A stretch of DNA of 64,000 bases, from contig CACWOX010000003.1 of assembly GCA_902762615.1 (NCBI GenBank), positions 1 to 64,000 of the forward strand, given 5' to 3'. The notes under the pieces were generated by a model. The model did no database searches, had not been told where the DNA came from, and worked only from the letters and a program-made list of their open reading frames with translations. Source of the DNA: an uncultured Ruminococcus sp. GTDB taxonomy: Bacteria; Bacillota; Clostridia; Oscillospirales; Acutalibacteraceae. Both the position numbers and the translations under genes were made by a program. Shown here piece after piece: positions 1 through 64,000 of this stretch. The first letter of the stretch is position 1. Every line of letters begins with the position of its first letter.

Positions 1-1
1 T

Positions 2-691
2 TTGGAAAGAGAAAAAGAATATAATCCAGATGAATATATTTATATAGTAGATAAAAGACAAAGTCTATATTTGATGCAGATGTTTAGAGCTGCAAAAAAG
101 ACAAAAATAGTTCCGGAAGAAAAGATACTTATACATATAGGTTTTGGAACTATGAATGGAAAAGATAATACTCCTTTTAAGACAAGAGAAGGTGGAGTGT
201 TGAGACTAGAATCTTTAATCAATGAAACTATAGATAAAGCAAAAGAGAAATTAATATCAAATGGTTTTGAAGATAAAGAACAACTAGACGACACTGCAAA
301 GAAAGTGGCTATTAGTAGTTTGAAATATGGCGATTTGTCCAATCAAGCACAAAAGGATTACATATTTGATATAGATAGATTTTTATCCTTTGAAGGAAAT
401 ACAGGGCCATATATATTGTATACTATAGTTCGTATTAATTCTATATTCAACAAATTAAAAGAAAAAGATATAACTTGCGATGCTTCTTCATTGCTAAAGA
501 AAACTCCTATATCTGATGATAAAGCAATACAAAATATAAAATTAAGTTTAATAAAATATGATAGCATTATGAAATCAGCATATGATAATTTAGCACCAGA
601 TATACTGTGTAAGTATATATATGAATTATGTAAAGAAATAAATTTTGCATTTTTTTATGAGAAAATAAAAATATTGTTGACAAAGCGTTAA
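2..691 (+). CDS. argS: Arginyl-tRNA synthetase, C-terminal part (5' end outside window)
   Basis: This is the C-terminal part of a class I arginyl-tRNA synthetase, which charges tRNA-Arg in the cytoplasm. The visible 229 residues cover the end of the catalytic domain, with the family's FKTREGG segment at about residues 59-65 and LSNQAQKDYIFDIDR at about 113-127. The DALR anticodon-binding domain begins at LSFEGNTGPYILY, about 128-140. The reading frame is open to the window edge, so the true start lies upstream. The protein stops just after the FYEKIKIL segment, whereas typical ArgS proteins continue about 30 more residues to a conserved LGI-containing tail, so it appears C-terminally shortened. 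The DNA is far more AT-rich than most of the window, suggesting horizontal transfer or a second copy. Confidence 0.85.
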   Translation: MEREKEYNPDEYIYIVDKRQSLYLMQMFRAAKKTKIVPEEKILIHIGFGTMNGKDNTPFKTREGGVLRLESLINETIDKAKEKLISNGFEDKEQLDDTAKKVAISSLKYGDLSNQAQKDYIFDIDRFLSFEGNTGPYILYTIVRINSIFNKLKEKDITCDASSLLKKTPISDDKAIQNIKLSLIKYDSIMKSAYDNLAPDILCKYIYELCKEINFAFFYEKIKILLTKR

Positions 692-705
692 TAATATGTT
701 AAGAT
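677..705 (+). promoter_or_regulatory. Predicted sigma-A promoter
   Basis: TTGACA at 677-682 and TAAGAT at 700-705 are separated by 17 bases. The site overlaps the argS stop codon and points to the membrane-protein gene at 810. Confidence 0.5.
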
Positions 706-736
706 GAATTATAAAATGGTGCTGTTGTAAATGATA

Positions 737-750
737 ATTTGTTAACAAAT
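737..750. promoter_or_regulatory. Perfect 14-bp palindrome, possible operator
   Basis: ATTTGTTAACAAAT is a perfect palindrome. It lies about 30 bases downstream of the predicted promoter and 60 bases before the gene at 810, a plausible repressor site. The surrounding DNA is AT-rich, so chance is possible. Confidence 0.3.
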
Positions 751-809
751 CAAGAATTTTTCGTTACGATATTGTTGTTTATGATGCAATTGAAAGGATT
801 GGAAAACGA

Positions 810-1613
810 ATGCTCAACAAGCTTTTAAAAAGCCTGCTGGTCATATGCGGCACAGTGACATTCTGCCTGCTTCTTGGAATTATCTTCTTCGGCAAGAGCT
901 TCGGCGCCATGCTGCCCGAAAGCCTGACGAAGCTGTTTTATCCGGGACTGGCGGTCACTGTCATCGGGCTGCTGCTTTCGCTGGCGTCGGCGGTCGTTAT
1001 ACTGAAGTACTTTATCTTTTTCACCCGCATGCGTGTTGTCGATTCCGAAGGAAACACCCTCAGCGACAACAATTCGCTCGCCATCGGCTCGACAAGGGTA
1101 CACCCCATCTTCATTGCCGCCGGAGGAATACTCATCAGCATGGCTGTGATCGGCTTGGGCTTCGGCATGATGCTCGACAATGTGACAATGTACGCGGTCA
1201 GGCTGTTTACCATTGCCGCGCTGCTGCTCGTGATTGCGGGAACGATATTCCTTTTCTCAGTGATACGTCACAAGATACGCCGGCGTTTTGCGTGGATCGC
1301 CTCGGGGATCATCGGACTTATTGCTCTGGTATTGATATCTGCAGCCATTCCCGCGGTAAGCGATCTTTCGGTGAAGGAAAGCGAGCTTTCGGCGATCACG
1401 GCGACGGTGGTGCAGACCTCGCCCTACGCGGGTTTTCTCACCGGTCCCGGCAAATCGGTGATACGCATTAAGGGGACAAGCGGCGAGATGATCACGCTGA
1501 GATACAGCGGCAGCCGCAGCGCTTTCAGTGTAGGCAAAAAATACACCTTCTACTATCTGCCCCACACACACCTTATCAAAAAGGTCAATCCAGCCGACAA
1601 CGTCAAATATTAA
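810..1613 (+). CDS. Polytopic membrane protein with C-terminal soluble domain
   Basis: I do not recognise a named family. The 267-residue product has five likely membrane segments: about residues 8-28, 47-72, 98-120, 130-150 and 158-182. A predicted non-membrane domain of about 80 residues follows. That tail (ITATVVQ, then a GKKYTFYYLP segment) recalls the small beta-rich DUF3592-like domains found after membrane helices, but this is a weak resemblance. ATG at 810 is preceded by AAAGGATTGG. A hairpin terminator follows the stop, so it is probably monocistronic. Confidence 0.75.
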   Translation: MLNKLLKSLLVICGTVTFCLLLGIIFFGKSFGAMLPESLTKLFYPGLAVTVIGLLLSLASAVVILKYFIFFTRMRVVDSEGNTLSDNNSLAIGSTRVHPIFIAAGGILISMAVIGLGFGMMLDNVTMYAVRLFTIAALLLVIAGTIFLFSVIRHKIRRRFAWIASGIIGLIALVLISAAIPAVSDLSVKESELSAITATVVQTSPYAGFLTGPGKSVIRIKGTSGEMITLRYSGSRSAFSVGKKYTFYYLPHTHLIKKVNPADNVKY

Positions 1614-1622
1614 TATTCTCAG

Positions 1623-1655
1623 AACGGAACGTCCGCGCGACGCTCCGTTTTTTAT
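1623..1655 (+). terminator. Rho-independent terminator
   Basis: An 11-bp stem with one mismatch (AACGGAACGTC against GACGCTCCGTT) is followed by a T run. It ends the transcript of the membrane protein before the ger operon. Confidence 0.7.
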
Positions 1656-1732
1656 TTTTCTGTTTTTATTGTTATACCGGAATATCCCATGAAAAGCCGG
1701 AAAAAATAGTGATACAACGAAAGGGCGAAAGG

Positions 1733-3397
1733 ATGCGAACAGAAGCCGCGTTGATTGCGCCATACCTTCACCTTTCACTCTTCGACCCGAAGGAAGGTGG
1801 TATCTCTTTGAAGGGGAATATGATTTTTGACCTGATCGGATTTTCTCAGCCGAGGGACTGTCCTACGGGCGTTCAGAGCGGCGGAAATGAAAACTCCAGC
1901 GAAAGTCCGTCGCTTTTTGACATCAGTCCGGAATACGACATGCCTGTCTCCCCCGATTTTCAGAGCAATCTGGACTACTGCACACAGCACAAGGGCAAAA
2001 ATGCCGACCTGCTGATACGTCAGTTTTCACTTGCCGACGGACGGCGCAGCTTTCTGCTGCTGGTGGACGGAATGTGCTCCAAGCAGAGCGCCGAACAGAA
2101 TCTCATTCTTCCCGCCATGCAGCTCAGGCTGTCATGCAGTCCCGACAGCATACCCCCGATGCAGCAGATTTCTTCGATTATCCTCAATACCGAGCTGAGC
2201 GAACAGCCCAGTCTCTCCAAGGGCTTGATCGCGGCGCTGACGGGCGATCTGTTTCTCTGCATAGAGGGGCTGAATGTCGGCTTCGTGATAGGCGCGCGCA
2301 GCATAGAGTCCCGTTCGGTCTCTCCGAGTGAAACGGCAGGCTCGGTGGTGGGACCTCACGAGGGCTTCACCGAAAATCTGCGAACCAACACGGCGCTTAT
2401 CCGCCGACGGATTTCCGACCCGAATCTCACGATTGAAATGCTGCAGGTGGGGCTGCGTTCCCATACCGCCGTCGCTCTCTGCTACATCAACGGCGTGACG
2501 AATCCCAAGCTGGTCGATACGCTCAGAAGCGACATTCAGGCTGTGACGGTGGATTTGCTGAACGATTCGGGAGAGCTTGCCCAGATGATCGAGCAATATC
2601 CCCTCAGTCCTCTGCCGCAGATCGACGGCACCGAAAAGCCCGACGCGGCGGCAGCGGAGATATGTCAGGGTCGTGCCGCGATCATAGTAAACGGCAGTCC
2701 CTACGTGCTGCTTGCTCCCGCAACGATGTCCTCCATGATGCAGGTGACGGAGGACAGGTACCAGCGCTGGACCTATTCGTCCTTTCTGAAAATACTGCGA
2801 TGGGTTGCCTTCTTCATTTCGATCACCGCGCCGTCGCTCTATGTGGCTGTCGTGGCATACAATCCCGGGCTGCTGCCGGTCGATCTGCTCCTGCTTTCGG
2901 CGGCAAACCGGATCAATGTGCCGTTCAGCGCCGTCACCGAGGTCATCATCATGGAATTTTTCATAGAGCTGCTGCGGGAGGCAAGCATTCGGCTGCCCGG
3001 CAGCATAAGCTCGGCAATGTCGATTGTGGGAGGTCTTATCGTGGGCGACGCGGCGATCCGCGCCGGACTGGTCAGTCCGCTGCTCATCATCATCATCGGT
3101 CTTACCTCGCTGACCTCATTTGTGATACCCTCCTATGAGCTTGCATCGTCGCTTAGGCTGGTGAAATATTTTCTGCTGGCGCTCTCGGCAATATTCGGCA
3201 TATTCGGGCTGACCGTGGGACTGGTGCTGTTTGTCTCGCAGCTCTGTGCTTTGTATTCATACGGCACGGAATTCACCGCGCCCTTTTCCCCTGCCTACAG
3301 CAAGGGATTTATTGAAAGTCTGATCGAGCTGCCGATATTCCGGCGAGACACCCGTCCGGAATACTACGAGCCGGTCGATCTGATACGAATGAAATGA
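1733..3397 (+). CDS. gerAA: GerA-family spore germination protein (A subunit)
   Basis: This is the A subunit of a GerA-type nutrient germinant receptor in the spore inner membrane. Family features are a long hydrophilic N-terminal region (about residues 1-340) carrying NADLLIRQF near residue 85, then several membrane helices from about residue 350 to 510, including the typical PSLYVAVVAYNPGLLP segment. I prefer ATG 1733, which has an AAAGGG site 7 bases upstream; a GTG at 1709 is possible. The product is 554 residues from 1733. The B, C and small D-like genes follow on the same strand. Its stop codon sits inside the target duplication of the insertion at 3399-3788. Confidence 0.93.
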   Translation: MRTEAALIAPYLHLSLFDPKEGGISLKGNMIFDLIGFSQPRDCPTGVQSGGNENSSESPSLFDISPEYDMPVSPDFQSNLDYCTQHKGKNADLLIRQFSLADGRRSFLLLVDGMCSKQSAEQNLILPAMQLRLSCSPDSIPPMQQISSIILNTELSEQPSLSKGLIAALTGDLFLCIEGLNVGFVIGARSIESRSVSPSETAGSVVGPHEGFTENLRTNTALIRRRISDPNLTIEMLQVGLRSHTAVALCYINGVTNPKLVDTLRSDIQAVTVDLLNDSGELAQMIEQYPLSPLPQIDGTEKPDAAAAEICQGRAAIIVNGSPYVLLAPATMSSMMQVTEDRYQRWTYSSFLKILRWVAFFISITAPSLYVAVVAYNPGLLPVDLLLLSAANRINVPFSAVTEVIIMEFFIELLREASIRLPGSISSAMSIVGGLIVGDAAIRAGLVSPLLIIIIGLTSLTSFVIPSYELASSLRLVKYFLLALSAIFGIFGLTVGLVLFVSQLCALYSYGTEFTAPFSPAYSKGFIESLIELPIFRRDTRPEYYEPVDLIRMK

Positions 3398-3398
3398 T

Positions 3399-3788
3399 TA
3401 GGCGATTGTAAAAGTAAATGGAAATTTATAGAAGTGTGGAGTTTTTTAAAAGTGTGGAGTTTGGAGTGTGGCGTGTGGAGTTGATGAGCGCCTATCGGCG
3501 CTGGAATAAAGAAACGCTTCGCTTCTTGGTTGGAAGTGTGCCACTCTGCTTATAACTGTAATTTATTTCCACGCAAAAGTCCAATAGTAAAACCGGCAGT
3601 CATTTCTAAGAAGTGTAGCGTTTTATATTCTAAGGCGCGTATTTTTCCCAGGCGCCTTCCTTCACTCCACACTCCAAACTCCACACTCCACACTTTATAA
3701 ATTCTCATTTATCGGAGAAGATACAGCTTCCAATACAAGCGCGAACCCGACGTGTTTTTGCTATTATTAGTAGTTTTACAATCGCCTA
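3399..3788. mobile_element. MITE-like element with 15-bp TIRs and 11-bp target duplication
   Basis: A 390-bp non-coding insertion separates gerAA from gerAB. Its ends are perfect inverted repeats, TAGGCGATTGTAAAA (3399-3413) and TTTTACAATCGCCTA (3774-3788). The 11 bases AATGAAATGAT flank it on both sides (3388-3398 and 3789-3799) as an exact direct repeat. Inside are GTGTGGA-type repeats (about 3436-3482) that can pair with ACTCCAC repeats (about 3663-3695), plus small hairpins at 3486-3502 and 3630-3656. No transposase is encoded. Removing the element and one duplication would leave about 21 bases between gerAA and gerAB, as expected for an operon. Bases 3501-3549 recur identically at 47474-47522. 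Confidence 0.85.
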
Positions 3789-3819
3789 AATGAAATGATA
3801 ATTGAATTGGGAGACGCCA

Positions 3820-4920
3820 ATGGACAAATCAAAATCTACCTTTTCCGAATGGCAGCTCACCGTGTTGGTGATGGCGGCGGGAATGTGCGGCATGTATTTC
3901 TACCCCGAAAACTTCGGCAGATGGTCGGGACTCTCTCTGGCAATCGCTGTCGCCCTCGCCCTGCTTTCGATGGGAATGCTCGCCAAATGCTTTTCACTCA
4001 GTCAAAGCATTTCATTCCCCGGATTGCTCCGCGAACAGCTCGGTTATATCCCCGCAAAAATCATTCTGGCAGGTGCGGCGGTGTATTTTGCCGCCGAGAT
4101 ATGCCGCGTTACCGTGAAGCAAACCCAGATGACCGGACTCTTCCTGCTGGAAAAAACGCCTCCGCAGGTCATTCCCGCAGTCACGCTGCTTACCGTCTGC
4201 TTCATCATCACCTCAGGCATAAGGCAGGTGGCTCGCGCAGCCGAACTGCTTTTTCCCGCCGTCGCCATTCCCCTTATTTTCATTCTGGCGATGGGATTAT
4301 TCTCACTCGATTACGGCGAACTGCTTCCCCTGCTGCGTCCGAATGAGCTTCCCGTCGCTTCGCTGCCCGAATGGCTCTCTCCGCTCGGCGGGGTCGCGGC
4401 GGCGGCGTACTTCGCCGGCTATTACGACAAAAAAAGGCTGCGGCGCTGCCTTCTGTCAGGCTCGTCGGCGCTGGCTGTATTGTGCGTGGGCGTGCTGATA
4501 TGCTGCACGGGCGTATTTTCCATCGAGGGGACAAAGCACCTCTCCTTCCCTCTCACAGAGCTTTCGCGCGTGGTGAGCATAGGCGGCATTTCTCTCAATC
4601 ACCGCTTCGATATTCTGTATATCATGATTTACAACGCCGTCACGCTGCTCTCGGCTGGGATTCTGCTCTACTGCTGCTGCATTTCGCTCTGCGGCGTATT
4701 TAATGTAAAGAGCCACAGCGTCTTTAATTTCCTGCTGCTGCCGGTCATCTACGCTCTGTCCTATCTCAGCCTGTCGGACAGCACAATAGCCGAATTCATC
4801 GCCAATTGGGGCAAGCTGCTGTTTCTGTGCGGTCTGATTCCGCTGATTTTTGCGGCGGCTCTTGTCAGGAATTACCGGGAGGTTAAGCAAAAAGAGCATG
4901 AAAAGCAAGATGAGCATTAA
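3820..4920 (+). CDS. gerAB: GerAB-type spore germination permease
   Basis: This 366-residue integral membrane protein belongs to the endospore germination permease family, related to amino-acid/polyamine transporters. It supplies the germinant-binding subunit of a GerA-type receptor. About ten hydrophobic segments span the whole length, starting with the helix after FSEWQLTVLVMAAGMCG. ATG 3820 is chosen because GGGAG at 3809-3813 sits 6 bases upstream; a TTG at 3802 lacks such a site. gerAC overlaps its 3' end. Its ribosome-binding site lies just beyond the insertion's right boundary, so translation should survive, but cotranscription with gerAA may be affected. Confidence 0.92.
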   Translation: MDKSKSTFSEWQLTVLVMAAGMCGMYFYPENFGRWSGLSLAIAVALALLSMGMLAKCFSLSQSISFPGLLREQLGYIPAKIILAGAAVYFAAEICRVTVKQTQMTGLFLLEKTPPQVIPAVTLLTVCFIITSGIRQVARAAELLFPAVAIPLIFILAMGLFSLDYGELLPLLRPNELPVASLPEWLSPLGGVAAAAYFAGYYDKKRLRRCLLSGSSALAVLCVGVLICCTGVFSIEGTKHLSFPLTELSRVVSIGGISLNHRFDILYIMIYNAVTLLSAGILLYCCCISLCGVFNVKSHSVFNFLLLPVIYALSYLSLSDSTIAEFIANWGKLLFLCGLIPLIFAAALVRNYREVKQKEHEKQDEH

Positions 4921-6067
4921 ATTATTCACAAGAATTTCCTTTGCGTCGGCTGTCATTCTCTGCGCTCTGATGATGACCGGCTGCTGGGACGACGCGGAGA
5001 TCAACGGGCGCGCGTTCGTGCTCGGCTTCGGAGCCGACGGCGGCGAAGAGGTGTATGAATTCACCTTTCAGCTTGCCATACCCGTCAGCGGCGAGAGCGA
5101 TTCCTCCGGCTCGATAGAATACACCGCCCGCACGGTGGGAGAGGTCACTCCGGCGGCGGCAGTCCGCAGATTGGAGAAGGATCTCGGCAGACAGATCAAT
5201 TTCGAGCAGCTGAGTCTTATTGTCATCGGCGAGGAGCTGTCCCAAAAGGGCTTTGTCGGACTGACCGACTATTTCTTCCGAAGGGCTTCGGTGCGCAGAC
5301 AGAGCTGCATTGCGGTGTGTGAGGGGAATGCGGCGGATTTCTTCGGTTTCTCCGCGACCGACAAGGCGATCTCCGCCGACGCGGCAAGCATATTGCAAAG
5401 CTACGACTCGGGCGGCGGTATTTCGATGGATTTATTCTCGCTCTATAAGACGCTGATAAACCGCGACGAATTCTACCTGCCGAAAATGACAGCCATTGCG
5501 GGCGAAACCCCGGACAATTCCCAGGACGGCGGGAAGAGAGCCATTCTCACGCTCTCGGGAGCTTCCGCCTACGGGCGTGACGGAAATTACCGCGGGGATA
5601 TCACCGAGGACGAACTGGAGCTGCTGCGGCTGACCTGCGGTTCCGGAACAGGCGGCGCTCTTGCGGTCTATGACGGACAGGGCGAAAGATTCTGCTGTCA
5701 GGTCAGACAGTCGGATTGCTCCGTAAAATGCGGCATTTCGGGCGACACTCCCGAATTCCGGCTCAGGCTGGAGTTGGTGCTCGTTCCGCTCGACGCGGGA
5801 GGAATGGACGGCGGCGGGTATTCCCCCGAAGCCATCAGGCACATCGAGCAAAGCGCCGTGCAGACGGTCGGAGCTCGCCTGGAAGCGCTTGCCGACAGAA
5901 GCCAAAAATCTCTTGGCTCGTCGCTGCTTGGCTTTCAGGACATTATCCGGCAGAGACAGCCCGACTGGTACAGGAGCCACGAGAACAACTGGGAGATCAT
6001 TTATCCTTCATCCAATATCATCATCACCGTCAATTGTACGGCTGCGGGAGGCGGTATAACCAAATGA
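4898..6067 (+). CDS. gerAC: GerAC-type spore germination lipoprotein
   Basis: This is the C subunit of the germinant receptor, a lipoprotein on the outer face of the spore inner membrane. From ATG 4898 the 389 residues begin with a lipoprotein signal peptide ending in MMTGC (Cys29), followed by WDDAEINGRAFVLGFGAD, close to the GerAC hallmark WDxxEI. The start overlaps gerAB by 23 bases, with GGGAGG at 4877-4882; ATG 4910 is also possible. The ARTVGEVTPAAAVRRLEKDLGRQINFEQLSLIVIGEEL region is typical of the family. The stop overlaps the next small gene as ATGA. Confidence 0.92.
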   Translation: MKSKMSIKLFTRISFASAVILCALMMTGCWDDAEINGRAFVLGFGADGGEEVYEFTFQLAIPVSGESDSSGSIEYTARTVGEVTPAAAVRRLEKDLGRQINFEQLSLIVIGEELSQKGFVGLTDYFFRRASVRRQSCIAVCEGNAADFFGFSATDKAISADAASILQSYDSGGGISMDLFSLYKTLINRDEFYLPKMTAIAGETPDNSQDGGKRAILTLSGASAYGRDGNYRGDITEDELELLRLTCGSGTGGALAVYDGQGERFCCQVRQSDCSVKCGISGDTPEFRLRLELVLVPLDAGGMDGGGYSPEAIRHIEQSAVQTVGARLEALADRSQKSLGSSLLGFQDIIRQRQPDWYRSHENNWEIIYPSSNIIITVNCTAAGGGITK

Positions 6068-6246
6068 AAATCGAACTACCAACGGCAATCATTCTGCTCC
6101 TGCTTGCCGCGTGGCTGGGACAGGTGCGGCTGTACAGGGGAATGCAGGGCGAGCAGTACGCCACCGAACGCGCGATAGCCAAATACGGCGGCACAGCCTG
6201 CCTTTTCACAGCGATAGCTTTATTCTTTATTCAATTTGTGTATTGA
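6064..6246 (+). CDS. Small two-helix membrane protein, possible GerD-subunit-like ger operon member
   Basis: A 60-residue protein starts at ATG 6064, overlapping the gerAC stop in an ATGA arrangement, with GGGAGG about 11 bases upstream, so it is probably translationally coupled. It has two hydrophobic segments, about residues 5-18 and 44-58, joined by a polar loop. Several Bacillus ger operons encode a small two-helix D subunit (for example GerKD); position and topology suggest an analogue here. That role is inference, as I see no diagnostic motif. Confidence 0.7.
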   Translation: MKIELPTAIILLLLAAWLGQVRLYRGMQGEQYATERAIAKYGGTACLFTAIALFFIQFVY

Positions 6247-6273
6247 TTTTTTCAAATTCTTTTCATCAGACGC

Positions 6274-6302
6274 TTTACTTTTTTCCTCATGTAATGTATA
6301 AT
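6274..6302 (+). promoter_or_regulatory. Predicted sigma-A promoter of prfB
   Basis: TTTACT (6274-6279) and TATAAT (6297-6302) are 17 bases apart. It resembles the promoter at 8012-8040 in its elements and T-rich spacer. Confidence 0.65.
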
Positions 6303-6346
6303 ATATTTTATATGAACTAAGGAACAGAAAGGCTGAATGAAAAAAT

Positions 6347-7471
6347 ATGCTGCAATTTGAAGAATTAATGCTGACGCTGCGCAACATGAAACCCGACATG
6401 GACGACCTGAAGGAGGCTCTGGGTTACGACAAGCTCACAGCCGAGATCGCCGAGCTGGAACAGAAGGCAGCCGCGCCCGACTTCTGGGACGATATGGAAA
6501 ATTCACAGAAGATACTCAAGCGCACAAGCACGCTCAAGGGGAAGGTCAACGCATTCGACTCCATCGCGAGCAAATACGACGACACCATGACCCTCATAGA
6601 ACTCGGCGACGAGGAGGGCGAGCTGGAGCTACTGGACGAAGCGCAGGCTGAGGTGGAGTCCATCAAAAAATCCATTGACGAGCTTCGCCTGACCACGCTG
6701 CTCACCGGAGAATACGACGCCAACAACGCGATACTCACCTTCCACGCCGGAGCCGGAGGAACCGAGGCGCAGGACTGGGCGGAAATGCTTTTCAGAATGT
6801 ACAACCGCTGGGGTGAACGCCACGGCTTCAAGGTCAAGACCATAGATTATCTCGACGGCGACGAAGCCGGACTCAAGAGCGCTTCCATTCTCATCGAAGG
6901 CACCAACGCCTACGGCTATCTGAAATGCGAGATGGGCGTACACCGTCTGGTGCGCATTTCCCCCTTCGATTCCTCGGGACGCAGACACACCTCCTTTGCC
7001 TCACTGGAAGTCATGCCCGAGATCACCGACGACGTTGAGGTGGAGATTCGCCCCGAAGATCTGCACATTGACACCTACCGCTCCAGCGGCGCGGGCGGTC
7101 AGCACATCAACAAAACCGACTCCGCCGTGCGCATTACCCACATTCCCACCGGAATTGTCTGCGCCTGCCAGAACGAGCGCAGCCAGGTGCAGAACAAGGC
7201 TATGGCGATGAAGATGCTCAAATCCAAGCTCATGGAGATCAAGGAGCGCGAAAATCTCGAGAAGATCGAGGACATCAAGGGCGTGCAGAAGGAAATCGCA
7301 TGGGGCAGCCAGATCCGTTCCTACGTATTCATGCCCTACACACTGGCAAAGGATCACCGCACCGGCTACGAAATGGGCAACATCAACGCGGTGATGGACG
7401 GCGACATCGACGGCTTCATCAACGCCTACCTCAAGGCTCAGAGCCTCAACGCACTGGGCAATTTCGAATAA
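6347..7471 (+). CDS. prfB: Peptide chain release factor 2 (no programmed frameshift)
   Basis: RF2 reads UAA/UGA stop codons and triggers peptide release. The 374 residues include the SPF anticodon-mimic tripeptide in VRISPFDSSG (about 205) and the peptidyl-hydrolase motif GGQ in SSGAGGQHINKT (about 250). Many bacteria need a +1 frameshift at an in-frame UGA near codon 25. Here that position reads LKEALGYD in one continuous frame, while an AAGGAGG stretch just upstream of CTC TGG GT looks like a relic of the frameshift stimulator. A short ORF (6337-6360), +1 out of phase and ending in UGA, overlaps the start. Confidence 0.95.
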   Translation: MLQFEELMLTLRNMKPDMDDLKEALGYDKLTAEIAELEQKAAAPDFWDDMENSQKILKRTSTLKGKVNAFDSIASKYDDTMTLIELGDEEGELELLDEAQAEVESIKKSIDELRLTTLLTGEYDANNAILTFHAGAGGTEAQDWAEMLFRMYNRWGERHGFKVKTIDYLDGDEAGLKSASILIEGTNAYGYLKCEMGVHRLVRISPFDSSGRRHTSFASLEVMPEITDDVEVEIRPEDLHIDTYRSSGAGGQHINKTDSAVRITHIPTGIVCACQNERSQVQNKAMAMKMLKSKLMEIKERENLEKIEDIKGVQKEIAWGSQIRSYVFMPYTLAKDHRTGYEMGNINAVMDGDIDGFINAYLKAQSLNALGNFE

Positions 7472-7495
7472 TTTCCACAAGGAAGTGGCAGCACT

Positions 7496-7972
7496 ATGTT
7501 TTACATCGGAGAAATCGCCGCCCTGCTTATCTGCTGGCTGTTCTACTGCGAATTTTATTGGATGCTCGAGCGCAAGGTGCTCAAAGCATGCAGCAGGCAA
7601 TTGATCGACAAACGGTGCGTCAAATTTGCCGACCGGCTTTTCTTCACGCCTGTCAGCGGCAAGGCACGGCTCGGCACCTTATACTATCTGAACAGGCTGC
7701 TGGTGTATTTTCTCGCCGTTCTCACACTTGTTCACCTGCTTTTCGGCTGGGCGGATATGTTGCAGGGAATCATCAGATCACTCACCACCTGCTCGGTCAT
7801 TGTGCTGGGAATAAGCGCTCTTGTCAATTCATCGGCAAGCGCCGAATACATATGCGCCAACATCAACGTAACCGCAAAGAGAAATATTCTGCTGTTCAAA
7901 ACATTGTCGATTGTTTCGGTGACAGTTCTTATCCTTGTATATCTGTATTTTGCGTGGGCGTATTTCGGATAA
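7496..7972 (+). CDS. Hypothetical four-helix membrane protein
   Basis: I do not recognise a family. The 158-residue protein has hydrophobic segments at about residues 4-25, 60-80, 88-110 and 128-152, with a basic loop (residues 27-55) between the first two. ATG 7496 is preceded by AAGGAAGTGG and lies 24 bases after prfB on the same strand, so it may share the prfB transcript. Confidence 0.7.
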   Translation: MFYIGEIAALLICWLFYCEFYWMLERKVLKACSRQLIDKRCVKFADRLFFTPVSGKARLGTLYYLNRLLVYFLAVLTLVHLLFGWADMLQGIIRSLTTCSVIVLGISALVNSSASAEYICANINVTAKRNILLFKTLSIVSVTVLILVYLYFAWAYFG

Positions 7973-8011
7973 AGTGCGGAACATGATTTTGCATAAATTT
8001 TGATAAAAGTC

Positions 8012-8040
8012 TTTACTTTTTTCATTGGAATGTGTATAAT
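8012..8040 (+). promoter_or_regulatory. Predicted sigma-A promoter of TIR gene
   Basis: TTTACT (8012-8017) and TATAAT (8035-8040), 17-base spacer. Confidence 0.7.
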
Positions 8041-8071
8041 ATAATAAAATTATGTTGTGGAGGTTTTTGCA

Positions 8072-8872
8072 TTGAATATAGTAAAGAAGCCAATTAAATC
8101 CTTTAAAGGCGACGGCAAATTTGTTTACGTCTGCTACTCACTCGAAGACAGCGAGGTTGTCTTCCCCATTCTGACAAAGCTCGACGCCAACAGATACCGC
8201 GTCAGATATGACGAATGCAATCAGGAAGAGGTCAAGGTTGACGCCCTTCGCAAGCACAATATCAAAAACTGCGAGGTGTTTTTGGCGTTTCTTTCGCAGA
8301 AGGCTATGCAGTCCCTCTATGTGGTCAATCAGCTTGAAATGGCGCAGTCATTTGAAGCCAATATCTTTCTGGTGTATCTCGACGGTCAGGAAACTGCCGA
8401 CACTGCCGCCCGTATGTTCGGCGCCGACGTCAAGGGCATTCGGCTCGATGAAATTGACGACGATATCCTGATGGAGGTCATGGATCAGCTGCTCACCGAC
8501 TGCCAGGAGCCGGAAAAAATCGAAGAGCGCGTACTTACATACGATGAGTTGCTCGACGAGGTGTATCCCAATCAGGAAAACGCCAACAAGGAATCGTTTG
8601 TCAACAACACCGACCAGGAAAACGAAACAATTAAGAAATCCGCCGCCTCCGCTGCCAAAGCCGCTACTGCCGCCAAAAAGCAGAAGCGCCAGAAAAACGG
8701 AAGATCCTTTTTAAACGCGGTGCTTGTCGTCGGCGTTATGGCACTCATTGCTTTGTTGATTTATCTTTTCTTCGGTGAGCAGATCAGTGAAATGCTGAGC
8801 GAGGAAAATCAGATGGTCAATTTCATTCCTGCCATGCGCAGTGTCTCGCGTCTTTTCGGCATGATTCTCTGA
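8072..8872 (+). CDS. TIR-domain protein with C-terminal membrane anchor
   Basis: TTG 8072 is chosen because GGAGG (8059-8063) lies 8 bases upstream. The 266-residue product begins with a TIR-like domain: KFVYVCYSLEDSEVV (about 16-30) matches the first strand and box, RVRYDE (43-48) the second, and FLAFLSQKAMQSLYVVNQLEMAQ (70-92) the region holding the catalytic glutamate of TIR NADases, here probably Glu89. A charged linker with an Ala/Lys-rich stretch (about 190-210) leads to one transmembrane helix near 217-237 and a short predicted outside tail. No recognisable defence partner is adjacent. Enzymatic activity is not proven by sequence. Confidence 0.8.
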   Translation: MNIVKKPIKSFKGDGKFVYVCYSLEDSEVVFPILTKLDANRYRVRYDECNQEEVKVDALRKHNIKNCEVFLAFLSQKAMQSLYVVNQLEMAQSFEANIFLVYLDGQETADTAARMFGADVKGIRLDEIDDDILMEVMDQLLTDCQEPEKIEERVLTYDELLDEVYPNQENANKESFVNNTDQENETIKKSAASAAKAATAAKKQKRQKNGRSFLNAVLVVGVMALIALLIYLFFGEQISEMLSEENQMVNFIPAMRSVSRLFGMIL

Positions 8873-8903
8873 GTCAGCTTTTTATGCTATCATCGTTATA
8901 TTT

Positions 8904-8942
8904 CATGCGTATCGTTTTAGCATCGGTACGCATGTTTTTTTT
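8904..8942 (+). terminator. Rho-independent terminator
   Basis: CATGCGTA (8904-8911) pairs with TACGCATG (8927-8934), followed by eight T. It ends the TIR transcript. Confidence 0.75.
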
Positions 8943-8958
8943 ATTGCCCGAAATAAAA

Positions 8959-8994
8959 TCCCCCAATGCAGGATGTAAATGCAATGGGGGATTG
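8959..8994 (-). terminator. Hairpin terminator for convergent lipoprotein gene
   Basis: AATCCCCCA pairs with TGGGGGATT; read on the minus strand it is followed by a T-rich run. It lies between convergent genes. Confidence 0.55.
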
Positions 8995-9063
8995 ATTATT
9001 TATAAATGATTTACTGTCAGCTAAACACGTAAACAAGCACACATGCCAACACGCAAACACGTC

Positions 9064-11376
9064 TCATTCGTCGTCTTCCACTTCAACGGTGACCTTGCGC
9101 ACCTTTACCTTGACCTTCTGCACGCGGCGGGTGTATTCGCCAAGCATGCCGAGTGCGTCGAAATCGCTGATCATGTCGTCGTCGGTGTATTCCGTCGGTG
9201 TGGTGCGTTCCACAGGCTCCACGACAGGCAGCTTTTCCACAACGACAACCGGTTCGGGTTCAGGATCCTTCTCGGCAAATTCGTCGGTCGGCTGATACTT
9301 TTCGGGATAGCTGATGACGGGATCCATATCCGGCACGGCTGGCATGGGAATCGGTTCCGGCTCAGGCTCGGGTTCCGGCTCCGGTTCGGGTTCGGGTTCC
9401 GGTTCCGGCTCAGGCTCGGATATCAGGCTGAAGTCGAAGGGAACAAATTCCTCCTCCGGCTCGAACTCCGCGGTAAGATCGCGCGGTTCAGGCTCCGGCT
9501 CGGGATAATACGGCTCGGGTTCGGGCTCGGGCAGCGGCATCGGCTGCGCCGGTACGGGAATCGGAATGTAGACCGGCTGCTGCGGCACGGGTTCGGGCTG
9601 CCTTCTCTTGAAGCGGTCGGGAATATCTATTCTGCCTGTCTTGTAGAGATAGAGCATCACAGCCATTACCACAAGAAGTATGAGCAGCAGCACAAACAGC
9701 ACGATAAAGAATATCGCCCAGCCGTTGAAGTAATTGCCGTCGATGGTAATGGTCTGTATGCCGTTGCTCAGACCGAAGCCTATAACGTCCTCCTGATTTT
9801 CCATTGTCTTGGAGGTCTGTTCCCCGTCAACGGTACAGGTGACGCGTGTGATATTGTTTCCCTCGCAGCTGTAGGTGTAGATGTAGCCTCTGACATTCAT
9901 CAGCGAAAGGAGCGATGTGATGTCGTAGCTGTCAATCAGCTTGGTAGTGGGATGTATCTTGAAGATGCCCCAGTTGCTGTCGTAGCCTAAAGCGCGTGCT
10001 CCCACTCCTCCGAAGAGCACCGTCTCGGCGGCGACCACCTTGCGCGCGCTGCCTTCAATGTAGATCTTGACGGTGGGAGTGGTCTCATTCTCCACCTTGA
10101 TCTCGGTGTTGGCGGCGCCCTTGACATTGTAGTATTCGGAAATATTGTCGAGGATCACGGGGTCGGTGCCTTTTTCGAGATAGATGACAACCTCGCGTAT
10201 GAAGCTGTTGCTCCCGTTCTGTATCAGATTGTAGTCTATTTCGTCCACCAGTGCCATTCTGCGGAGCACGGTCTTGAATTTAATGCCGGAGAAGCTGCCG
10301 CTTGCGGTCATTTTAGTGCCCTCGGCAACCGCGTCGGCGGTCCTCTCCTGTGAGCCGTCGTCAAGGTTGATCTGATAGGGTGTGCCTATCTCGGAGCTGA
10401 TGGCATAGGTGACGCTGACATTGCTCTCCCCTCCGAAGTAGGAGAAATCCAGCTCCTCGGCAAGCTCAGTGCTCTGCGCGAGGGGCTGCGAAGCGTCGCT
10501 GACACTTCCCAGCGAAATGGCAGAGGTTCTGTTGGTGAGATCCGCCATATAGCTTTGCAGCTGTGAGGGATTGCCGGCGGAGAATTCCACCGTATAGGTC
10601 AGCACGCCGCCGCGCTTTCTCTTGGACCATCTGCCGCTGTCGGGAACGTTGTCGTTGAAGAAGCTGTCGATGAGATCGACCTGCCTTGCCTCGACGGAGG
10701 AGGGCATTGTCACCTGCATCACGCGCTCGATATCGCCCGAACTTCTCAGCACCGTGGAGAGATTCACGCCTGTGACGACCGACTGACCGCCCGATTCAAT
10801 GTTGACCTGACCGCCGTCCGACTTGAATTCCTCGCCGTCGAGAATGACCTTCACGCCGGTCTGCTTCCAGAATTTTTCGGAGGAATAGGTCTGGGAGGCG
10901 TTGGTCAGCCCGTTTTCGGTGATGACTCTGTCCAGCCAGCCGAAGAGCTCACGGCTCTCGAAATTCTCCTTGTAGAGCACGCCTCGGGTAAAGACCCCCG
11001 TGGAATAGGAGAAGGTGACCTCCGGCGCTTTGCTGAGAAGGTTCTTCAGCTTGTCGATATAGTCCTGCTTGGACTCAAAGGAAAGCGTGAAGTCGTAGAC
11101 AGCCTCGTTGTCCCTGACGTCATACTTATAGCTGAGTTCCTTGGGAATGGCGCCGTCGATCAGACCGTTCAGGTCAACCACGCCGCCGGGGAGCTTGGTG
11201 TTGAGTTCGTCCACATCAAATGTGACCGACATCACACGGCTGCCGCTGAAGCTGCTGCCGTCGAGCTTGATTTCGGTGCCCATATTGGCGCATCCGCTCA
11301 GCAGAAGCAGCATCAGAATGCCCGAAAAGAGAACAAACAGCTTTACCTTACAGGTTCCATGCGTTTTATGATTCAT
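9064..11376 (-). CDS. Large doubly anchored lipoprotein with cytoplasmic Glu-Pro repeat tail
   Basis: The 770-residue protein starts at ATG 11376 with AAGGGAG upstream. A signal peptide ends in a lipobox (LLLSGC, Cys29), then about 520 residues of probably extracellular beta-rich sequence. A strong transmembrane helix follows at about 551-578, and a basic stop-transfer region ([13 protein letters not shown]). The last 185 residues, predicted cytoplasmic, are very rich in Pro and Glu, with an uninterrupted Glu-Pro run near 652-676, and end in a mixed [15 protein letters not shown] tail. Lipid anchor plus internal helix would tether both ends of the ectodomain. I do not recognise its function. 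The gene at 11584 lies upstream on the same strand. Confidence 0.8.
9348..9422. repeat. Hexanucleotide coding repeat (Glu-Pro)n
   Basis: About twelve 6-base units of the GGTTCC/GGCTCA/GGTTCG type (plus strand) encode alternating Glu-Pro on the minus strand. Slippage by one unit keeps the frame. A shorter tract lies at about 9485-9535. Confidence 0.85.
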
Positions 11377-11583
11377 AAAACAATGAACTCCCTTCTTAAA
11401 TAATCATTTTCCGTCGCGCGGAAAAGACTGTATATCTGTGACAAAAGCCGTATCAGACCGCCCTACCACAGATTTATACAATTACAACTTAAATTATAAT
11501 GCAATCTCTCAAAAAAATCAACAATTTTTAAATATTTCCGTAACAATTAATCATATTTTTTCGGGAATATTTTATACAGTCTG

Positions 11584-12021
11584 TTATCCTGCGCTGTAAT
11601 TGTATCTTATAGCGTAATAGATTGCTTTTTGCACCATTATATCGGTAAACTGCTGCCCTATATCGCCTTCATCCGGCGTGAGGGTCTGGTGGCGTATGAT
11701 CGAGTCGATCACCTTATGCGCGCGGGCAGGATTGATTCCGGAGTACTGGGTAAGATTGATTTCGGTATACTGACCGTTGACCACCGTCACCTCCACATTG
11801 GCGTACATATGCCCGGACGCATATGAGCCGGTGAAGGTCTTTTCGCTGAAACCGCTCACGTCGATATCCTCCACCGTCGCGTCCTGCTCCACCAGTCCCT
11901 CATTGATGCGGTACACCATATTGGGAATGATCAGCGCCGCTGCGGCAACGGAAATCAAAAGAATGATGACAATTTTTCTTATCTTCCTTTTGTCAAAGGA
12001 TTTCTTGCCGTTATTTTTCAA
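11584..12021 (-). CDS. Membrane-anchored FMN-bind-like small protein
   Basis: TTG 12021 has AAGGAG about 9 bases upstream. The 145 residues comprise a basic N-terminus, one membrane helix (about 16-34) and a predicted extracytoplasmic domain. The pattern from FTGSYASGHMYANVEVTVVNGQYTEI through ARAHKVIDSIIRHQTL resembles the FMN-bind fold, whose members covalently carry FMN on a threonine of an SGAT-type motif. Here that region reads GDIGQQFTDIMVQKAIYYAI, so the flavinylation motif is not evident and cofactor binding is doubtful. The family call is tentative. Confidence 0.5.
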   Translation of the reverse strand: MKNNGKKSFDKRKIRKIVIILLISVAAAALIIPNMVYRINEGLVEQDATVEDIDVSGFSEKTFTGSYASGHMYANVEVTVVNGQYTEINLTQYSGINPARAHKVIDSIIRHQTLTPDEGDIGQQFTDIMVQKAIYYAIRYNYSAG

Positions 12022-12110
12022 GTAAAACTATCTCCTTACTTCTTCCAACTGTTTACCGATTATTATACCACACTATTGGGAGAATTGTATGTAAATATCG
12101 TAAAAAAAGA

Positions 12111-12158
12111 AAAATTTCAGCTCCCGACGCCATCATGCAAATCGGGAGCTGAAATTTT
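12111..12158 (-). terminator. Long-stem terminator on minus strand
   Basis: A perfect 17-bp inverted repeat (12111-12127 with 12142-12158, 14-base loop) is followed on the minus strand by a T-rich run. It probably ends the transcript of the small gene at 12454-12708, leaving about 300 bases of 3' untranslated RNA. Confidence 0.7.
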
Positions 12159-12171
12159 AAGAGGGATTATA

Positions 12172-12330
12172 ATGAAAAAAAGAAAAAAGGGGATGTCGTG
12201 GTTGATTGCTCAAGGCAAACGCCTCGAGTCTGTATTGAATATATCTAAGCCTCAAAGCCGATTGGCATTTGACGGCAGGAACAATCATGCGGTAAGTGGT
12301 GATTTTGCCCTGCATCCTGAGGATGCGTAG
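12172..12330 (+). other. Possible 52-residue ORF in a 430-base non-coding stretch
   Basis: Between genes at 12022-12453 the only coding candidate starts at ATG 12172 with AGAGGG 7 bases upstream. It encodes a basic N-terminus (MKKRKKG) but no family I know, and its codon use is unlike its neighbours. A short hairpin (GCATCC/GGATGC, 12312-12326) lies at its 3' end. The stretch may instead be 3' untranslated RNA of the minus-strand gene. Confidence 0.2.
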
Positions 12331-12453
12331 AAGACTTTGCCTGTCAGCCCCGGGCGGCCAGCGGATTTAATCGCATAGCCTCCCGACGCAGTTGTATGAA
12401 ATGTGAAATTAACTACCGCACAGGGTTGCGACGGACTGTCATTGAACGTGCAA

Positions 12454-12708
12454 TTAGTCCTCGATAATCTTGTAGAGCTTATACTTGACAAGAATCTCCT
12501 CGTCCTTGATGTTGTCGCAAACCAGAGTTGCGTTGGAGATGATGCCGCCCTCGATGAGCTTCTGGAGACTGACCAGCTGGCAGAGCTTGCTCTTGAGGTT
12601 GAGCTTGTCGCCCTCATCGGTTACCAGATAAATGTTGCCCTGACATTTGTCAATGATGGCAAGGAATTCGTTGACGTCTACATTGCTAAGTGACCATACT
12701 GTACTCAT
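12454..12708 (-). CDS. Small conserved-looking protein, weakly HPr-like
   Basis: An 84-residue soluble protein starts at ATG 12708 with AAAGGATG about 8 bases upstream and its own strong promoter. The arrangement VNEFLAIIDKCQGNIYLV (11-28), KLNLKSKLCQLVSL (35-48) and a final charged strand faintly resembles HPr-fold proteins of Clostridia, where a DAKS-type segment sits centrally. No phosphorylatable HPr histidine is present. I treat it as of unknown function. Confidence 0.7.
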   Translation of the reverse strand: MSTVWSLSNVDVNEFLAIIDKCQGNIYLVTDEGDKLNLKSKLCQLVSLQKLIEGGIISNATLVCDNIKDEEILVKYKLYKIIED

Positions 12709-12829
12709 AATAAATCATCCTTTCAAAAAATGACCTTGGTAATAATGCTGATTACAGGTTTAGTCTGCGGGTCACATCTGCGTGGGAATTGGTTTCCCTG
12801 CATTTGCTCCCTTCGCAATCACCGTTGTC

Positions 12830-12857
12830 ATTATACCACATTCCCCGTCAATGTCAA
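12830..12857 (-). promoter_or_regulatory. Predicted promoter of small gene 12454-12708
   Basis: On the minus strand TTGACA (12857-12852) and TATAAT (12835-12830) are 16 bases apart. The leader is about 115 bases long and contains no obvious riboswitch. Confidence 0.7.
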
Positions 12858-13125
12858 TAGTTTTGAAGTAATCTTTTCGTCAAATGAACCAAAGAAAAGT
12901 GATCTCCGTAAAAGAAAATCGCATTTTTTTGTGCAATTTGCACCTGCATTTTCCATTTTCCCTCTTAAAACAAATGAAAAAAAGCCGCATCGCTTGTGAG
13001 TAATCTCCCAAAACCAAAATCATTCTTATCGGATTTTGTGCAACCGGGCATTTCGGCAAAAATAATTTTTTACACGTCAATCAAGCGAAAAAATGCAATT
13101 TAATTCAAGAAATCATCAATAACTC
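12858..13125. other. AT-rich spacer without recognised feature
   Basis: This AT-rich spacer sits between divergently transcribed genes. I see no ORF with a convincing start, no tRNA and no repeat shared with the rest of the window. Confidence 0.5.
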
Positions 13126-13154
13126 TTGAACAGACGGCAATTTTGTGCTATTCT
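13126..13154 (+). promoter_or_regulatory. Possible promoter of DUF2975/YozG genes
   Basis: TTGAAC (13126-13131), 17-base spacer, TATTCT (13149-13154). The leader to 13378 is about 215 bases and starts with a GCGGA/TCCGC hairpin at about 13166-13182. Confidence 0.4.
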
Positions 13155-13377
13155 ATATGATAGCGGCGGATCCAAGTCCGCAGAATGCAACAGCGCACGA
13201 CACCCCGCTTTCTCCTTTTCTCCTATATTATAATCCAATAATTCCCTATAGTACAATACCCTTTGAGAAATTTGGCAATACATCCAAAATTCGCCCCTCA
13301 AAGGCGTGCGTATTGCCGTCATCCGCGGGTTGTCGACACAAATTTATCATAGCCCGACGGGCAAATGAAAGGAACGA

Positions 13378-13857
13378 ATGATATTGAACAAAATCAAGAA
13401 GTTTTTGAAATTCAACCTGAGCCATATGGCTTGCTTCTTTATCAGCATCATCATGCTTGTGGTCGCGGCGGCATATGTTGCACTGCCATGGCTGATCGAC
13501 TTTTACATCGAAAACACAGCGGTGGAAATCTCCCCCAACTCGCAGAAGGTCATGATCTCCATGCTCTACTCCATCGGCGTGCCGACCTTCATCACTCTGG
13601 CAATGGCGTGGCTGCTCACCATGAACATCGGTCGCGGCAAGTCCTTTATAATGAAAAATGTGACTTATCTCAGGGTGGTAAGCGTTTGCAGCGTAGTCAT
13701 CGCGGTAATGGTGCTGTTTTTTTCCACGTTTCTCACCTCGTTTTTCCCGGTCATCATCACCGTGATATTCCTGCTGCTGGCGCTGCTCTCGGCGGTCTTT
13801 GCCAATCTGTTCCAGACGGCTATCCGGTACAAAGAAGAAAACGACCTCACGGTCTGA
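13378..13857 (+). CDS. DUF2975 membrane protein (YoaS-like)
   Basis: The 159-residue protein has four hydrophobic segments (about 18-40, 58-80, 99-120, 123-145) and GKSFIMKNVTYLRVVSV, the conserved central segment of DUF2975 proteins. Such proteins are regularly encoded next to a small Cro/CI-type regulator, as in the Bacillus subtilis yoaS-yozG pair, and that partner follows here after 16 bases. Its role, perhaps sensing and holding the regulator at the membrane, is not established. Confidence 0.8.
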   Translation: MILNKIKKFLKFNLSHMACFFISIIMLVVAAAYVALPWLIDFYIENTAVEISPNSQKVMISMLYSIGVPTFITLAMAWLLTMNIGRGKSFIMKNVTYLRVVSVCSVVIAVMVLFFSTFLTSFFPVIITVIFLLLALLSAVFANLFQTAIRYKEENDLTV

Positions 13858-13873
13858 GTAAGGAGGAAATACG

Positions 13874-14113
13874 TTGCCTATCATTGTTAATCTCGACGTG
13901 ATGATGGCGAAACGGAAGGTCGGCGCTTCTGAGCTTGCCTCACGGGTCGGCATCACGCTCTCCAATCTGTCAATATTAAAAAACAACAGGGCAAAAGCTA
14001 TCAGATTTTCCACCCTGCTCGCCATCTGCAAGGAGCTGAACTGTCAGCCCGGCGATATTTTGGAGTACGTCCCCGGCGACGAGGACGACGAGGAAGATAT
14101 CAGTGACAAATAA
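13874..14113 (+). CDS. YozG-family Cro/CI-type transcriptional regulator
   Basis: TTG 13874 is preceded by AGGAGG (13861-13866). The 79 residues form one helix-turn-helix domain (about 4-65) typical of YozG: MMAKRKVGASELASRVGITLSNLSILKN leads into LLAICKELNCQPGDILEYVP. A short acidic tail (DEDDEEDISDK) ends it. It is paired with the DUF2975 gene and may autoregulate the operon (inference). Confidence 0.88.
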   Translation: MPIIVNLDVMMAKRKVGASELASRVGITLSNLSILKNNRAKAIRFSTLLAICKELNCQPGDILEYVPGDEDDEEDISDK

Positions 14114-14134
14114 TCCCGACAGGAGATGCGGTTT

Positions 14135-14455
14135 ATGCCCGTACAGTTTTCACCCTATTTCATTATCATAGCTATAGGCTGCTTTGCAGGCGCGGTGCTG
14201 ATGTTCACCCGTTTCCGCGATCAGGCTGCCGTATCGGTTCCCACCGGCATTCTGCTGATTCTGGGAGGAATCTACCTGCTCTGCCGCGAATTCATCAGGG
14301 GATTTGCCGAAAGTCCCGTCAGTTCGTGGGCTGCAAGAGGCGTTCTGGTGGTCTTTCTGATTTATCTGCTGCTCAGCTGGAACAATCTCAAAGCCGAACG
14401 CTCTGCGGAATTCGACGAGCCTCAGACGCAGGACAGCGAAAATCACAACGAGTGA
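14135..14455 (+). CDS. Small membrane protein in regulator operon
   Basis: ATG 14135 has AGGAG 9 bases upstream; the earlier ATG at 14126 abuts that site. The 106 residues hold three hydrophobic segments (about 7-24, 35-52, 66-84) and an acidic C-terminus. I know no family. It follows the YozG-like gene by 21 bases and is likely cotranscribed. Confidence 0.65.
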   Translation: MPVQFSPYFIIIAIGCFAGAVLMFTRFRDQAAVSVPTGILLILGGIYLLCREFIRGFAESPVSSWAARGVLVVFLIYLLLSWNNLKAERSAEFDEPQTQDSENHNE

Positions 14456-14578
14456 TCTTGTTGGAAAATATTATTTAAACAGATTTCAATTGTTTATATT
14501 AAGTTTACAAAAATGCTTCAAAATATAATATTTTATGCTGTATGCTGAAAGCAGAATCAATGGAGGGGACGTGACAGC

Positions 14579-14938
14579 ATGGCGGCAGCTAAGAATTTCA
14601 GGATTCCGCGGGAGAAGCTTAAAACCTTCGTGCGCAACAAGGGCTTGTGCATTGCTCCCGACACCGTGCTGGTGGACGGCATTCCCGTGGCGCTGGTCTA
14701 CCGCGTCATGCCTTCATCGCTCTATGACAGCGGTTGGAGGTTCTTCACCGGCACCGAGAGCGACGATTACCTCGCCAATTCCCGCTGCAACGGCGTGTAT
14801 GACCTCAACACTGTGGTCAATTACTGCCCCGATACGCTCTCGCTTCTCGATTCTCCGCCCTACAGCGCCTTCCGCCGCGATGAAAACGGCGAATGGGTCA
14901 ACATATCCTACGACGTTGACTGGCGCTACTGGTCATAG
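14579..14938 (+). CDS. DUF2185 (Imm33-like) domain protein
   Basis: The 119-residue soluble protein matches the DUF2185 pattern: VALVYRVMPSSLYDSGWRFFTGTESDDYLANSRCNGVYDLNTVVNYCPDTLSLL (about 37-90), where the DSGW and G-E-D-Y residues are characteristic. Relatives occur as immunity proteins in polymorphic toxin systems, but also as stand-alone genes. No toxin gene is adjacent, so immunity is not supported by context. Confidence 0.75.
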   Translation: MAAAKNFRIPREKLKTFVRNKGLCIAPDTVLVDGIPVALVYRVMPSSLYDSGWRFFTGTESDDYLANSRCNGVYDLNTVVNYCPDTLSLLDSPPYSAFRRDENGEWVNISYDVDWRYWS

Positions 14939-14971
14939 AAAATAACTGCCTTTATTCATAAACCCTCTTCC

Positions 14972-15050
14972 AAATAAATAACGGATACCCTCGAACCATA
15001 CTGCAACAGTCAAGCGGTCGGAGGTATCCGTTGTTTATTTTTTTCAATTG
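14972..15050. terminator. Bidirectional terminator between convergent genes
   Basis: An imperfect stem (AAATAAATAACGGATACC with GGTATCCGTTGTTTATTT) is flanked by A and T runs, serving the DUF2185 gene and the convergent acpP. Confidence 0.7.
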
Positions 15051-15060
15051 GTTCCAAGCC

Positions 15061-15288
15061 TTATGAGTTGGCTTCGATGAAATTGACCAGAGCGCCTACG
15101 GTGGTGATGTTTTCAATCTCGGACTCTTCAACCTGCATGTCGAATTCGTCGCCCAAAGTCATCATCAGATCCATCACGTCGAGCGAATCCGCACCGAGAT
15201 CATCCAAAATGTCGGTTTCCATGGTGATGGACTCCTCGTCAACATCGAACTGCTCTGCAAGAATGTTCTTAACCTTTTCAAATACCAC
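15061..15288 (-). CDS. acpP: Acyl carrier protein
   Basis: Acyl carrier protein shuttles fatty-acyl intermediates on a phosphopantetheine arm. The 75-residue acidic product carries the attachment motif GADSLD, with the modified serine near residue 36. GTG 15288 is chosen because GGGAGG lies 8 bases upstream; a GTG at 15297 overlaps that site. It stands alone, not within a fab operon, so dedication to another acyl pathway cannot be excluded. Confidence 0.93.
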   Translation of the reverse strand: MVFEKVKNILAEQFDVDEESITMETDILDDLGADSLDVMDLMMTLGDEFDMQVEESEIENITTVGALVNFIEANS

Positions 15289-15543
15289 AAAAAGCACCTC
15301 CCTCTGAGGATAATTCGGGCTTTGCTGCCCGGCAGCAAATAAAATCTGTTGAATTTTGCGCGTAAATATGTTATCATATGAAAGCGCAAGTGCAAATTCA
15401 ATTTTCAGATAAAAGCCACTACTAAGATATTATTAGCATAAAGCGCTTTTGTCAATATTTTTATTTAAATTTTTTATTTTTTTTTCAAGATTTTTCAGGT
15501 TATTCATTATTTTTTCAAAACCAAAAGACAGGAGAAGCATGCA

Positions 15544-16395
15544 ATGAGTACAAAGCATTTTGCCGTTATCGGACATCCCATCGGACACACTATGTCCCCC
15601 TTCATTCACGCCGAGCTTTTCAGGCTCAACCATATCGACGCGGATTACACCGTGGCGGATATTTCCCCCGATTCCCTCGACAGCGATATTCCCCGTCTGC
15701 TGCGGGAGCTGGACGGCTTCAACGTGACTATTCCCTACAAATCGGCGGTCATTCAATTTCTTGCGGGCGTGGAAGGCGTGGCGGAGGAATACGGCTCGGT
15801 CAACACCGTCAGATGTTCCGACAGATCCGGCAGAACCACCGACCCCATCGGCTTCGTGCGTGCGCTCGGGGCTGCCGGCATTGAGCTGAAGGGCAAAGTC
15901 GCCGTGCTCGGCGCGGGAGGCGTGTGCAGAGTATTCGCCGGAGAAGCTGCCCGCGCGGGCTGTGAAGTGACCTTCGGCGTGCTGGAAAGCGACATTCCGG
16001 CAGCGGAGGGCATCATTGCCGATATATCGAAGCATCATCCGGATTTCAAAGCCGATATCGTCAAAATAGGCGGGCTTTCGGGAGAATTCGACCTGCTGGT
16101 CAACGCAACGCCTGTCGGCATGTACCCCAAGGTGAACAATATGCCGGTTCAGAAGGAGCTGCTCAGGGGCTGCAAGGCTGTATTCGACGCGGTTTACAAT
16201 CCCGAAAACACCGCGCTTATCACCGCCGCGCGTGAATGCGGCTGCAAGGCGCAGGGCGGCATGCCCATGCTGGTGTGGCAGGCGGCGGCGGCGCAGGAAA
16301 TCTGGCTGGGCGTGAATTTTGAGCAGTCCGATGTGGAACGGGTGATCACCGCTGCCACCGCGTACATGAACGAGCATTTCAACGGCAACAAATAA
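15544..16395 (+). CDS. aroE: Shikimate dehydrogenase
   Basis: This enzyme reduces 3-dehydroshikimate to shikimate with NADPH in aromatic amino-acid synthesis. The 283 residues include the substrate site GHPIGHTMSP (11-20), NVTIPYK with the catalytic lysine (about 60-66), the glycine-rich nucleotide motif VLGAGGVCR (about 121-129) and NATPVGMYP (about 180-188). AGGAG lies 9 bases before ATG 15544. It is followed after 18 bases by aroK. Confidence 0.95.
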   Translation: MSTKHFAVIGHPIGHTMSPFIHAELFRLNHIDADYTVADISPDSLDSDIPRLLRELDGFNVTIPYKSAVIQFLAGVEGVAEEYGSVNTVRCSDRSGRTTDPIGFVRALGAAGIELKGKVAVLGAGGVCRVFAGEAARAGCEVTFGVLESDIPAAEGIIADISKHHPDFKADIVKIGGLSGEFDLLVNATPVGMYPKVNNMPVQKELLRGCKAVFDAVYNPENTALITAARECGCKAQGGMPMLVWQAAAAQEIWLGVNFEQSDVERVITAATAYMNEHFNGNK

Positions 16396-16413
16396 ACCGA
16401 GGTGCGACAAATT

Positions 16414-16926
16414 ATGATGAACAGAAATATAGTGCTTTTCGGCTTCATGGGCTGCGGCAAGAGCACCGTGGGCGCGGAGCTTTCCTCCAACACAGGGCGT
16501 GAGCTGGTGGACACCGACAAGCTGATAGAGCGGCAGGAAGGCATGAGCGTAAGCGACATTTTTGCCAAGCACGGCGAGCCCTACTTCCGCGACCTCGAGC
16601 ACAGGGTATGCTGCGAACTGTCGGGACGGCAGCGGCTGATTATTTCCGCCGGCGGCGGCGCTCTGACCTTTCAGCGCAATGTGGAGGCGCTCAGAAACGG
16701 CTGTGAATTGGTGCTGATCGACGTGTCTCCCGAGGTCATCTACGAGCGTCTGAAGTACGACGCCACACGCCCCCTTCTGCAATGCGAGGACAAAATGGAG
16801 GCGATCCGCCAACTGTACGCCAAGCGTGACGCGCTCTACCGGGCGGCAGCCGACCACACCGTCAACGGCAATCAGCCGCGCGGCTTTGTCGCCCTCGACA
16901 TCATGAAAGCCGTCGGAATTTTATAA
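16414..16926 (+). CDS. aroK: Shikimate kinase
   Basis: It phosphorylates shikimate with ATP, the step after AroE. The 170 residues show the P-loop GFMGCGKST (about 9-17), the shikimate-binding DTDKLIE segment, FR in EPYFRDLE, and the GGGA motif in SAGGGAL (about 76-82). ATG 16414 has GAGGT 10 bases upstream. It forms an operon with aroE and probably the following oxidoreductase. Confidence 0.95.
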   Translation: MMNRNIVLFGFMGCGKSTVGAELSSNTGRELVDTDKLIERQEGMSVSDIFAKHGEPYFRDLEHRVCCELSGRQRLIISAGGGALTFQRNVEALRNGCELVLIDVSPEVIYERLKYDATRPLLQCEDKMEAIRQLYAKRDALYRAAADHTVNGNQPRGFVALDIMKAVGIL

Positions 16927-16940
16927 GTGTGGTGTCAACG

Positions 16941-18185
16941 ATGAAAACTACCTATGATATAGATATTGCCGTGGTCGGAGGCGGCGCTTCGGGGCTTGCC
17001 GCGGCTGCGGCTGCCGGACGTGACAGCGGCGGCAGGGCGACAATCGCCCTCTTTGACGCGCAGCCGAGATGCGGCAAAAAGCTGCTTGCCACCGGAAACG
17101 GGCGCTGTAATCTGACAAATCGCTCCGCAAAGCCGGACTGCTATCACACCGACGACAAACACGCGCTCAACCGCGTATTCAGCTGTGTGAATGTCGACGA
17201 CACGCTGAGCTTCTTTGAAAACTTAGGGCTGGTCTGCCGCGAGGAGGACGAGGGGCGGATCTATCCCTCCTGCGGGCAGGCTTCGGCGGTGCTCGACCTG
17301 CTGCGGCTGGAGCTGGAGCGGCTGCATATTCCGGAGGTCTGCGGCTGCCGCGTGGAAAGCATCCGCCGCACCGCCGAGGGCTTCTCCATGAACAGTCCTC
17401 TCGGCGTGATCAAAGCCAAATCCGTTATCGTCGCATGCGGAGGCAAGGCTGCTCCCAATTTGGGCGGCGTGGACTGGGGCTATGACCTTCTCGGCTCGCT
17501 GGGACACAGTGTGACCCGACTCAATCCCGCGCTCTGTCCCATTCCCGTGGAATCGCCCCATCTCAGCTCGCTCAAAGGAATCCGCGCACATGCCAGAGCC
17601 TCGATTCGTGATGAGCGCGGCGAGATCTATTCCGACTCGGGCGAGGTGCAGTTCGGGGAAAAGGCGCTGTCCGGCATTGTGATATTCCAGCTGTCGTCGG
17701 CTGCCGCCAACCTGCGCGGCGACGGAATGTGGGTAGAGCTGGACATGCTGCCCGAACGCGACGGCGACGGGCTGACGGCGATGCTCAAGCGCCGAAGGAC
17801 GCTTCTTCCCCACCTCACTCTGGAAAATTACCTCACAGGCGTATTCAACAAGCGGGTGGGAATGTGCCTGCTCAAGCAAGCCGGCATGGCGCCGCTTTCC
17901 CGTTCGGTCGCGGAGCTGAGCGACGGCGACATACGCAGAGTAGCGGCAGTCATCAAGGGCTGGCGTTTCCCTGTCAGCGGCAGGGCGCAGTGGAACAGCG
18001 CACAGGTGACCAGCGGCGGCGTGCGGCTGTCGGAATTCGACGGACTCACCATGCAGTCGCGGCTCTGCAAGGGGCTTTATGCCGCGGGCGAGGTGCTGAA
18101 CGTCGACGGCTTCTGCGGCGGCTACAACCTGCAATGGGCGTGGAGCAGCGGCATTCTTGCCGGCAGAAGCGCCGCGGCTAAATAA
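16941..18185 (+). CDS. FAD-dependent oxidoreductase, BaiN/YhiN (HI0933-like) family
   Basis: This 414-residue flavoprotein belongs to the HI0933/YhiN family, which includes the BaiN-named clostridial proteins; its substrate is unknown. Features are the N-terminal FAD motif AVVGGGASGLAAA (about 10-22), the family signature KKLLATGNGRCNLTN (about 50-64), FFENLGL, and the C-terminal FAD-contact sequence AAGEVLNVDGFCGGYNLQWAWSSG (about 380-405). It begins 14 bases after aroK. A role in bile-acid metabolism should not be assumed from the family name. Confidence 0.88.
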   Translation: MKTTYDIDIAVVGGGASGLAAAAAAGRDSGGRATIALFDAQPRCGKKLLATGNGRCNLTNRSAKPDCYHTDDKHALNRVFSCVNVDDTLSFFENLGLVCREEDEGRIYPSCGQASAVLDLLRLELERLHIPEVCGCRVESIRRTAEGFSMNSPLGVIKAKSVIVACGGKAAPNLGGVDWGYDLLGSLGHSVTRLNPALCPIPVESPHLSSLKGIRAHARASIRDERGEIYSDSGEVQFGEKALSGIVIFQLSSAAANLRGDGMWVELDMLPERDGDGLTAMLKRRRTLLPHLTLENYLTGVFNKRVGMCLLKQAGMAPLSRSVAELSDGDIRRVAAVIKGWRFPVSGRAQWNSAQVTSGGVRLSEFDGLTMQSRLCKGLYAAGEVLNVDGFCGGYNLQWAWSSGILAGRSAAAK

Positions 18186-18208
18186 ATATTTTACCCGTAA
18201 AGGAATTA

Positions 18209-19819
18209 TTGCCAACCATGATTCAGATATCAGATATAAAAGTTCCTGTCGGGGATATGAATATCCCCTACCTGACGTCGGCTGCCGCAAAGCTGATGAA
18301 AATATCTCCCTCCGAGCTGACAAACGTCAGGCTCACCAAGAAATCCGTCGACGCACGCAAGAAGGACAACGTCCACTTCGTCTGCTCGGTGGAGTGCCGG
18401 CTCAAAAGCCCTGCCATCGAAAAGCTCGTTCTCTCGCGCAAAATCAGGAATATCTCGCAGGCGGTACCGTACAGTTACAGCGTGAAAAAGACCGCGCCTC
18501 TTCCCCATCGCCCGATTGTGGCAGGCAGCGGACCTGCGGGACTTTTTGCCGCGCTGGTGCTGGCTCTGAGCGGACAGCAGCCCATCATACTCGAACGCGG
18601 GGGCGACGTGAAAAGCCGGCGCGATTGCGTGGAGAAATATTTCGCGGGCGGGCAGCTTGACCCCGTGAGCAATATTCAGTTCGGCGAAGGCGGCGCGGGC
18701 ACCTTCTCGGACGGCAAGCTCACCACAGGCACCAAGGACAGACGCATCCGCTTCGTGCTGGAGCAATTCGTCCGTGCCGGCGCAAGCGAGGAGATTCTTT
18801 ACAACGCAAAGCCGCATGTCGGCACCGACGTTCTCATGAACGTGCTTATAAATATGCGCAGCCGCATCACCTCTTTAGGCGGCGAATACAGATTTTTCAC
18901 CCGGCTCACCGACCTGTGCGTGAGGGACGGACGGCTGCACTCCGTGACGGTCTCGCACAACGGACAGGACGAGGAATTACCCGCGGACAGCGTGATACTC
19001 GCAACGGGACATTCCGCCCGCGACACCTTTGAAATGCTCTACCGCCGAGGAATCCCCATGATCCCCAAGCCCTTCGCGGTGGGCGCGAGAATCGAGCACC
19101 CTCAGCGCATGATCAACGCCGCGCAGTACGGCGCATTTGCCGACCGTCCCGAGCTGGGCGCGGCGGATTACAAGCTCGCCGTTCATTTGCCGGACGGCAG
19201 AGGGGTCTACACCTTCTGCATGTGTCCCGGGGGCTATGTGGTAGCAGCGGCAAGCGAGCCGGAGAGCATTGCCACCAACGGCATGAGCCTCTTTGCGCGG
19301 GACGGCTCCAACGCCAACAGCGCCCTTCTGGTGGGCGTGAACACGTCGGATTTCGGCAGCGAGCACCCCTTGGCAGGCGTGGAATTCCAGCGCAGGATAG
19401 AACGCGCCGCGTTTGCCTGCACACGCAGCAGCGCTGCGCCGGCGCAGCTTGTGGGCGACTTTCTCGAGGGCAAGCCCTCTGTGAGCTTCGGAGATACGCT
19501 CCCCACCTACCGTCCCTCTGTTGCGCTCGGCGAAATAGGCTGCTGTCTGCCCGCCTTCATCACCGACTCCATGCGCACCGGCATCCTGCTCATGGACAAA
19601 AAGCTGAAGGGATTCGCTCATCACGACGCGGTTCTGACCGCGCCCGAGACCAGAAGCAGCTCTCCGGTGAGAATCCTGCGCGGAGAGGATATGCAGTCGC
19701 CGGCGGCGGCAGGTCTTTATCCCTGCGGAGAAGGCGCCGGATTTGCGGGAGGCATTATGTCGGCTGCCGTGGACGGCATGAAGTGCGCCGAAACGCTGCT
19801 CGGAATGGCTTCAAAATAA
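18209..19819 (+). CDS. Uncharacterised FAD-dependent dehydrogenase (COG2509-like)
   Basis: This 536-residue protein has an N-terminal domain of about 90 residues, an FAD dinucleotide fold starting at IVAGSGPAGLFAALVLALSG (about 102-121), FGEGGAGTFSDGKLTTGTKD (about 156-175), VILATGHSARDTF and a closing PCGEGAGFAGGIMSAAVDGMK. These features match the family related to ThiO/GidA-like flavoproteins; no substrate is known. TTG 18209 follows AAAGGA by 4 bases and ATG 18218 by 13, so the start is uncertain. It lies just after the other flavoprotein gene. Confidence 0.85.
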   Translation: MPTMIQISDIKVPVGDMNIPYLTSAAAKLMKISPSELTNVRLTKKSVDARKKDNVHFVCSVECRLKSPAIEKLVLSRKIRNISQAVPYSYSVKKTAPLPHRPIVAGSGPAGLFAALVLALSGQQPIILERGGDVKSRRDCVEKYFAGGQLDPVSNIQFGEGGAGTFSDGKLTTGTKDRRIRFVLEQFVRAGASEEILYNAKPHVGTDVLMNVLINMRSRITSLGGEYRFFTRLTDLCVRDGRLHSVTVSHNGQDEELPADSVILATGHSARDTFEMLYRRGIPMIPKPFAVGARIEHPQRMINAAQYGAFADRPELGAADYKLAVHLPDGRGVYTFCMCPGGYVVAAASEPESIATNGMSLFARDGSNANSALLVGVNTSDFGSEHPLAGVEFQRRIERAAFACTRSSAAPAQLVGDFLEGKPSVSFGDTLPTYRPSVALGEIGCCLPAFITDSMRTGILLMDKKLKGFAHHDAVLTAPETRSSSPVRILRGEDMQSPAAAGLYPCGEGAGFAGGIMSAAVDGMKCAETLLGMASK

Positions 19820-19846
19820 AATTCAAAATAAAATTCAAAATAAAAT

Positions 19847-19899
19847 AAAAAAGCGCCGACAACGGAACATTCCTTCCGAAATCGGCGCCTGTTTTTTTT
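19847..19899 (+). terminator. Rho-independent terminator after A/T repeat
   Basis: GCGCCGAcaACGGAA pairs with TTCCGAaaTCGGCGC, followed by eight T. Three copies of an AAAATTCAAAATA-like unit precede it. Confidence 0.75.
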
Positions 19900-19910
19900 A
19901 AATATTGGGT

Positions 19911-19945
19911 TTACGTGCTTACGTGCTTACGTGCTTACGTGCTTA
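19911..19945. repeat. Tandem octamer array (ACGTGCTT)n
   Basis: Four copies of the 8-base unit TTACGTGC/ACGTGCTT lie between two convergent genes. A related array (ATACGCTT-like) lies at 40217-40236. Confidence 0.9.
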
Positions 19946-19960
19946 GGGCAGCCTTTCATC

Positions 19961-21148
19961 TCACACAAGGTCGTAGGTGTAAGACTGGGATTTTGTATCG
20001 TTTTCTATGACAATACGCATCTGCATTTTGCCCGAATCATATGTTACCGTATACTGCGTGCCGTACATATTGGTGCCGAAATGCTCCTCATCTGAGGGAG
20101 CCATCGACTGCGCGGCGTCATTCAGCATAAGACCGGCATATGTGCGGTCAACGCCAAGACCGATATCATACATAGAATTAAAGGTTTTGTTAAAGGACTC
20201 GTAAAGAGAAATCTCCTTGAAACGATTGCTGTAATCCTTTTCGGCAGTTCTCACCGTACCGTCCTCCATCTTGTTGGTGCAGACCTGATGATGCACCTGA
20301 GGATCCTGATAGGTCACCGACATCTTGCCGCCCACATATTCGATAACAGCGCTGTTTCCTTCCTTGTCCGAGACAAAGAAGTGATAGGTTCCGCAGCTGA
20401 AGTCGATATCATATTCCTTGAGCAGCGTGACAGCGCTTTCAACCGTAGCGGCTCTGTCAAGCAAAAGCCTTACGGCGAGGAAGGGAGTAAGATTGACCTT
20501 GGAAGTATCGTCGCACTCGGCTACAGGACATGAGATAAGCGATACGCCAAAGAACTCCGAATTCAGTCCCTCCGATACGCAGTAGGTGGCGGCAACGGTC
20601 TGGAACGCGTTGGAATACCACTGGTCTATCGACTTGCCGGACATCATACCCACGTCAGCCATATCAACAATATTCCATGATTTGTAACCGTTTTCAGGCT
20701 TGGCGGTGACCATTACGATGGGGGTATCGTAGGAATTGCAGATGCGCCCTCTGACCTGAGCGTTTACGACCGTTCTGCTGCTGAACGCAAGCGAACCCTT
20801 TGTGACCGGATCATTCTCAGCTCCGCCCGGGAAAACGCCAGCCAGACCCTTGAAAAACTTTGCTTTGAAATACTTGATAACGGCGTCGTTGCTGTCGCAC
20901 TCCTTGGTGACCAGATCGGAATAATCAAAATTGTCGTAGTTCATGGTATAATACGGGTGGCTGCTGACCTTTTTGAGCGTCGTCAGGGCAGCCATCTCGC
21001 TTGCTCCGGCAAAGCAGAGATACACCAGCAGCGCCGCGGCGATTGTGAGTATCACCAGAATCGTCCAAAGCAGGAAGGATTTGACCTTCTGCCCAAAGGT
21101 TTTCTGTTTCAGAATAGGCACACCGCTGTCATTTAACTGAACATTCAT
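19961..21148 (-). CDS. Membrane-anchored linear-amide C-N hydrolase-like protein lacking the usual cysteine
   Basis: The 395-residue protein has one N-terminal membrane helix (about 26-47) and a predicted extracytoplasmic domain resembling the choloylglycine-hydrolase/C45 Ntn family. Matches include TAKPENGYKSWNIVDMADVG, SEGLNSEFFGVSLI, AVRLLLDRAATVESAVTLLKEYDI and GTYHFFVSDKEGNSAVIEY. In active relatives an ACSTF-like segment provides the N-terminal nucleophile cysteine, followed by GRNFD. The aligned positions here read GSLAF and GRICN, so Cys is replaced by Ser and the Arg-Asn pair is broken. It is either a pseudoenzyme or uses serine. ATG 21148 follows GGAGG. Confidence 0.7.
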   Translation of the reverse strand: MNVQLNDSGVPILKQKTFGQKVKSFLLWTILVILTIAAALLVYLCFAGASEMAALTTLKKVSSHPYYTMNYDNFDYSDLVTKECDSNDAVIKYFKAKFFKGLAGVFPGGAENDPVTKGSLAFSSRTVVNAQVRGRICNSYDTPIVMVTAKPENGYKSWNIVDMADVGMMSGKSIDQWYSNAFQTVAATYCVSEGLNSEFFGVSLISCPVAECDDTSKVNLTPFLAVRLLLDRAATVESAVTLLKEYDIDFSCGTYHFFVSDKEGNSAVIEYVGGKMSVTYQDPQVHHQVCTNKMEDGTVRTAEKDYSNRFKEISLYESFNKTFNSMYDIGLGVDRTYAGLMLNDAAQSMAPSDEEHFGTNMYGTQYTVTYDSGKMQMRIVIENDTKSQSYTYDLV

Positions 21149-21187
21149 TACAATTCCTCCATTGATTAAGTTGAATTATTCATATAT

Positions 21188-21216
21188 ATTTAACCATACT
21201 TCATTAAAATTGTCAA
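21188..21216 (-). promoter_or_regulatory. Predicted promoter of Ntn-like gene
   Basis: On the minus strand TTGACA (21216-21211), 17-base spacer, TTAAAT (21193-21188). Confidence 0.6.
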
Positions 21217-21367
21217 CAACAATATGGTCGAAATATTGATTTTTTTTTACCGATTATTATTTGACCCTGCGCTCAAGGGGCAAAATAATTTACAAATACC
21301 GTGTTGAATTAAATGCGATTGTATAATATTATGTAGATAAAAGGTTTGCAGACGGGAGGTCGATGAA

Positions 21368-21958
21368 GTGCTGCTGGGTATAACGGGACCGAGCGGAGCC
21401 GGCAAGGGCTGTGTGACGGAGATATTGGCAGGGCATGGATTTGCTGTGATCGACGCCGACCGGGTCGCGCGCGAGGTAGTGCTGCCGGGGCAGCCCGCAT
21501 TGTCGGCGTTGGCGGAGAAATTCGGCGACGACGTCATCAACCCTGACGGCAGCCTCAACCGGCGGCGGCTGGCACAGAAGGCATTTGCTTCGCAGCAGAG
21601 CACCGACTCCCTCAACGCCATCATGCTGGGCGAAATCTGCCGCCGCATGAAGGAGCTTGCGGCAGCATGCGCAAAGGAAGGCAAAAACTGTCTCTTTGAC
21701 GCTCCTCTGCTGCTGGAAGCCGGACTCAACGAGGTATGCGGCGCAAGCATAGCCGTCGTTGCGCCGAAAGATGTGCGCATTGCCCGGCTCATGCAGCGGG
21801 ACGGACTGACCGAACAGGAAATCCGCAGCCGGCTCAGCCGTCAGCACGACGATGCTTATTACACCTCACGCTGCGAATACACCATAGTGAACGACGGCGA
21901 TCTTTCCCATCTGAAAGAACAAACAGACAGAATATTATTTAATTTGAAGTTTATTTAG
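21368..21958 (+). CDS. coaE: Dephospho-CoA kinase
   Basis: It phosphorylates the ribose 3'-hydroxyl of dephospho-CoA, the last CoA synthesis step. The 196 residues carry the P-loop GPSGAGKG (about 7-14), IDADRVAREVV (about 32-42), LFDAPLLLEAG (about 111-121) and the lid segment RLSRQ. GTG 21368 has GGGAGG 8 bases upstream. A lytic transglycosylase gene follows across a repeat array. Confidence 0.94.
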   Translation: MLLGITGPSGAGKGCVTEILAGHGFAVIDADRVAREVVLPGQPALSALAEKFGDDVINPDGSLNRRRLAQKAFASQQSTDSLNAIMLGEICRRMKELAAACAKEGKNCLFDAPLLLEAGLNEVCGASIAVVAPKDVRIARLMQRDGLTEQEIRSRLSRQHDDAYYTSRCEYTIVNDGDLSHLKEQTDRILFNLKFI

Positions 21959-22002
21959 CGTGTGAAACCCCACACTCCACCTGTCAGCTGTGCTGACGTG
22001 CC

Positions 22003-22110
22003 ACACTTCAAACTTCACATTTCACACTTCACACTTCACACTTCACACTTCACACTTCACACTTCACACTTCACATTTCACACTTCACACTTCACACTTC
22101 ACATTTCACA
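22003..22110. repeat. Heptanucleotide tandem array (CACTTCA)n
   Basis: About 15 units of CACTTCA or CATTTCA are uninterrupted between coaE and the transglycosylase gene. It is preceded by GTCAGCTGTGCTGACGTGCC (21982-22001), nearly repeated at 25577-25596. The unit is not a CRISPR repeat, as there are no spacers. Confidence 0.95.
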
Positions 22111-22136
22111 CTCCGTAAGTAAGGGGGGTCGGCTAT

Positions 22137-22700
22137 ATGATAATATCCATGCAAAAATGCAAAAAGCCAATTGCGCTGCTGCTTGCGGCGGCGGTACTTG
22201 CCGGCTGCGCCTATATGGGAATAAACACCCTCAGGAAGCAGTTTTTTCCGAGGGGCTACTCGGAATACGTTGAAAAGTACTGCGGCATTTACGGCGTTGA
22301 TCCGGACCTCGCCTACGCCGTTATTCACACCGAAAGCGGGTTTGACAGCAACGCTGTCTCTCATCTCGGCGCCTGCGGGCTTATGCAGCTCATGCCCGAA
22401 ACCTTCGAGTGGCTGCGTTCAAAGGACAGCGAAGGCGCTCAGCAGTACAATGATATATTCGACCCGGAAACCAATATCCGCTACGGGCTGTGCTTTTTGT
22501 CGATCATCAGGCAGCGCTTCGGCAGCGAACAGCTGGTGATCGCGGCATATCACGCCGGAATGGGCAGGGTCAGCTCGTGGCTGGACGACGCTTCATTTTC
22601 CAGCGACGGCGTAACACTTCACACTATCCCCTTTCCCGACACCGAGCATTATGTCAAAAAGGTGGAACGCACCAAGCGGATTTATCAGACCTTGTATTAA
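22137..22700 (+). CDS. Lytic transglycosylase (SLT domain) lipoprotein
   Basis: It cleaves the glycan strands of peptidoglycan. The 187 residues start with a signal peptide ending in a lipobox (VLAGC, about 20-24), then an SLT domain: AVIHTESGFDSNAVSHLGACGLMQLMPET contains the catalytic glutamate (about residue 63) and the GLMQ motif, followed by NIRYGLCFLS and AAYHAGMGRV. AAGGGGGG is 9 bases before ATG 22137. Pairing with coaE is common in Clostridia. Confidence 0.92.
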   Translation: MIISMQKCKKPIALLLAAAVLAGCAYMGINTLRKQFFPRGYSEYVEKYCGIYGVDPDLAYAVIHTESGFDSNAVSHLGACGLMQLMPETFEWLRSKDSEGAQQYNDIFDPETNIRYGLCFLSIIRQRFGSEQLVIAAYHAGMGRVSSWLDDASFSSDGVTLHTIPFPDTEHYVKKVERTKRIYQTLY

Positions 22701-22743
22701 TTTTGTCAGGAATGTTATGAATATTTAAATAATAATTATTGTG

Positions 22744-22772
22744 TTGACAATAATAAGAATAAACGATATAAT
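22744..22772 (+). promoter_or_regulatory. Strong predicted sigma-A promoter
   Basis: TTGACA (22744-22749), 17-base spacer, TATAAT (22767-22772), both at consensus. It drives the DUF1836 gene. Confidence 0.85.
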
Positions 22773-22827
22773 CTAATTGTAAGAACCAGATTATGTCGTT
22801 TTTTATTTTAAAGGAGATGATATCGGA

Positions 22828-23409
22828 ATGGATAACGTTTCATTCTGGAACGACGAGCGAATGATCGCCTACGCCGATACCCTGTCAAGGTTCAGGCTGC
22901 CGCGATGGGAGGAAATTCCCACCCTGGGGCTGTATATGGATCAGGTGGTGACCGTGATAGATCAGGCGCTGTCCCCCCTGATAGGCTTCAATGACGAGGC
23001 GATCATCACGCCCTCCATGATCAATAATTACGTCAAGCTCGGCATGGTTCGCAAGCCCGACAAGAAAAAATACAGCCGCGAACACATCGCCAGTCTGATC
23101 GTCATTACCGTGCTCAAGCAAGCTGCCGCCATAGGAGACATCCGTCTCGGGATAGATACAGCGCTCAAAAGCGGCGACAGACAAAGCAACTATGACAGCT
23201 TCTGCGATTATGTGGAGCGTTCGGTGAAAACCGTAGTGCAAAGCGCCGTCAGCAGCGACGAAACCGTCACGCTGAATTTCACCTTTAATACCGAACACGC
23301 GTTAATTACAATGGCGGTCAGTTCCTTCGCCACTAAAATCGTCACTGCCAAAATGGTCTCCATTCTGCGGGACAATACATCCAAATCCGAGCCGGAGGAT
23401 TCAAAATAA
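22828..23409 (+). CDS. DUF1836 putative DNA-binding protein
   Basis: The 193-residue protein matches DUF1836: FRLPRWEEIPTLGLYMDQVVTVIDQAL (about 17-43), then ITPSMINNYVKLGMVRKPDKKKYSREHIASLIVITVLKQ (about 55-93), which resembles a MerR-like winged helix. The C-terminal half is predicted helical. Members are presumed regulators with unknown targets. AAAGGAG precedes the ATG. Confidence 0.85.
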   Translation: MDNVSFWNDERMIAYADTLSRFRLPRWEEIPTLGLYMDQVVTVIDQALSPLIGFNDEAIITPSMINNYVKLGMVRKPDKKKYSREHIASLIVITVLKQAAAIGDIRLGIDTALKSGDRQSNYDSFCDYVERSVKTVVQSAVSSDETVTLNFTFNTEHALITMAVSSFATKIVTAKMVSILRDNTSKSEPEDSK

Positions 23410-23479
23410 TTCCGGCTGCCACTGTATTTTGTGTGAGATTATTTATGAGAAACGAAAAACCAAAAGGAGGTTCTGCATT

Positions 23480-24337
23480 ATGAATAAGCAGAAAATTGCG
23501 ATCATGGCGGATTCCGGAACCGACGTGCCGCCGAATTACCGCGAGAAGTACGGCATTTACTGGCTGCCGCTGCTCATCAATTACTCCGACGGACAGTATC
23601 TCGACGGCGTGGATATCCAGCCGCACGAGATGTACGACAGGCTTCCGACGGAAATTCCCAAAACCTCGCTGCCCGACGGCGGCATGGTGAGAGATCTGCT
23701 CGACCGCATCAAAGCCGACGGCTATGAGAAGGTGCTTGCCGTCACCATTTCATCGGGGCTCAGCGGCACCTACAACATGATCCGTCTGACGGCGGAGGAA
23801 TACGAGGAGCTGGAAATCTCCGTGCTCGACACAAAGAATATCTCGATAGGCTCGGGACTCATTGCCATTCGCGCCGCACAGATGGTCAACGACGAGGGCA
23901 TGGAGTGGAAGGAGCTTCTGCTCAGAATAAAGCATGATGTGCCGAAATCAAAGGTATTCTTTTGCCTCGACACCCTCAAATACCTGCAAAAGGGCGGCAG
24001 AATAGGGCTTGTCTCGGCAATGCTGGGCATGTCGCTGAGCATAAAGCCCATTATCTCGTGCAATGCCGATGGCGTGTATTACACCGCCGCAAAGGCAATC
24101 GGCAGAGCGCGTTCCATACAGAAGGTGCTCGACCTGGCAAAGGAATTCGCTTCACAGGCGAGCCACAGCGAGCTTGCCGTCATGAACGGATACGCGGAGG
24201 CGGAAGGCATAGCCACCCGCAGACGTGCCGAAGCATTCATTGTGGGCGGCACAGTCACGGTCACAGGTCAGATCGGCGCCGCTCTGGGCGTTCATACGGG
24301 TCCGGGACTCATCGGCATCGGCGTGCTGCTCCGGTAA
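23480..24337 (+). CDS. DegV family fatty-acid-binding protein
   Basis: DegV (FakB-like) proteins bind a fatty acid and can present it to a fatty-acid kinase. The 285 residues begin at ATG 23480 after AAGGAGG. They carry IMADSGTDVP (about 8-17), KTSLPDGGMV where family members have TSQPSP, TISSGLSGTYN (about 93-103), a conserved DTKNISIGSGL and the KGGRI motif in YLQKGGRIG. No kinase gene is adjacent. Confidence 0.92.
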   Translation: MNKQKIAIMADSGTDVPPNYREKYGIYWLPLLINYSDGQYLDGVDIQPHEMYDRLPTEIPKTSLPDGGMVRDLLDRIKADGYEKVLAVTISSGLSGTYNMIRLTAEEYEELEISVLDTKNISIGSGLIAIRAAQMVNDEGMEWKELLLRIKHDVPKSKVFFCLDTLKYLQKGGRIGLVSAMLGMSLSIKPIISCNADGVYYTAAKAIGRARSIQKVLDLAKEFASQASHSELAVMNGYAEAEGIATRRRAEAFIVGGTVTVTGQIGAALGVHTGPGLIGIGVLLR

Positions 24338-24384
24338 GAAAAAAAGCGTGCAGCGCGCCGCGACCTAAAACGGGCTTGGGCGCA

Positions 24385-24510
24385 ACAGAAAAAATACCAT
24401 ATCAAGATATCCCTTGCCCCGAGTGGAGAAAAAGCTCGGGTATATCAATTGGCAAAGTGCCCGAATTTACGCGGCTTTTTATGTATTACAATCGGCAATC
24501 ATTATCCCCA
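24385..24510. repeat. Partial copy of dispersed intergenic repeat
   Basis: This spacer, read in reverse, resembles 30105-30215: both contain ATCAAGATA, a CTTGCCCCGAG core, a CAATTGG-like block and an ACAATCGGC end. The same CTCGGGGCAAG block recurs at 53150-53205. Confidence 0.7.
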
Positions 24511-24532
24511 AACGGAGGCGTTCATTAGTTCC

Positions 24533-25456
24533 ATGTTACACGGTTTTTCAATAGTTTTCGGTCAGGCGCTGTCGCTCTTTATCATGATAGCGGTGGGCTT
24601 CGCGCTGTACAAGGCGAAGCGGATCACTGACACAGGCGTTGCGCAGATGACCGATCTGCTGCTCTACGCGGTGACTCCCTGCGTGGTCATCAACGCCTTC
24701 AACCGTCCGTTTGACCCGACGACGGCGCTGTCCATAGCGGTATTTGCGGCGGTAAGCGCCGCGTTCCTGACGCTCTGCATATTCATAGGAATGCTGTTCT
24801 ATCGGGGCGGGGATCCTCATTCGCACGCTGTGCTGCGATTTGCAGCCGTATTTTCCAACTGCGGATTCATGGGGATTCCTCTTGCCGGAGCGGTCTGCGG
24901 CGAAATGGGCACGCTCTACGCCTCGATATTCGTGGTGCTTTTCAATCTGTTCCAGTGGACATACGGATTTGCCATGATGTCCGGCGAAAAACTCTCGCTC
25001 AGAAAGGCGGTCATCAATCCCTGCGTGCTGGGACTGCTTGCCGGTCTGCCGATCTTCCTGCTGTCGGTCAGCGTTCCCTCCCCTGTCGAAAACGCCGTGT
25101 CAATGCTTGCCGCGCTCAATTCGCCGCTTGCAATGATCGTCATTGGCACACACCTCGCCAAGACCGACCTTGTCAGCACGATCTCCGACAAACGCTGCTA
25201 TCCCGCGGCGGCGCTGCGGCTGATTCTGCTGCCGGGCGTGATAATGACCGCGGTGATCGCGATGCCGTGGCTGGACAGTTACCAGAAGCTGACGCTCGCC
25301 GTGATGTTCGGAGCGCCTGTCGCAGCCTCCTGCGCCCTGTTTTCCACCAAATTCAGCCGTGATTCGGAGCTTGCAAGCCGTCTGGTGGCAATGACCACCA
25401 TCTTCTCCATGCTAACCCTTCCGCTCCTTGTCTCCATCATCAAAGCGACCCTGTAA
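24533..25456 (+). CDS. AEC family transporter (auxin efflux carrier-like)
   Basis: The 307-residue protein has about ten membrane segments in the AEC arrangement, with SLFIMIAVGFALYKAKRITDTG and LLYAVTPCVVINAF near the N-terminus and NCGFMGIPLAGAVCG at about 108-122. Bacterial members export or import organic acids. ATG 24533 has GGAGG (24514-24518) at a longish 14 bases. Confidence 0.88.
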   Translation: MLHGFSIVFGQALSLFIMIAVGFALYKAKRITDTGVAQMTDLLLYAVTPCVVINAFNRPFDPTTALSIAVFAAVSAAFLTLCIFIGMLFYRGGDPHSHAVLRFAAVFSNCGFMGIPLAGAVCGEMGTLYASIFVVLFNLFQWTYGFAMMSGEKLSLRKAVINPCVLGLLAGLPIFLLSVSVPSPVENAVSMLAALNSPLAMIVIGTHLAKTDLVSTISDKRCYPAAALRLILLPGVIMTAVIAMPWLDSYQKLTLAVMFGAPVAASCALFSTKFSRDSELASRLVAMTTIFSMLTLPLLVSIIKATL

Positions 25457-25491
25457 ATCAAGCAGCATGGCACAGATTCACCTGTCAAATG

Positions 25492-25535
25492 AAAAAGCGG
25501 CTCCCTGTTCAAAATGTGCAGGAAGCCGCCTTTTT
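25492..25535. terminator. Bidirectional terminator, recurrent GCGGCT family
   Basis: AAAAAGCGGCTccCTG and CAGgaAGCCGCcTTTTT form a stem between convergent genes. It is one of several related hairpins (also 30051, 40167, 44757, 50810; degenerate at 42536). Confidence 0.8.
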
Positions 25536-25600
25536 GTCGTATGAAAGCCATCTTTTTCCTTACAGGCTGTTTGCGCCTGTCAGCTCTGCTGACGTGCCAC

Positions 25601-26707
25601 CTATTTGAAGATGGAAGCGCTGAGTCTGATGAGCCTTGCGGATTTGCCGACCTCCACAGTGCCGAGCATTTCGTCGATTCCGAGCGCCTTCGCGGGATTG
25701 AGCGTCACGGCGCGAAGCGCGTCGAGGGGAGGAATGCCGAATTCCACAGCCTTGCAAAAAGCGGCGCGTATGTCAGTGACCGAGCCGGCAAGCGAGCCGT
25801 TTTCCAGCCGCGCTTCGTTCCCCTTGACCGTGACGGTCTGGGTGCCGAGGCGGAATGTGCCTTCGCCCAGTCCCGTAGCCGCCATGCCGTCCGACACAAT
25901 GCAGAGCCTTTCCGCGCCGACAATTCGATGCGTCAGCCGTATGACCGCAGGGTGAAGATGTACCCCGTCGCAGATCAGCTCACAGAAGCAGCCGCTTTCC
26001 AGCAGAGCCGCCGCGCAGCCCGGCTCACGGCGGGTCACGTCGTTCATTGCATTGTAAAGGTGGGTGGCGTTGGATATGCCTGCCTTCACTGCCCGAACGC
26101 CTGTCTCGTAGCCCGCATCGGTGTGGGCTGCCGACACACGGCAGAGCTTTGCCGCCTCGGTGATGAAGCGCTCCGCTCCTTCCGCCTCGGGCGCGACGCA
26201 GACGATGCGGATGTTCTCGCCGCTCAGCCTGTGAAGCTCCCGCAGCTTGGCAATGTCGGGAGGAATCATGTATTCCGGCGGCTGCGCGGCGCATTTTGCG
26301 GCAGAGAGGAACGGACCTTCGAGGTAGACCCCCGCCAGCGCCGCTCCGCTCATGGGATTCACCGAGACGGCACGGTACCGCTCCATCAGTCGGCAGAGCG
26401 CGTCATAAGGCATGGTCATGGCGGCAGGCGCAAAGGCTGCCACTCCGCGCGAATGAAGGTATCGGCTCATCTTACCGAGACAGGCGGCGGTGTCCTGCTC
26501 CGAGCTGAAATCCACTCCCGCGCAGCCGTGAATGTGCATATCCACCAATCCCGGCGCCAGCACGTCGCCGCACAGGTCGGTCTCCCCCTCGCCGTCGGAG
26601 ACTGCTCCCGGCGGCAGTATCTCCAGAATACGCCCCTTGGAAGTCCTCACGTCCGCCCGTTCAAGGGTGAAACGGCGAGTCACAATGTATCCGTTTTTGT
26701 AAAGCAT
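25601..26707 (-). CDS. nagA: N-acetylglucosamine-6-phosphate deacetylase
   Basis: NagA removes acetate from GlcNAc-6-phosphate in amino-sugar and peptidoglycan recycling. The 368 residues show the metal-binding GLVDMHIHG (about 53-61), YLEGPF (about 124-129), a conserved ATHLYNAM (about 205-212), DGVHLHP (about 240-246) and VSDGMAATG with the catalytic aspartate (about 263-271). ATG 26707 lies behind a strong promoter. No nagB is adjacent. Confidence 0.94.
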   Translation of the reverse strand: MLYKNGYIVTRRFTLERADVRTSKGRILEILPPGAVSDGEGETDLCGDVLAPGLVDMHIHGCAGVDFSSEQDTAACLGKMSRYLHSRGVAAFAPAAMTMPYDALCRLMERYRAVSVNPMSGAALAGVYLEGPFLSAAKCAAQPPEYMIPPDIAKLRELHRLSGENIRIVCVAPEAEGAERFITEAAKLCRVSAAHTDAGYETGVRAVKAGISNATHLYNAMNDVTRREPGCAAALLESGCFCELICDGVHLHPAVIRLTHRIVGAERLCIVSDGMAATGLGEGTFRLGTQTVTVKGNEARLENGSLAGSVTDIRAAFCKAVEFGIPPLDALRAVTLNPAKALGIDEMLGTVEVGKSARLIRLSASIFK

Positions 26708-26731
26708 CTCAAACCACTCCTGTCACTCCTA

Positions 26732-26760
26732 ATTATAGCATTTGTCCTGCCGTTATGCAA
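26732..26760 (-). promoter_or_regulatory. Predicted nagA promoter
   Basis: Minus strand TTGCAT (26760-26755), 17-base spacer, TATAAT (26737-26732). Confidence 0.7.
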
Positions 26761-26883
26761 TTACAATTCTCAATATCCATAACGGCAAAATATATTCTTT
26801 CTATTATTTTTCATAGTGTGTTAACAAATATATGATAGAGTAAGTCTGTATAATTATGCAATTTTGATACGGAGGTAGTTTTT

Positions 26884-28557
26884 TTGGAAAGAAACGACCG
26901 TAATAATTCGGATAACGCCCGCCAAAGGCAGAGCCAGCAGAGCTTCCACAGAAATCCCCAGCGCCCGCCCGCTCCCGATTACAGCAGGCAGCAGCGCGAC
27001 AACTTATCCTACGACCGCAGCGGAGAACGTTCCCGTCAGCCGGAGGGCAGCTCCCGCACGAATCCCCGCGCAGGGCAGAATTCCCGCGCGCCGGAGCGCA
27101 GATATGACCTTCCCGACCGTCCGCAGCAGCGCAGGGACCCCCGTCAATCCGTCATGAACGGGGAAAGCGGCAGCTCCCGCCGATTCAGCTCCCGCGAGCA
27201 GGGCGCGCAGAACGGACAGAGAAGCACCCGCCAATACGACGGGCAGAATTCCGTCAGACAGGAAAGACCGCGTGACAGCCGCCGTGCCGACCTTCAGGAC
27301 GCCGGCGCGGAGAACCGTCAGGGGCAGTCCGGCAGGTATTCCCGTCAGGACGCCGGAAGGAACGGCGCGCAGAGAGAATCGCGCAGACCCGATTCCCGCG
27401 ACTCCGCCGGACAGAACGCGCAGCGCGGCGGGCGAAGGTTCGACTCCCGCAACGATGACCGAACCGGCGGACAGGAGCTTCGCCGCGAACGCACAGGCAA
27501 TTCCGCGGCAGCCCACGACGACGATTTCTACAATGCCCCAAGGGCGACCGACCCCAGAAGACGCACCGAAAGGACGGGACGCTTCGACGGTATGGGCGAA
27601 GGCAAGGTGAACCTCGGTTCCTTTGACATCAACTACAAGGGCGACGCTCCGGCTGCCAATTCTACTCCCGCGGCAGCCTCCGCCATACTCGGCAAGCCGG
27701 TCATTATCGCCGTATTCGCGGTCGCCGCTTTGATCATCACCGTCATTATCTTCTCCGTGGTCTCTGCCGGCGAAAAGAAAACCACGCCGAAAGTCACCGG
27801 AACCGGCACAAAATACGAATATAAAATTCCTGACAGCGTCAAGATAGGCAGCGCCGAGATTCAGACCGATTCCGACTACATAGAGCTTTCCGAGATGGAT
27901 ATTACCGACATCGGCGACCTCTCCTACTGCTATCTTGTCAACAGTCTCTTCATCAATGGCAACAGCATCAGCGACCTCACGCCCATCGGCGACTGCATTT
28001 CGCTCAAAACCATCGACGCCAATTCCAATCAGATTTCCGACATTTCGGCACTCTCGGGGTTGAATCAGCTCGAGGACGTCGACGTGAGCAATAATCAGAT
28101 ATCCGACCTCTCGGCTCTCTCACGGCTGCCGGCGCTGGAAAGACTGAGTGCCGGAAAGAACCGGATATCCGACCTCTCGCCCCTTGCGGACGACTCTGCA
28201 CTCCGACAGCTCCTCATTTCGGACAACAGCGTTTCCGACCTCCTGCCCATTATCGGTCTGAGCAATCTGACCACGCTGGAAGCCGCCAACAATCAGCTCA
28301 CCAACATCTCGCCCGTCGGAAACCTTTCCAACCTTTCCACCCTTGATCTCAGCGGAAACAACATCACCGACATCAAGGCGCTCAAGTCCCTCTCGTCACT
28401 CACCATGCTTGATTTGAGCGGAAATCCCCTCAGCGACGTTTCCGTCCTCAGCAGTCTCAAGGGGCTGCTCGAGCTGAATCTCACCGGAACCAAGGTCTCC
28501 AAGGAGGACCTCGCACAGCTCAAAAAAGACCTTTCCGGCTGTCAGATCAGAAAATAA
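26884..28557 (+). CDS. Membrane protein with disordered basic N-terminus and leucine-rich repeats
   Basis: TTG 26884 has GGAGG 7 bases upstream. The 557-residue product has three parts. Residues 1-235 are low-complexity, rich in Arg, Gln, Ser, Asn and Gly. A single membrane helix lies near 271-296. Residues 335-550 hold about nine leucine-rich repeats of about 22 residues (LTTLEAANNQLTNISPVGNLSN-like), with the internalin-type NxISDLSAL spacing. The basic N-terminus should be cytoplasmic and the LRR domain outside. A binding role is likely, but the partner is unknown. Confidence 0.85.
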   Translation: MERNDRNNSDNARQRQSQQSFHRNPQRPPAPDYSRQQRDNLSYDRSGERSRQPEGSSRTNPRAGQNSRAPERRYDLPDRPQQRRDPRQSVMNGESGSSRRFSSREQGAQNGQRSTRQYDGQNSVRQERPRDSRRADLQDAGAENRQGQSGRYSRQDAGRNGAQRESRRPDSRDSAGQNAQRGGRRFDSRNDDRTGGQELRRERTGNSAAAHDDDFYNAPRATDPRRRTERTGRFDGMGEGKVNLGSFDINYKGDAPAANSTPAAASAILGKPVIIAVFAVAALIITVIIFSVVSAGEKKTTPKVTGTGTKYEYKIPDSVKIGSAEIQTDSDYIELSEMDITDIGDLSYCYLVNSLFINGNSISDLTPIGDCISLKTIDANSNQISDISALSGLNQLEDVDVSNNQISDLSALSRLPALERLSAGKNRISDLSPLADDSALRQLLISDNSVSDLLPIIGLSNLTTLEAANNQLTNISPVGNLSNLSTLDLSGNNITDIKALKSLSSLTMLDLSGNPLSDVSVLSSLKGLLELNLTGTKVSKEDLAQLKKDLSGCQIRK

Positions 28558-28591
28558 CTGTGAGTTTTGCCGTAAAAATCAAAATTCGTCG

Positions 28592-28620
28592 TTGACAGTA
28601 GGCAAATTATGTACTATAAT
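28592..28620 (+). promoter_or_regulatory. Strong predicted purA promoter
   Basis: TTGACA (28592-28597), 17-base spacer, TATAAT (28615-28620). Confidence 0.85.
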
Positions 28621-28696
28621 ATTTAAGTTGCAGATAAAAAGCAATGTTAATTCTGCGCATGATTCCATTAAATCAAGAAATTGGAGATGAGCGTGA

Positions 28697-29974
28697 TTGG
28701 TTAAGGCTATAGTCGGAGCTAACTGGGGCGACGAGGGCAAGGGCAAGATCACTGATATGCTTGCTGCCGAGTCGGACGTGGTGATTCGCTTTCAGGGCGG
28801 AGCCAACGCAGGACATACTATTATAAATGAATACGGCAGATTTGCACTTCATCTGCTGCCGTCGGGGGTGTGCCATCAGCACACCGTCAACATCATCGGC
28901 AACGGTGTGGCACTCGATCTGCTTAAATTTGAAAAGGAGCTTGCCGCCGTGGTGGCACAGGGCGTTCCCACCCCCAAGATACTTATTTCGGAGCGTGCTC
29001 AGCTCATTATGCCCTATCACGTGCTGTTTGACGTGTATGAGGAGGAACGTCTGGGCGGCGAAGCCTTCGGCTCCACCAAGTCGGGCATTGCTCCCTTCTA
29101 TTCTGACAAATATTCCAAGATCGGCTTCCAGGTCAACGAGCTTTTTGCCGACGAGGACTATCTCAGGGCAAAGGTCAAAAAGGTGCTGGATATCAAGAAC
29201 ACCATGATCAAATACCTCTACGGCAAGCCGGAGATTTCTGAGCAGGAGATATACGATTACCTCATGAGATGCAAGGAGATCGTCTCGCCCTATGTGGCAA
29301 ATACATTTGAATTTTTGCAGAAGGCTGTGCGCGAGGACAAGAATATTCTTTTGGAAGGACAGTTAGGCTCCCTCAAGGACACCGACTTCGGCATTTACCC
29401 GATGGTGACGTCCTCCTCCACCCTTGCGGGCTACGGCGCTGTGGGCGCGGGCATTCCCTCCAGAGCCATCAGCGAGGTCATCACCGTCACCAAGGCATAT
29501 TCCAGCGCTGTCGGCGCAGGCGAATTCGTCAGTGAGATATTCGGCGACGAAGCCGACGAGCTGCGCAAACGCGGCGGCGACAAGGGCGAATTCGGCGCAA
29601 CCACCGGCAGACCCCGCCGCGTGGGCTGGTTTGACTGCGTTGCCACCCGCTACGGCTGCATGGCGCAGGGCGCCACCAAGGTCGCTATGACCTGTCTGGA
29701 CGTGCTGGGCTATCTCGATGAAATTCCCGTGTGCGTCGGCTATGAGATCGACGGCAAGATTACCCACGAATTCCCTGTGACCCATCTTTTAGCCAAGGCA
29801 AAGCCGGTGCTTCAGGTGCTTCCCGGCTGGAAGACCAACGTAAGAGGCATTACCTCCTACGACGAGCTTCCCGAAAACTGCCGCAATTACATCGAATTCA
29901 TCGAGGGACAGATCGGCTTCCCGATCGACATTGTATCCAACGGTCCCGGCAGAGACGAAGTCATCTACAGATAA
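28697..29974 (+). CDS. purA: Adenylosuccinate synthetase
   Basis: PurA joins IMP and aspartate using GTP in AMP synthesis. The 425 residues start at TTG 28697 (GGAG 10 bases upstream) and begin with the GTP-binding signature GANWGDEGKGKITD (about 7-20). Also visible are GGANAGHTI (about 34-42), LLEGQLGSLKDTDFGIYPMVTSS (about 219-241) and GEFGATTGRPRRVGWFD (about 296-312). It is monocistronic between its own promoter and two tandem terminators. Confidence 0.95.
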   Translation: MVKAIVGANWGDEGKGKITDMLAAESDVVIRFQGGANAGHTIINEYGRFALHLLPSGVCHQHTVNIIGNGVALDLLKFEKELAAVVAQGVPTPKILISERAQLIMPYHVLFDVYEEERLGGEAFGSTKSGIAPFYSDKYSKIGFQVNELFADEDYLRAKVKKVLDIKNTMIKYLYGKPEISEQEIYDYLMRCKEIVSPYVANTFEFLQKAVREDKNILLEGQLGSLKDTDFGIYPMVTSSSTLAGYGAVGAGIPSRAISEVITVTKAYSSAVGAGEFVSEIFGDEADELRKRGGDKGEFGATTGRPRRVGWFDCVATRYGCMAQGATKVAMTCLDVLGYLDEIPVCVGYEIDGKITHEFPVTHLLAKAKPVLQVLPGWKTNVRGITSYDELPENCRNYIEFIEGQIGFPIDIVSNGPGRDEVIYR

Positions 29975-30015
29975 AGCGCGGCGCGTTCGTGCCGCTGACC
30001 GAAAACTGAATAACC

Positions 30016-30094
30016 AATCAGCCGCCTTGTGTTCGCAAAGCGGCTGATTAAAAAAAGCGGCTCCCCGTTTGATTTTGCGGGAAGTCGCTTTTTT
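30016..30094. terminator. Two tandem terminators between purA and the repeat
   Basis: The first is a perfect 10-bp stem AATCAGCCGC/GCGGCTGATT (30016-30049) followed by A-rich DNA. The second (30051-30094) belongs to the recurrent GCGGCT family and ends in six T. The spacer 29975-30438 holds these and the dispersed repeat, no gene. Confidence 0.75.
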
Positions 30095-30104
30095 ATACAT
30101 TTTT

Positions 30105-30395
30105 ATATAGCCGATTGTTAAACAGGAAAAATACCGTAAATTTTGAGCTTTTCCAATTTGAATACGGAAGTTTTTTCTCCGCTCGGGGCAAGGCTTATCT
30201 TGATATGGCACTATATTGGTATTCGCCCAAGCCTGATGTACAGCAAAGCGCGTCTCGCTCGGTCGGCTTTAAAAAGCCTCCCTCGTGGTGGCGCTGCCCC
30301 CACCGCCCCCGCAAGGGCGCTGCCCTTGACCTGCCAGGGAGCCTTGCCCCCTGGACCCCACGCTCACATTCGTTCGCTAGTTGGGCGCTTCGCGC
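30105..30395. repeat. Dispersed intergenic repeat, copy 1
   Basis: A GC-rich element with several hairpins (GGCAGCGCCC-like). About 220 bases (30177-30395) are close to 53187-53406: both share the CTCGGGGCAAGGCTTATC start, GTCTCGCTCGGTCGGCTTTA and a block beginning CAAGGGCGCTGCCCTTGACC. It lies 3' of secA, outside the coding frame. The left end TAGCCGATTGTTAAA resembles the terminal repeat of the element at 3399. Confidence 0.85.
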
Positions 30396-30438
30396 TTTCT
30401 TTTTCCGTTTTCAGTCAGCGGCGCGAATGCCCCGCGCT

Positions 30439-33174
<2,736 letters not shown>

Positions 33175-33317
33175 AGTAATTGCCTCCAATTATAGCATAC
33201 ATAATAAGATTTTACAATAATTCCAATAGAAAAATGTTACGCAATTGAAAATTATTGAATCTTTTTTGGTGGAGAGATTGTTAAAAAAATAACTTGTTGT
33301 TTTTCAATAAATTTTAC

Positions 33318-33346
33318 TTGACAAACACGCATAGGAGTGATATCAT
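33318..33346 (+). promoter_or_regulatory. Predicted sigma-A promoter
   Basis: TTGACA (33318-33323), 17-base spacer, TATCAT (33341-33346), upstream of the gene at 33421. Confidence 0.65.
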
Positions 33347-33420
33347 ATGTTTATCGAAACGCAGATTGTGATATTTTATCTTCAAAAAAAATAATCAGTG
33401 AACAATCGGAGGTAATATAC

Positions 33421-33762
33421 ATGTCAGTTATATTTTCAGCTGCCATCACGGGTCTGGGACATCTGGCACATGCAGTGGCAAACGCCAAGGAGCTTCTGCC
33501 GCTGGCGCACTCTGAATTTGAGCTGAGTCAGGACGGCGAGACCGTGTGGGAAGCCGATGCGGAATACACCTTTGTGGGCTTCAGCGAGGACGGCGACTTC
33601 TCCCTTTCGGTAGGCAGGAGCGGCGCGTCGGTCGGCAGGCGGCTCGGCAGGCTCAAGAATGAGCCGGATTACCGCATATGGCAGCTTCGCACCGAGGGCG
33701 GCGATTACATAATGCTCAAGGGCAGCGCCGACACAGCCGAGGTTTTCAAAAGGGTTAGCTGA
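33421..33762 (+). CDS. Hypothetical small protein
   Basis: ATG 33421 has GGAGG 9 bases upstream. The 113 residues have an N-terminal amphipathic or weakly hydrophobic stretch (SVIFSAAITGLGHLAHAVANA, 2-22), then a beta-rich soluble region with FSEDGDFSLSVGRSGASVGRRLGRL. I do not recognise it. It is bounded by its own promoter and terminator. Confidence 0.7.
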   Translation: MSVIFSAAITGLGHLAHAVANAKELLPLAHSEFELSQDGETVWEADAEYTFVGFSEDGDFSLSVGRSGASVGRRLGRLKNEPDYRIWQLRTEGGDYIMLKGSADTAEVFKRVS

Positions 33763-33786
33763 GCCGACATAATGCAAAAAAACAGA

Positions 33787-33826
33787 CAGGGCATTTCTCT
33801 CAAACGGCGGGGAAATGCCCTGTTTT
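33787..33826. terminator. Bidirectional terminator
   Basis: CAGGGCATTTC pairs with GAAATGCCCTG over 11 bp, with A-rich and T flanks, between convergent genes. Confidence 0.8.
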
Positions 33827-33863
33827 GGCTGTGTGCTCAGGAAAATTCAAAAAATCAGCGGCG

Positions 33864-34244
33864 TCAGAAATCCACCAGATAGATGCTGATGGCGATTTGT
33901 TTGAAGCCGTGTCCGCGGTCTTTGACGGAAGTGATTTTTGCGGTGAGCAGCTTGCCGGCGTCCATCAAGCGGGAAAATATCACATTGTCCTTTTCCGGCA
34001 CATAGCCGATCTTTCTGCCGTCGGGCAGCAGCAGCAGAATCGCCTTGCTGTCGAATTTGTTGTCCTCACGGCGGAGCGTGAGCTGCATGCCCTCGGTCGC
34101 CTGCTCCAGCACCGAATCGTCCGTAAGATGGGTGGTGCCGGCGATGTATGTATCAAAAAGGTGTATTTCCTTCACCAAAGGCTTGATCACGTCGCCCAGA
34201 GCCTTTTCGCTGGTCAGCAGGGCAAGACCGTCGTTTTTGATCAT
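33864..34244 (-). CDS. HIRAN-domain protein
   Basis: The 126-residue protein carries a HIRAN domain: HLFDTYIAGTTHL is followed by a strand-rich region with LTLRREDNKFDSKAILLLLPDGRKIGYVPEKDNVIFSRLMDAGK. HIRAN domains in HLTF/Rad5-type helicases bind DNA ends, and stand-alone bacterial versions are little studied. ATG 34244 overlaps the stop of the J-domain gene (TGATG) with GGGAG just upstream; ATG 34256 is an alternative. It is the last gene of a three-gene operon. Confidence 0.85.
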   Translation of the reverse strand: MIKNDGLALLTSEKALGDVIKPLVKEIHLFDTYIAGTTHLTDDSVLEQATEGMQLTLRREDNKFDSKAILLLLPDGRKIGYVPEKDNVIFSRLMDAGKLLTAKITSVKDRGHGFKQIAISIYLVDF

Positions 34245-35023
34245 CAGCTCTCCCATGTGAACTGTACGCCTCCTTCGATAAGCGATTTGATGATATCCGC
34301 AAGCTGTGCTTCGTACTGTTTGTAATCCTCTATCTGCGCCAGAAGGTCGTCCTTGAGCTCCTTTGTCTGTCCCTCGTCCTCGAGAATGAATTTGTATTGA
34401 TAGGGGTCGGTAGTGGTAATTTCCTCGATTTCGCGCCCGAGAGCGTCGATTTTTCGGGCGATGTCAGGAATCTCGCGCTCGCTGACCTCCTGCCCGAGCC
34501 TGCGAAGCACGCTGTCGATCTGAATATCCAGCACTTCGAGCGCCTCGAGGTCGTTGCTGCGATAAGCGCTCACCGCCTTCACCCAAAGCTCGCCCAGTTC
34601 GGGGCTGTCGTCCGTCAGAGGGTTGAGGTCGGGGTGAATTTTTTTTGCTATGGAGCGATAGAGCCGCTTGACCGATATGTAATCGCTCTGACTGATGGTC
34701 TTGCCCGACCTGCAAAGCTCGTTCTGGCGCAGCATTTGCTCAAGCTGCCGGTTGTAATCCGCCATTTCCGCCTGAATGAAGCTGTTCATCTGCTCCATGT
34801 CTACCCGCACGCCGTGATTGATGCTCGCCTGACAGTAGGCAATGATCTTCTTTTTCTCTATGCAGCTGATCTTGATTCGGAAAAGCTCGGTCGTCAGCTC
34901 TCCGAATTCGCTGATGTAGAGCGCCAGATATTCGTCGGCTTCCTTTTTCACAAAGTCCCTGCGGAAGAGCAGCGTTTCGTATTCCTCCCGCATTTGAATA
35001 TAGCTTTCACTGTTGATTTCCAA
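34244..35023 (-). CDS. J-domain-like coiled-coil protein
   Basis: TTG 35023 has GGAGG 9 bases upstream. The 259-residue, mostly helical protein has a predicted coiled-coil N-terminal half (about 1-105), then SVKRLYRSIAKKIHPDLNPLTDDSPELGELWVKAVSAYRSNDLEAL (about 117-162). This is a J domain with an intact HPD motif and the YR-K helix II pattern. A second helical region with acidic turns follows. J domains stimulate Hsp70, so a DnaK partner is expected. It sits between Sel1-like and HIRAN genes. Confidence 0.8.
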   Translation of the reverse strand: MEINSESYIQMREEYETLLFRRDFVKKEADEYLALYISEFGELTTELFRIKISCIEKKKIIAYCQASINHGVRVDMEQMNSFIQAEMADYNRQLEQMLRQNELCRSGKTISQSDYISVKRLYRSIAKKIHPDLNPLTDDSPELGELWVKAVSAYRSNDLEALEVLDIQIDSVLRRLGQEVSEREIPDIARKIDALGREIEEITTTDPYQYKFILEDEGQTKELKDDLLAQIEDYKQYEAQLADIIKSLIEGGVQFTWES

Positions 35024-35060
35024 TGCATTGCACCTCCATTTAGATTCAGCGTGAAACCCT

Positions 35061-35954
35061 CTATAAAGTGGCTGTGATGTTTTGAAGGGCTGGCGCGAGG
35101 GACGTTAATCTTTCCCCGTCGATTTCAGCCTTTTCAAAGAAATCGTCCACACTTTGGTACCACCTGCCGTCGAATTCAATCACCATCCGTCCGTCCTCCC
35201 GCGTCGCTGCGGCATAATGCTCCTCCCCGATGTAAAGGAAGGTCACTCGGCACGGCTCCCGGAACAATTCAAACAGGTCGTACAAATCAATCGCGCTCAG
35301 GTCGAGCTTCCCCGGATATTGCTTTCTGACAGCGTACAGTTCGCGGACAATGCGCTTCATAATGCTGAGATTGCCGAAGAAGGGATTCTCCGTCAGCCGC
35401 CGGACAAGCAGCTTCTTTGCCCTCAGATACAGCAGAATCGCCTCCTCTTCCCTCCCCTGCGCGGCACGGATACCGGCAAGCCGCAGGGTGATTTCGGGCA
35501 AAGGCGAGTTGGGATTTGACAGACGCCTTGCTTCCTTATAGAGCTGATCGATGATCTGTTTGTATTTTTCGTAATCTTTCGCTACAAAATAACCGTTTTT
35601 GTACATATCGGCGACCTTGTACCGCGCGTTGAGGTCGTCCGGCAGGGCGGAGAAGTACCCGAATGCCTTCTCATAATCGACCGTGCCTGTCCTGCCGTAA
35701 TACCAGATGTAGCCCAGCCCGAGGATAGCCGATTCATACCCCAATGCCGCCGCCATTTCGTAATATTTGAGCGCGAGGTCATACTCCCTGCGGCTGTAGT
35801 AGGCGCCTCCCAGCTCCATCATGTACAACGGGCTTTGGGTTTTCTGAATGGCGACGCCCATCGCCTCGGTGTAGAAGAAAAAATCCTCGTCCGACAGACA
35901 GTCCGGGTCTGCCTCAAACCCCATTATAATCGCTTTTGCTTCACTTAATGTCAC
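35061..35954 (-). CDS. Sel1-like/TPR repeat protein
   Basis: GTG 35954 is favoured because GGAGGG lies 7 bases upstream. The 297 residues contain Sel1/TPR-type helical repeats (LGGAYYSRREYDLALKYYEMAAALGYESAILGLGYIWYYG, about 48-87, then SALPDDLNARYKVADMYKNGY). A different C-terminal domain, rich in aromatics, contains VTFLYIGEEHYAAATREDGRMVIEFDGRWYQSVDDF. Sel1 repeats usually mediate protein contacts. It is the first gene of the operon with the J-domain and HIRAN genes. Confidence 0.8.
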   Translation of the reverse strand: MTLSEAKAIIMGFEADPDCLSDEDFFFYTEAMGVAIQKTQSPLYMMELGGAYYSRREYDLALKYYEMAAALGYESAILGLGYIWYYGRTGTVDYEKAFGYFSALPDDLNARYKVADMYKNGYFVAKDYEKYKQIIDQLYKEARRLSNPNSPLPEITLRLAGIRAAQGREEEAILLYLRAKKLLVRRLTENPFFGNLSIMKRIVRELYAVRKQYPGKLDLSAIDLYDLFELFREPCRVTFLYIGEEHYAAATREDGRMVIEFDGRWYQSVDDFFEKAEIDGERLTSLAPALQNITATL

Positions 35955-36016
35955 ACATACACCCTCCACACTTATCGTTGCTTTTACGAACGGCTGATTT
36001 GTTTTCCTTTTTTGTG

Positions 36017-36045
36017 ATTATATCATACTTTGTGATGATTTACAA
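36017..36045 (-). promoter_or_regulatory. Predicted promoter of Sel1/J/HIRAN operon
   Basis: Minus strand TTGTAA (36045-36040), 17-base spacer, TATAAT (36022-36017). Confidence 0.7.
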
Positions 36046-36115
36046 GTGGTAATTCACTCTTTTTGCGGGAGATGCATAAATAATTTGATTTGCCCTGGGA
36101 GTTTGTGGCGGGCGC

Positions 36116-36144
36116 TTGACAAAAGGGCTGGTATGGGATAAAAT
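36116..36144 (+). promoter_or_regulatory. Predicted promoter of hybrid kinase
   Basis: TTGACA (36116-36121), 17-base spacer, TAAAAT (36139-36144). Confidence 0.65.
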
Positions 36145-36167
36145 ATGTATAATTGGGGGTTTTTTAT

Positions 36168-38939
36168 ATGAAGCATAAGGAAATCACTCACCGCTCGGTG
36201 GAAAAAATCATTTTCTGGATATTTCTCTTTTTCTTCCCGCTTGCGGCGCTATTCTGCTTGGTCTGCGGAATGCCGGATTATCTGTGGGAGATGCTGCTTG
36301 CCATTCCGGCTGTGGTGGGAATCTTTACATTTGTTCCCTTCCTGAACGGCGCACCGCAGGCTTACACGGCGACGGCGTGCATGATCGCCGGAGCTACCGC
36401 TTACATCTGGGAGAACAACACCATCTCGGCAAGCCACGGCATATTCTTAGTGATCATGTGCTTTGCGGCGCTCTATCGCAGGATAGGTCTGACCGTGCTG
36501 CAAATTATCTATGTGACGCTGCTCTACGCGTGGCTCTATCTGATGCACCCCGACAAATTCTTTGCCCATCTCGAAATGCCGCTGAGCGCGGTGGCGCGGC
36601 TGGTGCTCTTTTATCTGGGAAGCGTCGCGGTCATCGCCATGATCAGCTGGTTCCGCAACGCCGTCAAGATCATGGAATCACGCGCCCAGAGCATTACCGA
36701 GCTTTACCGCATGGTGGAGCAGGAAAAAATCAACGCCGAAGCCGGCAGCCGCGAAAAAGCCGACTTCCTTGCCAACATGAGTCACGAAATGCGCACGCCT
36801 ATGATAGCGGTCTGCGGCATGAGCGAGCTTCTGCTGCAAAATGACCTTTCTCCCCTCGAGGAGGAATACGTCGCCACCATTCAGAATTCCGCCCACAACC
36901 TTCTGAGCATGGTCAACGATATCCTCGACCTCTCCAAAATCGAGGCAAACCGCATGAGCCTTGAGGAAGCCCCCTACAGTGTGGAAAATTTAGTCTCGGA
37001 CGTGGCGAACATCATCAATGTGCGCATAGGCGACAAGAATATCGCCTTTGTCGCGGACATCGCCCCCGATATTCCGGCGGAGCTGATCGGCGACGAGGCA
37101 AGGTTGCGCCAGATTCTCATTAATCTGCTCAACAACGCGGTCAAATTCACCGAGAGCGGCATGATCAGGCTGCGCATGACATGCAGCATAGACGAATCCG
37201 CACGCTTCTGGCTGAAAATCGAAGTATCCGACACCGGCGTGGGCATTTCCCGCGAGGACCAGAAGAAGCTCTTTACCCAGTTCACACAGGTCGATACCGA
37301 CCGCAGCCGCCGCATGGAGGGTACCGGACTGGGGCTGGTGATTTCGCAGCGCCTTGCCAACAAAATGAACGGCTCCATCAACGTCGAGAGCGAACCCGGC
37401 AAAGGCTCCACCTTCTCGGTCGTGGTGGAGCAAAGGGTCAAAAAACGCCGCGAACTCGGCTTTGTCCCCGACCCGGACGGATATCTCGCCTATGTCTGCG
37501 AGCCGAATCCGTTCTATGCCGACAATCTCAGGAGAATCTTAGAGAGCATGGGAGTTGCCGTGATCGCGGTAAACGACGTCGCGGTGTGGGATTATTACAA
37601 TGCCGACCGCTTCGGCGCAATGCTCTTCTTTGACTATGCCGCGTGCGTGGCGGGCGTCAATTCCTTCGCCTCCAAGATCAAGCGCATGCGCCTGATCGCT
37701 ATGGTCGACCACAATTCCTTCGTGGACGACGGCGTGAAGGAGAATATTCTCATCATGCACAAGCCCGTGCTTACCGGACATGTGGCTTCCATCGTACGCG
37801 GAGACGATACCGACAGCTTCCGCCGCACCAAAAAGACGGAAAATCACCTCTTCGTCCCCGACGCAAGAATACTGGTGGTGGACGACAATTATGTCAATCT
37901 CCGCGTCACAGCCGGTCTGCTCAACGTCTACAAGGCGCACGTCGATATGGTCGCCAGCGGACGGGAGGCATATGAAGCCCTTCTGCGCGACCCGCATTAC
38001 GATATGATATTCATGGATCACATGATGCCCGACTGGGACGGCATTGAGACGGTGCAGCATATCCGCGCCATCGACGGCGATTATTACAAGCATGTCCCGA
38101 TCATTGCCATCTCGGCGAATGTGGGCGAGGCGGCGAGGGAGCTTTTCCTCTCGCACGGCATGGACGATTTTGTCGAAAAGCCCATGAGCAGCGAGACGCT
38201 CGCGGGCGTGCTCAAAAAATACATTCCCCCCGAAAAGCAGCTCACCGAATACGCCGAACAGATCGACCCCATGATGAAGGTCAGCCGTTCCCGCAGCGAA
38301 TACATCGCCGCCACTGTCGGCAGGGACGCCCGCAACATAAAGATTCCCGGGCTGGATGTCCCGCAGGGTATCTTCAATATGGGCGGCAGCGTGGAGGCGT
38401 ACAACCACATTCTCAATGTGTTCCTCAGCGAGGGCAGATCGCAGTCGAAGCTGCTGCGCAAATATGCCGAGGCGGGCAGCGTCAATTCCTACCGCATAGA
38501 GGCGCATTCCCTCAAGAGCGTTGCCGCCAGCATCGGCGCGACGGCGCTTTCCATGCAGGCAAGAGACCACGAGGACGCGGCAAAGCAGGGGGACGAGAGC
38601 TTCGTCGCCGAGCACTACACGGAGCTGAAAGAGCAATACGACGAGCTTCTGAACAATGTGGAGAATTACCTGCAATCCGGCGGTCTGCTTGAATCGGGCA
38701 GCAACGGCGCGGCGGAACCGTCGGAGATGCAGCCCATCTCGGCGCAGAAAAAGCACGCCGACGCGGTCAATATCTGCCGCCTGATAGACCGCTTCGACAG
38801 CGACGCGGCTATGGAAGGCATCAGCGAACTGCTCGGCTGCAAGCTCGACCCGGCTGACCGGGCAGCGCTTAACAGGGCAATGGAGCTGCTGGAAAATTAC
38901 GACTTCGACGGTGCGGCACAGGCACTCGCCACGCTGTAA
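36168..38939 (+). CDS. Hybrid sensor histidine kinase with receiver and Hpt domains
   Basis: The 923-residue membrane kinase has about six N-terminal helices (residues 10-165) without a large periplasmic sensor, then HisKA with the phosphorylated histidine in MSHEMRTP (about 205). The HATPase core has NLLNNAVKFTESG, DTGVGIS and GTGLGL. A degenerate receiver-like region follows (about 435-545). The intact receiver runs from RILVVDDNYVNLR, phospho-acceptor in FMDHMMPDW near 617, to EKPMS. A C-terminal Hpt has its histidine in EAHSLKS (about 780). This is a complete phosphorelay in one protein; output may pass to the HD-GYP protein encoded next (inference). Confidence 0.92.
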   Translation: MKHKEITHRSVEKIIFWIFLFFFPLAALFCLVCGMPDYLWEMLLAIPAVVGIFTFVPFLNGAPQAYTATACMIAGATAYIWENNTISASHGIFLVIMCFAALYRRIGLTVLQIIYVTLLYAWLYLMHPDKFFAHLEMPLSAVARLVLFYLGSVAVIAMISWFRNAVKIMESRAQSITELYRMVEQEKINAEAGSREKADFLANMSHEMRTPMIAVCGMSELLLQNDLSPLEEEYVATIQNSAHNLLSMVNDILDLSKIEANRMSLEEAPYSVENLVSDVANIINVRIGDKNIAFVADIAPDIPAELIGDEARLRQILINLLNNAVKFTESGMIRLRMTCSIDESARFWLKIEVSDTGVGISREDQKKLFTQFTQVDTDRSRRMEGTGLGLVISQRLANKMNGSINVESEPGKGSTFSVVVEQRVKKRRELGFVPDPDGYLAYVCEPNPFYADNLRRILESMGVAVIAVNDVAVWDYYNADRFGAMLFFDYAACVAGVNSFASKIKRMRLIAMVDHNSFVDDGVKENILIMHKPVLTGHVASIVRGDDTDSFRRTKKTENHLFVPDARILVVDDNYVNLRVTAGLLNVYKAHVDMVASGREAYEALLRDPHYDMIFMDHMMPDWDGIETVQHIRAIDGDYYKHVPIIAISANVGEAARELFLSHGMDDFVEKPMSSETLAGVLKKYIPPEKQLTEYAEQIDPMMKVSRSRSEYIAATVGRDARNIKIPGLDVPQGIFNMGGSVEAYNHILNVFLSEGRSQSKLLRKYAEAGSVNSYRIEAHSLKSVAASIGATALSMQARDHEDAAKQGDESFVAEHYTELKEQYDELLNNVENYLQSGGLLESGSNGAAEPSEMQPISAQKKHADAVNICRLIDRFDSDAAMEGISELLGCKLDPADRAALNRAMELLENYDFDGAAQALATL

Positions 38940-39081
38940 CAGGTTATGGAAAACTGTACAATTGTACAAATAGTTATTTTCCAAATTGTATAGGGGATTT
39001 AACAATGTGTTAATAATGTACGTGTATAATGAATCTTAATTATTGACAGACAACGGTTGTCTGTGGAGGAGAAAAGTCGAG

Positions 39082-40131
39082 ATGAAGAAAATCCTTGTCA
39101 TTGACGACAACAAGACCACGCTCGCCATGGCTAAACAGGCTATCGGCGATGAATATTCTGTCATTGCCGTTATCTCGGGATATCAGGCGCTCAAATTTCT
39201 CGAGCGCGACACGCCCGATCTGATTCTGCTCGATCTGAATATGCCCGAAATGGACGGCAAGCAGACGATGAGAAAAATCAAGTCCAACGAAAAATGGTGC
39301 GATATTCCCATTATCGTGCTGACGGTGGAGAATAATCCGCAGACCGAGGTGGAGTGTCTGGAAATGGGAGCCGTTGACTTTCTCGCAAAGCCCTTCGTCC
39401 CGCAGGTCATGAAGTCGCGTATTGCCCGTGCCATCGAGCTGGAGGATTACCGCATGCGGCTCCAGCTTGACAACGAGAAGAAGCGCGCCCAGCTCGAAAA
39501 AATGAAGTCGCAGATCATCATGGTGCTTGCCAATATGATAGATACACGCGACGAGGTGACGGGCATACACGTTCACCGCGTCAGCTCCATTGTGGAGACG
39601 CTGGTGCGCAGAATGAGGGACGAGGGCATGTATCCCGAATTCCTCGACGACCGCTACGTCACCAGCATTACGTTAGCCGCGCCTCTGCACGACATAGGCA
39701 AGATCAAGATACCCGATTCGGTGCTCAAAAAGCAGGGCGACCTCACCGAGGACGAATTTGAGCTGATGAAGACCCACACCATCGAGGGCGCAAAGATCCT
39801 CGAGGAATGCGCCAAGCAGATCGACGACAATTATTACCTGATGCTGGGCAAGGATATGGCGGCATATCATCACGAATGGTGGAACGGCAAGGGCTATCCC
39901 TACGGACTCAAGGGTATTAAAATCCCCTTCTGCGCCCGTGTGCTGGCGGTAGCCGACGTATTCGACGCGCTGGTGAGCAAGCGCAGCTACAAGCAGCAGA
40001 TGTCCTTTGATCAGGCGTTCGATATCATCAAAAAGGGCAGCGGCGGTCACTTCGCCCCCGAAATCGTCAATGTGTTCCTCTCCATTCGCCCCGAGATAGA
40101 GCGCGTCGCCCTCCTCGGCATCGACGACTGA
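39082..40131 (+). CDS. Response regulator with HD-GYP phosphodiesterase domain
   Basis: ATG 39082 follows GGAGGAG. The 349 residues start with a receiver (VIDDNKTT, phospho-acceptor in LLDLNMPEMDG near 53, AKPF near 117), then a short helix and an HD-GYP domain. The domain shows HVHRVSSIVE, APLHDIGKIKIPDSVL (HD near 202), KTHTIEGAKIL, YHHEWWNGKGYPYGL (GYP near 271) and VADVFDALVSKRSYK. HD-GYP enzymes degrade cyclic di-GMP. Gene order suggests control by the preceding hybrid kinase. Confidence 0.93.
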   Translation: MKKILVIDDNKTTLAMAKQAIGDEYSVIAVISGYQALKFLERDTPDLILLDLNMPEMDGKQTMRKIKSNEKWCDIPIIVLTVENNPQTEVECLEMGAVDFLAKPFVPQVMKSRIARAIELEDYRMRLQLDNEKKRAQLEKMKSQIIMVLANMIDTRDEVTGIHVHRVSSIVETLVRRMRDEGMYPEFLDDRYVTSITLAAPLHDIGKIKIPDSVLKKQGDLTEDEFELMKTHTIEGAKILEECAKQIDDNYYLMLGKDMAAYHHEWWNGKGYPYGLKGIKIPFCARVLAVADVFDALVSKRSYKQQMSFDQAFDIIKKGSGGHFAPEIVNVFLSIRPEIERVALLGIDD

Positions 40132-40166
40132 AGCGCGGCGCATTAGCCCGGCTCAAAAGAATAAAG

Positions 40167-40209
40167 AAAAAAGCAGCTTCCCGTAAAAGCAAGCGGGGAG
40201 CCGCTTTTT
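40167..40209. terminator. Bidirectional terminator, recurrent GCGGCT family
   Basis: AAAAAAGCAGCTTCCCG and CGGGGAGCCGCTTTTT form the stem. An ATACGCTT-like tandem repeat follows at 40217-40236. Confidence 0.8.
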
Positions 40210-40237
40210 ATTATTTATACGCTTATACGCTTGTACG

Positions 40238-40330
40238 CTAATTCAAAAAACGGTGCAGGAAGTCTTTGAAGACGGGTTCCCATGCGGATTCGTTGTGAAT
40301 GCCTTCGGGAGAGATGACTTCCTTTCTGTT
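40238..40330 (-). pseudogene. 3' remnant of an esterase/alpha-beta hydrolase gene
   Basis: On the minus strand the last 30 residues of an open frame read NRKEVISPEGIHNESAWEPVF then KDFLHRFLN and a stop. A Gly-x-His-(N/D)-x-x-x-Trp pattern near the C-terminus, followed by a FLxxFL helix, is typical of COG2819/enterochelin-esterase-type hydrolases, where the His is catalytic. Upstream of about 40335 the similarity is lost, and the frame runs into the promoter region of the DUF927 gene. I infer a truncated gene. The rest of 40132-40499 holds only the terminator, octamer repeat and promoter elements. Confidence 0.5.
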
Positions 40331-40420
40331 TGATATGACAGCACAAAAATTATGCACAGTCAATGGCGAATTTGTATTTTTCCGCGCCCCGCACACAACG
40401 GCGCTCCCTTTCTCTTTGCA

Positions 40421-40484
40421 TTGAATTGCAGTACGCCCCTGTGATAAGATGAATGTGTACAAAAATAAGAGCCTGTACAGGCTC
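40421..40484 (+). promoter_or_regulatory. Possible promoter and 16-bp palindromic operator of the DUF927 gene
   Basis: TTGAAT (40421-40426) and TAAGAT (40445-40450) are 18 bases apart. A perfect palindrome GAGCCTGTACAGGCTC lies at 40469-40484, near the expected transcript start and just before the ribosome-binding site. It could be an operator or a hairpin in the leader. Confidence 0.45.
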
Positions 40485-40499
40485 CAAGGGGGCATTGAA

Positions 40500-42233
40500 T
40501 TGAATCAATCAACAAAGAACTTCGCAAGGAGCGACGAGGAAATCATCGCTATGACAGAGAATTACCGCTGTGAGCTGGAGACGCTCTACGGCTTCGGCGA
40601 ACCGCTGCCCGATACCGGTAATTGGCTGGTGGACAGGGACGGCGTGCGAACCACACGCGAGCTTCCCAACGGCGGGGTGAAGGTCGTCACCGCATGCCGC
40701 GCCCCGCTGGCGGTCACCAAGCTGATCGAAAATGCCGAGACGGGCTTGCACGGGGTGGAGCTTGCCTTTAAGCTGCGCGGAATGTGGCATTTTATAGAAT
40801 GCGCCCGCTCGGAGATTGCCGACAGAAGCCGCATCATTCAGCTGGCAGACCGCGGACTTCCCGTCACATCGGAGACCGCAAGGGCGATGATCACCTATCT
40901 CGACGACTTTATCGCCTGCAACCTCGATTTCATACGCCGCGAACAGTCCATTAACCGTCTGGGCTGGTTTCGCGGCTGTTTTATTCCCTACAGCGACAGC
41001 ATCAGGCTTGCCGAAAGCAGCGGTCTGCGGGGCGTCATTCGCAGCGCGGGCAGCCTACGGGCGTGGCGGGAGCACGTGGTCGCGCTGCTCGACGGCAATA
41101 CCATGCTTAGGCTCTATCTGGCGGCGAGCTTTGCCTCTGCCATCATCGAGCCGCTGGGTCTGCAAAATTTCGTTGCGCACCTCTGGGGACGCACGGGTTC
41201 GGGCAAGTCGGTGGCGCTCATGCTGGCGGCTTCGGTGTGGGGCGAGCCGGACGGCAGGCTGTTCGGCACCATGAACGGCACCCTCAATTACATGCAGTCA
41301 CAGGCGGCGGCGCTGCGGTCGGTTCCGCTGTGTCTGGACGAGCTGCAGACCGTCAGGGACAGCTTCGGCAATTACGACAAGCTGATCATGCAGCTCGGCG
41401 TGGGCGTGGGCAGAGGAAGAGCCGACCGCGACGGCTCCGCCAGGAAAACCAACGAGTGGCACAATACTGCCCTCTTCACAGGCGAAGAGCCGCTTCTCAA
41501 GCCCGAAAGCGGAGCAGGCGCCGTCAACCGCGTGCTCCAGCTCTGCGTGGACGACCTGCCGGGAAATATTATTTCCAACGGCGGCGAGACGGTCGCTGTG
41601 ATCAAGGAAAATTACGGCGTGGCAGGCGCGATGTTCGTCAGCGGACTTCTGAGGGACGGCTCCCGCTGCGACGAGATCATTGCCGCTCTCAGGGGGAGAT
41701 ACAAGGATCATCTCAGCGAGATATTGCAGGCGGCTCCCACCTCCGGCAAGCAGGCTGCGATACTGGCGGCGCTGCTGGCAGCCGACGAATTCGCCGAAAT
41801 AACGGTCTATCACACGGGCAATCCGCTCACTCCCCGCGACGTGATGCATTATGCCCTGACGTCCGACGACATATCCAAGCCCAGACGCGCTATGGATTAC
41901 ACGCTCAACATGATATCCGTTCATCAGAACGACTTTCAGGGGGTGTACCGGAAGTCGGACGGCACGGTAAGCGACGGCTGGGGACATCAGCCCGGCGGCA
42001 TGATATTCGGCAAGCTGACTGACAGCGCGGCTTATATCAACAAAAGCGTGCTTGTCAGGTGGCTGGAGGAAGGCGGCTACTCCTTCGACGCGGTCAAGAA
42101 GGAATGGGCGCAATGCGGCTTTTTACAGAAAAATGCCGCAGGCAAATATTGCTGCATGCCGCCCAAAGGAATGAACGGCAGCTTTATTAAGCTGCATCTG
42201 AAACACGACACGGAATCACCTGAAATTACCTGA
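40500..42233 (+). CDS. DUF927-domain helicase-like P-loop ATPase
   Basis: TTG 40500 has AAGGGGG (40486-40492) 7 bases upstream. The 577 residues match DUF927 proteins found in phages, plasmids and integrated elements, considered replication ATPases. Features are QSINRLGWFRGCFIPYSD (about 140-157), Walker A WGRTGSGKSVAL (about 229-240), a Walker B-like VPLCLDELQTV (about 275-285), and GVGVGRGRADRDGSARKTNEWHNTALFTGEEPLL, a post-Walker region ending in a sensor-like segment. There is no primase domain. The gene stands alone without integrase or capsid genes, and its stop codon lies inside an iteron-like array. Confidence 0.85.
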   Translation: MNQSTKNFARSDEEIIAMTENYRCELETLYGFGEPLPDTGNWLVDRDGVRTTRELPNGGVKVVTACRAPLAVTKLIENAETGLHGVELAFKLRGMWHFIECARSEIADRSRIIQLADRGLPVTSETARAMITYLDDFIACNLDFIRREQSINRLGWFRGCFIPYSDSIRLAESSGLRGVIRSAGSLRAWREHVVALLDGNTMLRLYLAASFASAIIEPLGLQNFVAHLWGRTGSGKSVALMLAASVWGEPDGRLFGTMNGTLNYMQSQAAALRSVPLCLDELQTVRDSFGNYDKLIMQLGVGVGRGRADRDGSARKTNEWHNTALFTGEEPLLKPESGAGAVNRVLQLCVDDLPGNIISNGGETVAVIKENYGVAGAMFVSGLLRDGSRCDEIIAALRGRYKDHLSEILQAAPTSGKQAAILAALLAADEFAEITVYHTGNPLTPRDVMHYALTSDDISKPRRAMDYTLNMISVHQNDFQGVYRKSDGTVSDGWGHQPGGMIFGKLTDSAAYINKSVLVRWLEEGGYSFDAVKKEWAQCGFLQKNAAGKYCCMPPKGMNGSFIKLHLKHDTESPEIT

Positions 42234-42271
42234 AATTACCTGAAATTACCTGAAATTACCTTGAAATTACC
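42221..42271. repeat. Direct decamer array TGAAATTACC, iteron-like
   Basis: Four exact head-to-tail copies (42221-42260), a fifth after one extra T (42262-42271) and a partial sixth. The first repeat encodes the last residues of the DUF927 protein. Confidence 0.95.
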
Positions 42272-42338
42272 TTGAAAGTTTTCAACAATCATCTCGGAAC
42301 GCTCTCTGGAAGAGCCTTGCGGGGATTTTAAAGTGTTG

Positions 42339-42431
42339 AAAATTACCTAATTACCTTTTTTATGTTTATAGATATATATATATTATTATATATAGCTCTC
42401 TATAGTAAGAATTTAGGTAATTAGGTAATTT
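42339..42431. other. AT-rich core bounded by a 17-bp inverted repeat, origin-like
   Basis: AAATTACCTAATTACCT (42339-42355) and its exact reverse complement AGGTAATTAGGTAATTT (42415-42431) flank a nearly pure A/T stretch (about 42356-42395). The same ATTACC core is used in the arrays on both sides, in opposite orientations. Together with the DUF927 gene this resembles an iteron origin with an unwinding element; function is inference. Confidence 0.6.
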
Positions 42432-42466
42432 CAGCCCCGATTTCAGGCATTTGCGGGGCATTCAAG

Positions 42467-42510
42467 GGTAATTCTGAGGTCATTCTGAGGTAATTACGAG
42501 GTAATTTTGA
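42467..42510. repeat. Undecamer array GGTAATTCTGA in reverse orientation
   Basis: Four 11-base units: GGTAATTCTGA, GGTCATTCTGA, GGTAATTACGA, GGTAATTTTGA. They read as the complement of the 42221 array, making the region roughly symmetric about the AT-rich core. Confidence 0.9.
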
Positions 42511-42535
42511 GGGGTATTTCAACGTTCTGACGGTA

Positions 42536-42580
42536 ATTTAAAAAGCGGCTCCCTGTCCATCAGACCGGAGACCGCCTGTT
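42536..42580. terminator. Degenerate member of the recurrent GCGGCT terminator family
   Basis: AAAAAGCGGctcc and GGAGaCCGCC can pair weakly between convergent genes. Confidence 0.45.
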
Positions 42581-42596
42581 ATCACTGTGTGCGTGT

Positions 42597-42634
42597 ATAG
42601 TGTGGAGTGTGGAGCTTTTAAAAGTGTGGAGCCT
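42597..42634. repeat. Short GTGTGGA repeat
   Basis: Three GTGTGGAG-like units, as found within the element at 3399 and at 47430-47456. Confidence 0.8.
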
Positions 42635-43495
42635 TTATTCATCAGTCTGATTGTAGAGCTGCTGCGCGGTTTGCCTGTCGCCTGTCAGTTCGATGAGCGC
42701 TCCCGCCTGAAACGTGGCGGAGAGGGAGCCGGGGACCTTGCAGGCGGCGTTGGCTACGACCCTGTATTTCTCCTTGCCGGCTTCTTCGGCTCTGAGAGTG
42801 GACTCCGCGCCAAAGACAAGATTGCCTGTGGCGATGTGATAATCGCTCGAAATAATGGCAAGCTGCGTCACCTGCGGATATTGGTTGGTGAGGATTCCGA
42901 GGGTGTATCTGGCATTCTGCGCGGTGGTAAGCGATCTCTTTTCGACTATTATGCGTTCGCTGTCAATGCCGTTTTCAACGAGCCATTCCGCCATTTTTCC
43001 GGCTTCGGTCGCAGTCTCGTCTGCAATCGCCGTGGGTCCTCCGGTGCAGACGATAAGGGCGTGAGGATACTTCTTGGCGCTTTTTTTGACCACCTTGAGT
43101 CTTTCGATCAGCTCGTCCCTCATCGTGCCGTCGGCATTCAATTGATAGCCCAGCGCCACCATGCACAATTCGTCGGTGTCGGGCAGACCGTCCGGCAGCA
43201 CCTTGTAATGGAGCGGGAGGCTGTCGTTTGATTCCTTCCAGAGGGAGAGAATACTTCTCCATTTCGCGGCAATGACGGGATTCTTCCCATCAAGCTCCTC
43301 AAAGAGCCGCTCTGTCTTTTCTTCGGCTTCTTCGCCGCCCTCTGCGTAACTGAGAATGATTTCCTCGGTGACGGTCTTTATGCCGCGTTCCGTGGATTGC
43401 GTACCGTCGTCATTTCCCTTGCCGCAGGCACAGCACGCCCACACCGTGCAGAGCGCAACCGCTGCACTGATGATTCTTACGATGGACTTCTTCAA
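42635..43495 (-). CDS. YdcF/SanA-family (DUF218) lipoprotein
   Basis: TTG 43495 has AAGGAG 9 bases upstream. The 286 residues begin with a signal peptide and lipobox-like CCAC (about 18-21), a linker of about 60 residues, then a DUF218 fold: MVALGYQLNADGTMRDELIERL, LIVCTGGP, TEAGKMAEWLVENGIDSERIIVEKRSLTTAQNARYTLGIL and IISSDYHIATG. Relatives such as SanA and YdcF affect envelope properties by unknown chemistry. Confidence 0.85.
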   Translation of the reverse strand: MKKSIVRIISAAVALCTVWACCACGKGNDDGTQSTERGIKTVTEEIILSYAEGGEEAEEKTERLFEELDGKNPVIAAKWRSILSLWKESNDSLPLHYKVLPDGLPDTDELCMVALGYQLNADGTMRDELIERLKVVKKSAKKYPHALIVCTGGPTAIADETATEAGKMAEWLVENGIDSERIIVEKRSLTTAQNARYTLGILTNQYPQVTQLAIISSDYHIATGNLVFGAESTLRAEEAGKEKYRVVANAACKVPGSLSATFQAGALIELTGDRQTAQQLYNQTDE

Positions 43496-43704
43496 TTTGA
43501 CAATCTCCTTGACCTTATTTTTAATCTGAGTATAATGGATAACAAATGTTTTGTCAAGTGAGTTTGGATCAACAGCCGGCAGCGTTGGGTCTGTATTGGC
43601 ATAATTGGGCAAAGGGCACATTTTTTCTCTTGATTTTTATGTATAATGCAAATTGACAATTGTATCGTAATGCTTTAAAATGATTATTCAGAAGTGAGAA
43701 GATT

Positions 43705-43875
43705 TTGAGGTTTCCGGATAGTATTTTTCCTATATTTCCATTTGTGACAACCGGCGGTGTATTTATTATTTATGACCTTGCCCTAATTGGAATTATACTA
43801 TCCATTATTCGAAATGAAAGTATTGCTAAAGATTGGGTTAGGTTAAAAGAAAAACGGAGGATTGAAAATGAATAG
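43705..43875 (+). CDS. Possible small membrane protein coupled to the VanZ gene
   Basis: A 56-codon frame (TTG 43705) encodes a hydrophobic stretch (FVTTGGVFIIYDLALIGIILSII) and a basic tail, and its TAG overlaps the VanZ-like start by 8 bases. The ribosome-binding site is weak. The AT-rich composition matches the VanZ gene, so they may have arrived together. Confidence 0.4.
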   Translation: MRFPDSIFPIFPFVTTGGVFIIYDLALIGIILSIIRNESIAKDWVRLKEKRRIENE

Positions 43876-44479
43876 AATTTTCGGATATATATTAAATATG
43901 TTTCCATATATGCTTATAGCCATACCGGTAGTAATTCTGATTCGTGTGATTTCTTGCAGCTTCTTAAAGAAAAAAGAACATAAGACAACGGTTTGGCACG
44001 AATTAGGAGTATGCCTATTTTTCTTATTTCTCGTTGGACTTTTCTCGCAGACGATCATACCGCAATTCGACTTCGGAGTTGGCGGTATAAGTATAACTAA
44101 CGGAAATTTATTGGGAGAAATAAACCTTATTCCCGGCAAAGTGTTTATTGATACGTGGAGAGAAAGTATGGTTGGTGGATATTGGTTGTATTTCGCAATC
44201 AACTTTATCGGTAACATATGTTTGTTTGTTCCCATTGGCTTTTGCGTGCCGCTTCTGTGGAATAAATCTTCTTTACCAAAAACACTTCTGGTCGGTTTTT
44301 TGATATCTTTATTCATTGAGCTTTGTCAACTTCCGCAGGCAAGAGGTACGGACATTGATGACTTATGGATCAATACCCTTGGAGCAATGATAGGGTATCT
44401 TCTATATGTTGGTGTATGTCGGATTGCAAAACAATTTCTTTTGAAATTTAGAATTCAAAAGAAAGGTGAATCAAATTAA
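43868..44479 (+). CDS. VanZ-family membrane protein
   Basis: ATG 43868 has GGAGG about 8 bases upstream. The 203-residue protein has about five membrane helices and the VanZ signature: NLIPGKVF in the loop, NFIGNICLFVPIGFCVPLLW (about 113-132) and FIELCQLPQARGTDIDDLWINTLGAMIGYLLY (about 151-182). VanZ confers low-level teicoplanin resistance in enterococci, but most homologues are of unknown role. The gene is markedly AT-rich against its surroundings, suggesting transfer. Confidence 0.9.
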   Translation: MNRIFGYILNMFPYMLIAIPVVILIRVISCSFLKKKEHKTTVWHELGVCLFFLFLVGLFSQTIIPQFDFGVGGISITNGNLLGEINLIPGKVFIDTWRESMVGGYWLYFAINFIGNICLFVPIGFCVPLLWNKSSLPKTLLVGFLISLFIELCQLPQARGTDIDDLWINTLGAMIGYLLYVGVCRIAKQFLLKFRIQKKGESN

Positions 44480-44489
44480 GCAAAGCCCC

Positions 44490-44518
44490 TTGAATTTCTA
44501 AGCAAAATCGTTTATAAT
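44490..44518 (+). promoter_or_regulatory. Orphan predicted promoter
   Basis: TTGAAT (44490-44495), 17-base spacer, TATAAT (44513-44518), with no ORF downstream on this strand before the terminator at 44757-44803. The spacer 44480-44866 also holds a DnaA-box-like TTATCCACG (44540-44548) and an inverted repeat TTGTTATC/GATAACAA (44561-44582). A small RNA of about 280 bases is possible. Confidence 0.45.
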
Positions 44519-44756
44519 ATATTCAATCCCAAGTCCAAATTATCCACGGTAAAATTATTCTTGTTATCAACGTCGATAACAAAATGATAACAAGGGCGGT
44601 TTAACACAGGATAATACAGATACATCGTGTATCAAAAAAATCAGGACTAACGAGAAGCAAAAACACATAAACAGAATTGTTTAGTCTTGGTCGAGTGGGA
44701 ATAAAAGCGCTCGCGTTTGCTCCCTGACTGAAAACATAAATCTGAATTTATAAAAT

Positions 44757-44803
44757 AAAAAAAGGGCGACTTCCCGCAAAATCAAACGGGAAGCCGCTTT
44801 TTT
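44757..44803. terminator. Bidirectional terminator, recurrent GCGGCT family
   Basis: GCGACTTCCCG pairs with CGGGAAGCCGC across the loop CAAAATCAAA, flanked by A and T runs. The loop sequence is shared with the copy at 50810. Confidence 0.85.
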
Positions 44804-44866
44804 CAGTTTCGTCCGATGTGTTAAACGGTAACAATAAGCAATAAACAACAACAATAAACTAACTTT

Positions 44867-45079
44867 TTATAAAGCCTTGTAGCCTTGGGCATTGACGGCT
44901 TGCTTGAGGGTATCGAGGGAGACGTCGCCGCTGAGTGTGACGACGGCGGTGCCTTTTTCGTGGCTGACGTCGGCTTTGGCGACTCCTTCAATGGCTTCGA
45001 GCGTCTGCTTGACTCTCGCCTCGCAGTGACCGCACATCATGCCTTCGATTTTCATGGTGATTTTGTTCTTTCCAAACAT
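44867..45079 (-). CDS. CopZ-like copper chaperone, in-frame internal start within copA
   Basis: ATG 45079 inside the copA frame has a strong ribosome-binding site, AAGGAG (45094-45089), 9 bases upstream. It would give a 70-residue CopZ-like protein with the Cu(I)-binding MxCxxC motif [11 protein letters not shown] (about 14-24). Either copA and copZ were fused by loss of a stop, or both the fusion and the free chaperone are made. Free CopZ normally delivers Cu(I) to CopA. Confidence 0.6.
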
Positions 45080-47419
45080 GTCTTCATTCTCCTTGTCTTG
45101 TATTGATTCGATTTGAATATTATCAATGGGCTGTAATTTCCTGTCGTGCTTTGCCGAACGTATATGGAAAAGATTCAGCCGCAGGGCATTGGACACCACG
45201 CAGAAGCTCGACAGGCTCATCGCTGCCGCGCCGAACATGGGATTCATCTCCCAGCCGAATATCGGTATCCACACGCCTGCCGCAAGCGGAATGCCTATCA
45301 CATTGTAGAAAAACGCCCAGAAGAGATTCTGCCGGATATTTCTCAGCGTCGCTCTGCTGAGTCGGATTGCCGCCGGCACGTCGCTGAGTCTGCTCTTCAT
45401 CAGCACCACCTCAGCCGCGTCAATGGCGACGTCGGTTCCCGCGCCGATGGCGATTCCCACATCGGCGCACGTCAGTGCGGGAGCGTCGTTGATGCCGTCG
45501 CCCACCATCGCGACCCTGCCGTATTGCCTGAGCTGCTCAATGACGCTCTGCTTGCCGTCGGGGAGCACGCCTGCCACCACATCGTCCACGCCTGCCTGTG
45601 CGCCGATTGCCTTCGCGGTGCGCTGATTGTCGCCCGTGAGCATGACCACGCGAATGCCCATATTGCGCAGTTCGCTGACTGCCTGCGGGCTGTCCGGCTT
45701 CAATGTGTCGGCTACCGCGATGATGCCCATTATTTGTCCGTCCGCGGCAAAGAAGAGAGGCGTCTTGCCCTGCGCTGCCAATTGCTCCGCGCTGCGCTTC
45801 ATCTGCCCGGAAAGCTCCGCGGCTTGGCTGATAAACTGCATGCTGCCGCCCGAAATGCTCACGCCGTCCAGCACAGCCGTCAGACCGTTGCCCGGAAGCG
45901 CCTGAAAATCGGTCGTCTCTTGGGCGGACATTTCCCGCTGCCTTGCCTCATTGATGACAGCCCGTGCCAGCGGGTGTTCGCTCTTGCTCTCCAATGCGAA
46001 TGCCGCCGCAAGCAGCTCGCTTTCGCTCACGCCGTCGGCAGGCAGTATATCCGTAACTCTCGGCTCGCCCTCGGTGATGGTTCCGGTCTTGTCCAGCGCG
46101 ACGATCTGCACCCTGCCGGTCTGTTCGAGCGAGGCGGCTGTCTTGAAGAGAATCCCGTTTTTCGCGCCCATGCCGCTGCCCACCATAATGGCGACGGGAG
46201 TGGCAAGCCCCAGCGCGCAGGGGCAGCTGATCACCAGCACCGAAATGCCCCTCGCCAGCGCAAAGCCGACGCTCCTGCCCAGAAGCAGCCACACGGCGGC
46301 GGTCACCACGGCAATGGCAATCACTGCGGGAACGAAAATGCCCGACACTTTGTCGGCTGTTTTGGCTATCGGCGCCTTGGTGGCTGCCGCGTCGCTCACC
46401 ATTTTGATGATGCGGGAAAGGGTGGTGTCCTCCCCTACGTCGGTGGCTTCGCAGCGGAGAAAGCCCGACTGGTTGACCGTTCCGGCTGAAACCGCGTCCC
46501 CCTTCGCCTTGTCCACGGGGATGCTCTCGCCCGTCAGCGCCGATTCATTGACCGCGCTGCTGCCGTCCAGCACCACTCCGTCCACCGGAATATTCTCCCC
46601 CGGGCGCACGGCGAAAACGTCTCCCCTGCGCACCTGTTCAATGGGGACGGCGACTTCCTTTCCGTCCTTTATCAGCACGGCGGTCTTGGGGGCTAATTTC
46701 ATCAGGCTCCGCAGCGCGTCGGTGGTCTTGCCCTTGGAACGCGCTTCAAGCATTTTGCCCACGGTGATCAGGGCGAGTATCATGGCAGCCGATTCAAAAT
46801 AGAATTCGTCCATGTAAACCGCCGCGCCCGCAAAGTCTCCCTTCGCCTGCCTTGCTGTCATGGCAAACAAAGCGTAGACGCTGTAGACAAACGACGCGCC
46901 CGAACCTAAAGCCACCAGCGTGTCCATATTCGGGGCGCGGTGGAGCAGCCCTTTGAAGCCGCTGATGAAGAATTTCTGATTGATAACCATGACGATTGCC
47001 GCCAGAAGCAGCTGCACAAGCCCCATTGCGACGTGATTGTTGTCAAAGAAGGACGGCAGAGGAAATCCCCACATCATGTGACCCATGGAGAAATACATCA
47101 GCGCGGCAAGGAATCCGAGCGAGGCGATGAGTCTGCGCCGAAGCACGGGCGTTTCGCGGTCGGCAAGCGCCTCCTCGTCGGGAGAAGCGCTGCCGCTGCC
47201 CTCCGACCGGCTGCCCTTGAGCGAAGCGCCGTAGCCTGCCTGCTGCACGGCTGCAATGACGGCTTCATGCGAGGCGCTGCCCTCTACGCCCATGGAATTG
47301 GTGAGCAGGCTCACCGAGCAGGAGGTGACACCCTCCACCTGCGACACAGCTTTTTCCACCCGTGCGCTGCACGCCGCGCAGCTCATTCCCGTTACATTGT
47401 ACTGTTCTATGATAAACAC
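44867..47419 (-). CDS. copA: Copper-exporting P-type ATPase with C-terminal CopZ-like domain
   Basis: The 850-residue transporter pumps Cu(I) out of the cell. It has an N-terminal heavy-metal domain ([15 protein letters not shown], 11-25), eight membrane helices, TGESIPV, the ion-path CPC in [12 protein letters not shown] (about 400), the phosphorylated DKTGTITEG (about 442), SEHPLARAV and [11 protein letters not shown]. Unusually, after the last helix and a linker, the frame continues into a complete CopZ-like domain with [23 protein letters not shown] 47419 is the only plausible start; AAGGG lies very close to it. Confidence 0.93.
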
Positions 47420-47427
47420 GTCCCTTT

Positions 47428-47525
47428 TTTAAGTTTGGAGTGTGGAGTGTGGAGTGAATGAGCGCCGGAGGCACTGGAATAAAGAAACGCTTCGCTTCTT
47501 GGTTGGAAGTGTGCCACTCTGCCTT
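47428..47525. repeat. Intergenic repeat shared with the ger-operon element
   Basis: GTGTGGAGT units (47430-47456) precede 49 bases (47474-47522) identical to 3501-3549. It may be a partial copy of that element; no terminal repeats are seen here. Confidence 0.85.
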
Positions 47526-47560
47526 CCTTCATAAGTGTTCTTCCTTTCTGTGATGATAAT

Positions 47561-47764
47561 TTATTCCTTTTCCTTATAGTAGAGCATGCAGTGGCAGTAG
47601 CCTTCAAAATTCGGATCGGCTATCTGCTCCCGGAATTCCTTGCACATGCATTTTGTGTCCTCGTTCATGTCAAGACGGCAGGGACAGTATCCTCCCCGCG
47701 CGTTAAGTCCCTTTTTGACCGTCTCCACTACGTCGGGATTTTCATTTAATCTGATTTTTGCCAT
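47561..47764 (-). CDS. Ferredoxin-thioredoxin reductase catalytic-subunit-like protein
   Basis: This 67-residue protein carries the cysteine pattern of the FTR beta subunit, GYCPCRLDMNEDTKCMCKEF and GYCHCMLYYK, which in FTR holds a 4Fe-4S cluster and an active-site disulphide. Stand-alone versions in anaerobes are thought to reduce thioredoxin-like partners. AAAGGAG precedes ATG 47764. It lies between the M16C protease and copA on the same strand. Confidence 0.85.
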   Translation of the reverse strand: MAKIRLNENPDVVETVKKGLNARGGYCPCRLDMNEDTKCMCKEFREQIADPNFEGYCHCMLYYKEKE

Positions 47765-47791
47765 TATGACCGGACTCCTTTCTCCACTTTT

Positions 47792-50698
47792 CTATATCAG
47801 CGGTTTGACCGCATCGAGCCTTATCGCCGAGGCTCTGATCTTCTGCTCGCTGCCGATGACCGTCTCGGTTGCCCCCGCAAGCCAGCTCTCCAGATAAGGC
47901 ACAAGCGCCTTGATGTCGTCAAGCGTAGTGGTAATGATCTGCCTTCTCACCCTCTCGGCGTCCTCGGCGGTAATGCCTGCCAGCTCTCTGCCTATCTGTT
48001 CCAATCCCCTGACGTATGCCGGACGCGGACGCACAAGCCCGTTAAGCGCTCCTATCACGAACTGCCGGAAGGTGCGCTCGTCCATTTCGAGCGACTGGAT
48101 ATAATCAATCGCGCGGCGGTAGCAGCGGTAAGTCTCGTCGAGGTTCGGGTCGCGGTAGGAGACCATCACGGCAGCGCCCGTGCGTTCAAATCTTGCCCCG
48201 CAGCCGTACGCGCCGCCCAGCACGCGGATATTCTGCCACAGATAGTCGGTATTGAGCAAATGCTGAAGCACCAGCAGATATCCGTATTTGTCGGCAGCCT
48301 CCTTGGGGAGCGTGCCGCAGAGCGCGGCGTACTGCACCTGCGACGGCGAATACAATCCGGCGCTCTGCTTTGGAGCGAGCGGTACGGAGGCAAATGGAGC
48401 CGCCTTGCCCTCTCCCAGCAGCTTAATGAAATCCTCGGTCATGCGCTTAGCCTGCGGCAGGAAGCTCTCTTCACCGATATAGGCGTACTTCCACCCGTTC
48501 GGGTCAAAGAGACTGCTTCTGATGCCGTCGAGCGCCTCGACAAGCTCCTGCTTGCGCGAATCGAAATCGCCCAGCAGCCCGCAGAGGAACTGATAGAAGG
48601 GATAGCCCCGCAATTCTTCCTTCCACGCATACTTGACGGAATAGGCGCTGAGTCCAATATCCGCAGCAACGGCATTGGAGGATTCCAGCAGGTCGCGCTC
48701 ATAGCCTGTCTTTAATTGCAGCAGCATGTCGCGTATATGGTCGGTATCGGAGAAATCTGTCTCCAGAAGTATCTCGCGGTTGATGGCAAAAGCCTTGTCG
48801 GCATTGTGGTAGAGGAATTTGGTGCGCCAGCTCATCACGGGAACGACCGGGTCGTCTGAAACAGGGTCGATCATTTGCAAAACGTGACTGATGCCGCCGG
48901 TGCAGCTGTCCATCAGGTCGGATAATTCCGCGTAGCCGTGGGATTGGGTGTCCACCGCGCCGAACAGCTCGGTAAAGATTCTGTAGTAGGGCAGCAGCGA
49001 TGGATCCAGCCTGCGCAGGTCATAGCGCCAGTCGATATAGGCGATGGAATTGGTGTCTCTCTCCTGATAAATCAGCTCGCCGCCCTCGATGGCAATGATG
49101 CGGGAGGGCTGATAATCCGGGTCGGAGGAAAGGTCGCCGCGTTCCAGCAGGGGAATTCTCGCCGCGTCCTCCGGGGAGTCCTCCGAGCCGCGGTATTCAT
49201 TGAGCAGGCGGTAATCGCTCACCAGCGCTTTGAAATCCTCCTTGGCGGCATTTTCAGCGCATTTCTGGGCAATGAGCTTATCCTCGCGGGCGGTGAATTC
49301 GGTGTCGGGATAGAGCGTGACGGTGTTTTTATGCGTGTTGTGGAGGAAATACGTCTCGATAAAGCGCTCAAAATAATCGGTGTCGGCAAGCTCCTTGAGC
49401 CTGTCGATAGCGTCGAACACGGCAAGCTGTTCGAGGGGATTTTCCTCGTCATAGAGCAGCTTGGGGAGCATTTGCAGCGAGTAGGATATGCCCTTGGTCT
49501 TCCATGTGTCGGAGTCCTCCTTCTCGCTGAATTCGAGAATATTCAGGGTGGCGTTGAGGCGCTCCTTGTCAATGCCGTTTTTGACCACATCGGCAAGCGT
49601 GCTCTCGATGACGCGGGTGAATGCCGCCCTGTCCGACTCACGGCAGCCCGCGCTGACGAAGCCGAACCACGGCACCTTGGGAATTTCGTCCACCATGGAG
49701 TAAAAGTCCTCGCCTATCCCCGCCTTCTGCATGGCGTTCTTGATATAAGCGCCCTGAGAGGTGCAGAGAATTCTGTCCAGCACGCGCAGGGTCACGAGGT
49801 TGAGGGGAGTGTGAGGAATGTGCAGGGCGTAATTCTTGGCAAAATAGAAGCCCTTTTCCAGCTTGGATTCATCGGCAGGATAGGGCGCGGCACACTGACC
49901 GTCGAAGCAGTCGGCAGGCATTTCCCCGATGCGGTAGACCTCGGAACGCCCGTATTTGTCGAGGTATTCGGAGGAGATTCTGTCGAGGGTCTGCTGCTCG
50001 TCAATATTGCCGTAGAGGAAAATAAAGCAGTTGGATGCGGTGTAATGCCTGTGGTAGAAGTCCACCAGCTCTTCATAAGAGAGGTCGCAGATCGCCAGCG
50101 GCAGACCGCCCGATTCGTAGGCATAGGGCGTGCCTTTGAAGAGCGAGGCGGTAATTGCCTCCTCGAGCAGCGCGTCGGCGGAGCCTTCCACGCCCTTCAT
50201 CTCATTGAACACCACGCCGTTGAATTCCTTCACAGCGGTTTCGTCCTCATTGAGGGCGAAGTGCCTGCCCTCCTGCAAAAAGACCTCCTTTTTGTGGGGC
50301 ATAAGGGGATTGAACGCCGCGTCGAGATATACGTCGGCAAGGTTTTTGAAATCCTTCTCATTGGCGCTTGCCACGGGATAAACCGTGAAATCGCTGTAGG
50401 TCATGGCGTTGAGGAAGGAATACATCGAGCCTTTCATCAGCTGCACAAAGGGGTCTTTGAGGGGATATTTCTCCGAGCCGCAGAGCACCGAATGTTCGAT
50501 GATGTGGGGAATGCCCTTGTCATTTTCGGCGGGAGTGGAGAAGGCGATAGTGATCGACCTGTTGTCGTCGTCGGCAGGCATCACGATCACCCGCGCACCC
50601 GTCTTGTTGTGGGTGTAAATTTTCACTTCGCATTTGAGGTCGCGTATAAAGCCGCTCTGCGAAAGGGTGTAATTGGCATGATTTTCTAAAATACTCAT
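47792..50698 (-). CDS. M16C-family zinc metalloprotease (PreP-like)
   Basis: The 968-residue enzyme belongs to the insulysin/presequence-protease group, which degrades peptides inside a closed chamber. The inverted zinc motif HIIEH (about 64-68) is followed by SVLCGSEKYPLKDPF and, about 75 residues on, the conserved acidic motif near NGVVFNEMKGVE (about 141-152). Four homologous domains fill the length. ATG 50698 has AAAGGAG, behind a strong promoter. Confidence 0.93.
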   Translation of the reverse strand: MSILENHANYTLSQSGFIRDLKCEVKIYTHNKTGARVIVMPADDDNRSITIAFSTPAENDKGIPHIIEHSVLCGSEKYPLKDPFVQLMKGSMYSFLNAMTYSDFTVYPVASANEKDFKNLADVYLDAAFNPLMPHKKEVFLQEGRHFALNEDETAVKEFNGVVFNEMKGVEGSADALLEEAITASLFKGTPYAYESGGLPLAICDLSYEELVDFYHRHYTASNCFIFLYGNIDEQQTLDRISSEYLDKYGRSEVYRIGEMPADCFDGQCAAPYPADESKLEKGFYFAKNYALHIPHTPLNLVTLRVLDRILCTSQGAYIKNAMQKAGIGEDFYSMVDEIPKVPWFGFVSAGCRESDRAAFTRVIESTLADVVKNGIDKERLNATLNILEFSEKEDSDTWKTKGISYSLQMLPKLLYDEENPLEQLAVFDAIDRLKELADTDYFERFIETYFLHNTHKNTVTLYPDTEFTAREDKLIAQKCAENAAKEDFKALVSDYRLLNEYRGSEDSPEDAARIPLLERGDLSSDPDYQPSRIIAIEGGELIYQERDTNSIAYIDWRYDLRRLDPSLLPYYRIFTELFGAVDTQSHGYAELSDLMDSCTGGISHVLQMIDPVSDDPVVPVMSWRTKFLYHNADKAFAINREILLETDFSDTDHIRDMLLQLKTGYERDLLESSNAVAADIGLSAYSVKYAWKEELRGYPFYQFLCGLLGDFDSRKQELVEALDGIRSSLFDPNGWKYAYIGEESFLPQAKRMTEDFIKLLGEGKAAPFASVPLAPKQSAGLYSPSQVQYAALCGTLPKEAADKYGYLLVLQHLLNTDYLWQNIRVLGGAYGCGARFERTGAAVMVSYRDPNLDETYRCYRRAIDYIQSLEMDERTFRQFVIGALNGLVRPRPAYVRGLEQIGRELAGITAEDAERVRRQIITTTLDDIKALVPYLESWLAGATETVIGSEQKIRASAIRLDAVKPLI

Positions 50699-50732
50699 AA
50701 CTGAACTCCTTTGAATTGTCTGTTTATAGTAT

Positions 50733-50761
50733 ATTATACCAATTCATCCCCGATAATTCAA
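50733..50761 (-). promoter_or_regulatory. Predicted promoter of the M16C protease
   Basis: Minus strand TTGAAT (50761-50756), 17-base spacer, TATAAT (50738-50733). Confidence 0.75.
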
Positions 50762-50809
50762 CAACAGTATGTTAATATTTACGCCACTGATGCAAAAGAC
50801 AAAACATAT

Positions 50810-50850
50810 AAAAGCGGCTTCCCGCAAAATCAAACGGGGAGCCGCCTTTT
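50810..50850. terminator. Bidirectional terminator, recurrent GCGGCT family
   Basis: AAAAGCGGCTTCCCG and CGGGGAGCCGCCTTTT with loop CAAAATCAAA, 3' of leuB on the minus strand. Confidence 0.8.
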
Positions 50851-50883
50851 CAATTTGGCATGACATGTAAAGTGCAGGTGTCC

Positions 50884-50930
50884 TCAACTTCACATTTCAC
50901 ATTTCACACTTCACACTTCACACTCAATTC
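50884..50930. repeat. Heptanucleotide array, second copy
   Basis: About six CATTTCA/CACTTCA units at the 3' end of leuB, the same unit as 22003-22110. Confidence 0.9.
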
Positions 50931-52008
50931 ACATCGCCTTGATTTTGGCGCAGACGGCGTCGCCCATTTCGGTGCAGGAGACTTTTTGGAAGCCCTCCAC
51001 GTAAATGTCGGGAGTGCGAACCTCATTGAGCACATCGGCGACAGCCTTCTCTATCATATCGGAGGCTTCGGGCTGACCGAGGGAATATTTGAGCATCATG
51101 GCAACCGAAAGAATGGTCGCAAGGGGATTGGCAATATTCTGCCCCGCGATGTCGGGCGCGGAGCCGTGAATAGGCTCATAGAGTCCCGAACCTGTCGCGC
51201 CGAGTGAAGCCGAAGCCAGCATGCCGATCGAGCCGGAGATCATGCTTGCCTCGTCCGAGAGAATGTCGCCGAAGATGTTGGAGGTGAGCAGCACGTCAAA
51301 CTGCGAGGGATTGCGAACCAGCTGCATGGCGCAGTTGTCCACGTACATATAGCTCAGCTCGACCTCGGGGTATTCCCTGCCGATTCGGGTGACGGTTTCG
51401 CGCCACAGACGGCTGCTCTCGAGGACGTTTGCCTTATCGACGGAGCAGAGCCTTTTGTTTCGCTTCATGGCGAGGTCAAAGCCGATGCGGGCAATTCTCT
51501 CGATTTCGGGAACGGAATATTTCTCGGTGTCGTATGCCGCCTGCACGCCGTTTTCCTCCAGTCTGCCGCGCTCACCGAAGTAAATGCCGCCCGTCAGCTC
51601 ACGCACGACCATGATGTCCAGCGAACCGCCGATGATGTCGGCACGCAGCGGAGAGGCCTCGCGCAGAGGCTCGAATATTCTTGCGGGACGCAGGTTGGCA
51701 AAGAGTCCCAGTGCGGCGCGGATGCCGAGCAGTCCCTTTTCGGGGCGCTGACTTCCGGGAAGGGTGTCCCACTTGGGACCGCCCACCGCGCCCAGCAGTG
51801 TAGAATCGGCTGCCTTGCACTTGGCGACCGTCTCGTCCGGCAGCGGAACGCCTGTCGCGTCAATGGCGCAGCCGCCCAGCAGCGCCTCGTCGTATTCCAC
51901 CGTGAAGCCGCATTTTTCGGCGGTCACATTGAGTACCTTGATGGCTTCGTCCACGATTTCGGGTCCTATGCCGTCGCCCTTGAGCACGGCAATTTTGTAA
52001 TTCTTCAT
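50929..52008 (-). CDS. leuB: 3-Isopropylmalate dehydrogenase
   Basis: LeuB oxidatively decarboxylates 3-isopropylmalate with NAD+ in leucine synthesis. The 359 residues start at ATG 52008, which has AAAGGA 9 bases upstream. They include GDGIGPEI (about 9-16), the [17 protein letters not shown] arginines, [11 protein letters not shown] (about 136-146), and the C-terminal [23 protein letters not shown] (about 272-294), the NAD-specific dehydrogenase signature. No other leu gene is adjacent. Confidence 0.95.
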
Positions 52009-52040
52009 GTGAATCATTCCTTTGTTTTTATTATTATTAT

Positions 52041-52970
52041 TTACAGATCAATCTCGCTGAGATCGGAGAGGTTGTAAGGAGTCTGCTGATAGACGTAGTA
52101 ATTCAGCCAGTTGCCGAACAGCAGATTGGCGTGCGCCCGCCATGAGTGATTCGGCACGGCGCATACGTCGTCATTCGGGAAATAATTGCAGGGAATCTCG
52201 GGGTTGAGTCCGCGGTTGACGTCGCGGAAGTATTCATTGGCAAGCGTCTGACGGTCGTATTCCAGATGCCCGAAGGAGAAAAACTGCCTCCCGTTCTTGT
52301 GTCCCACAAGCGACACGCCCGCGTCCTTCGACGTGGAGAGAATGATCAGTTCCTCGCGGCTGTCTATGTCGTCGCGCGAGACCTCGGTGTTGCGGGAATG
52401 CGGTCCCCAGTAGAAGTCGTTGAAGCCCCGCACCAGCGGATGCAGCGGAGCCGTGACCCTGTGGCGGTAAACGCCTGATAGCTTTTGCGGCAGCGTGCTC
52501 TTGTCTATGTCGAAATGGTAGTACATTCCCGCCTGTGCGCCCCAGCAGATGTGCATGGTGGAGTACACATTGCGCTTGCTCCAGTCCATGATCTCGCAAA
52601 GCTCCTCCCAGTAATCCACCTCTTCAAAGGGCAGCTTTTCCACCGGAGCGCCCGTGATGATCATGCCGTCGTAGCGGTTGTCCCGCACGTCGTCAAAGGT
52701 CTTGTAGAAGTCGAGCAGATGACGTGTCGGCGTGTTCTTCGCCTCGTGTGAAGCGGTCTGGAGGAGGTCTACCTCCACCTGAAGCGGCGAATTGCTCAGC
52801 AGGCGCAGGAACTGCGTTTCAGTCTCGATTTTGGTTGGCATTAGGTTGAGCAGAATGATCTTCAGCGGTCGGATATCCTGCATGGTCGCCCGCTGTTCGG
52901 TCATGATAAAGATATTCTCGTTCTCGAGAATCTTCTTGGCAGGCAGTTCGTTGATGATTTTGATAGGCAT
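52041..52970 (-). CDS. metA: Homoserine O-acetyltransferase (MetA-type)
   Basis: MetA acylates homoserine at the start of methionine synthesis. The 309 residues carry the catalytic cysteine in HICWGAQAG (about 141-149), the catalytic His in [10 protein letters not shown] (about 234-243) and conserved [16 protein letters not shown] (about 108-123). The Glu after TGAPV is the residue reported to favour acetyl-CoA in clostridial and bacillar MetA, whereas E. coli has Gly there and uses succinyl-CoA. It lies upstream of leuB on the same strand. Confidence 0.94.
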
Positions 52971-52989
52971 AGGCTGTCACTTCCGATTT

Positions 52990-53046
52990 GTTGCTTGTTG
53001 GTTGATGCTGGTTGGTTGATGCTGGTTGCTGATTGCTGGTTGATTA
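52990..53046. repeat. Short tandem repeat (GGTTGATGCTG)n
   Basis: Two full 16-base units (TGGTTGGTTGATGCTG-like) and degenerate copies lie upstream of metA. Confidence 0.8.
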
Positions 53047-53099
53047 ATGCTTAATGCACAAAACGCTCTGACTCTTTGACAGATGATTGAGACACATGA

Positions 53100-53406
53100 A
53101 AAGCCGGGCGCTTTGGCAATTCTTGATATACCCGAGATTTTTCTCCACTCGGGGCAAGGGAATTCTTGATATACCCAAGCTTATTCTTTACTCGGGGCAA
53201 GGCTTATCTTGATGGTGCACTATATTTGTATTCGCCCAAGCCCGTTTTACGTCTCGGCGCGTCTCGCTCGGTCGGCTTTAAAAAGCCTCCCTCGTGGTGG
53301 CTCTGCCCCCACCGCCCCCGCAAGGGCGCTGCCCTTGACCTGCCAGGAGGAACAAGTTCCCCCTGGACTCCCACGCTCGCATTCGCTCGCTAATCAGCTT
53401 CGCTAT
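53100..53406. repeat. Dispersed intergenic repeat, copy 2
   Basis: Three CTCGGGGCAAG blocks (two with TTCTTGATATACCC between) lead into a 220-base stretch (53187-53406) nearly matching 30177-30395. The frames through it are not genes. It fills the 464-base spacer 52971-53434 between metA and the debranching enzyme. Confidence 0.85.
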
Positions 53407-53434
53407 TCTTTATTTTTTTTCCTTTTTTTCTTTT

Positions 53435-55483
53435 TTATTCTACTTCTTTTGGGCTGCGCTTCAGATACGGCAAAACGTCCTCGGTGTAGGCGCGAAGAAG
53501 CTCGCCGATACTCCACGCCTGCGTAAAGCACCCGCGCGATGTGCAGGTGAAATCGCCGTCGAATATCTCCGCCACACCGTTGATGCAGCCGTCGTTCATG
53601 TGGTCGAGGAAGCGTGAGCAGATCTCCTTGCAGCGTCTGACAGCGTAGGGCGAATGGTCATGCACCTTGCAGAATGCCGAAATGTAGCCGCCCATCAGGT
53701 ATGCCCAGCTGGTACCCATGTGATAGGCTGCGTCGCGGTCGATCAGCCTGCCGATGTAAGCCCCCTTGTATTCGGGATCGGTGTAGGAGAGTGAGCGCAG
53801 ACCGTAGACCGTCAGCAGATGACGGCTCACACAGTCCACAATCGCCAGCTCCTTGTGCCTGTCGAGCATGGTGTAGGGCAGCGACACGGCGTAGATCTGA
53901 TTGGGACGGATTCTGTCCTCGCAGGGGTCGGCGACGTCATAGAGATAGCCGCCCCGCTCATTCCAGAATTTGCGCACAAAGGAAGCCTTGACGCGTTCGG
54001 CAAGCTCGGTGTAGTGGGAACCGTCGCGGTCGAATTTGTCGCAGAGCATTTCCATGACCTTGAGCGCGTTGTACCAGAGGGCGTTGATCTCCACCGGCTT
54101 GCCGTGACGCGGAGTCACAACCAAGTCGCCCACACGCACGTCCATCCATGTGATCTGATCCTTCTCGCTGCCGCCGTAAACCAGCCCGTCGGCGTCCATG
54201 CCGATGGAGAAATCCGTGCCGTTTTCATAGGCGTAAATGATCTTTTTGAGCACAGGGAAGATCTCGTCCCTGATGAAGTTGAAATTTTCCTCCTTGCCGG
54301 TGTAATGCAGGTAGCGTTCCACGGCGTAGAAGTACCAGAGGGAGCCGTCCATTGTGTTGTACATCGGCTCGTCGCCGGCGGAATTCGGGAACACATTGGG
54401 GATAAGCCCGTTCTTTTCGTACATCGCAAAGGATTTGAGTATCTTCTCGCAGTCCTCGAAGCGGCGGGTGCAGAGCGTCAGACCTGTCAGGGCGATCATG
54501 GTGTCCCTGCCCCAGTCGGCAAACCACGGATATCCCGCCATGATGGTTTTAAGCCCTGTGGAGGCACGGTCGACGATGAACGCATCGGCAGCCCATGTGA
54601 AGTGCGCCGAGAAGATATCCCTTGCGGGATTGCGTCTGATAAGACCGTACATGCGGTCGGTATAAGCCTTGACGATATCAAAGCCGTTTTTGGCGGTGAT
54701 GTCCTCGTCCTCGGTGGAGCAGATGACAAAGAATTTTCTGGTCTCGCCGGGATACACCTTGACAACCGCGTCATAAGGCGTGTATTGTGAATCAAGCCCG
54801 CGGAATCCGGTTCTCGCGTCGATGGCGAGCAGCTGGTTTTCCTCGGCAACGAAGGTGGGAGCCGCCATGCTGGTGGGCATGGTCGAACGGTCGAAGTATT
54901 CGCCCTCGCTGATGAAGAATTTCGCGTTGAAGCTGCTGTCGTCGCTTCGGCTGACAAGCATCGTCCTGCCGAACACCGACGAGTTGAATTTGTCGATATC
55001 CGCGGGGGAATTGACCCTGTCGATGGGTCGCATGGCAAAGAGCGGCGTCAGATGAACGGTGACCGGCTGCGTCGCTCCCGTGACGGTGTAGCAGACCGCG
55101 ACGGTGTTCTTTCCGTGCTCCATGGCAATGGTCTTTTCGATGGAGATTTCGTCGGTCTGGTAGCAGTAGGTCGGCACGACGTCCATGCGGAACTGCTCGA
55201 GGTACCTGAAGCCGTCGGCGGTGTCGCCGCTGTACTGCTGACACGCGAGGTCAAAGCTGCGTCTGCCGCAGGTAATTTTCTCCTGTATCTTGGAGAGGAC
55301 GTTGACTCTGTCCACGGGCGGGCGGAGCGACGCGACCAGATAGCCTGTGTGAATCCTCGCGGTGTCGCCTGTGACGGTGCAGGAGGAAAAGCCGCCCAGT
55401 CCGTTGGTGAGAATCCATTCCTTCTCATAACCCTGCTCGAACGTGCGCCAGTGGCTTCTGCCGAATGTGTATTTTGTGTGCAT
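53435..55483 (-). CDS. Glycogen debranching enzyme (amylo-alpha-1,6-glucosidase)
   Basis: This 682-residue bacterial-type enzyme removes alpha-1,6 branches of glycogen. The N-terminal beta domain carries EWILTNGLGGFSSCTVTGDTARIHTGYLVAS (about 22-52). The (alpha/alpha)6 barrel carries AGYPWFADWGRDTMIALTGLTL (about 318-339), IPNVFPNSAGDEPMYNTMDGSLWYFYAVERYL (about 367-398) and ALWYNALKVME, all typical of the family. The strain may store glycogen, although no other glg gene is present here. Confidence 0.92.
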   Translation of the reverse strand: MHTKYTFGRSHWRTFEQGYEKEWILTNGLGGFSSCTVTGDTARIHTGYLVASLRPPVDRVNVLSKIQEKITCGRRSFDLACQQYSGDTADGFRYLEQFRMDVVPTYCYQTDEISIEKTIAMEHGKNTVAVCYTVTGATQPVTVHLTPLFAMRPIDRVNSPADIDKFNSSVFGRTMLVSRSDDSSFNAKFFISEGEYFDRSTMPTSMAAPTFVAEENQLLAIDARTGFRGLDSQYTPYDAVVKVYPGETRKFFVICSTEDEDITAKNGFDIVKAYTDRMYGLIRRNPARDIFSAHFTWAADAFIVDRASTGLKTIMAGYPWFADWGRDTMIALTGLTLCTRRFEDCEKILKSFAMYEKNGLIPNVFPNSAGDEPMYNTMDGSLWYFYAVERYLHYTGKEENFNFIRDEIFPVLKKIIYAYENGTDFSIGMDADGLVYGGSEKDQITWMDVRVGDLVVTPRHGKPVEINALWYNALKVMEMLCDKFDRDGSHYTELAERVKASFVRKFWNERGGYLYDVADPCEDRIRPNQIYAVSLPYTMLDRHKELAIVDCVSRHLLTVYGLRSLSYTDPEYKGAYIGRLIDRDAAYHMGTSWAYLMGGYISAFCKVHDHSPYAVRRCKEICSRFLDHMNDGCINGVAEIFDGDFTCTSRGCFTQAWSIGELLRAYTEDVLPYLKRSPKEVE

Positions 55484-55538
55484 GATTGATTTACCGTCCT
55501 TGTGATTTTTATTGATGATGGAATTGACTTATGTAAAC

Positions 55539-57680
55539 TTACGATTTCTTGGCGGCTGCGGTCTGTCCGTCGTTCTTGGCGGCGTCGTCCGTGCTATTGG
55601 TGGTTGCGGATGTATCGTCCTTGACGATGAATTTGAAGATGTGGTTGTAATAATCCCTGTCGAGTATCTGCTTGGAATAGGTGGTCTTGGCACGGACAAT
55701 CTTGTTCATGCTGCTCACATAATTGTCTCTTTCTTCATCGGAAAGCGTGCAATTGGCATTCGGCGTGAATCGCTTGGTCGAACCGTTGTATTCGCCCTGT
55801 GTGCTGATCCACGACCAGCCGTTGACCTTCAGCAGAGCGAAGTGATCTCCCTCCGCCATGATGTCGCTGCCCGTGAGCAGTCTGGAATCGTATTCGAGAC
55901 CGAAGAGATTGGAGAGGGTGGGCAGTATGTCGATGGTGGAACAGGGCTTATCCACCAAGACCGGCTCTTTCATGGAGGCGCTCCACAGAATGAAGCCGTT
56001 GCGGTAGAGGTCAAAATTGTTGCGTATGTCGTTCTGGGATATGCCGTAAAGGGAAGCCAGATCCGCGTCGCTGAGCGCATAGGGATAATGGTCGGCAGCC
56101 ATGGCAAAGACCGTGTCCTCCAGCTCTCCGGCTTCGTCCAGCGCGTCCACAAGCGCCTTGAGCATCAGCTCGACCTCATACTGACAGGCGTTGAAGGCGC
56201 GCACGCCCTCCGACTTGCCGTTCAGGTAGGCGGGGAGATCGCCCTTGTGCCGTGTGGACATGGAATTGCCGCTGAAGGTGTAATTCGCGTGACCGCTTAC
56301 GCTCATATAATATGCGTGGAACGGCACATCAAGACCTATGTAATCCTTCACGGTCACCTCCGCCATTTCCTTGTCGGAACGCGGCCAGCTGTTGGTTTTC
56401 AGGGTCAGACCGTTGCCGATCGCCTTCCACTTGTAGCCGAAATTGGGATGGGATTTGTTGCGGCCGTAATAGGTGTAGGAATTGTTGTGGTAGGCAAGCG
56501 TCTTGTAGCCGATTTTTTTGAACTGATTGCCCAGCACCAGCGGCTGATAGGTCGAACCGCTTACCTTGAGGCAGTTGGCTGTGGTGTAGAAATTGCCCGT
56601 CATGTTGGAGTATTCGCCGGTTGCAGTGCTTCCTCCCCATACGGAATTGTAGAAATTTTTAAACACGAAGCCCTCGGTCGACATCTTGTAGAGCGTGGGT
56701 GTGAATTCGGGGTCGATGATCTTGTCGGAGAAGCCCTCGAGCGTGATGAATATGAGGTTCTTGCCCTTGAACATACCGGTGTACTTGTTCTGCTGTGTGG
56801 GCTGCACCGATTGGAAATACTTGTCCATATTTTTGAGCTGGGTGGACTTGGCGGACTTGGCAGCCTTGTCAAAGTCAATGTTCATCACATTGTAACCGTA
56901 CTCAATGGTCTCTTCGCCCTTACTGTCGTCGTCTTTACCGTCGTCAGGCAGTGAAGGGTCAATAACGCCCTCCGAATCAAATTCCTCCACAGGCGCGCCG
57001 AAAATGAGCTGCTTGATGTCGATGCGCGTGGTGTTGAATATTCCGTAATACCGGAAGCTGGTGTCCAGATCGTTTTGCAGATAGGTGTAGTAGTAGTAGG
57101 GCGTGTAATCATCCGTATCGTTCTTGGAGCTTCTGATCGACACAAGAATGGGAAAATACATGACAATAAACGCCAAAAAGCATATCGCGGAATATGTCAC
57201 ATTTTTCTCCGATTCGTCGGGAACCAGATATCTGCCGCCGACGCACATCAGCACAAGCGGCACAAAGAAGGCGACGATCACGGGCAGCACCCTCACCATC
57301 GCGACAATTGCCTCGCGCCAGAACTGCGTCACGTCCTTTGCCTGACCCAGCGTCTGCCACGAAAAGAAGGTGTGGAAATTGCCGTAATAGCTGACATGGA
57401 AGGAGAACCACACTGCCAGCACTGCCAGCACCGCCTTAAAGAATATCCTGCGCACCTTTCCCGGGAGAAGCGAAGCCACAAGGCTGAGAAGGAAACCCAT
57501 TGCCAGCGATAAAAACAGCATGTATTTGTATTTGTCGTCAAAGACGCCGCCGAATATATTCCCCTTTGCCAGCATTTCCATGTACACCAGCGTCAGCGGC
57601 AGATACAGAATGCCGACAACATCCTTAAAATACGTGTTTCTGTCAATCGCGTCGATTAAATGATAGATTTTCTCGTTCAA
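55539..57680 (-). CDS. LTA synthase family sulfatase-fold membrane enzyme (copy 1)
   Basis: TTG 57680 has AGGAGG 10 bases upstream. The 713 residues hold five N-terminal membrane helices (to about 200) and a large extracellular sulfatase-fold domain. LtaS-type enzymes transfer glycerol phosphate from phosphatidylglycerol to lipoteichoic acid. Visible are NLIFITLEGFSD, the nucleophile threonine in VWGGSTATGEYSNMTG (about 358-373), YHNNSYTYYGRNKSHP and FAMAADHYPYALSD. It is a close paralogue of the upstream gene, with which it forms an operon. A charged, Ala-rich tail ends it. Confidence 0.9.
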   Translation of the reverse strand: MNEKIYHLIDAIDRNTYFKDVVGILYLPLTLVYMEMLAKGNIFGGVFDDKYKYMLFLSLAMGFLLSLVASLLPGKVRRIFFKAVLAVLAVWFSFHVSYYGNFHTFFSWQTLGQAKDVTQFWREAIVAMVRVLPVIVAFFVPLVLMCVGGRYLVPDESEKNVTYSAICFLAFIVMYFPILVSIRSSKNDTDDYTPYYYYTYLQNDLDTSFRYYGIFNTTRIDIKQLIFGAPVEEFDSEGVIDPSLPDDGKDDDSKGEETIEYGYNVMNIDFDKAAKSAKSTQLKNMDKYFQSVQPTQQNKYTGMFKGKNLIFITLEGFSDKIIDPEFTPTLYKMSTEGFVFKNFYNSVWGGSTATGEYSNMTGNFYTTANCLKVSGSTYQPLVLGNQFKKIGYKTLAYHNNSYTYYGRNKSHPNFGYKWKAIGNGLTLKTNSWPRSDKEMAEVTVKDYIGLDVPFHAYYMSVSGHANYTFSGNSMSTRHKGDLPAYLNGKSEGVRAFNACQYEVELMLKALVDALDEAGELEDTVFAMAADHYPYALSDADLASLYGISQNDIRNNFDLYRNGFILWSASMKEPVLVDKPCSTIDILPTLSNLFGLEYDSRLLTGSDIMAEGDHFALLKVNGWSWISTQGEYNGSTKRFTPNANCTLSDEERDNYVSSMNKIVRAKTTYSKQILDRDYYNHIFKFIVKDDTSATTNSTDDAAKNDGQTAAAKKS

Positions 57681-57721
57681 AATATTCAAACCTCCTGCGT
57701 TGATTATGTGAAGCTGTATCA

Positions 57722-59761
57722 TTATTGCTTGCCGAATACGTGCGCGTAATAATTCTTTTCAAGCAGCTGCTTGGAATATGTCGTTTTGGCTCGGACGACC
57801 TTGTTCATGCGCGAAATATATTCCTCCGTCTCGCTGTCGGAAAGGGTACATTCGGCGCTGGGAGTGAATTTTTGGGAAACGCCTCTGTAGGTTCCCTGCG
57901 TGCTGATCCACGACCAGCCGCCCACCTTCAGCAGAGCGAAGTGGTCGCCCTCCGCCATGATGTCGCTGCCCATGAGCAGTCTGGAGTCATACTCCAGCCC
58001 AAACAGATTGGAGAGAGTGGGCAGAATGTCGATGGTAGAGCAGGGCTTGTCCACCGTCACAGGCTTTTTCATGGAGGCGCTCCACAGAATGAAGCCGTTG
58101 CGGTACAGGTCAAAATTATTGCGAATGCCGGATTTCGGCAGCCCGTACAGCGTAGCGAGCGCCTCGTCATCCAGCGCGTAGGGATAATGGTCGGCTGCCA
58201 TGGCAAAGACCGTGTCGTCCAGCTTGCCGGCTTTATCCAGCTCGTCCACCAGCACGCGCAGCATAAGCTCCAGCTCATACTGACAGGCGAGATATGCCTG
58301 CACGTCCGAGGGATAATGGCGCATTCTTTCGGTCAGATCGGCTTTATGCCGCACCGACATCATATTGCCCTCGTAGGTGTAGTTGGCGTGTCCGCTGACC
58401 GTCATGTAATAGGCATGGAACGGCACATCGAGATTGACATAATCCTTCACCGTCTCCTCCGCCATTTCCTTGTCGGAACGCGGCCAGCAATTGCTCTTGA
58501 GGGTGAGTCCGTTGCCGATTGCCTTCCATTTATAGCCGAAATTGGGATGGGACAGGTCCCGCCCGTAATAGGTGTAGGAATTGTTGTGGTAGGCAAGCGT
58601 CTCATAGCCTATCTTGGAGAACTGATTGCCCAGCACAAAGGGCTGGTAGGTCTTTCCGCTCTTTTTGAGACAGTTTGCATTCTGATGGAAGTTGCCTGTC
58701 ATATTGGAATACTCTCCCGTGGCGGTGCTTCCGCCCCAGACAGAGTTGTAGAAATTTTTGAATACAAAGCCCTCGGTGGACATCTTGTAGAGCGTCGGCG
58801 TGAATTCCGGATCAATGATTTTGTCCGAAAAGCCCTCGATCGTGATGAATATGAGATTTTTGCCCTTGAACATGCCTGTGTATTCGTTCTGACGGGTGGG
58901 CTGCACATTGCTGAAGTATTCGTCCATGCTTTTGAGCATGGTGTTGTCAGTGGAGCCGGCAGCTTTGTCAAAATCAATATCCATCACATTGTAACCGTAT
59001 TCCTTCGCCTTGTCGGAGGGCGACAGAACAATCGGGGCGGCGTTGAGATCACTTGCGTCAAATTCCTCGACCGGAGCGCCGAATATCAGCTGCCCCACAT
59101 CAATGCGAGTGGCGTTGACGATGCCGAAATACCGGAAGCTGGTGTCCAGATCGTTCTGCAGGTATGTATAGTAATAATGCGCCGTGTATTCAGAGGTGGA
59201 TTTCTTCGAGCCGTTAATAATGAGCAGCGCCGGAAAATACAGCGCGGCAAAGGCAGCCAGCGACGCTCCGGCAAGGGGAAGATTCCTCCCGCTGCCGTCC
59301 GGAATCAGCAGAACGCCTATCGCGCACATGATGACAAGCGGCACAAAGAATCCCAGTATCACATACCACACATTTCCCGCGGCGACGATGGCTTCCCGCC
59401 AGAACTGCGTGACGTCCTTGGCTTGTCCCAGCGTCTGCCATGAGAAGAAGGTGTGAAAATTACCGTAGTAGCTGACGTGGAACGAAAACCACACCGCCAA
59501 CACCGCGAGTACGGTTCTGTAAAAAATCCTTCGTCCCCTGCCGGGAAACAGCATGGCGGCAAAGCTTAGCAAAAAGCCCATGGCAGCCGACAGCGCAAGC
59601 ATGTAGCCCAGTGTGCCGTCAAAGACGCTGCCGAATACCTTCAGCTTAGCCATGATCTCCATGTAAAGCAGTGACGCGGGAAGGAACAGGATTTCCAATA
59701 CCGCCCTCAGCGTATCGTTGCCCTCAAAGGAAAGCAGTTTCCGATTAAGCCTTTCTTTCAT
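57722..59761 (-). CDS. LTA synthase family sulfatase-fold membrane enzyme (copy 2)
   Basis: The 679-residue paralogue starts at ATG 59761 after GGGAG. It shares long identical blocks with the downstream copy, including FHVSYYGNFHTFFSWQTLGQAKDVTQFWREAIVA, TLYKMSTEGFVFKNFYNS, VWGGSTATGEYSNMTGNF with the nucleophile threonine, and AADHYPYALDD. Both copies keep the metal and nucleophile residues I can recognise. The duplication is recent enough for stretches to be identical, so gene conversion or division of labour (primase versus synthase, as in Listeria) is possible. Confidence 0.9.
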   Translation of the reverse strand: MKERLNRKLLSFEGNDTLRAVLEILFLPASLLYMEIMAKLKVFGSVFDGTLGYMLALSAAMGFLLSFAAMLFPGRGRRIFYRTVLAVLAVWFSFHVSYYGNFHTFFSWQTLGQAKDVTQFWREAIVAAGNVWYVILGFFVPLVIMCAIGVLLIPDGSGRNLPLAGASLAAFAALYFPALLIINGSKKSTSEYTAHYYYTYLQNDLDTSFRYFGIVNATRIDVGQLIFGAPVEEFDASDLNAAPIVLSPSDKAKEYGYNVMDIDFDKAAGSTDNTMLKSMDEYFSNVQPTRQNEYTGMFKGKNLIFITIEGFSDKIIDPEFTPTLYKMSTEGFVFKNFYNSVWGGSTATGEYSNMTGNFHQNANCLKKSGKTYQPFVLGNQFSKIGYETLAYHNNSYTYYGRDLSHPNFGYKWKAIGNGLTLKSNCWPRSDKEMAEETVKDYVNLDVPFHAYYMTVSGHANYTYEGNMMSVRHKADLTERMRHYPSDVQAYLACQYELELMLRVLVDELDKAGKLDDTVFAMAADHYPYALDDEALATLYGLPKSGIRNNFDLYRNGFILWSASMKKPVTVDKPCSTIDILPTLSNLFGLEYDSRLLMGSDIMAEGDHFALLKVGGWSWISTQGTYRGVSQKFTPSAECTLSDSETEEYISRMNKVVRAKTTYSKQLLEKNYYAHVFGKQ

Positions 59762-59848
59762 ATTATCGCTCCCTCAGTCAAACAATTAAATGCCGTTGAT
59801 GATTCCCACTGTAATACATTCACGACATGATAAAATACCATAAGTATT

Positions 59849-59877
59849 ATTCTATCAGATAATTATAAAAAATGCAA
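59849..59877 (-). promoter_or_regulatory. Predicted promoter of the LTA synthase pair
   Basis: Minus strand TTGCAT (59877-59872), 17-base spacer, TAGAAT (59854-59849). Confidence 0.65.
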
Positions 59878-60186
59878 TGCAAAAATCAAGGCTTTATGGG
59901 AAATCCACCTTCAATTTGCCCCGATTTTTGGATAATCCGCCGTCTGTTCTTTAGAAGAGCGTCTTGGAATCAGGTTTGGCGCGGGGCGCAGGCTGATAAA
60001 GGCTGGAGCTGTTCCCGCACCAGGCAGACGAAAAAAAGCACTTCCCCGCACGAAGCAGCCCTTTGCCGCGCCGCCCGCGTCGAGGAGCCGGATACGGCAT
60101 TCGCCGTCCGCGCACGGAACGGTTTCGGTTAAAGGCAGGTCGGAATGACTCTCCGGTTTTTCTGTTGGGAAGTGCTTATTTGATTT
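59878..60186. other. GC-rich spacer without recognised gene
   Basis: The spacer between the LTA genes and the radical SAM gene has open frames, but none with a convincing start or protein-like composition. I see no terminator or shared repeat. Confidence 0.5.
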
Positions 60187-61263
60187 TTATTGTTTCTGTT
60201 TGGAAGGTGAAAGATACCTCTCGGAGAAGTGCCGCTCGTCCGCTTCGAGCATTTTCCTTGCCATTTCGTCGGCACGCGTTATCAATATCTGCTGATACCG
60301 GCACTGCTGTCCGCTGACCTCAGCCGTATCGCCGCACTGCTGGTAATTCAGACAGGCGCAGTCGTTGACGCAGCGCTTCCGCATGGCGCAGCCCTCGCAA
60401 AAGGACGGCTTTTTCAGGCTGCTCTGATAGATGGAATCCCTGCGGGCAAAGTTGATCCCTTCCTTCACGCTGCCCATGCGGTATTTTTCCATGCCGCCGA
60501 ACTGGATACATGGGTAAATGTTCCCGTCCCAGTCGATGTACGGCTTTCGCATGCCTAATTGGCAGATATGGCATTTTCTGTCCTTGGTTATGGCGAGTAT
60601 TTTTTCCTCGAAGGGGTTAAAATAGACGTCCTCTCCATTCGTGTATTTTTTCAATATGTATTCGCCCAGCATTGCAAGCTGATTTGACAGGATATCCATG
60701 CTGTCCTCGTCCCAGCCGGCAGACGGTCGGGCGTCAATGGCTAAATTCAGCCGCCTTACGCCCGACGCAAAGAGGTATTGCATGGATTCATTCACAATGC
60801 CGACGGTTTCGGGAGTCGCCGTCGCCATGATGAACGCGCCCGGGCGGTATTGCAGCAGCAGCCCGAGCTTTTCGTCCAGCGCGGCAAGGCAGTCTTTCCC
60901 ATTGGCATAGAGACGGTTGGTGCGGGTCATCAATCCGTCGTGCGACATGGCGATGTCGATATTCTCATTTCGGGCAAAATCGAGAAATTCTTCATCGAAA
61001 AGCAGTCCGTTGGTGGTCATGTTCCAGCTAAATTTTACGTCCGCAAAGCGCTTGGAATATTCCACGCATTTGTAAATCAGCGGTTTGCACAGCAGCGGTT
61101 CGCCCCCGAAGAAGGAGACGCCCACAAAGCCGTCATTCTCCCCGACCGCCATATCAATGGCACGAAGCGCCGTTTCCTCGGTCATGAAGACATTCTCGTG
61201 CGTCTCAAAGCAGTACTTACAGCGGAGGTTGCACTGCTTGGTGAGAATCAGTGAGATATTCAT
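60187..61263 (-). CDS. Radical SAM/SPASM peptide-maturase-like enzyme
   Basis: The 358 residues start at ATG 61263, which has GGAGG 7 bases upstream. The radical SAM cluster motif CNLRCKYC (about 12-19) and SFFGGEPLLCKP (about 51-62) are followed by a SPASM domain with CHICQLGMRKPYIDWDGNIYPC (about 262-283) and CEGCAMRKRCVNDCACLNYQQC (about 315-336), which bind auxiliary 4Fe-4S clusters. This layout is typical of anaerobic sulfatase-maturase and RiPP-maturase enzymes. A 96-residue peptide gene lies 15 bases upstream, favouring peptide modification. No sulfatase with the Cys/Ser maturation motif is encoded beside it. Confidence 0.88.
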   Translation of the reverse strand: MNISLILTKQCNLRCKYCFETHENVFMTEETALRAIDMAVGENDGFVGVSFFGGEPLLCKPLIYKCVEYSKRFADVKFSWNMTTNGLLFDEEFLDFARNENIDIAMSHDGLMTRTNRLYANGKDCLAALDEKLGLLLQYRPGAFIMATATPETVGIVNESMQYLFASGVRRLNLAIDARPSAGWDEDSMDILSNQLAMLGEYILKKYTNGEDVYFNPFEEKILAITKDRKCHICQLGMRKPYIDWDGNIYPCIQFGGMEKYRMGSVKEGINFARRDSIYQSSLKKPSFCEGCAMRKRCVNDCACLNYQQCGDTAEVSGQQCRYQQILITRADEMARKMLEADERHFSERYLSPSKQKQ

Positions 61264-61278
61264 GCGAAATCCTCCGCG

Positions 61279-61569
61279 TCAATTGCTTGCGTCGGGAAAA
61301 TAAGCCACGTCGCCGTCCAATGTGAATGTCTCATCGTCCGAGGAACATGCATCCGACGAGCCAATATCCGAATCCGACACATTCTCAACGGTCATGTTGC
61401 CGTCGTAATCCGGCGGCAGGTATTGCGTGTCGCCCGCTAACGAATTGCTGAAGCAGCCGGTCAGCCCTCCCAGCATTGCCGCCGCTGCCGCTGTCGCCGC
61501 AACCGCCTTCTTCACGGCTCCGCTCACGCCGTAGCCTGCTTCATAGACTTCCGTCTTTTTTGGTTTCAT
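61279..61569 (-). CDS. Candidate precursor peptide or lipoprotein partner of the radical SAM enzyme
   Basis: ATG 61569 has GGGAGG 7 bases upstream. The 96 residues comprise a basic N-terminus, an Ala-rich hydrophobic stretch (AVAATAAAAAMLGG, about 22-35) ending in the lipobox-like LTGC (Cys39), and an acidic tail rich in Asp, Ser and Tyr: QYLPPDYDGNM (about 49-59), SDIGSSDACSSDDE and a final LDGDVAYFPDASN. Only two cysteines are present. Its stop abuts the ribosome-binding site of the radical SAM gene, so they are cotranscribed. It could be a modified surface lipoprotein or a RiPP precursor. The family is not recognised. Confidence 0.75.
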   Translation of the reverse strand: MKPKKTEVYEAGYGVSGAVKKAVAATAAAAAMLGGLTGCFSNSLAGDTQYLPPDYDGNMTVENVSDSDIGSSDACSSDDETFTLDGDVAYFPDASN

Positions 61570-61635
61570 GATAATTCCTCCCTCGTTTTTTCCTTTTCTT
61601 TCATTACTATAACCTTCATTTTTCAAAAAAGGTTG

Positions 61636-61683
61636 GCAAAAAAACAAAACTTCCCCGACGCCTTTGCGAGAAAAACGTCGGGG
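61636..61683 (-). terminator. Terminator of the decarboxylase operon
   Basis: On the minus strand CCCCGACG (61683-61676) pairs with CGTCGGGG (61660-61653), followed by a T-rich run. It separates the carboxylase genes from the peptide/radical SAM operon. Confidence 0.75.
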
Positions 61684-61698
61684 ACTGATTGGAAATCA

Positions 61699-63096
61699 TT
61701 AAACGGGATGTACCTTCTCCGCCGCGTCGAAGTGGGCGCTGTCGATGCCGTATTTTGCATCTCTGCGGTTCTGGAAGAACTTGGTGGCAACCTGTCCGAA
61801 GCATGCGTAGGAGAGCACGTCCTCCTCCTGCTCGAGGTATTCGGTCATCTCCTCGCGCAGCTGCTCAAGCTCCGGCTTGATGAGATCGGCAGGACGGCAG
61901 TCGATGGGTTCGAGATCGCCGATGATCTTCTTGCGGAATTCGGGGTCGATGGGCATTGGCGTCTTGCCGTAGGTACCCTGCACAAGTCCCTTGAATTCCT
62001 TGGTGGTCATCTTGTAGCGTTCGCCCATGATCACATTCAGCACAGCCTGTGTGCCGACAATCTGTGATGTAGGCGTGACAAGCGGCGGATAGCCCGCATC
62101 CTCGCGGACACGCGGCACTTCGTTGAGCACGTCGCTGAGCTTGTCTAACTTGCCTGCGTCCTTGAGCTGCGACACCAGATTGGAGAGCATGCCGCCCGGT
62201 ACCTGATAGAGCAGCGTCTTGGAATCGACCTCCAGCACCTTGGGATTCATCAGACCGCTGCTGAGATACTTCTGGCGAAGCGTCTCGACATAATCCCTGA
62301 TCTGCGCGAGCAGGTTGAGATCGAGTCCTGTGTCGTATTCGGTGCCTTTGAGGGCGGCGACCATTGACTCGGTTGCGGGGTGCGAGGTTCCCAGAGCCAT
62401 CGGGGACATCGCTGTGTCCACCACGTCAACGCCCGCTTCGATTGCCTTGAGCATGGACATCGAGGCAAGTCCCGAGGTGTAGTGGGTGTGCAGCTGAATC
62501 GGAATCTTGACGGTCTCTTTGAGCGCCTTGACGAGATCGTATGTGCCGTAAGGAGTCAGCAGACCTGCCATATCCTTGATGCAAATGGAGTCCGCGCCTG
62601 TGTCCTCAAGCGTCTTGGCGTATTTGGTGAAATATTCAAGCGTAAAGACGGGACCGGTGGTGTAGGAAATGCAGCCCTGCACATGTCCGCCGTACTTCTT
62701 GGCGGCATTGATGGAGGTTTCGAGATTTCTTATGTCATTGAGAGCGTCGAATATGCGCATGATGTCAATGCCGTTGTCAATCGACTTCTGGACGAAGTAT
62801 TCCACCACGTCGTCGGCGTAATGGCGGTAGCCCAGCATATTCTGACCGCGGAAGAGCATTTGCAGCTTGGTGTTGGGGCAAGCCTTGCGGATGGTTCTCA
62901 GACGCTCCCACGGATCTTCATTGAGAAAGCGAAGGCAGGCGTCAAAGGTAGCGCCGCCCCAGCATTCCAGCGAATGAAAGCCCACCTTGTCGAGATCGGA
63001 AAGCATCGGCAGCATTTCCTCGGTGGTCATTCTGGTGGCGATAAGCGACTGGTGCGCGTCGCGCAGCACCGTCTCGGTAATTTTGATCTGTGCCAT
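61699..63096 (-). CDS. oadA: Oxaloacetate decarboxylase alpha / pyruvate carboxylase subunit B-type carboxyltransferase
   Basis: This 465-residue biotin-dependent carboxyltransferase has the DRE-TIM barrel: ITETVLRDAHQSLIATRMTTEEM (about 6-28), ECWGGATFDAC (about 44-54), LFRGQNMLGYRHY (about 80-92), the carboxylated-biotin lysine region SICIKDMAGLLTPY (about 170-183) and HTHYTSGLASM (about 206-216) with the metal-binding histidines. It lacks the fused biotin domain, which the next gene supplies. With the biotin carrier and the acyl-CoA carboxyltransferase it may form a Na+-pumping decarboxylase or transcarboxylase. The membrane beta subunit is not in view. Confidence 0.9.
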   Translation of the reverse strand: MAQIKITETVLRDAHQSLIATRMTTEEMLPMLSDLDKVGFHSLECWGGATFDACLRFLNEDPWERLRTIRKACPNTKLQMLFRGQNMLGYRHYADDVVEYFVQKSIDNGIDIMRIFDALNDIRNLETSINAAKKYGGHVQGCISYTTGPVFTLEYFTKYAKTLEDTGADSICIKDMAGLLTPYGTYDLVKALKETVKIPIQLHTHYTSGLASMSMLKAIEAGVDVVDTAMSPMALGTSHPATESMVAALKGTEYDTGLDLNLLAQIRDYVETLRQKYLSSGLMNPKVLEVDSKTLLYQVPGGMLSNLVSQLKDAGKLDKLSDVLNEVPRVREDAGYPPLVTPTSQIVGTQAVLNVIMGERYKMTTKEFKGLVQGTYGKTPMPIDPEFRKKIIGDLEPIDCRPADLIKPELEQLREEMTEYLEQEEDVLSYACFGQVATKFFQNRRDAKYGIDSAHFDAAEKVHPV

Positions 63097-63117
63097 AATG
63101 TTGCCTCCCGTCCGCTA

Positions 63118-63504
63118 TCAGCCTATTGTGACAAGTGCGGTGCCGGATTCGACAGTCTGACCCTTGATGACGTAAACCTCGACAACCTTGCCGTCCTTGG
63201 GAGCGACAATGGCGTTTTCCATCTTCATGGCTTCGAGCACGAGCAGGGTATCGCCCGACTTTACGTAATCGCCGGGCTTGATCTGAACGTCAAGCACTGT
63301 GCCGGGCATCGGGGAATTGACGGTCTCGCCTGCCGCGGGAGCCTTGGGCGCGGCGGGAGCGGCGGGAGCCTTGGGAGCGGCGGGAGCCTTGGGTGCGGCG
63401 GGAGCGGCAGGTGCGGCAGCCGCGGCAGAAACACTGTCGCCGCCGACCTCTTCCACCTGTACGTCATATGCAACGCCGTTAACGGTAATTTTCAGATTTT
63501 TCAT
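63118..63504 (-). CDS. Biotin carboxyl carrier protein
   Basis: The 128-residue carrier starts at ATG 63504 after AGGAGG. It has a short N-terminal region, an Ala-Pro-Lys-rich flexible linker (about 28-60) and a biotinyl domain with the biotin attachment motif EAMKMEN (lysine near 94), SPMPGTV and KPGDYVKSGD. It carries CO2 between the partner carboxyltransferases encoded on either side. Confidence 0.93.
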   Translation of the reverse strand: MKNLKITVNGVAYDVQVEEVGGDSVSAAAAAPAAPAAPKAPAAPKAPAAPAAPKAPAAGETVNSPMPGTVLDVQIKPGDYVKSGDTLLVLEAMKMENAIVAPKDGKVVEVYVIKGQTVESGTALVTIG

Positions 63505-63553
63505 GGGAAATTCCTCCTGATATATGTCAAGTATGTCAATTATTTCACATTCA

Positions 63554-64000
63554 TCAGAGCTGAATGTTGGAGTGCTTCTTGGGCAGGCGGGAAACCTTCT
63601 TGGAAGCCAGCATGTCAAGCGCTGCCACGACCGCGGAACGTGTGCCGGCAGGAGCGATCACGTCGTCGATGTAGCCCTCGGAGGCTGCCGCCGCGGGAGA
63701 AGCGAGCGTATTTCTGTAATCGTCCTCGATCTCGGCACGCTTGGCAACCGGATCTTCCACGCCCTTCAGCTCGTCGTTGTACATGATGGCGGTGAAGGTC
63801 TCGGGCGCAAGGGGAGCAATCACAGCATTGGGCCATGCCACGGTGAAGTCGGCGTTTGCCGCGCGACCTGCCAGAGCGACGAATGCGGGACCGTATGCCG
63901 CGCCGATGATAATTGCCAGCTTGACGGTAGTCGCCTCGGCATAGGCGTGCATCAGCTTTGCGGCGTCGCGCACGGTCTCAAAGCCGTAGGTATCGACCAG
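63554..64000 (-). CDS. Acyl-CoA carboxyltransferase / methylmalonyl-CoA decarboxylase alpha subunit (5' end outside window)
   Basis: The visible 148 residues are the C-terminal end of a crotonase-fold carboxyltransferase (MmdA/PccB type): VRDAAKLMHAYAEATTVKLAIIIGAAYGPAFVALAGRAANADFTVAWPNAVIAPLAPETFTAIMY, then a DDVIAPAGTRSAVVAALDML segment close to the family's conserved IDDVI-P-TR ending. The frame continues past the window edge. It precedes the biotin carrier and oadA-like genes on the minus strand. The substrate, methylmalonyl-CoA or another acyl-CoA, cannot be decided from this part. Confidence 0.9.
   Translation of the reverse strand: MVDTYGFETVRDAAKLMHAYAEATTVKLAIIIGAAYGPAFVALAGRAANADFTVAWPNAVIAPLAPETFTAIMYNDELKGVEDPVAKRAEIEDDYRNTLASPAAAASEGYIDDVIAPAGTRSAVVAALDMLASKKVSRLPKKHSNIQL

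Follow-up and report, generated by a model that had tools for sequence, protein, structure and literature searches.

The window (the whole stretch of 64,000 nucleotides of contig CACWOX010000003.1, from an uncultured Ruminococcus sp., that was analysed) very probably carries a SaPI/PICI-type replication module stranded in the bacterial chromosome. The module consists of an intact gene for a DUF927 helicase (rep) and, beginning at the 3' end of that gene, two oppositely oriented sets of repeats that flank an AT-rich core (Table 1). We propose that the product of rep would be a self-loading AAA+ helicase whose C-terminal helix-turn-helix (HTH) would bind the AATTACC iterons at the gene's own 3' end, that helicase rings would assemble at both repeat sets, and that the rings would melt the intervening core and thereby initiate replication. 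The module would descend from a satellite or a prophage. The same genome holds related bare origins at three other loci, and at one more the remains of a gene tail; these are probably traces of one element family.

Table 1. Features of the rep gene and the putative origin, in positions of the window.
Feature	Position	Strand	Remarks
DUF927 / Cch-HTH initiator helicase gene (rep), predicted, intact	40449..42233	+	594 codons
Walker A GRTGSGKS	41187..41210	+	Walker B LCLDE, then TGE / NR motifs downstream
Cch-type helix-turn-helix domain, residues 480-565	41886..42143	+	Pfam PF18662; expected iteron-binding part
Left outer iteron array	42214..42272	+	five exact TGAAATTACCT and one degenerate copy; overlaps the 3' end of rep
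Left spacer	42273..42339	.	
Inner-left iteron pair	42340..42356	+	8-bp step; left arm of perfect 17-bp inverted repeat, AAATTACCTAATTACCT
AT-rich core, presumed melting site	42357..42414	.	
Inner-right iteron pair	42415..42431	-	right arm of inverted repeat, AGGTAATTAGGTAATTT
Right spacer	42432..42466	.	
Right outer iteron array, degenerate	42467..42539	-	GGTAATTCTGA, GGTCATTCTGA, GGTAATTACGA, GGTAATTTTGA, later GGTATTT and GGTAATT

The helicase gene, its repeats and their surroundings

The earlier note had assigned the gene to DUF927, and the Pfam scan bears this out (PF06048, E 3.5e-38), adding at the C-terminus the domain named 'Cch helix turn helix' (PF18662, E 2.9e-7). The AAA+ helicase motifs are all intact, and residues G247, G252, K253, D297, G345, E346 and R361 are invariant in an alignment of 11 homologous sequences. 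The nearest solved structures are PDB 8tch, a SaPI 'pathogenicity island protein' (E 5.2e-23), and PDB 5dgk (E 4.1e-6), listed as 'Active helicase', which we take to be SCCmec Cch. The protein also matches the primase/helicase family PHROG 8841 (E 1.4e-115) and, in part, the Cch1 equivalog NF047345 of NCBIfam, with 51.2 bits, below the cut-off of 700 bits. An initiator of the RepA/Pi type found with iteron plasmids was considered and rejected, since the only Pfam families of rep are DUF927 and HTH_56. A perfect 16-bp palindrome, GAGCCTGTACAGGCTC, occupies positions 40469-40484, 20 bp past the point where the DUF927 frame has its first ATG; it may be an operator, and the true start of rep may lie downstream of it.

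Direct reading and repeat finders both place exact copies of TGAAATTACCT at 42221, 42231, 42241, 42251 and 42262, in steps of 10, 10, 10 and 11, so the five decamers that had been noticed starting within the 3' end of the gene are there; the second of them contains the TGA stop codon of rep (42231-42233). The perfect 17-bp inverted repeat said to bound an A/T stretch was likewise found, enclosing a core of 58 bp, and A+T amounts to 87% across the 60 bp that separate the innermost repeats. The inner pairs are stepped by 8 bp, the outer repeats by 10-11 bp. The claim of four undecamers in the opposite orientation holds for the presence of the array but not for its regularity: among the 11-mers at 42467-42510, one of four is exactly GGTAATTCTGA, and the other three are 82% matches. 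A further GGTAATT begins at 42532. These repeats are real and far above chance. With at most one mismatch, AAATTACCT occurs 28 times in the window (9.5 expected), and a stretch of 700 bp around the stop codon has seven AATTACC to the left of the core and six GGTAATT to its right; in both counts, none of 100 shuffles was as high. Short runs of repeats of the GTGTGGAGT / GTGAAGTGTG type, some of them inverted pairs, are found between other genes of this genome as well (window 3400-3700 and 42594-42640; L002 1320-1380).

The neighbours of the module are chromosomal, with SecA, a histidine kinase and a metal-transport ATPase among them. The 36 ORFs of the window that were scanned against Pfam, with small ORFs covered in part, include no integrase or capsid gene, as the earlier note had it, and no repressor, excisionase, packaging or interference gene, recombinase or primase. 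Since there is no primase gene among them, replication would lean on the primase of the host. Neither a repressor nor an excisionase is encoded in the 317 bp upstream of rep, and no pair of direct repeats of note, such as attachment sites would provide, surrounds 40449-42540. Because the integrase, repressor and excisionase that accompany the modules of relatives are missing here, the module presumably cannot leave by itself.

Other observations were made along the window. Between a response-regulator gene and rep, a minus-strand frame (40238-40340) reads like the C-terminal part of an enzyme whose gene is broken, and may mark damage at the insertion site. A search for an empty site by way of the right-hand neighbour gene (DUF218, presumably YdcF-like) was uninformative, as the gene belongs to a paralogue family without synteny. 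Downstream of a gene for a peptide chain release factor, at a distance of a few hundred bp, lies a possible defence gene, which encodes a TIR-domain protein (Pfam TIR_2, 8057-8869).

Kinship with known replication modules

According to PMC6092414, a PICI origin lies immediately 3' of rep and has two sets of iterons with an AT-rich region between them; a cloned rep-ori is shown there to replicate, and the layout is stated to be unshared by other known bacterial replicons. PMC7581432 relates Cch, which contains DUF927, to the Rep of SaPIbov1, and states (citing Ubeda et al. 2007) that the C-terminal domain of SaPI Rep recognises an iteron origin directly downstream of rep. By analogy with SaPI Rep and Cch2, as PMC7581432 presents them, the HTH domain of the window protein would be expected to bind the iterons.

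The module of the window shares with the SaPI/PICI rep-ori, as these papers describe it, the DUF927-type initiator helicase, the position of the origin immediately 3' of its gene, and the two iteron sets about an AT-rich region, and by every testable feature it almost certainly belongs to that kind. It differs in its AATTACC iteron, in the lack of integrase, repressor, excisionase, primase and packaging genes among the scanned ORFs, and in the bare origins elsewhere in the genome. The whole element does not qualify as a PICI, because genes for integrase, repressor, excisionase and packaging are missing among the 36 ORFs. The resemblance extends to SCCmec Cch (pattern 1) through DUF927, the Cch HTH, the match to 5dgk and the partial match to NF047345, but the last of these scores under its cut-off, and no recombinase is among the scanned ORFs. 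The alpha protein of P4 is also a helicase-initiator, with iterons at ori and crr, but it belongs to a different protein family. The earlier note had read the region as an initiator/helicase gene with an iteron origin. With rep related to SaPI Rep and SCCmec Cch, and with the layout equal to the published PICI/SaPI one, that reading is well supported and is probably the best one for the module.

The same layout was sought behind the DUF927 genes of 30 loci, the one in the window and 29 others that came from IMG/VR, from genomes of the same family, and from named phages and plasmids. The stretch from 100 bp before to 600 bp after each stop codon was searched for a 7-mer repeated on the left with its reverse complement repeated on the right. 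None of 100 shuffles was as good at 21 of the 30 loci, 1-6 were at five, and 33 or more were at four (L046, L061, L064 and L071, the clear failures of this test). At least two copies on each side were present at 24 of 30 DUF927 gene ends vs 8 of 172 control gene ends, and at least three at 14 of 30 vs 1 of 172, where the controls leave out L034 6710, itself a DUF927 origin, and where the 30 loci are not independent of one another (the origins of L047 and L048 are 82% alike). Five of the six loci that failed the simple count (L058, L061, L062, L064 and L071) have what appear by eye to be degenerate versions. Homologues without repeats, which the earlier note would have counted against its reading, are thus not the rule.

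Each origin has a motif of its own (TGTGGGA, GTCGGAC, GTTCCCT, GTAGACA, GGTAACC, TGTCACA and others). As the DUF927 genes of phages and plasmids are likewise followed by the layout, again with private motifs, the layout would seem to belong to this helicase family as such. Roseburia phage Jekyll, R. gnavus phiRg507T2_3, FP_Epona, THSA-485A, E. callanderi p1_EUCAMar and G. stearothermophilus pSJEF4-2-2 carry a homologous helicase, followed in most of them by a two-sided iteron origin; they differ from the window in their iteron motifs, and the DUF927 modules of phages and plasmids often adjoin genes for SSB, primase or nuclease. PT1028, which we take to be a SaPI-like satellite, has a homologous protein and then an AGTTCCC origin. 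The spacers between outer and inner repeats share a word like CCGCATGAATAC / ACCCGCATAAATA at L047, L048, L049, L053, L057, L059, L061 and L071; the window origin is without it. The window origin and its core have no match in the phages, plasmids, viral contigs and genome contigs searched, collections that may lack the window genome or its close kin. A scan with the rep protein gave no relative in the genome contigs and two distant ones in the viral contigs.

Relatives of the module range from complete elements to remnants. The element at G013:C53, whose protein is 57% identical to that of the window, has a tRNA-Met attachment sequence, an integrase, an XRE regulator, an HTH_17 (excisionase-like) gene, rep and the origin. 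At G002:C44, an integrase, an XRE regulator, rep and the origin adjoin guaA (named by eye), and G013:C31, with genes resembling those for SSB and primase, is by eye a prophage. The origin of G013, used as a query, found one at G006:C128 that is 87% identical over about 170 bp, in a genome (86% complete) with no match to DUF927. There the origin stands between two attachment sites in a unit of 489 bp, with neither rep nor int. The two sites (L121 6394-6418 and 6883-6907) are copies of the 3' end of tRNA-Met, the first within a stretch that resembles a tRNA but was not called by ARAGORN, and the same 3'-end sequence also borders the integrase of G013. At G015:C92, a called tRNA-Met and the same terminator come with no more than the left array; a gene tail together with the left array remains at G008:C162 and at G013:C114; and G000:C61 is a relic of the gene-tail or left-array sort. 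Origins of the TGTGGGA type occur once in each of four matching genomes, a 29-bp match in G042 being too short to count. A sequence of about 46 bp to the right of the G013 origin (L034 6953-7000) recurs at 83-91% in six genomes of the genus, often near the ends of contigs (G000:C19:148-194 and G000:C44:685-730 among them), and is perhaps a transposon end. Matches to positions 254-300 of the G013-origin query were set aside as another dispersed repeat.

Bare origins and how they may have spread

The window origin (C3) has four matches in its own genome: C9:62357-62628 (88%), C15:12493-12722 (82%), C1:125976-126167 (83%) and C38:8004-8064. At C9, C15 and C1, the left side, the core and the right side are present and the gene is absent; C38 has only the last 90 bp or so of rep and the repeats. 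The earlier note would have yielded to the same repeats at unrelated loci as simple intergenic expansions. Three gene-less intergenic copies do exist, but they are whole units of repeat, core and repeat. At C1, the gap between murC and a nitroreductase gene is 367 bp vs 10-132 bp in all nine relatives with the gene, and at C15 the starts of M23 and nuoE are 856 bp apart vs 443-567 bp in seven of eight measurable relatives, the eighth (819 bp) holding an unrelated small ORF (the genes of both pairs were named by eye). Since the gene pairs are closer in nearly all relatives checked, the origins at C1 and C15 look like lineage-specific insertions of about 300 bp. C9 adjoins an S24 repressor, an HTH gene and a sigma-like phage-type regulator. 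C9, C15 and C1 are flanked by neither a target-site duplication nor an attachment pair of note. We took the terminator-like sequence AAAAAGCGGCTCCC, which occurs to the right of both C3 and C15, for a recurring terminator and did not count it as part of the element.

Identity among the copies is concentrated at 42341-42403, the inner-left pair and most of the core, where C9 and C15 match the window origin at 62 of 63 positions and C1 at all 63; among the remaining 257 aligned positions, 200, 160 and 147 are identical in C9, C15 and C1, respectively (57-78%). The Fisher p values for this difference (1.3e-5 for C9, 1.6e-10 for C15, 6e-14 for C1) are indicative only, because the sites were taken as independent and the borders of the segment were chosen after the alignment had been seen. 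The inner-right pair is altered in C15 and C1. The constancy of the 63 bp could reflect selection acting on the core, gene conversion, or a recent spread from donors that differed. The core is in none of 17 other genomes of the genus (two weak AT-rich matches were set aside), and there is no clear match in 397 other genomes of the family, a weak negative, because the two candidates scored per genome lost the known copies at C15 and C1.

The chances are about even that the bare origins go back to complete elements that had inserted at several sites and later lost everything but the origin by deletion. The piece of rep at C38, the gene-tail or left-array relics in G008, G013:C114, G015 and G000:C61, and the phage-type regulators beside C9 are what one would expect of such decay. 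But three of the four extra copies stop near the borders of the arrays with the whole origin kept, which random deletion would not readily yield, and the core is far better preserved than the rest. Perhaps they are instead a non-autonomous family, units of about 300 bp copied in trans by the solitary helicase or its relatives and inserted between genes. We regard this as doubtful, even though it would account for the three dispersed, gene-less but whole copies, for the widened gene pairs at C1 and C15, for the 63 bp that stayed nearly identical while the remainder diverged, and for the attachment-bounded unit of G006 in a genome with no match to DUF927. A MITE-like family would have defined ends with a target-site duplication, and no flanking direct repeat of note is seen; no recombinase was found that would move C9, C15 and C1; no clear core match came from the genus and family genomes; and the TGTGGGA type keeps to a single origin in each of its four genomes. 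Also, the iterons of C1 and C15 have decayed or changed, so that their binding by the window helicase is doubtful.

The earlier note had left the module as a relic, a satellite or a domesticated origin. It is quite improbable that the host retains the helicase to act at several chromosomal core sites, for example in local over-replication under stress. The frame and motifs of rep are intact, its codon use is host-like (r 0.93, vs 0.82 and 0.81 for the mobile relatives in G013 and G002 against the same host gene reference), and the core is almost invariant across four sites, but this type of origin is found in one of 18 genomes of the genus, no host gene context points to a function, and the right inner repeats are altered in C1 and C15. 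Intact frame and host-like codon use fit a domesticated module as well as a relic, and the two cannot be told apart computationally; a stranded relic is the likelier, and a stranded module remains the best fit. Most improbable by far would be that the repeats have no role in replication and are a transcription terminator or simple repeats between genes. The inner inverted repeat does fold strongly as a single strand (z -6.65), but DUF927 genes of phages, plasmids and islands are followed by the same layout with motifs of their own, the iterons are stepped by 10-11 bp on both sides, and there is no Rfam match in 40000-43000.

A stranded rep-ori module, as we read the window, adds to a well-described kind, and DUF927 origins in general offer a ready set of pairs of helicase and iterons for studying how specificity changes. 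It is an unlikely but conceivable extension that bare two-sided origins are a class of non-autonomous mobile units, 'origin-only satellites of satellites'. Such units, of a few hundred bp, would contain an origin and no more, at times with attachment sites; they would spread with a borrowed helicase and recombinase of a DUF927 element and would form here a multi-origin chromosome system with a solitary helicase gene. A small literature search found no paper on origin-only satellites or decoy origins, which is not proof of novelty. The origin-only copies in this chromosome, with their nearly frozen 63-bp core, and the 489-bp unit of a relative raise the testable question of whether an origin can be a mobile element all by itself.

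Follow-up and report, generated by a model that had tools for sequence, protein, structure and literature searches.

The window, by which we mean the whole 64,000-nucleotide stretch of DNA that was analysed, contains a pair of genes in which an open reading frame (ORF) for a lipoprotein-like peptide, the putative precursor, is followed in the direction of transcription by a gene for a radical SAM/SPASM enzyme (Table 1). The smaller gene starts with an ATG at position 61569 that has a GGGAGG site upstream, and 15 nt separate its stop codon from the ATG of the enzyme gene. A sequence-only reading of this DNA had described a complete radical SAM/SPASM enzyme 15 nt behind a 96-residue ORF and had called the pair isolated, and both statements hold: oadA, which lies upstream, is closed by a terminator-like hairpin, and the enzyme gene is followed by 425 bp without a plausible gene, which together indicate that the two genes form an isolated unit. 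Downstream of the pair are two tandem genes for membrane enzymes of the LtaS-like type (PF00884; 55539-59761, minus strand). The host is a gut or rumen bacterium.

Table 1. Positions of the gene pair and of its associated features in the window.
Feature	Position	Strand	Basis
Radical SAM/SPASM maturase, 358 aa	60187..61263	-	Radical_SAM match, AlphaFold model, fold match
Cys304 codon, extra Cys of the enzyme family (C302-x-C304)	60352..60354	-	Alignments
Lipoprotein-like precursor, 96 aa (leader, putative signal peptide and lipobox, acidic tail)	61279..61569	-	ORF and alignment
Repeat copy 3, LDGDV, candidate modification site	61306..61320	-	
VSDSD motif, also in ECF anti-sigma factor tail	61366..61380	-	
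Repeat copy 2, YDGNM, candidate modification site	61393..61407	-	
Repeat copy 1, LAGDT, candidate modification site	61426..61440	-	
Lipobox LTGC (residues 36-39), Cys39 invariant	61453..61464	-	Precursor alignment
Leader motif YEAGY (residues 9-13), ahead of the putative signal peptide; candidate maturase-binding element	61531..61545	-	20-precursor alignment
Promoter-like site CCAACC-N16-GGTTATA, ECF sigma factor type	61608..61636	-	Motif scan
Hairpin resembling an intrinsic terminator, between oadA and the pair	61652..61684	-	

The precursor consists of MKPKKTEVYEAGYGVSGAVKKAVAATAAAAAMLGGLTGC followed by an acidic tail of 57 residues, which contains 13 Asp or Glu, three Tyr, one Cys and neither Lys nor Arg. 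Its N-terminal part has the features of a bacterial lipoprotein, with a basic n-region (KK-AVAATAAAAAMLGGLTGC), an Ala-rich hydrophobic segment and, after this segment, the lipobox, in agreement with the Ala-rich segment, lipobox-like site and acidic tail described from the sequence earlier. Across 20 aligned precursors, the invariant residues are Y9, G12 and Y13 of the leader, C39 of the lipobox and two Gly of the tail, and V64-S65-x-S67-D68 is nearly invariant. From these features we infer that the precursor is a membrane-anchored surface lipoprotein that would be lipidated at Cys39. A profile search of the peptide, which had been proposed as a check, was run against Pfam and NCBIfam and returned no family above cut-off.

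A search of 17 same-genus genomes recovered the enzyme from every one (57-79% identity). All but one of them (16 of 17) also have one or two related ORFs of the lipoprotein type directly upstream of it, which indicates that the pairing is not due to chance. The usual gene order in the genus is oadA, precursor(s), enzyme and LtaS-like genes. Three genomes (G003, G016 and G017) keep the pair without these neighbours, on contigs that are short, and in G004 the precursor and the enzyme are on different contigs, the former beside oadA and the latter behind an argJ-like gene. An extra small soluble ORF lies between lipoprotein and enzyme in G005, G012 and G013 (L010, L006 and L003). These soluble ORFs carry a precursor-type leader (e.g., MEKQKIDTYNAGYQ) without a signal peptide, and they end in one copy of the tail repeat described below or a near match to it (FYGDI, ICGNM and YYGYD). 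Although only three in number, these cases are suggestive of a leader that is separable from the signal and fit a logic of leader plus core motif.

Scanning 84,980 species genomes yielded 80 loci, and the genome-neighbourhood survey that had been suggested for the pair shows it to recur in many phyla as well as in the genus. At most of these loci the upstream ORF encodes a leader, then a signal peptide with a lipobox, and then a tail or domain; the leader is of an N-terminal Tyr/Pro type, often with the form MKI-P-K-Y-x-x-P-x-Y. The partners fall into two kinds: in kind i the signal peptide is followed by an acidic tail, in kind ii by the motif HGxGRGSxGC and then a globular domain. In a quick tree of the enzymes, for which SH-aLRT served as the support measure, one supported (starred) clade holds 72 enzymes from many phyla, with 40 partners of kind i, 26 of kind ii and six unlabelled members, among which L111 duplicates G002 and the locus of L139 runs into a contig end. 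All but a handful of the 72 adjoin a protein of the design leader, signal, tail or domain. When a fixed rule was applied that requires an adjacent ORF with a hydrophobic segment and a lipobox-like Cys, 53 of 70 clade loci were positive, compared with 0 of 32 SCIFF maturase loci and 8 of 48 long window ORFs used as controls. Some of the 17 exceptions can be put down to a soluble leader ORF that lies in between, to a contig that ends too early, to a wider gap or to a relative without a lipobox; no lipobox-type neighbour was found at the clade loci L140, L161 and L169. In the relatives from Deltaproteobacteria (L181, L182 and L188, of which L181 and L188 are Myxococcota versions), the signal after an xPxYP-like leader is twin-arginine-like, not of the Sec type.

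Globular-domain lipoproteins with the longer signature HGxGRGSxGCxxxxPPxFLSEEEA lie upstream of the enzyme at L116, L118, L120, L125, L136, L142 and L151. In the related loci tested, such proteins matched no Pfam or NCBIfam family above cut-off, and when the globular-domain lipoprotein was modelled with AlphaFold (pLDDT 76), Foldseek found no significant match; they form an unrecognised family. One relative gave a weak PqqD match at its end (E 0.05), which was judged to be chance. Literature searches on radical SAM-modified lipoproteins and on the combination of a lipobox with a RiPP returned no description of this system, which is weak evidence given that subscription journals and preprints fall mostly outside the search.

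The acidic tails are enriched in a Gly-centred repeat. Relative to shuffled tails, [LIMVYF]xGx[VIMPAT] occurs 60 times in the genus (10.1 expected) and 122 times in other lineages (38.7 expected), and the narrower form [LIMV]xGD[VIT] occurs 61 times (2.4 expected), counts in which the tail sequences are related and hence not independent. The residue two positions before the Gly is mainly Leu, Ile or Val outside the genus, where aromatics in the repeat are dispensable, and the position directly before the Gly is usually taken by D, A, E, S or M. This variability suggests that the chemistry would take place at the backbone or at a hydrophobic residue, as in epimerisation. The modified site may also differ by subclade, because the globular partners of sister enzymes have GxGRGSxGC in place of the repeat. 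The repeat could instead be a binding or structural element, and we would regard the assignment of any single bond type as doubtful at best.

The enzyme carries CxxxCxxC and the full seven-Cys SPASM spacing (C234-x12-G-x4-C252 ... C289-x2-C292-x5-C298-x3-C302 ... C321), and all ten of these Cys are invariant in 20 relatives. The Pfam Radical_SAM model scores above its cut-off and the Pfam SPASM model just below (17.7 versus 21.5 bits). With these motifs and an adjacent precursor that has a conserved leader, the enzyme has the attributes of a radical SAM/SPASM peptide maturase, in this case one without an N-terminal RRE domain. An AlphaFold model (pLDDT 92) matched, in order, CteB, anSME, ChlB and TigE (Foldseek/VIA), with CteB at Z 37.5 and 2.2 Å over 332 residues. 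The family also has an extra Cys, Cys304, two residues past the fourth Cys of the CX2CX5CX3C segment, which is present in 68 of 69 clade enzymes and in 32 of 34 outer relatives. SCIFF maturases and CteB have Ala at this position and TigE has Gly, and the anSME alignment stops one column before it, at an Arg. The auxiliary cluster that lies closer to the active site has the fourth Cys of the segment among its ligands. Cys304 might close the coordination site that the substrate Cys uses in thioether enzymes; alternatively, it might act as a hydrogen donor.

A promoter-like site of the ECF sigma factor type precedes the pair, and its exact motif occurs three times in the whole genome: ahead of the pair, ahead of a gene for a DUF4349 lipoprotein (Pfam E 3e-43) and ahead of an operon that encodes an ECF sigma factor and its anti-sigma factor. 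The reversed pattern, used as a control, had no matches in the whole genome and none across 18 genomes. In those 18 genomes there are 30 exact sites, 13 before precursors, nine before DUF4349 lipoproteins, seven before ECF operons and one at a contig end, and the remaining ECF copies have near matches to the motif at a similar distance. No exact match was found in G003, G007 or G017, and G007 has one-mismatch sites. The site ahead of the DUF4349 gene (G000:C12:39656-39684; L192) marks a second surface lipoprotein of the putative regulon. Autoregulation is typical of ECF factors. Because the same motif also lies ahead of the sigma gene itself, the promoter is most likely that of this ECF factor, and the pair is apparently activated by an ECF sigma factor of the envelope-stress type. 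A literature search on DUF4349 together with ECF factors likewise returned no description of this system, which again counts as weak evidence with subscription journals and preprints largely outside the search.

The VSxSD motif that marks the lipoprotein tails of the genus is also found in the anti-sigma factor, in the tail beyond the membrane segment, in 13 of 16 genomes against 0.15 expected from shuffling, a count that overstates independence because the genomes are related. The anti-sigma tails with VSDSD are those of the ECF loci L222-L238 (G000:C15:82319-82849). The anti-sigma factors of G001, G006 and G008 have, in place of this motif, a tail that finishes with an LAGG/LSGG...VM.LP-like sequence, which resembles the substrate repeat. 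The sharing of VSxSD could reflect a common extracytoplasmic partner or feedback of the lipoprotein on the anti-sigma factor, and we offer both as hypotheses.

Several alternatives were weighed for what the enzyme does to the tail. A PapB/SCIFF-type thioether (ranthipeptide) maturase would link a tail Cys to a nearby Asp or Glu, for which ACSSDDE is the candidate in the window. Consistent with such an enzyme, PapB (NF047865) is the top-scoring curated radical SAM/SPASM family for the enzyme and nine relatives, CteB is the best fold match, PapB tolerates many Cys-Xn-Asp spacings (PMC9413430), and CxxxD/E is mildly enriched in genus tails (12 versus 5.3 expected). However, the PapB score of 180.3 bits is about half of the cut-off of 340, the precursor is without Cys-x3-Asp/Glu repeats, its single tail Cys has no counterpart in several genus precursors or in the majority of other lineages, in which C..[DE] occurs about as often as chance predicts (10 versus 9.3 expected), and Cys304 is not found in CteB. 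We consider a thioether maturase unlikely, and the single tail Cys agrees with the earlier remark that the tail is not Cys-rich like sactipeptide or ranthipeptide precursors. The SCIFF maturase model itself (TIGR03974) gave 109 bits against a cut-off of 425, with an alignment that begins at profile position 100. An aromatic cyclophane on tail Tyr residues, the product suggested from sequence, would draw on the richness of genus tails in Y-x-P (29 versus 5.7 expected) and in Tyr at +4 of the repeat, and ChlB, a cyclophane synthase, is among the fold matches. Outside the genus, however, Y/F-x-P is at chance (16 versus 17.5 expected) and Leu, Ile or Val usually takes the place of the aromatic that the repeat would need, and the AmcB model reached 41.5 of 425 bits, so that a cyclophane seems very unlikely to us. 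With Cys motifs at chance outside the genus and Y/F-x-P enriched only inside it, neither thioether nor aromatic cross-links explain the whole family. A cyclopropyl synthase of the TvgB/TigE type was also judged less likely, as the residue before the repeat Gly is mostly other than Val or Ile.

Other alternatives take the tail out of the reaction. That the enzyme is an anaerobic sulfatase maturase for the sulfatase-fold neighbours, with the lipoprotein incidental, is suggested by the two downstream PF00884 genes and by anSME as the second fold match, and was a concern from the outset, since enzyme homologues found consistently beside sulfatases and never beside the peptide would speak against a peptide substrate. 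The survey gave a different picture: the pair occurs without such genes, whose copy number varies within the genus (up to three in G015), and none of the remoter enzymes that were checked had a sulfatase-fold gene beside it. Furthermore, both LtaS-like neighbours lack the [CS]x[PA]xR (CxPxR/SxPxR) sulfatase signature and the anSME NCBIfam score is 59.6 bits against a cut-off of 349, and we regard a sulfatase maturase as extremely improbable. The lipoprotein tail might instead be left unmodified, if the protein regulates the enzyme, serves it as a cofactor or is merely co-expressed with it. Shared motifs need not mean substrates, because the anti-sigma factor has VSDSD away from the enzyme; against this, a leader common to lipoproteins and soluble ORFs, a repeated core motif and pairing across phyla follow the usual grammar of precursor and maturase, and an unmodified tail is in our judgement quite unlikely.

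Taken together, the pair is probably a two-gene, RiPP-like modification system that combines a leader-guided maturase with a surface lipoprotein of an ECF regulon. In this system, the first ~20 residues of the precursor, with the YEAGY element, would act as leader for the RRE-less enzyme, which would modify the tail in the cytoplasm, most likely at the hydrophobic-x-Gly-x-hydrophobic copies (LAGDT, YDGNM and LDGDV). Export, lipidation and cleavage at Cys39 would then remove the leader, with the acidic tail, in its modified form, staying anchored at the cell surface, and the autoregulated ECF sigma factor would drive both the pair and the DUF4349 lipoprotein. Given this shared control, we propose that the product serves the envelope-stress response. 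The sequence-only reading had offered a modified surface lipoprotein or a cyclophane; with a pair that is real, conserved and widespread, the surface lipoprotein is our best reading as well, the cyclophane is not retained, and the modification is proposed here as it was there. More tentatively, and with considerable doubt about the whole, the system could represent a cross-phylum class of radical SAM-modified surface lipoproteins with a leader before the signal, a new repeat chemistry free of Cys and aromatics, and VSDSD-mimic feedback on the anti-sigma factor.

The significance of the system lies in a radical enzyme whose partners, in many phyla, are membrane-anchored lipoproteins; the repeat offers a candidate site, and the Cys304 signature distinguishes the family from the nearest relatives of solved structure. 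The regulon of three gene sets points to envelope stress, not antibiotic production, and the pair would allow a clean coexpression test of a possibly new peptide chemistry. It resembles the PapB family in its simple logic of precursor and maturase, and differs in a precursor with a lipoprotein signal and in an enzyme with Cys304. CteB, a SCIFF maturase, acts on a Cys-rich peptide and has an N-terminal extension of ~95 residues, an RRE, which is missing here; among solved structures it matches best in both fold and sequence (PDB 5wgg/5why), with the same SPASM spacing and 25% identity. TvgB acts on repeated TVGG motifs and yields cyclopropylglycine (PMC9062424); the repeated short Gly motifs of TvgB/TigE resemble the tail repeats and TigE is also a fold match, whereas Val or Ile precedes the Gly in those systems and TigE lacks Cys304. 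Sec signal peptides have been described as rare among bacterial RiPP precursors, and they occur on the precursors of bufferins and other MNIO-modified RiPPs, where ~16% of Buf2 have lipoprotein signals (PMC12452194). Bufferins are the closest parallel for RiPPs that are exported and possibly anchored, although they involve a different enzyme class, Cys-based chemistry and a copper function, and their signal peptide replaces the typical leader, whereas here the leader precedes the signal peptide. Relative to known systems of radical SAM maturase and precursor, what appears to be new is the leader before a lipoprotein signal, the Gly-centred repeats and the putative ECF control.
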